Shown here: piece by piece, positions 1 through 39,718 of the stretch
Position numbering within the stretch: the first letter of the stretch is position 1
Layout of the letters: every line of letters starts with the position of its first letter
Source: Candidatus Omnitrophota bacterium
GTDB lineage: Bacteria; Omnitrophota; Gorgyraeia; VGKN01
Direction: 5' to 3'
Assembly (NCBI GenBank): GCA_020052955.1
Contig: JAGVOB010000106.1
Location: forward strand, 1-39,718
Length of the DNA stretch: 39,718 bases
Notes under the pieces: generated by a model
The model's input: the letters and a program-made list of their open reading frames with translations, nothing else
Told to the model about the DNA's origin: nothing
The model's database searches: none
Program-made: the position numbers and the translations under genes

Positions 1-2
1 GA

Positions 3-137
3 GGCCAGATAAAATCAATTGATTTATCGACGAGCGATAGCAATTTCTCCGTCGAGAATATATGCATACGGGAGGGACAATTGGCGCACAGCCACCTTGC
101 CCCCATAGCGGAAGTGCGATGGCAATTTAAGAATTAA
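3..137 (+). CDS. C-terminal fragment of an unidentified protein truncated by the window edge (glycan-locus context)
   Basis: Frame 3 is open from the window start to TAA at 135-137: GQIKSIDLSTSDSNFSVENICIREGQLAHSHLAPIAEVRWQFKN*. Confidence 0.5.
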   Translation, partial: GQIKSIDLSTSDSNFSVENICIREGQLAHSHLAPIAEVRWQFKN

Positions 138-160
138 CAGAGCACTGGTGGAGCCTTAAA

Positions 161-928
161 ATGATAGACATTTCAAGTATTATAAAGGGGCTTAAAAAGA
201 ATGAAACCAAATCCGCCTGTATCAATAAAGACAGTTTGAGCCTATGTTGCTATGATCAGAGGCGTTTGATAAAATGGATGGAAAATGAGATTACATCCGC
301 CCATGGTTTTTATACGGGGATTTCCGTATTAAATTGTACCTATTATTCTTTTGATAGCGAGTGGAGCTTACAATCAAGAGGAAAATCAGAACTTATCTTA
401 AATGTTAGATTTAAGGATATTCCTATAAATCAAATTTGGATGTTTAAGTTGTCTAATAGCTATTGCATAAGCTGGGATGTTAGAATTGAATTTGAAGAAG
501 GCCTTGATGTTGATAATGCCCAGGCTGGAATCTTCTTATCGGATAAATATATTAACTGGATAAATACGTATGAAGAAGCCCCATTTTTACCCATAAGGGG
601 ATGGCAGGATATGTACCTGGATAATCTTGAGAGCAGGGTTATCGGAGTGCGTGGATTTAGGGATAAGAACGGTTTTATGCCGACCATGCTGATTAATTTT
701 TCTGAAAATAGATTGCCAGGGATACCGTTCATTAAAAATACTTCTAAGGAATTGAATTCAAGGTTGCTAGGCGTTTCTTTGGAAGGGGGCTATAAGAAAG
801 AAGGTTTGTACAATTTTTTTAATTGCAAGATAGAGCTTGTTGATTCAGAAGAAAAGACAGATTTATTTATAGAGGATATTAGAAACAGGATTCTTAAGGA
901 TAGAAAACTCGGTTTTATTTTTAAGTAA
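161..928 (+). CDS. hypothetical protein in glycan locus
   Basis: 255 aa ORF, codirectional with neighbours; no recognised motif. Confidence 0.7.
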   Translation: MIDISSIIKGLKKNETKSACINKDSLSLCCYDQRRLIKWMENEITSAHGFYTGISVLNCTYYSFDSEWSLQSRGKSELILNVRFKDIPINQIWMFKLSNSYCISWDVRIEFEEGLDVDNAQAGIFLSDKYINWINTYEEAPFLPIRGWQDMYLDNLESRVIGVRGFRDKNGFMPTMLINFSENRLPGIPFIKNTSKELNSRLLGVSLEGGYKKEGLYNFFNCKIELVDSEEKTDLFIEDIRNRILKDRKLGFIFK

Positions 929-931
929 AAT

Positions 932-3640
932 ATGCCTACAAAAATATTACTTGCCAATCTACCGTGGGGTAGAAACGGGGTTTGCGGGGTAAGGGCGGGT
1001 TCTCGGTGGCCTCACATAAAGGATGTTACCGAGGGCGGCTATATGCCTTTCCCTTTTTATCTGGCGCACTCAGCGGCACTTTTAAAAAAGAATGACTTTG
1101 AAGTAGAATTATGCGATGCCTTGGCAGAGGACATACCCAGAGATAGATTTATAAGAAATGCTCTAATGAAAGATTATGAGCTTATTATAGCAGAAACCTG
1201 CACCGCCTCCCTAAAAAATGATTTGGAAATTTTAAGCTGTATTAAAAAGGAGAACTCGATTATAGCTATTTGCGGCCCGGAAGTAAGTATGAGGAACCCG
1301 GAATTTTTTGAGGAAAATAGGTTTATTGATTGTGCGATGATAGGGGAATATGAACTTACCGCTTTAGAACTTGCTGGACATATTAGAAGTAAGATGCCCT
1401 TTGATAATATACAAGGGATTGTATACAGGGATTCTAAAGGAAAAATAAGATTAAATCCCCCTCGGCCCCTGATTTCAAATCTGGATGAACTACCCTGGCC
1501 AACACGCGAAGGCCTGCCTATGAGCAAATACTTAGATGCCCCGGGAGATATGCCTCTGCCGAGCGTCCAGATGATTGCTTCAAGGGGTTGTCCGTTCCAA
1601 TGCCTTTTCTGCGCATGGCCTCAACTTATGTACGGTGGCAATTCTTATAGGGTGAGATCTATAAAAGATGTGGTTGATGAGATGGAATTCCTGGTGAATA
1701 AACTGAATTTTAAGTCTGTATATTTCGATGATGATACCTTTAATATAGGAAAAAATAGAATGTTGCAATTTGCCGACGAGCTAATAAGCAGGAATAAGGA
1801 AAATCGAATAAATGTGCCGTGGGCAATAATGGCAAGGGCAGATCTTATGGATGAAGAGATTTTATATAAATTGCGCCTCGCCGGGCTTTATGCCGTAAAA
1901 TACGGCATTGAATCTTCCGACCAGAACCTTCTTAAGAATGCCAATAAAGGGATGGATATAAAAAATGTTGAGGAGATGATAAGGTTAACAAAGAAAATGG
2001 GTATAAAAACACACCTTAGCTTTACCTTTGGGTTGCCAGACGAGACATGGTATACGATTTTAAAAACTATAAGTTTTTCCATGAGGCAGGATCCCGATAG
2101 CATACAATTTTCGATCTGTACGCCCTTTCCGGGCACCCGGTTTTATGAACTAGTAAAAAAAGAAAAGCTGCTTATATCACAGGATCCCTCCGACTACGAT
2201 GGAAATCGTAAGAGCGTTATAAAGACAGCTTATCTTAGGCCAAGGGATTTGGAATATGCGCGTAACCTTGCCTACAAGGTATGGAAGATGCATATTAAAT
2301 TTAGGAAGGTCTATAACTTTTTTAAATCATTTAGGAAAAAAGAAAAGGGAAAGTATAGATATTCTTACCTTAAAATTATAGTTACCTCTATAAGAGAAAA
2401 TAAATTTAGCACTACAGTTTCGAAATTGCTAAAATTTCTCTATCCGGAAAGACTAAAGGGTTATTACCTTGAAATGCTCGGCATAAAGGATGGGCAAGCG
2501 GCTTATAAGGGGCCCGATTTTCTGCATATAGACCTTACTAATAAATGCAATAATGATTGTATTGGCTGCTGGTGTAATTCACCGTTATTAGGTAATAAGA
2601 AAATAGGCGAAATAGATAAGAATAAGACTTTATCCTATGATCTTTTAAAGGATCTTATCAAGGAAGCAAGGAATCTGGGAACAAGAAGGGTAGCCTTTGG
2701 GGGGGGAGGTGAGCCGATGATGCATCCCGATTTCCTCAGTATAATTAATTATGCAAAAATGAACGGATTGGAGTGTTACGTATCCACAAACTTTAGCCTG
2801 GCAGATAGAGAAATATTAGATAAGCTTATAAGATTGAGGCTGGCTGAGGTTGCAGTCAGCGTATGGGCAGCTACGGAGGAAACCTACTGCCTGGTTCATA
2901 ATAATAAGACCGCCGAGACATTCAGGGCTATAAAAGATAATCTGGTCTACCTGAATACGAAAAAAAATTCTCACCTCAAGGTTAAAATTTGTAATGTAAT
3001 TACAAAATTAAATTTTTTTGAGCTGGAGAAAATGTTTGAATTTGCAATTGAGACAAAATCCGACATTGTAGAATTTACAGTTATTGACATTGTCCCTGAT
3101 AAAACCGAACACCTGCTTTTAAATTCGCATGAAAGGAAATGCGTGATAAAAAGTTGTGAAAATATAAGAAAAAAACTTTTAGTAAGGAATAATAAAATAA
3201 AAATATCAAATTTTGATCTTTTCATAAGAAGGATTTCCAATCCGGATTCAGAATATGGTATTTATGATAGCGATATTGTTCATAGAATTCCATGTTATGC
3301 GGGATGGACATTCTCAAGGGTTTCTGCAAACGGCGACGTCAATTTTTGTCTTAAGTCACATAGATTACCGGTCGGGAATATTTACAGAGATAAATTTTCG
3401 AATATCTGGAATTCTTCCCTGCAGGGTGAGCTTAGAAAAAAGGCGCTCTTAAAAAAGAAAGATGATTTTTTCCGTATGGTAGGAAACGGCGATGATGCCG
3501 GCCGGATAGGATGCGAAAGGGTTTGTGATGATATAGTGCGCAATATTTATACGCACAATAAATTTATGTCTTTAACACTCTATGAGAAAATGATGCTTGA
3601 GATTCTACGCAAGAGTTATGGAAAGAGATTTAGGAGATAA
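932..3640 (+). CDS. B12-binding-type radical SAM protein fused to a second radical SAM/SPASM-like domain
   Basis: 902 aa; CPFQCLFC (CxxxCxxC) in first half, CNNDCIGC (CxxxCxxC) in second half, and a C-terminal Cys-rich CYAGWTFSRVSANGDVNFC...GNIYRDKFSNIWNS segment typical of SPASM. Confidence 0.85.
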   Translation: MPTKILLANLPWGRNGVCGVRAGSRWPHIKDVTEGGYMPFPFYLAHSAALLKKNDFEVELCDALAEDIPRDRFIRNALMKDYELIIAETCTASLKNDLEILSCIKKENSIIAICGPEVSMRNPEFFEENRFIDCAMIGEYELTALELAGHIRSKMPFDNIQGIVYRDSKGKIRLNPPRPLISNLDELPWPTREGLPMSKYLDAPGDMPLPSVQMIASRGCPFQCLFCAWPQLMYGGNSYRVRSIKDVVDEMEFLVNKLNFKSVYFDDDTFNIGKNRMLQFADELISRNKENRINVPWAIMARADLMDEEILYKLRLAGLYAVKYGIESSDQNLLKNANKGMDIKNVEEMIRLTKKMGIKTHLSFTFGLPDETWYTILKTISFSMRQDPDSIQFSICTPFPGTRFYELVKKEKLLISQDPSDYDGNRKSVIKTAYLRPRDLEYARNLAYKVWKMHIKFRKVYNFFKSFRKKEKGKYRYSYLKIIVTSIRENKFSTTVSKLLKFLYPERLKGYYLEMLGIKDGQAAYKGPDFLHIDLTNKCNNDCIGCWCNSPLLGNKKIGEIDKNKTLSYDLLKDLIKEARNLGTRRVAFGGGGEPMMHPDFLSIINYAKMNGLECYVSTNFSLADREILDKLIRLRLAEVAVSVWAATEETYCLVHNNKTAETFRAIKDNLVYLNTKKNSHLKVKICNVITKLNFFELEKMFEFAIETKSDIVEFTVIDIVPDKTEHLLLNSHERKCVIKSCENIRKKLLVRNNKIKISNFDLFIRRISNPDSEYGIYDSDIVHRIPCYAGWTFSRVSANGDVNFCLKSHRLPVGNIYRDKFSNIWNSSLQGELRKKALLKKKDDFFRMVGNGDDAGRIGCERVCDDIVRNIYTHNKFMSLTLYEKMMLEILRKSYGKRFRR

Positions 3641-3674
3641 TAGTCCGATTTTTGAAGATAGAACTAAAGAGCCT

Positions 3675-3796
3675 GACGACGCCCTGGAGCCCCATGGGTG
3701 AAAACCCGTGTGACCTAAACTTATTACGCCCATCTTGGGGCGACGTCCCGCTCCGCTAGTCACCCACGGCCATGGCCGTGGAACTCTGGTGACGGG
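3675..3796 (+). other. structured intergenic element (GAAA-capped hairpin plus long palindrome)
   Basis: GACGACGCCC/GGGGCGACGTC closing arms, CATGGGT-GAAA-ACCCGTG hairpin, GTCACC...CCACGGCCATGGCCGTGG...GGTGAC. Confidence 0.5.
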
Positions 3797-3812
3797 ATTA
3801 GAGAATTTTCAC

Positions 3813-4076
3813 ATGATAGATTCCTTGAATAAAAAAATTGAAAAAATAGATTCAGCTCTAAGAGAAAAAATCGAAGAGCTGAATAAGATTTATGAAAGCA
3901 GATCATGGAGGGTGCTCTCAAAAATCATATCCCTTAAAAAAAATTTGTTAATATGGATAAAGAAAACGACGTTATTTCCTCTTTTGCTTTTTCTTTTAGT
4001 CGTATCCGTATTAACCAACCTTTATCTAAGTATCTTAAAAAAACTTAGAGGCACGATAATATTCCCCGGAAATTAA
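3813..4076 (+). CDS. small coiled-coil/transmembrane protein with ESRSWRVLSK motif
   Basis: MIDSLNKKIEKIDSALREKIEELNKIYESRSWRVLSKI..., hydrophobic C-terminal segment; the 3735 start runs through the palindrome, so internal ATG 3813 is preferred. Confidence 0.55.
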   Translation: MIDSLNKKIEKIDSALREKIEELNKIYESRSWRVLSKIISLKKNLLIWIKKTTLFPLLLFLLVVSVLTNLYLSILKKLRGTIIFPGN

Positions 4077-4080
4077 TGAT

Positions 4081-5619
4081 ATGAAAGTTTTACTTGTCCA
4101 TCCCCACGAGGTATTTTCTGAAGAGGAGCCCTGGACATCAAGAATTTTAAACATCGCACTTGAGCTCACCTATGCCGGCCATGATGTAAAACTTGTACAC
4201 TTTCCTCTAAGAGATAATCCCGTCAATCAGGTTTACAGACATAAAGATATAGAAATTATTCCGCTAAGTAGAAAGCTTGGGGTTGGTATATTCTTTAGAA
4301 ATATTATTAGATTATGTAAATTAGCTAAATGGGCCGATATTGTACATTTTCAAAAATGTTATTATTATTCTGCTATACCTTCATTATTAGCGGCCTTTAT
4401 ATCGGATAGACCCGTGCACTATGACTGGGACGATTGGGAGTTTAAGATATATTTTTATCCTAAAAGGCAATCAAGACTAACCGGTGTTTTTCTTTGGCTT
4501 TTAGAATTTTTACTTCCCTACCTTGTTGATACAGTATCAGTTTCAAGTGAGCGACTCCGACAATTATGCATAAATAGGGGTATTTTTAAAGATAGGATAT
4601 TTAAGGCACCCGTAGGAGCCGATTTAAGGAGTTTTAATCCATTTATCCCATCTGATAAAGTCAGATCAAGGTACAATATAAATAACCTTTTAGTGATATA
4701 TGTAGGCCAGCTCCACGGCGCTCAGTACGCAGAGCTGTTTATACAAGCAGCCCATTGCATATTAAACTCACATAATAATGCAACCTTTATGATTGTGGGA
4801 GGTGGTTATAGATTACCTTTTCTAAAAGATATGGCAGATACCCTAGCACTTGGAAGAAAATTGATTTTTACAGGCGCAGTGCCTCACGATGAAGTATCTT
4901 CGTATATAGCAGCTTCAGATATTGCAGTTGCCTGCTTCGAAAAGAATGATATAACAATGTGTAAGAGCCCTCTTAAGATTGCAGAATATATGGCATGCGG
5001 GAAGGCCATTGTCGCCAGCAATGTCGGAGAAATCAGAAATATGGTAGGCGGAGCAGGAATAGTTACGTTGGCAGGTGATGTTGAGTCTCTCACCAGGGGG
5101 ATAATGAGGCTAATGGATGATAAAGGCCTGAGGGAAACCCTCGGCACGCTTTCAAGGAAAAGGTCTGAGGAAAAATATAACTGGAATTTTACAACAGCTA
5201 ACTTGATAAAGGCATACAATACCGCATTTTATCTTAGAAATAAAAGTATATGTGAAATTATTGTCCCAATAGAAAAGTTAGAAAAGAGTAATTATGATCC
5301 GCTTGCCCTAATGGATTATCCTGCTTTAGTGCAAACTGAGGAGAGGTATTTTGTCGAGTTTGAGTTATTCATAAGATATAGCGGTTTTTATGATATCCTT
5401 ATTAAATATTCGTCCTATTCAAAAAGGTCTTGCGAGGTTTATTTTGACGATGAGGTTATTAATTATATGTGCTTGGAAGAGATAACGGGTGATTCTGATA
5501 GTTACAAGTGGTCGAAAGTTAATAGAATTAATATAGATTCGAATTTCCACAGGCTTAAGATACGGTTTCATAATGTACCATCTAAAGTAAGCCATCTAAA
5601 ATTTGTTAAGCTTAAATGA
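4081..5619 (+). CDS. glycosyltransferase family 4 with C-terminal extension (possible beta-sandwich)
   Basis: GT4 C-domain features (IYVGQLHGAQYAELFIQAA..., KSPLKIAEYMACGKAIVASNVGEI) followed by about 120 extra residues. Confidence 0.85.
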   Translation: MKVLLVHPHEVFSEEEPWTSRILNIALELTYAGHDVKLVHFPLRDNPVNQVYRHKDIEIIPLSRKLGVGIFFRNIIRLCKLAKWADIVHFQKCYYYSAIPSLLAAFISDRPVHYDWDDWEFKIYFYPKRQSRLTGVFLWLLEFLLPYLVDTVSVSSERLRQLCINRGIFKDRIFKAPVGADLRSFNPFIPSDKVRSRYNINNLLVIYVGQLHGAQYAELFIQAAHCILNSHNNATFMIVGGGYRLPFLKDMADTLALGRKLIFTGAVPHDEVSSYIAASDIAVACFEKNDITMCKSPLKIAEYMACGKAIVASNVGEIRNMVGGAGIVTLAGDVESLTRGIMRLMDDKGLRETLGTLSRKRSEEKYNWNFTTANLIKAYNTAFYLRNKSICEIIVPIEKLEKSNYDPLALMDYPALVQTEERYFVEFELFIRYSGFYDILIKYSSYSKRSCEVYFDDEVINYMCLEEITGDSDSYKWSKVNRINIDSNFHRLKIRFHNVPSKVSHLKFVKLK

Positions 5620-6743
5620 AGATAGTATTTATTACAAGAGAGTCAAAAGAATCTCCAGGGGCAAGAATCAGGTGTTGTAACCTGGCAGAAGGATTAAGGC
5701 ATCTCGGCGTACCCACGAAGATTTTTTCCTTTGCCGATGACCTGGGAGCGTTAGAGGGCAAGGAAGAATGTAAAATGGGTACAGCGGAAAAGATTTTTTT
5801 TAATGTAAGGGCATTTTTTAAGCTGTTTAATGAAAAAAAAGATACAATTTTTTTCATTCAGCGGAGCAATTATCATTCTATAGCGCCGTTATTAGTTCAT
5901 TTGATAAAAGGAAATGCTATTATACTAGATATTGATGATTGGGAATGGAGAGAGGATATAAGGTATTATAGTAAATCTCTCTCTAATTCAAAAGCAGAAC
6001 TTCTCCTTAGGATTTTATCTAAACGAGCCAGGTTTTTAACTACCCCGACCGATTACCTTAGGCGCTTTCTTTCGAGATATAGCACAAATTTATATATATT
6101 GAAGAATACCGTAGATATTTCTAAGTTTTATCCAAATGGCCGTAAGATTAACGAAGGACGAATTCTTTTTTCATGGATAGGAACTGTGCATAGAATAGAC
6201 AATGTGGAAAACATCAAGTTTATTCTCGAATGTTTCAGCGAACTAAGGCAATACTTTAAAAATATTTACCTTGAAATAATCGGGGATGGCCTGTATTACG
6301 ATAGAATACGTATGCTAAAAAAGAATTTTACAGATGAGCATATAACCGTCCGCGGATGGATTAAAAATATTTTTATGCCGGGCTATCTAACTTCAATAGA
6401 TGTAGGACTTTGCCCCCTTATACAGGATAATAAGTTTAATTTATCAAAGAGTCCGGTTAAACTATTTGAGTACATGGCAATGGGTAAATCCACGGTTTCT
6501 AGCGAGATTGGCGAGGCAAAAGATATAGTAAAAGACGGTGAAAATGGTTTTCTGGCAAAGGACAAGAAGGAATTTATTGAAAAAATGAGAATTTTGATTG
6601 AGGATAAAACGCTTAGAGATAGAATTGGGCAAAGAGCATTTGAGACGATAAGAGAAAATTTCACCGTCTCCAAGCAGGCGGAGATATTTTACCGCATAGG
6701 TAAAGAAAACTTTAATCCCGCCTTTGGCGGGACGAGGAGTTAA
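5616..6743 (+). CDS. glycosyltransferase family 4
   Basis: KSPVKLFEYMAMGKSTVSSEIGEAKDIV, LEIIGDGLYYDRI; overlaps upstream gene by 4 nt. Confidence 0.85.
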   Translation: MKIVFITRESKESPGARIRCCNLAEGLRHLGVPTKIFSFADDLGALEGKEECKMGTAEKIFFNVRAFFKLFNEKKDTIFFIQRSNYHSIAPLLVHLIKGNAIILDIDDWEWREDIRYYSKSLSNSKAELLLRILSKRARFLTTPTDYLRRFLSRYSTNLYILKNTVDISKFYPNGRKINEGRILFSWIGTVHRIDNVENIKFILECFSELRQYFKNIYLEIIGDGLYYDRIRMLKKNFTDEHITVRGWIKNIFMPGYLTSIDVGLCPLIQDNKFNLSKSPVKLFEYMAMGKSTVSSEIGEAKDIVKDGENGFLAKDKKEFIEKMRILIEDKTLRDRIGQRAFETIRENFTVSKQAEIFYRIGKENFNPAFGGTRS

Positions 6744-6960
6744 TTCCCCGTAGCTTGCTGCGTTCCGTTTTGTAAGAGAGTTGATACCTCGTAGCTTGCT
6801 GCGAGGTAGTTCATTAACCCCGGATTTTTCACGCCTGCCCCGCCGCTGGCGGAGTGAGCAGGAAAAATCCGCCCCGAGCGAGTGCGAAGCCTACCTTTAG
6901 GTAATGCGAGGGACCGCACGGCCTCTCTCGACGAGGTTCGGCCGGCTTTGCGGGGTATTA
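6741..6960. repeat. composite nested-palindrome intergenic element
   Basis: TAATtCCCCG...CGGGGTATTA outer arms; TACCTCGtagcttgctgCGAGGTA; GGATTTTT...AAAAATCC hairpin. Confidence 0.6.
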
Positions 6961-6984
6961 TCGCAAAATTTGGGATAACTGAAT

Positions 6985-8466
6985 ATGAAAGTTGTGCTTG
7001 TAAATTCAATAGGGGTTGATTCAAAAGGTTTTTATATTATACACTCTCCGAGCAGATGGTCCCAGGGTGTTAAAAATATACAGAACTGGTTCGCATATTA
7101 TCCGTGGGAATTAGCCTATTTATCCAGTCTCCTAAAAAGAGAGACAGATTTTTCTATAAAGCTTATAGACGGATGCCTACATAGGGATAACTATGAAAGC
7201 CTGTACAATAAAATTTGCAAAGAAAGTCCAGATTGGTTAGTTATGGAATGTTCTTCAAGGGTATTTTTAGAAAATTTGGACATGGTAAAGAAAATAAAGG
7301 ATAAACTTAAAACAAGGCTTATATTTGCCGGCCAGCATGCGAGTGCCTTCCCTGCAGAGCTAATTAAAGACGGGATTGATTATGTATGCGTAGGCGAATA
7401 TGAAGCTACTGTTGTAGACCTGCTTAAAGGGGCGCCTGTTGCTGAAATAGCAGGTTTATACCCAAATAATAGACGCGATCTTATAGATATAGAAAATTTG
7501 CCCTCACCCGAAGATAATGATGTTAGCAGAATAAGCTATGCCTATCCAGGGGAGCCAAGCTCTGAGTTTATCGAGGTGTATATGTATGCCACAAGAGGGT
7601 GTTTGCGTCAGTGTAACTTTTGCGTAGCCTCTAATATATACTATAATAAACCTAACTATCGACTCAGGCATATAGATAGTATTATCAATGAAATAAAGTA
7701 TTTAAAAAATAAATACCCTGCTATGGAGGGTATATTTTTTGATGAAGAAGTCCACAATGCGAGTAAAGACTTTACCTTGAAGCTATGTAACGCCATAATA
7801 GAGAATAGACTTAACTATCTCCAATTCGAAGCTATGTGCGATATCCTCTTTTTTGATGCAGATATGATGAGGCAAATAAAAAGAGCGGGGTATTATAAAA
7901 TAAGATTCGGCGTAGAAACCTCCAGTGAAAGCGTTATGAAATCTATTGGTAAGATAATACCCAAAGGTGTTCTTACTAACAGATTAAAGGAAGCTAAATC
8001 CGCAGGGCTTAAAACATACGGGGCTTTCACATTTGGAGCCCTTGGCTCAACAAGGGATAGCGACTCAGACACAATAAGGTTTATTAAAAAACTAATATCC
8101 GATGATTTGATTGATAACCTTCAGATGTCTATATGTACGCCGCAGCCAGGGACTCCTTTTTATAAATTTGTTAAAGAAAATAATCTGCTGATAACATCCG
8201 ATTTCAATAGATTTGACGGAGGAAATTTTGCAGTGGTTAATTATCGCGATTACAAGAAGGAAGATATAGAATATATTGCTTATCTTGGTTATTTAATAAG
8301 AGACCATAGCTATCTATGGAAAAAAATATCAAGAAATCAGCTTTATAAATGGCTTTTAAGCGTTTATAAAAAATACGGGTTCATAAATACTATAAGAAAA
8401 ATTATTAAACGAGTAAAAAGAGAGCTTAGTTTTTATTATACATGTATATGGCAGAAGTCTCTGTAA
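6985..8466 (+). CDS. B12-binding-type radical SAM protein
   Basis: CLRQCNFC motif; FGVETSSESVMKSIGK, CTPQPGTPFYKFV typical of BchE/MiaB-like radical SAM. Confidence 0.85.
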   Translation: MKVVLVNSIGVDSKGFYIIHSPSRWSQGVKNIQNWFAYYPWELAYLSSLLKRETDFSIKLIDGCLHRDNYESLYNKICKESPDWLVMECSSRVFLENLDMVKKIKDKLKTRLIFAGQHASAFPAELIKDGIDYVCVGEYEATVVDLLKGAPVAEIAGLYPNNRRDLIDIENLPSPEDNDVSRISYAYPGEPSSEFIEVYMYATRGCLRQCNFCVASNIYYNKPNYRLRHIDSIINEIKYLKNKYPAMEGIFFDEEVHNASKDFTLKLCNAIIENRLNYLQFEAMCDILFFDADMMRQIKRAGYYKIRFGVETSSESVMKSIGKIIPKGVLTNRLKEAKSAGLKTYGAFTFGALGSTRDSDSDTIRFIKKLISDDLIDNLQMSICTPQPGTPFYKFVKENNLLITSDFNRFDGGNFAVVNYRDYKKEDIEYIAYLGYLIRDHSYLWKKISRNQLYKWLLSVYKKYGFINTIRKIIKRVKRELSFYYTCIWQKSL

Positions 8467-9353
8467 TAATTGTCTCCAAAGATTCACTCAAATTTCTAAA
8501 GAAATGCCTAAGCTCTGTATATGAACAGAGCTTTAGGAACTTTGAGGTTATTATAGTTGATAACGGTTCTAAAGACGGTACTTTAGACTTTATAAGAAAG
8601 AATTATCCCGACGCTTTACTTATTGTTAACGAAAAAAATCTTGGCTTCTGTAAGGCTAATAATCAAGGGATTGAAGTTGCTAAGGGTAAGTTTGTTTTAA
8701 CTTTAAATTCCGATGTATATCTCGATAGGGGCTATATTGAAAGGATGGTTAACTCAGTTTCAAACCTGGATAGTGTAGGTATGGCCTCAGGAAGGGTTTT
8801 AAAATTCGACCTTAAGCATATTGATTCCTGCGGATTACATTTGTCAAAAAGCAGAAGGTTTTTCGATATAGGGCGCGGAGAATTAAAAGAAAAGTTTATT
8901 TCAACTAATTATATATTCGGACCATGCGCGGCTGCGGCATTATACAGAAAGGATATGCTTGAGGAAATAAAACATTTTGACGAGTACTTCGACAATGATT
9001 TTTTTTTCCTGGTAGAGGATTTTGATTTGGCATGGAGGGCACAGCATAAGGGCTGGAAGGCGATATTTGTTCCGGAGGCCATATGCTATCATTTCAGAAA
9101 CAGCTCTAATTGCAGCAGGGATTTTATTCAGTATCTCTCATTTAGAAATAGAATACTTTTATTATTAAAGAACGAGAAGATTAGCTCTGTTTTGATAAAC
9201 TTGCCATTTATGCTGCCCTATGACATATTAAGGTTGTTTTATATGGCGTTAAGAAATAAATACATATTAAAAGCTATTTGTGATATATTTGAATTAACCC
9301 CCAGGATGATAAAAAAGCGCAAATTAATAGTTAATTCTAATCCACGGGGATAG
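8442..9353 (+). CDS. glycosyltransferase family 2
   Basis: VSVIIVSKDSLKFLKKCLSSVYEQSF...VDNGSKDGT...LNSDV...EDFDLAWR. Confidence 0.9.
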   Translation: MYMAEVSVIIVSKDSLKFLKKCLSSVYEQSFRNFEVIIVDNGSKDGTLDFIRKNYPDALLIVNEKNLGFCKANNQGIEVAKGKFVLTLNSDVYLDRGYIERMVNSVSNLDSVGMASGRVLKFDLKHIDSCGLHLSKSRRFFDIGRGELKEKFISTNYIFGPCAAAALYRKDMLEEIKHFDEYFDNDFFFLVEDFDLAWRAQHKGWKAIFVPEAICYHFRNSSNCSRDFIQYLSFRNRILLLLKNEKISSVLINLPFMLPYDILRLFYMALRNKYILKAICDIFELTPRMIKKRKLIVNSNPRG

Positions 9354-9429
9354 CCTTTCCTAATCCTTTTAAGGAAGGGTCTAATCCAGAAGGGATAGGC
9401 CGACCTCTTTCCATTAAGGTCGGGCCTAA
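9338..9429. repeat. two tandem copies of TAATCC-N4/5-GGATAG two-hairpin element
   Basis: Same architecture as copies at 35764 and 35846. Confidence 0.7.
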
Positions 9430-9442
9430 CAGGTAGAATGAT

Positions 9443-9625
9443 TTGAAAAAAATAGTTAACAGGGCCAAAAAATATAAAGAAGTAGTTGTCGCCCTTTTTG
9501 TTTTAATGAAAGAAAGCAAAAAGTGGTGGTTGTTACCTATATTTATAATTCTTGCAATATTAAGTTTTTTTATATGCTTAACAGGGAACCAGCCCGTAAT
9601 ACCTGCCATCTACTCAATATTTTAA
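9443..9625 (+). CDS. DUF5989-like small membrane protein
   Basis: 60 aa, ...KESKKWWLLPIFIILAILSFFICLTGNQPVIPAIYSIF; next to SGNH hydrolase. Confidence 0.65.
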   Translation: MKKIVNRAKKYKEVVVALFVLMKESKKWWLLPIFIILAILSFFICLTGNQPVIPAIYSIF

Positions 9626-9634
9626 ACCGCTAAT

Positions 9635-10678
9635 ATGTTTCTTCGCAAGGCGTTAATCTCTTTTATTGTTGTACCTATTGTATTTATAGCCCTGGAGACA
9701 TTGTTATTTTTCTTTCGGGCTAACCCGAAAGAAATAAATGATGCCGCGATATTTAATGCTCCAACTACAGAAGCAATAAATAATAGGACATTTCTTAAGG
9801 ATAGGCTGCTTTTATGGAAATTGAGGCCATCCCAAAATTTTCTTAAAAAGTTTACAAATGATAAATTCAACGGTAACTATGCGATAAATTCTCTAGGGCT
9901 CAGGGGAAAAGATTTTCCAATTGAAAAAAATAAAGATACTTTTCGGCTAGTCTGTCTCGGAGACTCTATTACATTCGGATGGCGGGTTGAATTTGAAGAT
10001 GCTTATCCAGAAAGATTAGAGGCAAAGCTTAGGTCAGGTTTCCGAGATAAAAATGTTGAGGTAATAAACGCGGGCGTATTAGGTTACAGCTCGCTACAGG
10101 GACTGCGTCTTTTAGAGAGAGATATAATAAAACTAAAGCCTGATATTGTTATTGTATACTTTGGAATTGATGACGGAGATAAGGCCGTGTATTTCAGCGA
10201 TAAATATCTAAGAATAAAGAGCGATGTTGCCGTTAGTATTGATAACTTTTTAAATAGATCCAGGTTTTATAGACTGCTTAAGAATTTTTTACTTAAATTT
10301 ATTGGTAATAAAAAGTATGAAAGGGATAGAAATACTGAAAGATCGAGGGTTTCACCGGAGGACTACAGGGTGAATTTAGAAGATATGGTAAGTTTATTAA
10401 ATAGTAAAAACATTCCTTTACTGGTCATGTTACCGATAATATATGAGAATGGCTTTTCACAAAAACTACAACGCTATGATGTAACAGAGAATCTGAGTCT
10501 AAAATTAACAGGCAAGAATATAAAATACATAAATGTACTGTCTGCCTTTAAAAAAGTCAAGGACCAGCAGATTTTGTTTTTTGATAATAGCCACCCGACC
10601 GAGTTGGGACATGAAATAATGGCTGAAGAAATTTTTAGAACACTCGTCGAAGAACGGTTGATTCAAAAACTAAACTAA
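9635..10678 (+). CDS. SGNH/GDSL-type hydrolase, membrane anchored
   Basis: N-terminal TM, CLGDSITFGWRVEFEDAYPERL, VIVYFGIDDGDK, DNSHPTELGHEIMA. Confidence 0.85.
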   Translation: MFLRKALISFIVVPIVFIALETLLFFFRANPKEINDAAIFNAPTTEAINNRTFLKDRLLLWKLRPSQNFLKKFTNDKFNGNYAINSLGLRGKDFPIEKNKDTFRLVCLGDSITFGWRVEFEDAYPERLEAKLRSGFRDKNVEVINAGVLGYSSLQGLRLLERDIIKLKPDIVIVYFGIDDGDKAVYFSDKYLRIKSDVAVSIDNFLNRSRFYRLLKNFLLKFIGNKKYERDRNTERSRVSPEDYRVNLEDMVSLLNSKNIPLLVMLPIIYENGFSQKLQRYDVTENLSLKLTGKNIKYINVLSAFKKVKDQQILFFDNSHPTELGHEIMAEEIFRTLVEERLIQKLN

Positions 10679-10683
10679 CTCGA

Positions 10684-10846
10684 TTTATACATTCGCGGCC
10701 AGTAGAATCCCGAGTTCGCTAAAAGCGGACGAGGGGCAAAATCCCGAGCTAAACGAGGGGAACAATGGCCGGTTCCTTCGCAAAAGCTCAGGATGAGCCA
10801 TACGGAAACCTCGGGCTAAAGCCTGCGGAGTTATGGAGGGCTTTAT
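10684..10846. repeat. palindromic repeat family B, expanded copy
   Basis: Shares TTTATACATTCGCGGCCAG ... GAACAATGGCCG ... ATGAGCCAYACGGAAACCTCGGGCT ... GGAGTTATGG with 34080-34170. Confidence 0.75.
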
Positions 10847-12561
10847 TTTCTTTGAGAATCAGCCCTTCTGCTAATAGCCTCCTGCAGATATATACAAAAT
10901 TCAATTTTTGTAGGGTATAATTCCAACGCGTTCTTAAGTTCAGAGATAGCCTCGTCGGTCATATTGTTCCTTGAGAAAAATAATCCCAGATCGGCGTGAT
11001 TATATGCCGATAAATAGTTTAAAGAAATCGCTTTCTCATATCGGTTTAGCGCCTTTTCAAAGTACATTCTATCTTTATTCACCAAAAGCTCGTAGGATTT
11101 TGCAAGCCTGTTATATATCTGGTCATTTATCGGCATAAACAATACAGCCTTTTCTAAAGTTTTTGCTGAGTCTTCGTATTCCTTGTTAAACAAAAGATTC
11201 TGGGAATTTTTTAATAATTTTAACGAAATTCCATCGCTAAGTTGGAATACTAATAAGAGCATAAATAAGGGGATGCATAATAAATTGTTTAGTTTTGTGT
11301 TTTTCTTAATTGTTGGGAAAGGTATCATTAATCCGGCGCAAATGCACCACAGAAATGTCAGCTCAGGAAGATATAGATCGTAGTCAAAAAAGTTTCTCAC
11401 AATAAATGTCATAACAGCACAAAATATTCCCACGTCCAGATTTTTTACATTATTGTGTTTTATCTTTGTAAACGATAGTTTAATGAAGGAAAAAAATAAA
11501 ACAAGCAGGATGATAAATCCCAAAAAACCAGTTTCACAGAATATTTGAAGGTAACTGTTATGTGCGTAATACGTTTCGTCTGATAATGCACTTTTGTATT
11601 TGGTATAGAGTACTTTGAAATTTCCAAGGCCAATACCCTTCAGAGGAAAATCTTTAATGATATCTATGGCAGCTTTCCAATAATCCAACCGCTGAGCTAT
11701 AGAGTTCTTAATATTATAGGATTTGATAGTTTCATCCAGGCGTATCTTTATTATAAGGATAGCGCAAACAGAAACAATTATTAGAATGACAGATAATGCC
11801 AATACAAAGGTCTTATCTTCTCGGTTCCGATTATAGAGCATTAAAGCAAGAAGCACAAAAAAACAAATGATGAAAGCTGCGATACCACCCGCTGATTTGG
11901 ATAGCACTAAAGCAAGAGTCGAAATAAAAAAATTAATAGTTATAAATATTTTTATACCGGTTTTTAGATTAGGCAAGAAAGATATACCAAGAGATAGGAA
12001 GATTATGTATAATAGGAAAGCTGCCAATTTATCCGGAGAGAAGAAGGTAGCAAATACCCTTTTAAATAAGAGAAAATCTCGCGCATAGTTAGATATATTA
12101 GGAAAATTAGGATTTGCCGAAATAATTTTAAGGGTATCTCTTATACCAAAAAAATATTGGTATAGCCCATAAATGGATATAAAACACCCGCTTATTATTA
12201 TGGCTAGGATGAGTTTAGTTTTTTCCTCTTTTGAAAATTGTGTGGCTATAGAAAAAGTAAGTATATAGGAGATAAAATATACAAGTTCTGTCAGGCTGTT
12301 ATAAATATTTATGCTAAAAAACTGATTTATCAATAATAGCGCTAAGAAAAATAGCATAGGCGAATTTAAAACTGCTTTACCTAAAAAAGTAAATTTTTTA
12401 TCAAACACCAACATGGCGCATAAGTCTAAATAAAGCAGAGACCAGAAAATGGCGTTTACAAGCGGAAAGGCCATTGAGGATATAAAAGGTTTTATAAATA
12501 CAAGCAGGAGAAATGTATAAAAAGGCGTGTCTTTTAGGAGTTTATTAGGAGTATGTTGCAT
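10843..12561 (-). CDS. O-antigen ligase/polymerase-like membrane protein with C-terminal TPR
   Basis: Multi-TM, FPLKGIGLGNFKVLYTKYK...YAHNSYLQIFCETGFLGFIILL Wzy/WaaL motif, TPR repeats at C terminus. Confidence 0.85.
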   Translation of the reverse strand: MQHTPNKLLKDTPFYTFLLLVFIKPFISSMAFPLVNAIFWSLLYLDLCAMLVFDKKFTFLGKAVLNSPMLFFLALLLINQFFSINIYNSLTELVYFISYILTFSIATQFSKEEKTKLILAIIISGCFISIYGLYQYFFGIRDTLKIISANPNFPNISNYARDFLLFKRVFATFFSPDKLAAFLLYIIFLSLGISFLPNLKTGIKIFITINFFISTLALVLSKSAGGIAAFIICFFVLLALMLYNRNREDKTFVLALSVILIIVSVCAILIIKIRLDETIKSYNIKNSIAQRLDYWKAAIDIIKDFPLKGIGLGNFKVLYTKYKSALSDETYYAHNSYLQIFCETGFLGFIILLVLFFSFIKLSFTKIKHNNVKNLDVGIFCAVMTFIVRNFFDYDLYLPELTFLWCICAGLMIPFPTIKKNTKLNNLLCIPLFMLLLVFQLSDGISLKLLKNSQNLLFNKEYEDSAKTLEKAVLFMPINDQIYNRLAKSYELLVNKDRMYFEKALNRYEKAISLNYLSAYNHADLGLFFSRNNMTDEAISELKNALELYPTKIEFCIYLQEAISRRADSQRK

Positions 12562-12569
12562 TGCTTAAA

Positions 12570-12597
12570 TTATTACAGATAAAGCATTTTTTGTCAA
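12570..12597 (-). promoter_or_regulatory. putative sigma70-type promoter for the O-antigen ligase-like gene
   Basis: Minus strand TTGACA-16 nt-TAATAA; -10 lies about 9 nt from the ATG at 12561. Confidence 0.45.
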
Positions 12598-12618
12598 AGG
12601 TGTTATACTATAATTAAA

Positions 12619-13584
12619 ATGCCGGAGCAAAAGCTTATTTCAGTTGTAATTTCAAATTACAATAAAAAGGACTGTCTAAGAGAATGCCTCGAATCGGTTT
12701 TTAAGCAGACGTATCCAAAAATAGAGGTAATTGTTATTGATAACGGTTCAGAGGACGGTTCATGTGAACTTATTGATAAATATGATGCTGTAAAGGTAAT
12801 CAGGAACAGGAAAAATGAGTTGTTTTCTAAGAGTCAGAATATGGGCATAAGGGCCTCAAGGGGAGAATATGTGCTATGTCTAAATAATGATGTTGTTCTC
12901 AAAGAGGATTTTATCGAGAAGCTTATCTCCAAGGCGAGTTTCAATAATGAAATGATAGGTATATTTACGGGAAGGGTGCTTTCTTCAGATGGAAGGAAAA
13001 TAGATTCTTGCGGTCAGTTACTCTCAAGATCAAGAAAGCCCATAGAAAGGGGATATGGCAGACGGGAGATCGAATTATACCAAAAACGTGAGGTTGTTTT
13101 TGGAGCTTGCGGCGTAGCCGGTATGTTTAAAAGAGATATGTTAGATGAGATTAGCATAAATGAAGAATACTTCGATGAAGATTTTGCGATATTTTTTGAA
13201 GATTTAGATTTAAACTGGAGAGCAAATAATTTTGGCTGGAAGGCGCTTTATATCCCTGATGCCGTGTGCTTTCACAGGCGAGGCACCACTACCATTTTCA
13301 AGATACAGGTCCCACTGCTTAAAAATTTTATTTTGCCGAATATCCCCCATAAACTGCAGGCCTATTTTATCAGAAATCGATATCTGGCAGTAATAAAAAA
13401 TGACTCTATTAAGAAAATACTATTCGATCTCCCGTTTATTGTTATTTATGAAATAAAAATTTGGCTATTTGTTATCCTGTTTAGGCCAATTTTATTCGGT
13501 TCTATTTTTTCATATGTGTATTATTTTAAACGCGCATTCAGGAAGAGAAAAGCTATTAAAAATATGCTAAAGTATCCAAAATAA
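12619..13584 (+). CDS. glycosyltransferase family 2
   Basis: ISVVISNYNKKDCLRECLESVFKQTY...VIDNGSEDGS...EDLDLNWR. Confidence 0.9.
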   Translation: MPEQKLISVVISNYNKKDCLRECLESVFKQTYPKIEVIVIDNGSEDGSCELIDKYDAVKVIRNRKNELFSKSQNMGIRASRGEYVLCLNNDVVLKEDFIEKLISKASFNNEMIGIFTGRVLSSDGRKIDSCGQLLSRSRKPIERGYGRREIELYQKREVVFGACGVAGMFKRDMLDEISINEEYFDEDFAIFFEDLDLNWRANNFGWKALYIPDAVCFHRRGTTTIFKIQVPLLKNFILPNIPHKLQAYFIRNRYLAVIKNDSIKKILFDLPFIVIYEIKIWLFVILFRPILFGSIFSYVYYFKRAFRKRKAIKNMLKYPK

Positions 13585-13640
13585 TCTTTACATAAGAATT
13601 TTTATATGCTATTCTAACAAAACATGTAACAGCATTCATT

Positions 13641-14639
13641 GTGATGATAAAGAGAAAAAATTTATTCTTGATATTAAGGGTTTTTATAAGCGCAGGTGCC
13701 ATATGTATGTTGCTGTTTATGGCAAGAAATGAATTAGGGAAAATCTATAACCTAATAGTAAACCTGAATAAAGCGTTTTTTACCGTTTCTTTCATATTAT
13801 TTCTAATAATAAGTTTCCTTGTCTCCTTTAGGTTTAAACTTCTTTTAAAGGTGCAGAATATCTTTCTTTCACTAAAGGAATCGGCAAAATTGACATTTAT
13901 AGGCTATTTTTTCAACAATTTTCTCCCCTCTTCTTTAGGTGGTGATTTAGCAAGGGGTTATTACGCGTTTAAGTCTACTAATAAAAAACTTTCCTCCTTT
14001 ACAACTATCTTTGTAGACAGGCTTGTTGGGGTTACAGCTATGGTGTTTCTTATGGGCATCGCTTTTATTTTTATCCAAGATGCAAGGGAAAATAAAGTAG
14101 CCTTATCTTTAGCCATCATTGTTATATCTTTGGTTTTATTTGCATTACTATTTCTCTTAAACAGAAGCCTTGCTAAAAAGCTTTCATTTATGTTGAGATT
14201 TTTTATCCCTTTTAAATTAAATGAGAAACTTAGGCCAATATATAATTCGATAAATAAATATAAAGATTCCAAGAAGCTGCTTCTAGAGGCCCTTGTAATT
14301 TCCTTTTTAGTTCAATTATTGGTGGTTTTAATATTTTTTGTGCTGAGCAAGTCTATTAATATGAAACTTCCCTTAGGTTTTAAAGACCTGTTTTGGGTCG
14401 TACCTCTCTCATCTATAGTGAGTATGTTACCGTCTATAAATGGTATCGGCGTAAGGGAAGGCGCCTTTGTATATTTTTTGCGCCGGATAGTCAACCCGGA
14501 AATTGCCATTTCCATCTCACTGCTTTTTCTGGGTTTAACTATATTTGTAAGCTTAATAGGGGGGGTTGTTTATATATTCATGAAGACCAATAAGGGAAAA
14601 GAATATAAAGCTCCACGGCTTAACAGCAGTGGTTTCTGA
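13641..14639 (+). CDS. YbhN/LPG synthase TM-like (UPF0104) membrane protein; 3' end rewritten by inserted element
   Basis: FLPSSLGGDLARGYY, VDRLVGVTAM, PSINGIGVREGAFVYF. Confidence 0.8.
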   Translation: MMIKRKNLFLILRVFISAGAICMLLFMARNELGKIYNLIVNLNKAFFTVSFILFLIISFLVSFRFKLLLKVQNIFLSLKESAKLTFIGYFFNNFLPSSLGGDLARGYYAFKSTNKKLSSFTTIFVDRLVGVTAMVFLMGIAFIFIQDARENKVALSLAIIVISLVLFALLFLLNRSLAKKLSFMLRFFIPFKLNEKLRPIYNSINKYKDSKKLLLEALVISFLVQLLVVLIFFVLSKSINMKLPLGFKDLFWVVPLSSIVSMLPSINGIGVREGAFVYFLRRIVNPEIAISISLLFLGLTIFVSLIGGVVYIFMKTNKGKEYKAPRLNSSGF

Positions 14640-14693
14640 CTTTTTCCCGCCTTTTGGAGGGACTGGGTGAGAGATAAGGGAAAAGAATATAAA
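14590..14693. mobile_element. small palindromic insertion flanked by exact 20-bp direct repeats
   Basis: ATAAGGGAAAAGAATATAAA at 14590-14609 and 14674-14693; interior 14610-14673 shares AGCTCCACGGCTTAACAGC-GTGGTTTCTGACTTTT with 23034-23068. Confidence 0.7.
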
Positions 14694-14705
14694 ACGGAGG
14701 TATAA

Positions 14706-14864
14706 ATGATAGATAAGGAATTGCTGGATATACTAGCATGCCCGGCGTGCAAGGCATCGGTAGAATTAAAGGATAATTGGATAGTATGCACAAAATGTAA
14801 AAGGAAGTATCCTATAAGGGATGACATACCTATAATGCTTATCGAAGAGGCAAAGACGGACTGA
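14706..14864 (+). CDS. Trm112 family (YcaR-like) zinc-ribbon protein
   Basis: MIDKELLDILACPACKASVELKDNWIVCTKCKRKYPIRDDIPIMLIEEAKTD; SD GGAGG upstream. Confidence 0.85.
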   Translation: MIDKELLDILACPACKASVELKDNWIVCTKCKRKYPIRDDIPIMLIEEAKTD

Positions 14865-14872
14865 TAATTTGA

Positions 14873-14923
14873 CCCCGCACCTTTCTACCTCGAAGAAATA
14901 CTTCGTAGCAAAAAGGTGCGGGG
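14873..14923. repeat. long intergenic hairpin
   Basis: CCCCGCACCTTT...CGAAGaaataCTTCG...AAAGGTGCGGGG. Confidence 0.6.
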
Positions 14924-14982
14924 TTTAATTCATCCGCCTCGGGCGGACTCCATAACTTGTGTCGTCATTAAGGAGGGTCTTT

Positions 14983-15459
14983 ATGAAGAAAATTCTTGTT
15001 ATCCATGGCCCGAATCTGAATTTGCTCGGTAAAAGAGAGCCGGGTATATATGGTTTTAAGTCAATAGAAGAAATAAATAAGGCTCTAATTAGAATTGCAA
15101 AAAAGAATAAAGTGCTTCTTGAGATTAAACAATCAGACCATGAAGGAAATATTGTGCAGCTGATCGGGGGATCGAAAGGCAAATTTAGCGCTATTATAAT
15201 AAATCCCGCAGCGTATACGCATACCAGCATAGCAATAAGAGACGCTATTTTAGGTGTAAATATACCGACGGTTGAGGTGCATCTATCTAATATTTACGCT
15301 AGAGAGGAATTCAGGCATAAGTCATTAATAGCCCCGGTAGCAAAAGGTCAAATCTGCGGGTTCGGTAAGAATAGTTATATTTTGGCTCTTTTAGCTGTAA
15401 TTGAACTTTTAAAAAATCAAACCCATGCCTTAGAGACGACAAAATATCATAAGGATTAG
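14983..15459 (+). CDS. aroQ: 3-dehydroquinate dehydratase, type II
   Basis: ILVIHGPNLNLLGKREPGIYG, NPAAYTHTSIAIRDA, EVHLSNIYAREEFRHKS. Confidence 0.95.
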   Translation: MKKILVIHGPNLNLLGKREPGIYGFKSIEEINKALIRIAKKNKVLLEIKQSDHEGNIVQLIGGSKGKFSAIIINPAAYTHTSIAIRDAILGVNIPTVEVHLSNIYAREEFRHKSLIAPVAKGQICGFGKNSYILALLAVIELLKNQTHALETTKYHKD

Positions 15460-15476
15460 TAAGTTAAAGTTAAATA

Positions 15477-16538
15477 ATGAAAATAATAAAAATCAGAGTA
15501 GCAATAATTATTTCTTTAGTCGTTTTTATTATAACCCCTGTTTATGCTAAAATAATCCCGCCAAAGCAACCGAGGCGATCAGAAGAGTTTAGGACTTTAT
15601 TATCAGAAGAGAAATATGAAGAAGCCTATACATTGTACGAGAAAGAGGTTACACCAATTATAAACAAAGGTAGCTTGACAGATTTCAGTTCTCAATGGAC
15701 AATTTCTGAATTCGTATATAGTCTACTTTATGAATCCAAGAGTTGTTATTACTATTATAAAAATTTAAATAAAGTGAAATTTGAACAATGGAGTAATGTA
15801 TTTTGTGATGGAGCAATTATTTTTATCGATAAATATATTGGCGCAGAGGGATTAAAAGATAAAGATGTTATGTCTGCTATGTTCTCATTATCATCTGCGT
15901 TAACATCTTTTCATAAGAACGACAAAGCCAAGACGTTATATAAGCAAGCCTTAGCAATGAGCAAAGCCTATCAATTTGACGAATTTTTGTTCAAATCATC
16001 AAATGCTTTAGCAGATTTATATATCAGAGAAAAACAATATGAAGCCGCTAAGACTACTTTAGAAGGTGTATTATCGACAGATTATTTAAACGAAGAAATT
16101 TATTCATATAAATATAAGCGGGACACAGTGTTTCAATTGGCAAGAGCTTATTATTATGAAGGAAAGCGTAATGAAGCTGATGAAATTTTCATAAAAATCT
16201 TGCAATATATGCAGAGACAATGCGAGAATACTCCTCCTCATTTTTCCTTTCCAACAGAAGAGTATTCATGGGAGCTATACCTTCTTTATTTAGAAAATAT
16301 ACAAACTATTTATAATGAGTGTGGAAGAAATAATGCTGCAAAGCTCTTATCAGAAGTTTATACTGCTTTGGCGGATTTTGAGCAAAGGATAATAATGAAA
16401 CAAGTAGCAGAGATACATTCGAATATGGGTTTAGAAGAGTGGCAAAACTTATATTACAAAGATGAAGATAAGGAGAAAGGTATAAAAGTAGATGAGATAT
16501 TTAAAAAGATATATCGTATAATTTTAGAAGAAAAATGA
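15477..16538 (+). CDS. secreted TPR-repeat protein
   Basis: N-terminal signal peptide MKIIKIRVAIIISLVVFIITPVYA, TPR-like repeats. Confidence 0.65.
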   Translation: MKIIKIRVAIIISLVVFIITPVYAKIIPPKQPRRSEEFRTLLSEEKYEEAYTLYEKEVTPIINKGSLTDFSSQWTISEFVYSLLYESKSCYYYYKNLNKVKFEQWSNVFCDGAIIFIDKYIGAEGLKDKDVMSAMFSLSSALTSFHKNDKAKTLYKQALAMSKAYQFDEFLFKSSNALADLYIREKQYEAAKTTLEGVLSTDYLNEEIYSYKYKRDTVFQLARAYYYEGKRNEADEIFIKILQYMQRQCENTPPHFSFPTEEYSWELYLLYLENIQTIYNECGRNNAAKLLSEVYTALADFEQRIIMKQVAEIHSNMGLEEWQNLYYKDEDKEKGIKVDEIFKKIYRIILEEK

Positions 16539-17584
16539 AAATAAAAAATAGAGTTGGTTTGCTCATCGAAAAATTGGCAGAAAAAGACCTCAATGGAATT
16601 CTAATTACAAAGGAGCAGAATGTTTCTTATTTAAGCGGTTTTACCGGCAGTGAGTCCAGCCTGCTTTTAACGGCTGGTAAGAAATTTTTTTTGACAGATT
16701 TTAGATATCTTATTCAGGCAAAGCGCGAACTAAAAGGTTTTAAGATAATTCAGACTAAAAATTCCTTTCTTAAGGACATATCCGACTTATGCAATGAGTT
16801 AAAAATAAAAAGGTTGGGTTTTGAATCTGGTAACGTAGCTTTTAAAAAATATTTAACATTAAAAAAACTTTCGCGGGGTATAAAACTTATATCTACGACT
16901 GACGCGGTTGAAAATTTTAGGAAAATAAAGACAAATGAGGAACTAAATGTAATCAAAAAGGTCGCAAAGCTTACCTTATCCTGTTTGAGTTTTATAAAAA
17001 GTAAGATTATGCCGGGAGTAAGAGAGAAAGATTTTGCGGCAACGATAGAGTATTTTATAAAAACCCACGGAGGAGATGGCCCAGCCTTTAAAACAATTGT
17101 AGCCTCTGGAAGCAATTCTGTGATGCCGCACGCAATTACATCCGGTAGGATTATCAAAAGAAATGATTCGGTTTTGATAGATTTTGGGATAAGATCTTAC
17201 GGGTATAATTCAGACTTGACGCGTATTTTCTCATTAGGTAAAATCAATACCTATTTTAGAAAAATTTATTCGATTGTGAAAGATGCACAGAGGATCGCAA
17301 TAGACTATATAAAGCCCGGCGTTAGGATTTCTGAAATAGAAATGAAGGTACGCGATTACTTGGATGAAAAAGGCCTTGAGAAATTTTTCGGGCATTCTTT
17401 AGGCCATGGCATAGGAAGGGAAGTTCATGAGTTGCCTAAAATTTCGAGAGACAATAGAGAATTATTTAAAGAGAATATGGTGTTTACCGTTGAGCCAGGG
17501 GTCTATATACCAAAATTAGCTGGATTTAGACATGAGGATATGGTGGTTGTTACTAAATATGGATGCGAGGTGTTGACGCAGTGA
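16535..17584 (+). CDS. Xaa-Pro aminopeptidase (M24)
   Basis: DFGIRSYGYNSDLTRIFSLG, GHSLGHGIGREVHE, TVEPGVYIP. Confidence 0.93.
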   Translation: MKIKNRVGLLIEKLAEKDLNGILITKEQNVSYLSGFTGSESSLLLTAGKKFFLTDFRYLIQAKRELKGFKIIQTKNSFLKDISDLCNELKIKRLGFESGNVAFKKYLTLKKLSRGIKLISTTDAVENFRKIKTNEELNVIKKVAKLTLSCLSFIKSKIMPGVREKDFAATIEYFIKTHGGDGPAFKTIVASGSNSVMPHAITSGRIIKRNDSVLIDFGIRSYGYNSDLTRIFSLGKINTYFRKIYSIVKDAQRIAIDYIKPGVRISEIEMKVRDYLDEKGLEKFFGHSLGHGIGREVHELPKISRDNRELFKENMVFTVEPGVYIPKLAGFRHEDMVVVTKYGCEVLTQ

Positions 17585-18138
17585 TACCAACAGATGAATT
17601 TAAAAATGGGATGACCATAAAATTAGACAACGAGCTTTACACCATTATTGAATTTCAACATATAAAGCCAGGAAAAGGAGGAGCCTTTGTAAGAACAAAA
17701 CTTAGGAACCTTAAGCAAAAGACGGTGATTGAAAGAACCTTTAGAGCTGGAGAGAAGATAGAAGATGTGTATATCGAGGAGAGGACCCTTCAGTTTCTCT
17801 ATAAGGCTGGCAGCTCATACTACTTCATGGAACATGAAACGTTCGAAGAACTTATTATTGATCAGGATAAATTGGGAGAGGTGGTTAAATTTTTAAAGGA
17901 AAATCTGGAAGTCACAGGGCGTTTTTGCGAGGGTAAACTTCTGGGGGTAAATTTACCTATTTTTGTAGAATTGAAGATTGAGTATTGCGAACCTGGCTTG
18001 AAAGGTGATTCGGCAAGGAGCAATTTAAAGAGTGCTGTTCTTGAAACAAAAGCTAGTATCCTCGTGCCACTTTTTATTAAAATGGGAGAGATCATAAAGG
18101 TGGATACAAGGACAGGCGAATATGTTTCACGGTGTTAA
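17581..18138 (+). CDS. efp: elongation factor P
   Basis: MIPTDEFKNGMTIKLDNELYTIIEFQHIKPGKGGAFVRTKLRNL; GTG start overlaps upstream stop by 4 nt. Confidence 0.95.
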   Translation: MIPTDEFKNGMTIKLDNELYTIIEFQHIKPGKGGAFVRTKLRNLKQKTVIERTFRAGEKIEDVYIEERTLQFLYKAGSSYYFMEHETFEELIIDQDKLGEVVKFLKENLEVTGRFCEGKLLGVNLPIFVELKIEYCEPGLKGDSARSNLKSAVLETKASILVPLFIKMGEIIKVDTRTGEYVSRC

Positions 18139-18207
18139 TTTTTTAATAGGCTGTCACGAAAGTCGTTTGAGCCTAAATTTTTTGAGCGCAAGGGGGTTTT
18201 AGATGAA

Positions 18208-18257
18208 CCCCGCCCTTCCTAAAAAGATTCGAAATGAATAATTAGGAAAAAGCGGGG
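18208..18257. repeat. intergenic hairpin between efp and accB
   Basis: CCCCGC..TTCCTAA...TTAGGAA..GCGGGG. Confidence 0.5.
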
Positions 18258-18283
18258 GAAATAAATTAAGGAGGAAGAGCGGG

Positions 18284-18727
18284 GTGAATATAAAAGAGAT
18301 TAAAGATATGATAAACCTTATGAATGAACATAATCTATCCGAGATAGAAATTGAAAAGGACGGTTTTAAAATAAAGCTAAAAAAAGAATCTAAAGCACCA
18401 TCAGAGCAAGGAAAGATTTATGTAGAACATTCAGACAAGCATCTTGATATTGGACAAAAACTAAAGGAAGAGGCAGAAAGCTCAAGGTTAATTGAGATAA
18501 AAGCCCCGATGGTGGGAACATTCTATAGCGCCCCTTCACCGGAAGCACCTTCGTATGTTAAAAGAGAAGACATTATTGAGATTGGACAGGTTATTTGTAT
18601 TGTTGAGGCGATGAAGCTTATGAATGAGATTAAGTCTGAAGTAAAAGGTAAAATAAAAGATATCTTGGTTGAGAATGGAGAACCTATAGAGTTTGGTCAG
18701 GTCTTGTTTTTAATCGAACCGCTCTAA
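18284..18727 (+). CDS. accB: biotin carboxyl carrier protein of acetyl-CoA carboxylase
   Basis: [34 protein letters not shown] biotinylation motif. Confidence 0.96.
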
Positions 18728-18731
18728 AGAA

Positions 18732-20087
18732 ATGTTTTCTAAAATCCTTATAGCCAATAGAGGGGAAATAGCTGTTCGCATCATAAGGGCATGCAAGGAA
18801 TTAGGCATTAGAACGGTAGCGGTATATTCTGAGGCAGACGGAAGTTCGCTTCATGTAAAATATGCCGACGAGGCTATTTGTATCGGTACTGCCCCCTCCG
18901 CAAATAGCTATCTTAAGATTTCTAATATAATAAGCGCCGCAGAGATAACAGATGTAGATGCGATTCATCCGGGGTATGGGTTTCTGGCTGAGAATGCGCA
19001 TTTTGCTGAAATATGCGAGGAGTGTAATATAAATTTTATAGGTCCAAGTCCGCAGAGTATAAGACTTTTAGGCGACAAAATGGCAGCTAAAGAGACGATG
19101 AGAAAGACGGGTATACCCTTAATCCAGGGTAGCCTAAAGGTAATAAAAAACAAAGAAGAAGCTATTAAGACAGCCCAGAGGATAAAATATCCGGTCATAA
19201 TTAAAGCTGCTGCCGGCGGGGGTGGCAGGGGGATGAGGATAGCGCACAATGATATTACCCTGGCAGGAGCCTTAATTGCTGCTCAGGCTGAGGCAGAGGC
19301 GGCATTTGGTAATCCAGATGTATATATCGAAAAGTACATTGAAAATCCGCGTCATATAGAGTTTCAAATACTGGCTGACAAGTATGGACACGTATTACAT
19401 ATGGGGGAGAGGGATTGCTCTATACAGAGGCGCCATCAGAAGCTTGTTGAGGAGTCGCCTTCTTCAGGTATCGATCAAAAATTAAGAAAAAAGATAGGCG
19501 ATATGGCAGTAAGGGCGGCAAAGGCGGCTAATTATACGAACGTTGGAACGGTTGAATTTCTTTTAAATAAGGATAATTCTTTTTACTTTATGGAGATGAA
19601 TACAAGAATACAGGTAGAACATCCCGTAACGGAAATGGTTACGGGGATAGATTTGATAAAAGAGCAGATTAGGATTGCTGCCGGCGAAAGGTTAAATTTT
19701 AATCAGGATGATATAAAAATAAGCGGCCACGCTATCGAATGCAGGATCAATGCAGAAGATCCAAATAACGGTTTCATACCGTCTCCTGGCAAAATAGAAA
19801 TTTTACATCTTCCCGGAGGTTATGGCATTAGGGTGGATACGCACGTATACCCAGGATATTTTATACCCTCCCATTATGATTCTCTCTTAGCGAAGCTTAT
19901 AGCATATGGTAAGACTAGACAGGAAGCCATTAAGAAGATGCAAAGGGCGCTATATGAGTTTGTAATCGAGCCCATTAAGACGACCATACCTTTACACATA
20001 AGAATTTTGAATGACCCTATATTTTTAAGAGGGCAGGTAGGTACTAATTTTATAGAGTCTTTTGTTGAAGAGACACAAAAAGTTTGA
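18732..20087 (+). CDS. accC: biotin carboxylase
   Basis: [51 protein letters not shown]. Confidence 0.97.
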
Positions 20088-20097
20088 GGAGATACAA

Positions 20098-20466
20098 ATG
20101 CTAGAAAAGGACAAAAAAACAGAACTCGGGGTTATAAAAATACATAACAATGTAATTGCGCAGATAGCAACAATTGCATCAAAAGAGGTTGAGGGGGTAG
20201 TAGACATAGAAAGGGGTTTTGTATCCAATTTTTTGGAGTCTATATTTGGAAAATCTATTTTTAATAGAGGTGTAAATGTAGAAACTTTTGAGAATGACGT
20301 AAAGATAAATATATCCGTGGTTGTGGAGTATGGCTCTAGTATTCCTCTTGTAGCAACCAGGGTTCAAGAGAGTATAAAATCTGCCATAGAAAAGATGTCG
20401 GGCCTGAGTTTAATTGAGGTCAATGTTAATGTAAAAGAGGTTAAGTCAATTAAAAAAGTCAAATGA
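20098..20466 (+). CDS. Asp23/Gls24 family protein
   Basis: LGVIKIHNNVIAQIATIASKEVEGVVDIERG. Confidence 0.9.
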   Translation: MLEKDKKTELGVIKIHNNVIAQIATIASKEVEGVVDIERGFVSNFLESIFGKSIFNRGVNVETFENDVKINISVVVEYGSSIPLVATRVQESIKSAIEKMSGLSLIEVNVNVKEVKSIKKVK

Positions 20467-20471
20467 AACCC

Positions 20472-20685
20472 ATCCGCCACAGAACTTTGGCGGATTCATT
20501 GAAAAAGTATATCCCTCGCCTAAGTACTTGTAAATTTTTGAGCTTCGCTCTAAAATTTACTGCGTAGGCTTCGCCCCGAGGAATTCAAAGAATTCCCGGG
20601 ACTAAGTCCTTGAAATCACCTGCCGAAGGCAAGTGATTTCTAAGGGGGATTAATTCCGACAAATCCTTGACACAAAGTGTCAAGG
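20472..20685. repeat. string of five separate hairpins between Asp23 and AmaP genes
   Basis: ATCCGCCA..TGGCGGAT; GTAAATTTTtGAGCttcGCTCtAAAATTTAC; GGAATTCaaaGAATTCC; GAAATCACcTGCCgaaGGCAaGTGATTTC; CCTTGACACaaaGTGTCAAGG. Confidence 0.75.
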
Positions 20686-20709
20686 GTGTCGTCATTAAGG
20701 AGGAAGTCC

Positions 20710-21303
20710 ATGTCAGTTTTTAGCGGCATTGTTTTAACGTTTTACACATTTGTCTTTATGTTTTTAGGGTCTTTGCTTATAGCCTATGCATTGCATCTAA
20801 AACAGATAATAGACCTTACCGCCATATTTGACTATGTGCGCAGTATTCCAAACCTTTGGTTTACATCGGGAGGGGTAGGCTTACTTATGATATTTATAAG
20901 CTTGTCTGTCTCAAAACTTGCCCTTACGAAGTTTCAGCGGGAAAGAACCATAGCGTTTTTAAATCCGGACGGACAGGTTACTATTTCTCTCTCTGCTATA
21001 GAGGATTTTATAAAGCGCATTTCAGCTAATTTAAACGAAATTAAAGAATTGCGCCCTCATGTTAAAGCCACTAGAAAATTTATAGACATTTCTTGCCGCA
21101 TAACTTTGTGGTCAGATACAAATATACCCGATGCTACTGAAAAAATACAAACCCTAATAAGAACAAAGGTTCAAGAAATGTTAGGGGTTGAGGAGCAGGT
21201 AATGGTGAAGATTCATGTCGTAAAGATAGTTCACAGAGAGGTGCATAAAGAAAAAAATCAGGAGTCGGGCACACCTTTCAGGAGTTATGATTTCAGGGCG
21301 TAA
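20710..21303 (+). CDS. amaP: AmaP-like membrane anchor of Asp23
   Basis: Two N-terminal TMs, FLNPDGQVTISLSAIEDFIKRI..., adjacent to asp23; ATG 20710 has SD AAGGAGG. Confidence 0.8.
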   Translation: MSVFSGIVLTFYTFVFMFLGSLLIAYALHLKQIIDLTAIFDYVRSIPNLWFTSGGVGLLMIFISLSVSKLALTKFQRERTIAFLNPDGQVTISLSAIEDFIKRISANLNEIKELRPHVKATRKFIDISCRITLWSDTNIPDATEKIQTLIRTKVQEMLGVEEQVMVKIHVVKIVHREVHKEKNQESGTPFRSYDFRA

Positions 21304-21310
21304 TATATTA

Positions 21311-21417
21311 TAGGGCTTCACAAAAATCGTTCTTCGATTTCACTCAGGACGAATACTGAGCAAAGTCGAAGTATCGTTTCGCCCTTAGCCCGAAACATAA
21401 TTTTGTGAAGGGCTTCG
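21311..21417. mobile_element. MITE-like palindromic element
   Basis: CTTCACAAAA/TTTTGTGAAG inverted ends, inner CTTCGA..CTCAG/CTGAG..TCGAAG hairpin, flanked by TATATTA direct repeats (21304-21310, 21418-21424). Confidence 0.6.
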
Positions 21418-21438
21418 TATATTAAACTAGGAGGTAAA

Positions 21439-22470
21439 ATGGTGAAAAAAATTGGACTCTTAACAGGCGGCGGAGACTGCCCGGGTTTAAATCCTGTAAT
21501 AAGAGCGGTTGTAAGAAAGTGCCTCGAATATAATGTGGATGTTATTGGCATAAAGAATGGATGGAAAGGCCTTATTGAAAACAGCACTATAAAACTGGAT
21601 TTCCAATCTGTATCAGGCATATTGCCCAAGGGTGGGACAATTTTGGGAACCTCAAGGACAAATCCTTATAAAAAAGAAGAACATTTGAAAAGTTTGCATG
21701 AAAATTATAAAAAATTAGCCATAGATGCGCTTATTGCCGTAGGAGGCGAAGATACTCTCGGCGTCGCCGACAAACTGTTTAAGGAAGGTATTAATGTAGT
21801 GGGTGTGCCAAAGACTATAGATAACGATCTTTCATGCACCGATTATGCATTTGGTTTTGATACGGCATTAAACACTGCAACTGAAGCTATTGACAGGTTA
21901 CATACAACTGCAGAGAGCCATCATAGGATTATGGTTGTAGAGGTTATGGGCAGGCATGCCGGCTGGATTGCGGTTGAAGCCGGCATAGCGGGCGGGGCCG
22001 ATATAATTCTTATACCAGAAATCCCCATAGACATGGAAGAGGTTATAGGACTTATAAAGAAGAGGCATGATAGAGGAAAAACCTTTAGTATAGTAGTCGT
22101 GTCAGAAGGAGCCAAGTTTGGGAACAAGGATTTAGTAACTCAGGAGGAAAAGCTTGATGAATTTGGCCATATAAGGCTTGGCGGAATAGGGGATATTCTG
22201 GCAAGGTTGATAGAGAACAAAACCGGATATGAGACAAGAGTGACCGTTCTTGGCCACATTCAGAGAGGCGGTACGCCTACGGCATTTGACAGAGTGCTCG
22301 GGACGCGCTTTGGAGTAAAGGCAGTTGAATTGGCTATAGCTGGTAAATTCGGGCAGATGGTAAGCCTTCAGGGCAATAAGATAATAGCTGTTCCGCTAAG
22401 CAGCGCTATCAGCGAATTGAAAACCGTAGATTTGGAACTTTATAACATTGCGAAGGTATTTTTCGGATGA
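21439..22470 (+). CDS. pfp: 6-phosphofructokinase, PPi-dependent-type signature
   Basis: TGGGDCPGLN, VGGEDT and PKTIDND residues match PPi-PFK rather than ATP-PFK (GGDGS, PGTIDND). Confidence 0.85.
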   Translation: MVKKIGLLTGGGDCPGLNPVIRAVVRKCLEYNVDVIGIKNGWKGLIENSTIKLDFQSVSGILPKGGTILGTSRTNPYKKEEHLKSLHENYKKLAIDALIAVGGEDTLGVADKLFKEGINVVGVPKTIDNDLSCTDYAFGFDTALNTATEAIDRLHTTAESHHRIMVVEVMGRHAGWIAVEAGIAGGADIILIPEIPIDMEEVIGLIKKRHDRGKTFSIVVVSEGAKFGNKDLVTQEEKLDEFGHIRLGGIGDILARLIENKTGYETRVTVLGHIQRGGTPTAFDRVLGTRFGVKAVELAIAGKFGQMVSLQGNKIIAVPLSSAISELKTVDLELYNIAKVFFG

Positions 22471-23033
22471 AAGCCAAGATAAAAAATATTATTGAAAATA
22501 GTTGCCGGGTGAAAAAAGAGTTATTTGAACGGGAAGTAATTAATATCTTAAAGGCCGTTCATATGTTGACGCGGTGTTTGAAAAAGGGTTGCAAGGTAGT
22601 TCTTTTTGGAAATGGGGGCAGTGCGAGCGATTGCCAGCATATAGCCGCAGAGCTTATGGGGAGGTTTTATCACGATAGAAGACCGTTACCCGCTATATCC
22701 CTGACAACCGATACTTCTCTATTGACAGCCATTAGTAACGATTACGAATTTAGCAGGTCTTTCTCCCGACAAGTAGAGGCAATCGGGCAAAAAGGAGATA
22801 TTGCAATAGGAATATCAACTAGCGGAAACTCAAAAAACGTTATCGAAGCTATAAAAGCGGCAAATAAAAAAGGGCTTAGCACCATTGTGCTTACAGGCAA
22901 AGACGGTGGAAAGCTGGCTAGGATAGCGCAATTAGCCATAAAAGTTCCATCCAAAGACACCCCTCGCATTCAGGAAGCCCATATAATGATTGGCCACATA
23001 ATCTGTCAGCTGATAGAAGAAGCATTCTTATGA
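22467..23033 (+). CDS. gmhA: phosphoheptose isomerase (SIS domain)
   Basis: VVLFGNGGSASDCQHIAAELMGRF, GISTSGNSKNVIEA. Confidence 0.93.
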   Translation: MKAKIKNIIENSCRVKKELFEREVINILKAVHMLTRCLKKGCKVVLFGNGGSASDCQHIAAELMGRFYHDRRPLPAISLTTDTSLLTAISNDYEFSRSFSRQVEAIGQKGDIAIGISTSGNSKNVIEAIKAANKKGLSTIVLTGKDGGKLARIAQLAIKVPSKDTPRIQEAHIMIGHIICQLIEEAFL

Positions 23034-23134
23034 AGCTCCACGGCTTAACAGCCGTGGTTTCTGACTTTTCGGTCTTCCGCTCATGGAGCGGAATCCCACC
23101 CGTCCGCCAAAGGCGGACTGGGTGTGGGATAAAA
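23034..23134. repeat. palindromic repeat family D, second copy with nested hairpin
   Basis: AGCTCCACGGCTTAACAGCCGTGGTTTCTGACTTTT ... ATCCCACCCGTCCGCCAAAGGCGGACTGGGTGTGGGAT. Confidence 0.7.
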
Positions 23135-23147
23135 TTAAGCCTAATAT

Positions 23148-23630
23148 ATGGTAGTCGCGCAGAGCAATCTTAAACGTATTTTAGCTCTCTTAAGAAAGAG
23201 AAATAGAAAGATAGTTTTTACGAACGGGTGTTTTGATATATTACATTCGGGGCACATTAAATATCTTGAATCGGCAAAAAAGAGAGGGGATATTTTAATA
23301 GTAGGAATAAACAGCGATCTTTCCGTAAGGAAAATAAAGGGTGAATCCCGGCCCATATTCAGCCAGAAGGATAGGGCTTATATATTATCGGCTCTTAAGG
23401 CTGTGGATTATGTTATCATTTTTAACGATAGAACCCCTTTGAAGCTTATAAAGACGATTAAGCCGGATCTTCTTGTAAAAGGCGGAGACTGGAGCATAAA
23501 CGAGATTATAGGCGGGAAATTTGTAAGCTCATACGGAGGGAAGGTTGTTAGCGCTCCTTATCTAATGGGGTACTCAACTACAGGAATTTTAGAGAGAATA
23601 TATAATGGGATCAAAAAGACGAAGACTTGA
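23148..23630 (+). CDS. rfaE2: D-glycero-beta-D-manno-heptose 1-phosphate adenylyltransferase-like
   Basis: IVFTNGCFDILHSGHIKYLESAKKRGDILIVGINSD. Confidence 0.9.
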   Translation: MVVAQSNLKRILALLRKRNRKIVFTNGCFDILHSGHIKYLESAKKRGDILIVGINSDLSVRKIKGESRPIFSQKDRAYILSALKAVDYVIIFNDRTPLKLIKTIKPDLLVKGGDWSINEIIGGKFVSSYGGKVVSAPYLMGYSTTGILERIYNGIKKTKT

Positions 23631-24051
23631 TTTTAGCTGTTTCTACAGGGTGATAGATGCTAATCTAAACCGCTCCAGGGAAGGTCTCAAGGTTTGTGAG
23701 GATATTTCAAGATTTATTTTGGAAGATAAACGCCTCACAAACGAACTTAGAAATTTACGGCACGGGTTGACAAAGATAATAGAGAGTTTTGGATTTTCGG
23801 AGCTTCTTGAAAACAGGGATATAATAAATGACATTGGCAAAGTCTTGTCCATTGAAAAGTATAAAGGAAACGTGCAGGACATATTTCTATCAAATATACA
23901 GCGATCAAAAGAATCAGTAAGGGTTCTTGAAGAACTTGCAAGAGTATACGATATAGCCGTTTCCAGTAAATTTAGATTAATCAGATTCAGGATTTACAAC
24001 CTAGAAAAGCTTGCATATGAGAGAATTCAGGTTATATGCCATCACAGATAG
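23605..24051 (+). CDS. ThiD2-type domain protein (thiamine biosynthesis)
   Basis: VIDANLNRSREGLKVCEDISRFILEDKRLTNELRNLRHGL; immediately upstream of thiE. Confidence 0.75.
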   Translation: MGSKRRRLDFSCFYRVIDANLNRSREGLKVCEDISRFILEDKRLTNELRNLRHGLTKIIESFGFSELLENRDIINDIGKVLSIEKYKGNVQDIFLSNIQRSKESVRVLEELARVYDIAVSSKFRLIRFRIYNLEKLAYERIQVICHHR

Positions 24052-24655
24052 GCTCTGCTCTAGGTCAAAAGATCTTGAGGAGATTGCTGATTCCCTCGCT
24101 CGCGGCGGAGCAGACATTATTCAATTAAGGGAAAAATTACTTTCGACAAAGGAACTTATAAGGGTAGGGCTAAAGGTAAGAAAGATTACTCGCCGCTATG
24201 GAGCGCTTTTAATTGTTAATGACAGGGTGGATGTCGCCTATGCAATAGATGCAGATGGTATCCATCTGGGGCAGGATGACTTATCTTTAAAATTTGCAAG
24301 AATGATTTTTAATAAAAAAAAAATTATCGGATTATCTACCCATTCTCTAACGCAAGCCATTTCAGCGCAGAGGCTAAACGCGGATTATATCGGTGTCGGG
24401 CCTGTATTTGTCACGCCGACAAAACCCGAATATAGACCGGTTGGGTTAAAGCTGGTAAATAAAGTAAACAAGGCAGTTAAGGTTCCGTTTGTAGCTATTG
24501 GCGGGATAAACGAAGAAAATCTGGAGTATGTAATAAAAGCAGGGGCATCCAGGGTAGCCGTAGTGAGGGCTTTGATGAATGTGAATAATATATATAACGC
24601 TACAAAATCGTTTAAAGAAAAACTTTTACGTCTAACTGGAAAATACAGAAGATGA
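24017..24655 (+). CDS. thiE: thiamine-phosphate synthase
   Basis: RLYAITDR, ADIIQLREK, LIVNDRVDVAYAIDADGIHLGQDDL, YIGVGPVFVTPTKP. Confidence 0.93.
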   Translation: MREFRLYAITDRLCSRSKDLEEIADSLARGGADIIQLREKLLSTKELIRVGLKVRKITRRYGALLIVNDRVDVAYAIDADGIHLGQDDLSLKFARMIFNKKKIIGLSTHSLTQAISAQRLNADYIGVGPVFVTPTKPEYRPVGLKLVNKVNKAVKVPFVAIGGINEENLEYVIKAGASRVAVVRALMNVNNIYNATKSFKEKLLRLTGKYRR

Positions 24656-25977
24656 CTCAATTAGAAAAGGCAAGAAAGAAAAAAATTACCAAGGAGATAC
24701 TTGCTGTTGCAAGAAACGAATCGCTTTCCCCGGAAGAAGTTAGAGTCCGAATGGAGCAGGGAAAGATAGTAATACCCTTTAATAAAAATCACAGCCCAAA
24801 AAGAATATGCGGAATAGGCGAAGGTTTAAGGACAAAGGTTAACGCAAATATAGGAACCTCCCTCGGTTCAAAAAGCTTAAAGGTTGAATTAAAAAAGTTA
24901 AAAATATGTGAAGATTCGGGCGCTGACACAATAATGGATTTAAGTACGGGCGGTAATTTAGAACTAATTAGGGAAACCATACTGTCAAAATCAGTCCTGC
25001 CAGTTGGATCCGTTCCTATCTATGAAGCTGTGATAACCGCGATAAAGAAAAAAGGCCATATTTCAAAAATGACTGAAGATGATATGTTCTCGACATTTGA
25101 ATCTCATGCAAAAGACGGTGTGGACTTTGCCACAATTCATAGCGGCTTGACCTTAGAGGTGGTAAAGAGGATGCGTCAGGAAGGCAGATATATTGATATC
25201 GTAAGCAGGGGAGGAGCGTTTTTAGCAGAATGGATGATTTTAAATAAAAAAGATAACCCTTTTTATACAGGGTTTGATAAAATCTTGAAAATCGCCAGGA
25301 AATATGATGTAACACTTAGCTTGGGAGATGGAATGAGGCCGGGGTCGGTCGGCGACGCAACAGACCGCTCCCAGATACAAGAGCTTATTATCCTTGGAGA
25401 ATTGGCAAAGGAGGCTCTTGATTATGGTGTTCAAGTGATGATTGAAGGGCCCGGCCATGTGCCTATAAATCAAATTCCTACAAATATAATGTTGCAAAAA
25501 AGGCTATGTCATAATGCACCATTTTATGTATTAGGTCCACTCGTAACCGATATTGCACCTGGATATGACCATATAACTTCTGCTATCGGAGGGGCAATCG
25601 CGGCTAGCCACGGCGCAGATTTTCTATGTTATGTAACACCATCCGAACATTTGAGATTACCCACGTGTAGCGATGTGAAAGAAGGTGTTTTTGCGTCCAG
25701 GATTGCCGCTCATTCAGCGGACATTGCGAAAGGAATAAAAGGTTCTATAGAAAAAGATATTGCAATGTCTAAGGCAAGAAAAAGAAGGGATTGGAAAGAG
25801 CAGGGCCGATTATGTATCGATCCTGAAAAATTTAAATTGATAAAGAAAAAAACTGCTTTAAAGAATGATTTTTGTTCTATGTGCGGCGTTTATTGTTCCT
25901 TAAAAGTGATGGATAATTTATCCCCTTTCGCACCTGCCTTGCCGGCAGGCAGGGAAGACCACGGCCAAAGGCCTTAG
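24652..25977 (+). CDS. thiC: phosphomethylpyrimidine synthase
   Basis: VNANIGTS, DLSTGG, SLGDGMRPG, MIEGPGHVP, FCSMCGVYCSLK; last about 18 aa encoded by palindromic repeat. Confidence 0.95.
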   Translation: MTQLEKARKKKITKEILAVARNESLSPEEVRVRMEQGKIVIPFNKNHSPKRICGIGEGLRTKVNANIGTSLGSKSLKVELKKLKICEDSGADTIMDLSTGGNLELIRETILSKSVLPVGSVPIYEAVITAIKKKGHISKMTEDDMFSTFESHAKDGVDFATIHSGLTLEVVKRMRQEGRYIDIVSRGGAFLAEWMILNKKDNPFYTGFDKILKIARKYDVTLSLGDGMRPGSVGDATDRSQIQELIILGELAKEALDYGVQVMIEGPGHVPINQIPTNIMLQKRLCHNAPFYVLGPLVTDIAPGYDHITSAIGGAIAASHGADFLCYVTPSEHLRLPTCSDVKEGVFASRIAAHSADIAKGIKGSIEKDIAMSKARKRRDWKEQGRLCIDPEKFKLIKKKTALKNDFCSMCGVYCSLKVMDNLSPFAPALPAGREDHGQRP

Positions 25978-26095
25978 GATGCTCGCCAGATGGCGAAGTC
26001 TCGCTTTTGGCGGAAATACGAAAAAGCGACTGTGGTTCGACGTGCTTCACTTGCTCACCATCCCGAGCGCAGTCGAGGGACTTAACGGGGATGTC
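25925..26095. repeat. composite palindromic intergenic element between thiC and PfkB gene
   Basis: CCTGCCTTGCCGGCAGGCAGG, CGCCAgaTGGCG, TCGCTTTT..AAAAGCGA, CATCCCGAGCGCAGTCGAGGGA. Confidence 0.6.
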
Positions 26096-26139
26096 ACTGG
26101 ATGGGCTTGCCCGTGGGGTATTCCATTAACTTAAGCAAT

Positions 26140-27036
26140 ATGATTCTTGCGCTTGGCTCAGTCGCACTTGATACGGTAAAGACCCCTTTCGCTCATATGA
26201 AAGATGCTCTCGGGGGTTCTGGCACATATTTTTCAATAAGCGCCAGCTGTTTTACCAAGGTGGCCCTGGTTGGTGTGGTTGGTACAGATTTTCCTCAAAA
26301 ATATATAAACCAGTTAAAGTCAAAGGGTATTGATCTGAAAGGGCTCCAAATTAGAAATGGGAAAACTTTCAGATGGGGAGGGGAATACAGTTTTGATTTT
26401 AATAACCCAAAAACGCTATTTACCGAACTGAACGTTTTTTCTTCGTTTGATCCCGATATTCCAAATGAATTCAAAGATTATCCGTATTTATTCTTAGGGA
26501 ATATAGACCCTATCTTACAGTTGAGCGTGTTAGAAAAGATGAATAAACCAAGGCTCATTGCGTGCGATACGATAAGATATTGGATAGAGAAGAGCCCGAA
26601 GGAATTAAGAAAGGTTATAAAAAAGGTAGATATATTTTTTCTAAACGATTCAGAAGCGAGAGAATTTACAGGGGAATCTAATTTAAAGAAGGCAGGCGAA
26701 AGTATTCTCTTATTAGGTCCCAGGTTTGTTGTAATAAAGAAAGGTGAACACGGCGTTTTGCTGTTCGGCAAAAATTCTATGTTTGCAGCCCCGGCATTTC
26801 TTTTAGAAAACATATTTGACCCAACGGGAGCGGGGGATTCTTTTGCGGGAGGTTTTATGGGATATGTTGCGCAAAAACGAACTCTTTCGGATAATACTAT
26901 GAGAAGTGCGATTATATGCGGAACTATTATGGCTTCATATTGTGTCGAGGGTCTTGGTGTCAGAACTCTATTTTCCTTAAAACCTAAAGACATTTCCAAG
27001 CGCTATAATGAATTCAAGAGATTTACTAAATATTAA
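26140..27036 (+). CDS. PfkB-family sugar kinase
   Basis: ALGGSGTYFSI, FDPTGAGDSFAGGFMGYVA; ATG 26140 preferred over 26101. Confidence 0.85.
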   Translation: MILALGSVALDTVKTPFAHMKDALGGSGTYFSISASCFTKVALVGVVGTDFPQKYINQLKSKGIDLKGLQIRNGKTFRWGGEYSFDFNNPKTLFTELNVFSSFDPDIPNEFKDYPYLFLGNIDPILQLSVLEKMNKPRLIACDTIRYWIEKSPKELRKVIKKVDIFFLNDSEAREFTGESNLKKAGESILLLGPRFVVIKKGEHGVLLFGKNSMFAAPAFLLENIFDPTGAGDSFAGGFMGYVAQKRTLSDNTMRSAIICGTIMASYCVEGLGVRTLFSLKPKDISKRYNEFKRFTKY

Positions 27037-27038
27037 AT

Positions 27039-27113
27039 GCGGGTGTAGTTCAGTGGTGGAACGTCAGCTTCCCAAGCTGAATGTCGTGGGTTCGACTCCC
27101 ATCACCCGCTCCA
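27039..27113 (+). tRNA. tRNA-Gly (anticodon CCC), CCA encoded
   Basis: GCGGGTG/CACCCGC acceptor stem, TCAGC-TTCCCAA-GCTGA anticodon arm, GGTTCGACTCC T-arm, T-CCA end. Confidence 0.93.
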
Positions 27114-27261
27114 GATTAGTTAACAATTCACGGTTGACAGTTAACAGTGAAGAAATAAAAAAAGTCACCGGAAGGGACTCGAAGAGAGCTGACGCCGACC
27201 TATGGGAGGAAAAGCCGAGCGCCAAGTTATTGGTGCGAGGAGTTAGTCAGCGAGTGGCCGA

Positions 27262-28045
27262 CCCGATCCGCCACGAATTTTGGCGGAGAGTGGCGCCGAC
27301 CCCCATCGCCAGCTCTTTAAAAAAAAGGATTTTTTTGATAACGGTTATCTGCTTTTATGCTGCCTATTTATATGGTTGCGCAGAGGGTAATTATACAATT
27401 AAAGAGTCTACCGCCCACTCGACAGGATTTTATCATAAGGTTAATAGTGATGAAACCCTTTGGAAAATTTCAAAAATTTATGGTATAGAACCGCAGGAAA
27501 TATTAAAAACCAATGGTTTAAGTGATGCTTCAAGCATAAAAACTGGAAAGGTTATTTATATACCTGCAGGAAAAACTGCAGACGGCGAGATAGGTTGTGT
27601 AAGTAAACCTTTTTTATTGGAGAATAATTTTATATGGCCGTTAAAGGGCAGGGTTGTTTCATTTTATGGAATGAAAAATAGAGGAGCGATTAACGGCGGT
27701 ATTGATATAGAGGTAGCGGAAAATTCTTATGTTTTAGCATCCAGGTCAGGCAGAGTTGTATTTACCACGCCTTTAAATAATGATTTATTTAAAGGATTTG
27801 AAAATAAACAGAGATATAGGGTTTTTAAATATTTTGGTCATGTAGTTATAATAGATCATGAGGACGGCTTTTTAACACTTTATGCCAACAATTCCGAGGT
27901 TCTGGTAAAAGAAGGTGATATGGTTAAGCAGGGTGCATTTATTGCAAGGGTGGGGGCGCTTAATAGGGATGCCTATAGCAGATGTTTACATTTTGAAATT
28001 AGGGAAGGAGATAAGGCTCTGAACCCGTTTCATTTTTTACAGTAG
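27262..28045 (+). CDS. LysM-M23 (LytM) lipoprotein, NlpD-like, degenerate catalytic residues; exact start uncertain
   Basis: KKRIFLITVICFYAAYLYGC lipobox, LysM KVNSDETLWKISKIYGIEPQEILKTNGL, M23-like GGIDIEV and CLHFEIR. The ORF start at 27008 overlaps the tRNA and cannot be correct. Confidence 0.75.
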
Positions 28046-28053
28046 CGTTAACG

Positions 28054-28293
28054 ATGCCTATATACGAGTTTGAATGTAATAAGTGTAATATAATATTTGA
28101 AAGACTTTTGAGAACTTCAGTGTCAGATGAAAAGATTGCATGTCCTAAATGCGGCGGCATGGATATTATAAAGAAATTTTCCATCTTTGGTTTTGTAAGC
28201 AGAGGAGTGCCTGTTACTGACGTTAAGCGAAACGTCAGTAACTCAAAAAGCTGTTCCGGCTGTTCTTCAAGTTCTTGTTCGACATGTAGATAA
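28054..28293 (+). CDS. FmdB-type zinc ribbon protein
   Basis: MPIYEFECNKCNIIFERL...CPKCGG...CSGCSSSSCSTCR. Confidence 0.9.
   Translation: MPIYEFECNKCNIIFERLLRTSVSDEKIACPKCGGMDIIKKFSIFGFVSRGVPVTDVKRNVSNSKSCSGCSSSSCSTCR
28213..28242. repeat. perfect 30-bp palindrome inside FmdB CDS
   Basis: GTTACTGACGTT-AAGCGA-AACGTCAGTAAC. Confidence 0.9.
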
Positions 28294-28298
28294 AAACT

Positions 28299-29939
28299 AT
28301 GAGTTTTGTAGACCCTGTTTTAGGCGAGGACTTTTTTGGTAGGGAAGAGGTCATCTCGAAGCTAAGAAAAAGGCTGGATTCCCTGCACAGCGGATTTAGG
28401 CAAAACATTGCTTTGTTAGGGCCGCCAGAGTCAGGTAAAACCTCCATTTTGAAATATTTTTTAACTAAATTTGAGGATGAAAGATTTTTATTCTTTTATG
28501 TAGACATAAAAGATAGTTCCTTTCAGGATTTTGTAATCAAATTCTTGAGTTCCCTTTTATCAAGTTTTCTATCCAAGACAGAGGAATTTAACAGCATAGA
28601 CCTTATAGACAGCCAAACCCTTCTTGCTAAATTCGGCACACATCTTCCAAGAACTTCATATCTTGTAAAGGCTCTTTTTGATTCGCTAGAAAGGTCAAAT
28701 TTTGATGAGGCTTATGCGAAGTTGTTTGATATCTTGGAAATTGCAAAATTAGAGATTAATAGGCCTATTGTAGTAATATTAGAAGAATTTCAAAGAATCG
28801 CCAATTTGCCTATTAAGTATCCGTTTGAAATTCTCGGTAAGAAATTAGCGGTTCAGAGGGATATAATGTACATAATATCCAGCGCTTCGGTAAATGACGC
28901 AAAGAAGATAATAAGAGAAAAACTGTCGCTTCTTTTCTGCAATTTTGAGGTAATTGACGTAGAACCTTTTGATTATGCAACGTGTGAAAGTTTTATAGAT
29001 AAGAAATGCGGAGATTTAAACCTCCAGAGGTGCTTTAAAGATTTCATAATAATCTTAAGCGCCGGCTCTCCTTTTTACCTGAATACTATATGCTCTAAGC
29101 TTTTTGAGTTGGCGCAGATTCATAGATATTCAGCGTCTCAGCGTGATTTGGTAATTAAAGCCATGGAAGAACTTGTTTTTAGATCAGACGGCATATTAAA
29201 TCAATATTTATTAAGTAAGCTAGGTAGTCTTTCGAAAGATAAAAAATTGAATGTTTATATTCAGGCTTTATTACAAATTTCTAATGAAAATAAAATATGC
29301 GATCTGCTGCCTATCTTGAGGAAAAGTGATACCCAGGTAAATAAGATAATGAGGGAGCTTACTCAAAAAGATTTTTTTTCAAAGTTTGGTGTTTTTTATA
29401 GATTTAATGATAGATTATTTAAGATATGGCTAAACTCGGTCTATGCGGTTAAGGAGTCTCCGTATAAGAATTTTTATGTTGACGGAAAGGACTATTTTAG
29501 TTTTAGGAGTTTAAAAATATTAGAAAATTTTATTCAGGAAAGTAAAAAGAGCGTTTTGGATAGAACGGTAGAGTTATTAGGATTATTTAACAATGAGATG
29601 GTGGAGATTTCTTCTCAAAGGTTTATTCTTCCCGCTTTTGAAACTATTCATGCAACAAAACTTGATGAAAGGGGATTCAGGATTACTGCAGCCTCAAGGA
29701 GTAAAAGCTGGCTTATCTTTTTGGTAGAGGATAGATTGCTGGAGGAGAGATTTGCCGGATGGATTCATACCGAGAAGAAGACCGTCAAAGAGTTTAAAAA
29801 AATATTATTAATAAGTTTATATGAGCCTGATATAGAAACTAAACTTCTTACAAAACAGGAAAAAATTATTACCTGGAATATTTCTGATTTAAATATGTTG
29901 TTCGAATTATACGGAAAGTCGCTTATCGTAAAGACTTGA
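28299..29939 (+). CDS. archaeal-type (STAND-like) P-loop ATPase with long C-terminal region
   Basis: FFGREEVISKL, Walker A GPPESGKTS, Walker B VVILEEFQ, C-terminal wHTH-like plus uncharacterised region. Confidence 0.75.
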   Translation: MSFVDPVLGEDFFGREEVISKLRKRLDSLHSGFRQNIALLGPPESGKTSILKYFLTKFEDERFLFFYVDIKDSSFQDFVIKFLSSLLSSFLSKTEEFNSIDLIDSQTLLAKFGTHLPRTSYLVKALFDSLERSNFDEAYAKLFDILEIAKLEINRPIVVILEEFQRIANLPIKYPFEILGKKLAVQRDIMYIISSASVNDAKKIIREKLSLLFCNFEVIDVEPFDYATCESFIDKKCGDLNLQRCFKDFIIILSAGSPFYLNTICSKLFELAQIHRYSASQRDLVIKAMEELVFRSDGILNQYLLSKLGSLSKDKKLNVYIQALLQISNENKICDLLPILRKSDTQVNKIMRELTQKDFFSKFGVFYRFNDRLFKIWLNSVYAVKESPYKNFYVDGKDYFSFRSLKILENFIQESKKSVLDRTVELLGLFNNEMVEISSQRFILPAFETIHATKLDERGFRITAASRSKSWLIFLVEDRLLEERFAGWIHTEKKTVKEFKKILLISLYEPDIETKLLTKQEKIITWNISDLNMLFELYGKSLIVKT

Positions 29940-29959
29940 GTTTTTTACCGGCATTATTA

Positions 29960-30040
29960 TGAAACTTGAGAGTGTTGAAAAAGCCTTTCTTTTCAACACT
30001 CTCAAGACTGCGTCAAATAAAGGTTTTGCAACGATTTCAA
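29960..30040. repeat. palindromic repeat family C, copy 1
   Basis: GAGAGTGTTGAAAA-agcctttc-TTTTCAACACTCTC plus TGCGTCAAATAAAGGTTTTG tail. Confidence 0.85.
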
Positions 30041-30051
30041 CTTTAATAAGT

Positions 30052-30531
30052 ATGAGAGTCTTAGTATTAGCAGATACGCATATACCTGTGGCTTCCAGCG
30101 ATATACCGCCGCAGATTTATAAATGTATAGAAGGAGTTGATCTAATTCTGCATGCCGGAGATATAGTAGGAAAAACTTTTTTTGAAAAACTCTCTAGTTT
30201 TAAAGAGGTTAAAGCTGTAAAAGGCAATATGGACACAGATGCTTTAAAGGATATCTTACCTGAAAAAAGGGTGATAAATATTGGAAAATTCAAAATAGGC
30301 CTGATACATGGATGGAGTAATTCGGCAAACTTGTTACATTGCCTTAGAAATGAATTTGAGAATGTAGATTCAATTATATTCGGCCATACGCACAGCTATG
30401 TAAATTTTGTCAAGGATGGTATACTGTTTTTTAATCCGGGTAGCCCAACTGATAAAATTTTTGCTACGACTAACTCATATGGTATACTGGAGATTAATAA
30501 AAGTATTAAGGGGGAGATAGTAACGCTTTAA
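30052..30531 (+). CDS. YfcE/MJ0936-type metallophosphoesterase
   Basis: MRVLVLADTHIP, LHAGDIVG, VKGNMD, GLIHGW, IFGHTHSYVNF, FNPGSPT; start set after repeat. Confidence 0.9.
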   Translation: MRVLVLADTHIPVASSDIPPQIYKCIEGVDLILHAGDIVGKTFFEKLSSFKEVKAVKGNMDTDALKDILPEKRVINIGKFKIGLIHGWSNSANLLHCLRNEFENVDSIIFGHTHSYVNFVKDGILFFNPGSPTDKIFATTNSYGILEINKSIKGEIVTL

Positions 30532-30543
30532 CTTTTAAAGATT

Positions 30544-31041
30544 ATGGATAGACTTTGGGCGCCATGGAGAACGAAATATATACAGAAAATACACAATATA
30601 AAAAAGTGTATATTCTGTAAGCGTAATAACAAAAAAGATAAAAATGAGTTTGTAATAAAAAGAAATACCCATTGCTTTGCTATTTTAAATCTATATCCTT
30701 ATAACAATGGGCATGTATTAATAGCTCCCTATAGGCATTTGTCGGATTTGGAATTGCTTCATAAAGAGGAGATAAACGATATTATGGATCTCGTTAAAGA
30801 GACAATATCAGTTTTAAAAAAGATTCTTAAACCCTCCGGATTTAATGTTGGAATTAATTTGGGGAGGTGTGCAGGAGCAGGTTTTACAGAGCATATACAT
30901 ATTCATATAGTGCCACGATGGAATGGCGATGCAAATTTCATGCCCGTTATATCTTCCACCAAAGTTATATCTGAATCCCTGGAGGAGCTTTTTAATAAAG
31001 TAAAGGTAGAATATGATAAAAAGAGAAGAGCTCGAGATTAA
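30544..31041 (+). CDS. HIT family hydrolase/AP4A phosphorylase-like
   Basis: RLWAPWRTKYI, CIFC, HVLIAPYRH, GAGFTEHIHIHIVPRWNGD. Confidence 0.92.
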   Translation: MDRLWAPWRTKYIQKIHNIKKCIFCKRNNKKDKNEFVIKRNTHCFAILNLYPYNNGHVLIAPYRHLSDLELLHKEEINDIMDLVKETISVLKKILKPSGFNVGINLGRCAGAGFTEHIHIHIVPRWNGDANFMPVISSTKVISESLEELFNKVKVEYDKKRRARD

Positions 31042-32170
31042 AGAAGAGGAGCTTTTAGCTCCCTATGCCATGAAAAGCCGCTATACTAAGGGAAGGGTTC
31101 ATAAGGAACCAGAGCATGAGTTTAGAATGGTTTATCAAAGGGATAAGGATAGGATTGTCCATTCAACGGCTTTCAGGCGTCTTGAGTATAAAACACAGGT
31201 ATTTGTTAACCATGAAGGCGATTACTATAGAACAAGATTAACTCATACTCTAGAAGTTGTGCAAATAGCCAAGTCTATTGCCAGGGCATTGAGGTTAAAT
31301 GAAGATCTGGTAGAAACTATAGCGCTGGCCCACGATATAGGCCATCCTCCTTTTGGGCATGCAGGAGAAGAGGCGCTTCAGAGTATTATGCAGGATCACG
31401 GAGGTTTTAATCATAATATCCAGGGTCTAAGAGTTGTTGATCTTTTGGAGGAAAGATACCCGTATTTCAAGGGTTTAAACCTGAACTGGGAGGTTAGAGA
31501 AGGGATAGCTAAACACGTTACTTCTTTTGACAAGCAGGGATTGTGCAGTGTTCAGCTTGAGCCAGACAGTTATCCAAGCCTTGAGGCGCAGGTTGTTGAT
31601 GTAGCGGATGAGATTGCTTATGATACTCACGATTTAGACGATGGTATCACATCCAATCTTTTTGATGATGAAAAATTGGATAAGATTGAACTTTGGCGCA
31701 GCATATCGGCCGGTTTAGTTTCGATAAATCCGAGTTTAAGCAAGGAAATTATTAAATATCAGATCGTGAGGACTCTCATCGATATGCAGGTTAAAGATTT
31801 AATTATAAATTCAGAGTTAAACATAAAGAAGTATGGCATTAGTAATTTTAGCGATGTAAAAAAATGTGAAATAAGACCCATCTCTTTTAGTGAAAAAATG
31901 AAAGAAGAAAAGAAACCTTTAAAGGACTTTTTAATGATTAATTTATATAGTCATTATAAAGTAGTACGGATGTCTGACAAGGCAAAAAGGTTTATAAGAG
32001 AGCTTTTCGAGGTATATATTTCAAAGCCCGAACAGCTTCCGTATAATACGCAAAAGAGGATTAACTGCGAAGATTTATACAGAGCGGTATGTGATTATAT
32101 AGCCGGCATGACAGATAGATACGCCCTGGAGGAATATAAGAAGTTGTTTGATCCTTTTGAGAAGGTTTAG
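31013..32170 (+). CDS. dgt: deoxyguanosinetriphosphate triphosphohydrolase-like (HD)
   Basis: HSTAFRRLEYKTQVF, RTRLTHTLEVVQIA, LAHDIGHPPFGHAGE. Confidence 0.93.
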   Translation: MIKREELEIKEEELLAPYAMKSRYTKGRVHKEPEHEFRMVYQRDKDRIVHSTAFRRLEYKTQVFVNHEGDYYRTRLTHTLEVVQIAKSIARALRLNEDLVETIALAHDIGHPPFGHAGEEALQSIMQDHGGFNHNIQGLRVVDLLEERYPYFKGLNLNWEVREGIAKHVTSFDKQGLCSVQLEPDSYPSLEAQVVDVADEIAYDTHDLDDGITSNLFDDEKLDKIELWRSISAGLVSINPSLSKEIIKYQIVRTLIDMQVKDLIINSELNIKKYGISNFSDVKKCEIRPISFSEKMKEEKKPLKDFLMINLYSHYKVVRMSDKAKRFIRELFEVYISKPEQLPYNTQKRINCEDLYRAVCDYIAGMTDRYALEEYKKLFDPFEKV

Positions 32171-32172
32171 TT

Positions 32173-33654
32173 ATGGCTGGAGACTATAAAAGGGATTTTT
32201 TTAGAAAGTTTACAAGTTGCATTTTTTGGAAAAAACAAAAGGAAGGGTTTAATGCTTTATTTGGCAATCTGAGCTGGTTTTTGTTCAGCATGGATTCAAA
32301 ATCTTGTTTTAAACTGGTTGAATTCAATAAGAATTGCAAAGGTAAATTTACGAAAAAATGTTTGAGATTTTTTTTGGAATCCAAAAATTTTAAGAATGGA
32401 AACGAAGCGCAACAATTACATTGTTGTTACAAAAATAAGGAGTGCATACTCTTTCCTATAAAAAGGGGCAGCCGTACCTATGGTGCTCTGGGTGTCTGCA
32501 ATGTCAAGCTAAATGCGAAAAAACAAATCTTGAATCTACTGCCGATGTATATAGATATTCTGGTAGATGATGTTCAGAAGGAATTAGAACTTACAAAATT
32601 ATACAATACTATAAGGCCGCGGGCAGTCGCGCTTTCCACAGTTCACACGTTGCACAGGCTTATAAGTTCAACTCTGGATATAGAAGAACTCTTGCCAAGG
32701 CTAGCGAGATTTAGTATGCAGATATTGCATGCAAAAAGCTGTTCTATTATGCTCTTAGATAGAACAAAGAAAAAATTGATAAGAGAAACCTGTATTGGGA
32801 ATTGCAAAAAAAAGTTTTTTCCTAAAAGCATTAATATTGGCAAGGGAATGCAAGGTAAAGTAGCTAAATATGCCACACCTATTCTTAAAAAGCAGATTAT
32901 TATAGTTCCGTTGCTAGAGGAAGAGGTTACTGGAGTTATAACTATTTCAGACAGAATAGATAAGGGTAATTTTACAAATTTCGATCTGGAAATATTGACT
33001 ACTTTTGCCGAACAGGCTGTTACTGCTATAACAAATGCTCGACTTTATCTAAATCAAGAAAAGATTATTCAGGGAGCTATCAGATCGCTTGTTAAAATAT
33101 TAGAATCAAGATTGCCTTATAAATATACCCATTCCACCTTTTATGTAAATAGTATTTTTTCTATAGGGAAAGAGCTGGGTTTATCAAAAGAGGAATTAAG
33201 AAATTTGCATCATGCGGCACTCTTGCCCGATGTGGATAGAATAGCGCTTCCCGAACGCATCTTGAAAAAGAAGGCAGTTTTAACCAAAAGAGAATTTGAA
33301 ATTGTTAAACAGCATCCGGTCATATTGGCCGAGTTGATTAGCCCTCTAGAAGTTCTAAAACCGACAGTACCTATAATATTGCATCATCATGAAAGATATG
33401 ATGGGACAGGCTATCCTTCGGGTTTAAAAGGCGATAAGATACCAATAGGTGCGAGGATAATTGCAGTTGCTGACGCATTTGAGGCTATGATAGGTAAAAG
33501 GCCTTATAGAAGAACAAAAACTGTAAAAGGAGCCTTGAAGGAGATATCAAGATATAGCGGTACACAGTTTGATCCGAAGGTTGTTAGTGTTTTTACTAGT
33601 TTATTTAACGGCAAGTTGAGGTTAAGAAAAAAAGATAATGAAAAAAGAAGTTAA
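32173..33654 (+). CDS. GAF plus degenerate HD-GYP domain protein
   Basis: GAF (ISSTLDIEELLPRLARFSMQIL...), HHHERYDGTGYPSGLKGDKIPIGARIIAVADAFEAM; HD motif reads LLPDVDRIALP. Confidence 0.85.
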   Translation: MAGDYKRDFFRKFTSCIFWKKQKEGFNALFGNLSWFLFSMDSKSCFKLVEFNKNCKGKFTKKCLRFFLESKNFKNGNEAQQLHCCYKNKECILFPIKRGSRTYGALGVCNVKLNAKKQILNLLPMYIDILVDDVQKELELTKLYNTIRPRAVALSTVHTLHRLISSTLDIEELLPRLARFSMQILHAKSCSIMLLDRTKKKLIRETCIGNCKKKFFPKSINIGKGMQGKVAKYATPILKKQIIIVPLLEEEVTGVITISDRIDKGNFTNFDLEILTTFAEQAVTAITNARLYLNQEKIIQGAIRSLVKILESRLPYKYTHSTFYVNSIFSIGKELGLSKEELRNLHHAALLPDVDRIALPERILKKKAVLTKREFEIVKQHPVILAELISPLEVLKPTVPIILHHHERYDGTGYPSGLKGDKIPIGARIIAVADAFEAMIGKRPYRRTKTVKGALKEISRYSGTQFDPKVVSVFTSLFNGKLRLRKKDNEKRS

Positions 33655-33907
33655 CTTAAACAAAATTATATGTACCAACATTGATTACAAGGTGCTTAGT
33701 TTTTTTTATAGCAGTCAAAATTGCATAGATACAGCTAGGGGTGTTTCTGCATGGATAAACGAAAAGAGGGCAGACACTAAAAAATCTCTGGATAAACTGA
33801 CTAAATTTGAATTTTTAAATTCGCATAAAAACCGGTTTGTAACTGGTTACTGCTGTACACAAGATAAAAAAATACTTAAACGGATACGTACCTTTTTAAA
33901 CATGTAA
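33638..33907 (+). CDS. small winged-helix-like protein
   Basis: 89 aa, helix-rich, ...CIDTARGVSAWINEKRADTKKSLDKLTKFEFLNSHKN. Confidence 0.5.
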   Translation: MKKEVNLNKIICTNIDYKVLSFFYSSQNCIDTARGVSAWINEKRADTKKSLDKLTKFEFLNSHKNRFVTGYCCTQDKKILKRIRTFLNM

Positions 33908-33928
33908 ATATTTATGTTAATTTTTGTT

Positions 33929-33956
33929 TTGAAATACTGTGTATATGTTGTATAAT
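33929..33956 (+). promoter_or_regulatory. putative sigma70-like promoter
   Basis: TTGAAA-16 nt-TATAAT. Confidence 0.45.
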
Positions 33957-34079
33957 GCTTAAATAATAATTGAAAATTTGTTGATGAGAAAAGGTTACTT
34001 AAAAACAGATGTTATTGGTCAGTTACGCATTTAGATAGAATGAAGGATTTAGTTGTATTAACAAATATATTTTAAGGAA

Positions 34080-34170
34080 TTTATACATTCGCGGCCAGAA
34101 CAATGGCCGCTCAGTATGAGCCACACGGAAACCTCGGGCTTTTAGCCCGAGGAGTTATGGGAGGCTTTAT
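34080..34170. repeat. palindromic repeat family B, compact copy
   Basis: GCGGCCAgaacaaTGGCCGC, GCTCAgtaTGAGC, CCTCGGGCttttaGCCCGAGG; matches 10684-10846. Confidence 0.8.
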
Positions 34171-34173
34171 AGG

Positions 34174-34815
34174 ATGTTTAAAGATATAGAACAATCGCAG
34201 TTAGAACTTTTTAATGATCTTAAGCGTCCACAAAAGGGATATTTGTTTTTTAAAAAGAAGTTTGCATTTCCAAGACACGCCATTTCTTTTATAGTAAATT
34301 ATGAAAATCTGGTTTTATTTATAATAGGTTTGGTACTAGCACTGGTTATTTCCTTTTCCATAGGGGTAGAGCGCGGAAAAAGATTGCGTTTATCTGCTCA
34401 GAGCGCCTCTGTATCAAAAAATATTCCAGAGCAGGCTAAGCGAAGTATAGCTATCCCTGCTACGGACGCAGTTTCTATAAAACAGAATAAGATGAGGATA
34501 TCAACTGATATGGTAAATACTCAGGTTTCCAGCGCAGATTCGAAAGGGCCGATTCAACCAGTTGTTAGAAAAGCCAGGGCATATTTTATACAGGTTGTTA
34601 CCTATACGAATAAGGTTCTTGCAGAAAAGGAAAAAGAAAAATTGTTGAGGATTGGCATAAGTAGTTTCATAAACTTATCGGATAGATTTTATCAGGTAAA
34701 GGCAGGGCCTTTTTATAACAAGGATGATGCATTGAATTTGCAAAGGGAACTTAAAAAAACTTACAAGGATTGTTATATAACCGTAAGTAATCGTCAATCT
34801 AACACTGTGAACTAA
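34174..34815 (+). CDS. SPOR-domain membrane protein
   Basis: One TM, YFIQVVTYTNKVLAEKEKEKL...YQVKAGPFYNKDDALNLQREL. Confidence 0.85.
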   Translation: MFKDIEQSQLELFNDLKRPQKGYLFFKKKFAFPRHAISFIVNYENLVLFIIGLVLALVISFSIGVERGKRLRLSAQSASVSKNIPEQAKRSIAIPATDAVSIKQNKMRISTDMVNTQVSSADSKGPIQPVVRKARAYFIQVVTYTNKVLAEKEKEKLLRIGISSFINLSDRFYQVKAGPFYNKDDALNLQRELKKTYKDCYITVSNRQSNTVN

Positions 34816-34873
34816 GCTTAATAATATGTTTAAATTCAATTAAATCTAAGGCAGGTTAAAAAGAGGGGGGCTT

Positions 34874-35074
34874 ATGATCACAGAAATTGGTATTGTTGCG
34901 GGTGAAATATGGCATCATTTGGACGAACACGGCGAAAGTACTTTATCTGATTTACTTAACGGGATAGATAAAGACAAAGATATAGTATTAATGAGCTTAG
35001 GTTGGCTCAGCAGAGAAGGCCACGTCTTATTAAAAAAGGAAGGTTCTGAATACAAGGTATCTTTACGGAAATAG
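34874..35074 (+). CDS. winged-helix DUF2582-type protein
   Basis: 66 aa IGIVAGEIWHHLDEHGESTLSDLLNGI...SLGWLSREGHV. Confidence 0.75.
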   Translation: MITEIGIVAGEIWHHLDEHGESTLSDLLNGIDKDKDIVLMSLGWLSREGHVLLKKEGSEYKVSLRK

Positions 35075-35317
35075 CGAGAGACAGGATTTAAAAAATTATT
35101 CTTTCAGTAAGATTTCTTTATAATCTACGCTTTAATTGCAAGCCGCAACACAAAAGCCCATTTTTATATTTTTGGACTATTATAGAGTAAATTTTTTAAG
35201 ATTATATTTGTTTGTTTTAATCCATGGCTTTTCCCATTTACCATCCAGACAAAATATACTAAATAACCATTAAAAGTTAATGCTGCGTTATTGTATTAAA
35301 AAAAGGAGGTTTTACAT

Positions 35318-35647
35318 ATGGATTACATAATAGTTTTAGTAACCACGCCTACATTAAAGGAAGCAACTCATATAGCAACTAGTCTGGTAGAAAAAAGGAT
35401 AGCGGCTTGCACAAATATAGTTTCAAATATTCAATCGGTGTTCAGATGGAAAGGGAGGATAGAAAAAGAAAAAGAGCATCTTTTAATCATAAAATCAAGG
35501 AAGATGCTGCTGGAGAAATTAGTGAAAACTGTTAAAAGTATGCATAGTTATGAAGTTCCTGAAATCGTAGCTATACAGATAATAGATGGGAATAAAGATT
35601 TTTTGAACTGGCTCAAGAGTTCAGTAAAGGTTATTGAGCGTAATTAG
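35318..35647 (+). CDS. cutA: CutA1 divalent ion tolerance protein
   Basis: VEKRIAACTNIVSNIQSVFRWKGRIEKEKEHLLIIKS...HSYEVPEIVAI. Confidence 0.95.
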   Translation: MDYIIVLVTTPTLKEATHIATSLVEKRIAACTNIVSNIQSVFRWKGRIEKEKEHLLIIKSRKMLLEKLVKTVKSMHSYEVPEIVAIQIIDGNKDFLNWLKSSVKVIERN

Positions 35648-35763
35648 AGTATTGACGGATTTCGGAACAATGAGATATGGGAATAAATTGATTTTTGAAA
35701 ACGTATGGATAGATTCTGCGGCTGTCCTTCGTCAAGCTCAGGATGGCGAACGAAGTTGAACCA

Positions 35764-35893
35764 TAATCCAGCGGGATAGACCATCCTGATACCTTTAGAG
35801 GATGGGTCTAAAGCCGCGGAGCTTCATCAGCCGTTGCACTTAATCTAATCCCACAGGGATAGACCATCCTAAACCTTCAAAGGATGGGTCTAA
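35764..35893. repeat. two further copies of TAATCC-GGATAG two-hairpin element (family A)
   Basis: GGGATAGACCATCCT...AGGATGGGTCTAAA twice (35764-35811, 35846-35893). Confidence 0.8.
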
Positions 35894-36046
35894 ATAAAAA
35901 GAAAAGACATAGTATTAATTTGGTTAGTCTTACTTAATTTTTAATAGTTATCTTGATATCCGAAGGAATTATTGTTATAATTACACCGCATAATTTTTTA
36001 ATCCGGCATAATATCAAAACCGCAAAATTGGCAAGATAAATAATGC

Positions 36047-36140
36047 TGAAATTTGAGAGTGTTGAAAAAGCTTTTCTTTTCAACACTCTCACGGCAGATA
36101 TCGGAAGATTGCGTCAAATAAAGGTTTTGTAACAGCCTCA
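36047..36140. repeat. palindromic repeat family C, copy 2
   Basis: GAGAGTGTTGAAAA-agcttttc-TTTTCAACACTCTC plus TTGCGTCAAATAAAGGTTTTG tail; about 15 nt longer spacer than copy 1. Confidence 0.85.
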
Positions 36141-36180
36141 ATTTTATACAACACATTGAATATATTTCTGACGTGAAAAT

Positions 36181-37608
36181 ATGAGTCTAAATATCGGGTT
36201 TAAAAAAACTCTTGGCCTTAAGTTTGTAAGTTTTACAGCTGTAATAATTCTTATCATAGCAACATTTTTCAGCTGGTTTCTTATAAGGGAAGAACGCACC
36301 CTCCTAAAAGAAGAATTGTTTAAAAGGGGAATATCTATAACAAAATCGATTACAACGAATTGCCAATACGGCGTCTATACTGAAAACTTTGAAATTCTAA
36401 ATAACTTTACAACTAGTGCTGTGGCTGAGAAAGACATTGTATATGCCCTTATAGCTAATAAAGAAGGTTTGATACTTGCTCATAGCGACCCAACTAAAGT
36501 AGGCTCAACCTTTGATTTCGAAAAAGAGATAGGGGATGTTAAGATTAAACAATCATCTTGGATTAAGAACCAAAGTGTTTATGATATAACTATGCTTGTA
36601 AAATTAGATACAGGCAAGCTTAAAACAACCACTGGATTAAGCGGGTTTGCGGTAGAGGATCTTTTGAAGAGGGGCATCCGGGTTAAGGACGAGCTTATTG
36701 GATTTGTAAGCGTGGGAGTTTCAGATAGCTATTTGGAAGCAAGGTTCGCGCAGATAAAAGAAAATATTTTTATATACACGCTGATAATAATTATTGTAGG
36801 AATAATCTTAAGCATGCTATTTGCAAATAAGATTGTTAGCCCTGTTAAAGAGTTGTCAAAGGTAGCATCCGCCATAGCGAGCGGCGATCTTGACCAGAGA
36901 GTTAATTATTTTTCCGATGACGAAATAGGCGATTTAGCTCTTGTATTTAACAAAATGGGCGAGGATCTAAAGACCTCACGCCAGGAGATAGAAAATTACA
37001 GCAAAAATCTTGAAAATATGGTACATGATAGAACTCTACAGATAGAGAGGGCAAATTCGGAATTAAAAGAAACAAAAGAACTCTATAGGAAACTATCTAT
37101 AATAGATGGATTAACAGGTATATATAACCGCCGATACTTTGATGAGATTTTGACTAAAGAGTTTGAACGCGTTAAGAGATATTCTAGGCCAATATCTCTT
37201 ATGATGATAGATTTAGATTTTTTTAAAAAATTCAATGATAAATATGGTCATCCCGCTGGTGATCATATATTGAAGCAACTTACTGAATTGCTTTCAAAAT
37301 TTATCAGAACGGTTGATTTTCTTGCCAGATATGGAGGCGAAGAATTTGTCATAGTGCTCTTTGAAACGGAAAAGAAGGATGCAATTATGCTGGCTGAAAG
37401 GCTTGTTAAGATGGTGGATCAGAAAAGATTTCCGGGATTTGGGAATATCCCAGAGCTGCATCTTACTATAAGCGTTGGGGTAGCCAACTTTCCTGAAGAC
37501 GTTAAATTAAAAGAAGAGCTGATTAAGAAGGCAGACGACGCGTTATATCAGGCTAAAATTTTAGGCAGAAATAGGTTTCATTTTTTTATGAAAGAACACA
37601 TTTTGTAG
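36181..37608 (+). CDS. HAMP-GGDEF diguanylate cyclase
   Basis: Two TMs, HAMP (ANKIVSPVKELSKVASAIASGDLDQRV), GGEEF with RTVD I-site. Confidence 0.95.
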   Translation: MSLNIGFKKTLGLKFVSFTAVIILIIATFFSWFLIREERTLLKEELFKRGISITKSITTNCQYGVYTENFEILNNFTTSAVAEKDIVYALIANKEGLILAHSDPTKVGSTFDFEKEIGDVKIKQSSWIKNQSVYDITMLVKLDTGKLKTTTGLSGFAVEDLLKRGIRVKDELIGFVSVGVSDSYLEARFAQIKENIFIYTLIIIIVGIILSMLFANKIVSPVKELSKVASAIASGDLDQRVNYFSDDEIGDLALVFNKMGEDLKTSRQEIENYSKNLENMVHDRTLQIERANSELKETKELYRKLSIIDGLTGIYNRRYFDEILTKEFERVKRYSRPISLMMIDLDFFKKFNDKYGHPAGDHILKQLTELLSKFIRTVDFLARYGGEEFVIVLFETEKKDAIMLAERLVKMVDQKRFPGFGNIPELHLTISVGVANFPEDVKLKEELIKKADDALYQAKILGRNRFHFFMKEHIL

Positions 37609-37630
37609 AAAAAGAGGTAATTTCAATAAT

Positions 37631-38752
37631 ATGACCCAAATTGAAAAATTAGAAGAGCGGATTTTAAAACTTGAGCGCATACTTCGCGAAAAAGAAAAGG
37701 TATTGTTTATTATTAACAGTATAAGCAAAGAGATTTCAAGAAGCCTTAACTTGGATGATATCGTAAAGTCTATTGTAAATAACATTTATACGGCACTTGA
37801 TGTGGAGATTTGTTCTATCTTGCTTTTAGATGAGTCAGGCAGTCTGTATATAAAATATGCTATCGGGATTGATAACGATATAATTTCCTCTACAAGAATA
37901 CCGCGCGGCGAAGGTATATCTGGGTGGGTTTTGGATCATAAAAAGGATGTCTTTGTAGAAGATGTCGAGAGCGATAGCCGTTTTATGAAGAGAAATGATG
38001 AGAAATACTACACAAAGTCATTTATTAGTATCCCTCTATATACAAGAACAGAATCTATAGGTGTTATAAATATAAACAATAAACGTTCAAGAGAGAAATT
38101 TTCTCTTGAAGATTTTGAGCTGATAAAAGAGATAGCGATAGAGGCTTCAATTGCCATAGAGAAAGCAAAACTCTACAAAAATCTGCAGGAACTTTACATA
38201 ATGGCCGTAAAATCTTTGGTATATGCTATAGACATGAAGGATCACTATACTCATAGTCATTCTGAAGAGGTTGCAAAGTATGTTACTGCTATCTGCAAGG
38301 AGCTAAATTTTGAAGATTCAGAAATTAGAATGATAGAACAGGCCGCACAGTTGCATGATATAGGCAAGATAGGTATAAAAGATTCTATATTAAATAAACC
38401 CGGCCCTCTGACTAAAGAAGAATTTGAGGAAATAAAGCTTCATTCTACGAAAGGAGCCGAAATAATTGAGCCTCTGGAATTTCTGCAGGGCGTCGCTAAG
38501 ATTGTAAGGCAGTCCCATGAAAGATATGACGGCAAAGGATACCCCGATGGGCTAAAAGGAGAAGAGATAAATATCGGAGCAAGGATTATTGCTGTTGCCG
38601 ATTCTTATGATACTATGTGCTCTGAAAGGGTTTATAGAAAAAGGAAACTAAGCAAAGAAGAGGCTATGGCTGAATTAAAGAATAATAGCTCAACTCAATT
38701 TGACCCAAAGATCGTCGAAGCCTTTATAAAAATCCTAAAAAATTCCCGTTAG
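37631..38752 (+). CDS. GAF-HD-GYP c-di-GMP phosphodiesterase
   Basis: GAF domain; QLHDIGKIGI, HHH-type core as SHERYDGKGYPDGLKGEEINIGARIIAVADSYDTM. Confidence 0.95.
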   Translation: MTQIEKLEERILKLERILREKEKVLFIINSISKEISRSLNLDDIVKSIVNNIYTALDVEICSILLLDESGSLYIKYAIGIDNDIISSTRIPRGEGISGWVLDHKKDVFVEDVESDSRFMKRNDEKYYTKSFISIPLYTRTESIGVININNKRSREKFSLEDFELIKEIAIEASIAIEKAKLYKNLQELYIMAVKSLVYAIDMKDHYTHSHSEEVAKYVTAICKELNFEDSEIRMIEQAAQLHDIGKIGIKDSILNKPGPLTKEEFEEIKLHSTKGAEIIEPLEFLQGVAKIVRQSHERYDGKGYPDGLKGEEINIGARIIAVADSYDTMCSERVYRKRKLSKEEAMAELKNNSSTQFDPKIVEAFIKILKNSR

Positions 38753-38886
38753 CTTTCCCCGATTCCTGCGTCTATTAAAATAGTAGATGGTAGCAGTTTT
38801 AAACCTTGCCAAAATAGCTAAATAGAGTTAGTATGCTCAATATCCACATAGGAGTGGTAATGAGTTTAAAATAGGTTAAATTTATA

Positions 38887-38925
38887 GGGCAAATCTCTAA
38901 AAAAAGGGATTGCCTTTTTGTTTTT
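38887..38925 (+). terminator. Rho-independent terminator
   Basis: GGCAAaTCTC-taaaaaaa-GGGATTGCC followed by TTTTTGTTTTT. Confidence 0.8.
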
Positions 38926-39006
38926 AATAGTGGTAAACTATGGTAGAGATTAGAAGGGAATTTTATGGTGCTGGACGCAGGGCAGAGTTAATAAACGGAG
39001 GTAGCG

Positions 39007-39531
39007 ATGGAGAAGAAAAGGTCGGCTGGAGTTACAAAAGTTGGCTACTCCATAATTATAACAAATTTAATCCTTATACTTTTGCAATTGTTTCTTAACC
39101 CTCATTCTCGATGGTCTGAGTGGCTTTACACTCTGTTGGTGTCTTTTGTTCTTTACTTTTACTTATCGGCTAAGCTCGTTAGTCTTATATTTATCCCTAT
39201 CTTTATAATTCTTATCATATTGGGTATCAAGATATTGCAGTTAAATAACCCTGCACGGTTAACCTTTATTATTCTTCAAATCCCCATTGCAGTTATTCAT
39301 TTATACTACTTTGTTATGACATTTATAATATCTTGTGGATTGATTTTTTATAATGGACCATCGTATATTGAAGTGTTTGGACCAAATGTCACCAATCGAA
39401 GAATCCCAGTTCCGCCTCTGGCTAAATGGCCAGAAATATTACATATATTGATATCAGCTATACCATTGTTACTTTTCTTGTTCTATATAGTATTTCTCAC
39501 CCGCCCCAAAGTAAAGGAGCAGTTTAGGTAA
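39007..39531 (+). CDS. multi-TM membrane protein, hypothetical
   Basis: Four hydrophobic segments, ACGGAGG SD upstream. Confidence 0.7.
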   Translation: MEKKRSAGVTKVGYSIIITNLILILLQLFLNPHSRWSEWLYTLLVSFVLYFYLSAKLVSLIFIPIFIILIILGIKILQLNNPARLTFIILQIPIAVIHLYYFVMTFIISCGLIFYNGPSYIEVFGPNVTNRRIPVPPLAKWPEILHILISAIPLLLFLFYIVFLTRPKVKEQFR

Positions 39532-39562
39532 TCCTCTGGGCACTAAGGACATTGAGAGAAAA

Positions 39563-39661
39563 ATGAATAAAAAACAATTAATAATTGCTTGCTTTGTGGT
39601 GGGGGCATTTGCGTATACAGTGAACTTGCCCCGATTTAACGGACACCGAATAGTGGTATAA
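39563..39661 (+). pseudogene. short ORF with signal-peptide-like N terminus, apparently interrupted by an insertion element edge
   Basis: MNKKQLIIACFVVGAFAYTVNLPRFNGHRIVV*; the putative IS end GGACACC begins inside it. Confidence 0.45.
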
Positions 39662-39718
39662 TAACACAAGGGGGTGTCCTGTGGAACGAAAAAGTAAACG
39701 AAGAAGTCATGGCAGGGA
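39641..39718 (+). mobile_element. possible left end of an insertion sequence with the transposase start, truncated by window edge
   Basis: GGACACC...GGTGTCC inverted pair flanking TATAAT, then GTG ORF (M)ERKSKRRSHGR... Confidence 0.4.

Follow-up and report, generated by a model that had tools for sequence, protein, structure and literature searches.

The filler between the asp23 and amaP genes at positions 20457–20703 of the window (the whole stretch of 39,718 nucleotides analysed here, contig JAGVOB010000106.1 of Candidatus Omnitrophota bacterium assembly GCA_020052955.1) is probably a non-coding composite element, U-A-T, of a hairpin-bounded mobile family. On the same reading A and T have been separated by the insertion of B, a module of a second family. 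The family of which T forms one end is spread through the phylum, and in two related genomes its long members contain a gene for a GIY-YIG nuclease. Bacterial intergenic DNA is filled by short palindromic repeats, the known movers of which are RAYT or insertion-sequence transposases; for many of these repeats we know of no mover. The only coding members seen here carry a GIY-YIG nuclease, which points to a different engine for this phylum-wide repeat family.

Layout of the asp23–amaP gap

The gap and its flanking genes are arranged as follows, where R1, R2 and R3 are the covariance models for B, A and T, respectively.

20101–20466, plus strand: upstream gene of the Asp23 family, from the list of open reading frames (AmaP-related profile NF033218, 29.4 bits, below the cut-off)
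20457–20510, minus strand: U, a degraded inverted T-like hairpin, identified by inspection, with its inner hairpin at 20472–20495
20511–20573, plus strand: module A, ATCCCTCGCCTAA, a stem with loop ttc, and TGCGTAGGCTTCG; hairpin at 20530–20560; R2 match of 61.4 bits
20574–20646, no strand assigned: module B, a quasi-palindromic double hairpin with joint GGGACTAAGTCC, placed between A and T; hairpins at 20580–20596 and 20612–20640; R1 matches of 79.0 and 63.5 bits, on both strands
20646–20698, plus strand: module T, GGGATTAATTC, the hairpin CCTTGACAC aaa GTGTCAAGG at 20665–20685, and GTCGTCATTAA; R3 match with E 9.3e-10
20699–20703, plus strand: GGAGG, the ribosome-binding site of AmaP, directly after T (from the sequence)
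20710–21303, plus strand: downstream gene, AmaP (NF033218 above the cut-off, E 4.1e-23)

All five hairpins that the initial annotation had placed at 20472–20703 are present. The first (20472–20495) has an 8-bp stem and an 8-nt loop, and the remaining four have the 3-nt loops that had been described as their shared layout: GTAAATTTTtGAGC ttc GCTCtAAAATTTAC with one T.T mismatch (20530–20560), GGAATTC aaa GAATTCC (20580–20596), GAAATCACcTGCC gaa GGCAaGTGATTTC with one C.A mismatch (20612–20640), and the hairpin of T given above. The stop codon of asp23 (TGA, 20464–20466) lies inside TCAAATGA at the start of U, and the 3' end of the gene, which reads GTC AAA TGA, falls within this degraded module. 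The window's copy of U is below detection by R3; copies of U in other genomes align with reversed T, loop included.

Hairpin density in intergenic DNA

In a scan of 609 kb of the window's own genome, the intergenic regions held 65 perfect stems 7 bp or longer that enclose a 3-nt loop; shuffling these regions with dinucleotide counts preserved gave 6.8. For stems 9 bp or longer the counts were 21 and 1.0. Genes were called crudely as the longest open reading frames, which makes the intergenic borders approximate. Perfect 3-nt-loop stems are thus about ten times denser in intergenic DNA than in shuffled controls, as the initial annotation had anticipated. Hairpins with wider loops, of 4 to 8 nt, exceed the shuffles as well, by a factor of about 4 to 8 for 7-bp stems, with longer stems recounted under the wider loops. 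The 3-nt loop geometry is common, not exclusive, among the intergenic hairpins of this genome.

Several other repeats were seen in the same DNA. Two copies of a long hairpin, 90% alike and with a 17-bp stem TTGAGAGTGTTGAAAA..TTTTCAACACTCTCAA, lie at 29953–30006 and 36040–36091 of the window, and similar hairpins occur between genes elsewhere in the genome. A repeat of the GCTCAGTATGAGCCACACGGAAACCTCGGGCT type, found at 10786–10817 and 34109–34140, represents another dispersed intergenic family. A further kind of palindrome in this genome consists of intergenic inverted repeats of short repeated words (TTGAGTTCATTGAG / CTCAATGAACTCAA; GGTTATTGGTTATTG / CAATAACCAATAACC), as at L010:3094-3404, L065:5017-5197 and L016:5837-5990.

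Modules A, B and T as dispersed families

BLAST comparison of the segment with its own genome and with 39 genomes of the class (here termed relatives) resolved it into pieces with fixed borders. The three covariance models were built from 14–15 copies each; the training sets included the window copies, and the E-values are rough, the calibrations having been short. R1 (module B) gave 74 matches in the window's own genome, 39 in G003, 16 in G030 and 12 in G008, and matched 7 of the 39 relatives; since B is quasi-palindromic and is matched on both strands, the number of sites is roughly half of those 74 matches. R2 (module A) gave 25 matches in the window's genome, 61 in G010 and 39 in G024, and matched 16 of the 39 relatives. 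The widest distribution was that of T: R3 matches were found in 27 of the 39 relatives and, across the phylum, in 91 of 144 genomes. Copy number reaches 127 in G030, the highest, and 119 in G033. Viral contigs contained no exact match to the A pattern.

The unrelated stem sequences had originally been taken to mean that the hairpins were made in place rather than spread. That argument fails in the face of conserved joints and of modules dispersed in many copies, within the window's genome as well as across other families of the class. This largely corresponds to the outcome, each stem a multi-copy dispersed repeat, that the initial annotation had named as counting against it.

When the 73-nt B is removed from the window, A and T are joined into a layout seen elsewhere, and because its removal restores a continuous A-T unit, B is taken to be a nested insertion. 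Likewise, the A copy at L014:9290-9410, once relieved of the 64-nt B in its loop, agrees with the simple A copy in L018 at 56 of 57 positions. B occurs within the loops of longer hairpins in G003 also, several copies lying at CTC^TTCGA.

Copies of A adjoin tRNA genes at L070, L072, L218 and L235, in sense or antisense, and some of the tRNA-adjacent copies have a different neighbouring hairpin in place of T. In the window's genome AAGGAGATGATACGATAACAG is repeated upstream of copies of A (for example on the reverse strand at L011:16255-16290, and at L016:10020), where it carries a tiny open reading frame, often ATG ATA CGA TAA, after a Shine-Dalgarno-like sequence.

Gene borders and the orthologous site

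The T consensus has the 3' end YTCATTAA. In 28 of 33 copies in the window's genome, and in 41 of 50 in G010 and G030, this CATTAA end is turned towards the start of a gene or, where T is inverted, towards a stop codon; at the opposite end no gene border is present in 70 of the 83 copies. An open reading frame lies downstream of 42 of 47 copies of A, 28 with a Shine-Dalgarno sequence and 14 without; on the antisense side only 2 have one with a Shine-Dalgarno sequence. The genes downstream of element copies (about 80) are mixed and are rarely shared between genomes. In G024 (L240-L259), strand and GC skew agree for 40 of 40 copies of A, compared with 76–80% of open reading frames. A replication-strand bias of A in this genome is possible, but copies of A follow gene orientation, and the bias may be no larger than that alone would give.

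AmaP was found in 34 of the 39 relatives. For 27 relatives the position of the upstream gene could be assigned, and in 18 of them amaP is preceded by a gap of 42 nt or less, often with overlap of the genes; the upstream gene in about seven relatives is apparently, from the length of the open reading frame, accC and not asp23, and the gaps are accordingly not all strictly comparable. The asp23–amaP gap measures 243 nt in the window's genome, 197 nt in G030 and 258 nt in G033. In the latter two genomes the gap is occupied by a U...T element whose core differs from that in the window. The initial annotation had envisaged stepwise gain of hairpins in this spacer. Since most relatives have a short gap or none, and the element present in two of them is related to that of the window but differs in its composition, whole elements were gained there, and not single hairpins one at a time. 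In G033 the 10-bp sequence AAGGGGGGTA stands on both sides of the element at this orthologous site, a possible target duplication; no constant target duplication was found at ten other T pairs that were looked at.

Inverted T pairs and the GIY-YIG nuclease

Neighbouring copies of T within 400 nt of each other have a nearly invariant arrangement. All 41 such pairs in G033 are inverted with their CATTAA ends outward, as are 40 of 41 in G030, giving 81 of 82 for the two relatives together. In G033, 37 pairs span 137–245 bp and four span 379–430 bp. Genes for GIY-YIG nucleases, located by an independent search with PF01541, lie inside all four of the long pairs, where chance would lead one to expect 0.003. 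As the division by size was noticed only after the G033 data had been seen, G030 was used as a second test: its three pairs of at least 382 bp each hold a GIY-YIG gene, and none of the other 37 (up to 349 bp) does so. Two of these three cases were first found by reading the DNA, so that only the third is fully independent; for it, as for the G033 pairs, the position of the GIY-YIG gene was obtained from coordinates. Four of the G030 pairs, including one of 419 bp, rest on weaker hits. With both genomes pooled, a GIY-YIG gene is present in 7 of 7 T pairs of at least 379 bp and in 0 of 74 shorter pairs (125–349 bp).

One intact open reading frame of this kind, L164:11310-11549, encodes 79 amino acids and matches PF01541 at 38.6 bits over residues 4–60; the copy at L169 has an early stop. 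The small GIY-YIG genes of G030 and G033 lie mostly outside T pairs, which implies that only a subset of them is involved. At the places checked in the window's own genome there was no T-flanked GIY-YIG gene. The difference in size between coding and non-coding members is clear, and the asp23–amaP gap offers a natural test site.

It was also considered that these modules might be REP or REPIN elements moved by a Y1 transposase of the RAYT type, with B in particular resembling an inverted REP doublet. The joint of B is palindromic and each of its hairpins has a single bulged base, REPINs also show compensatory changes in their stems (PMC3116915), and Y1 genes (PF01797) occur in 32 of the 39 relatives, with three in the window's genome. 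In G022 the Y1 locus (L100) is flanked on both sides by GGGACTNAGTCCC, which is the core of the joint of B; G022, however, has no match to R1, so these repeats are not B. Nor was any T, A or B found in the flanks of the Y1 genes that were read in the window's genome, G010, G030 and G003, and the T pairs of G033 and G030, which do enclose GIY-YIG genes, never enclose a Y1 gene. The Y1 transposase was rejected as the mover on the grounds of these flanks, in which the B-like core in G022 is the one exception, and we regard this explanation as unlikely.

Covariation of the arms

Both arms of the stems change together. In 56 copies of T drawn from two genomes, 97.6% of the cells are paired; double changes account for 200 cells, G.T for 10 and A.C for 11. 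Double changes affect 13 of 19 pairs in the alignment of the T family, covariation is seen in 7 of 18 pairs in module A, and one-sided intermediates, in which a single arm has changed, are almost absent among diverged stems. When co-directional intergenic hairpins are read in the sense of the genes, there are 24 G.T against 24 A.C; tRNAs of the same genomes have 39 G-U in 790 pairs, a figure comparable for the share of G-U only. Since the arms change together without an excess of G-U in the sense strand, stem pairing looks like a property maintained at the level of DNA.

This bears on whether the element is a cis-acting RNA leader in the 5' untranslated region that regulates translation or mRNA processing, its copies being a conserved regulatory RNA. 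The A-T unit does point into the downstream gene, as the open reading frames after 42 of 47 copies of A indicate, and covariation is strong in both modules. RNA pairing would not explain the equal G.T and A.C counts, however, nor the inverted copies of T at stop codons, and some copies lie beside tRNA genes; the downstream genes are mixed, with little sharing between genomes; and a search of the window and ten element loci against Rfam matched only tRNA, tmRNA and rRNA. A riboswitch-type leader was an early reading of A-T, which was given up because T occurs inverted at stop codons and G.T equals A.C. We consider a regulatory RNA improbable as an account of the family, though the element may have a later role in mRNA.

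Template switching can both create and repair stems (PMC8794818), and the initial annotation had proposed that the hairpins arose where they stand, by a process such as strand-switch synthesis, and not through the spread of an element. The near-perfect arms, whose sequence differs between copies, and the roughly tenfold hairpin excess speak for such synthesis. The conserved joints and borders across families, the fixed order and orientation of modules, the clean nesting and the coding long members require, on the other hand, the dispersal of elements. Strand switching in place is therefore largely refuted as the origin, and creation of the hairpins without dispersal is very improbable. The part of the idea that survives concerns maintenance: strand switching may explain how stems stay perfect, given that the arms change together with no excess of G-U. 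Arm-to-arm correction by template switching (compare PMC8794818) and selection on the DNA hairpin both fit the data, which do not separate them. A large set of stems within single genomes, lacking wobble intermediates, should be useful for testing whether template switching maintains palindromes.

Proposed mode of propagation

The family is best read as MITE- or REPIN-like, with coding members that have a GIY-YIG nuclease in place of a transposase; its mobilisation we infer. An element of the T family would consist of two inverted T hairpins, CATTAA ends outward, placed between a stop codon and the next ribosome-binding site. To go only by the position of the nuclease in the long members, the enzyme would cut target DNA and repair would then copy the element in, with no transposase needed. 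The short copies would be non-autonomous derivatives, the hairpin ends may be recognised as structured DNA, and the arms would be kept perfect by one or other of the two processes named above. The family also shows how an operon can be entered by an element that brings a stop codon with it and leaves the ribosome-binding site intact. It is also possible that the GIY-YIG genes are cargo, and that the elements could be moved by another enzyme.

A broader proposal, which we advance tentatively and with some doubt, is that these represent a mobile element of a new type, with hairpins at its ends and a length of a few hundred base pairs, which is propagated by a GIY-YIG nuclease and not by a transposase, and which enters at ribosome-binding sites, such that one end restores the upstream stop codon and the other adjoins the Shine-Dalgarno sequence. 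The non-coding derivatives spread across the phylum, one nested inside another, would descend from such elements.

Comparison with known systems

No account of bacterial palindromic elements associated with a GIY-YIG gene turned up in a literature search, subscription journals being largely outside its reach. The closest parallels are with four groups of elements. The REPIN/REP-RAYT systems (PMC3116915, PMC3733652) share with the present family short intergenic palindromes in many copies, their arrangement as inverted doublets around a variable middle, stems with compensatory changes, and an encoded enzyme with similar ends. They differ in that the enzyme between the ends is here a GIY-YIG nuclease and not a Y1 transposase, and in that there is here no shared GTAG/CGTC tag at the foot of the hairpin, CGTC being present only in some copies of T such as that of the window. 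REPINs, moreover, lie mainly downstream of genes, whereas copies of T abut gene starts and stops, and the units described here are larger, with other modules nested inside them.

Bacterial MITEs, including the ERIC-like enterobacterial elements RU-1 to RU-3 (PMC2759123, PMC10969869), are likewise non-coding and intergenic, with a length of 100–300 bp and inverted ends; the short non-coding T pairs (125–349 bp) have terminal inverted repeats in the same way. Some MITEs supply coding triplets to neighbouring genes, and they are deletion derivatives of a coding element, which are further points of likeness. The ends of MITEs, however, are shared with an insertion sequence that encodes a transposase, while the only coding members seen here carry the GIY-YIG nuclease. 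As to a target duplication, there is one suggestive 10-bp repeat in G033 and no constant one at the ten T pairs looked at.

Free-standing GIY-YIG homing endonucleases resemble the long members in having a small intergenic GIY-YIG gene, and in that one site can be found in a long form and an empty form in related genomes. They differ in that the present elements have conserved inverted hairpin bounds and many non-coding derivatives at non-allelic sites. Finally, the hairpin elements of mitochondria, for example the RHEs of sponges (PMC2800124), are also repetitive, hairpin-forming fillers of intergenic spacers; the family described here differs from them in being bacterial, in having its borders at gene starts and stops, and in possessing a long form that encodes a nuclease.
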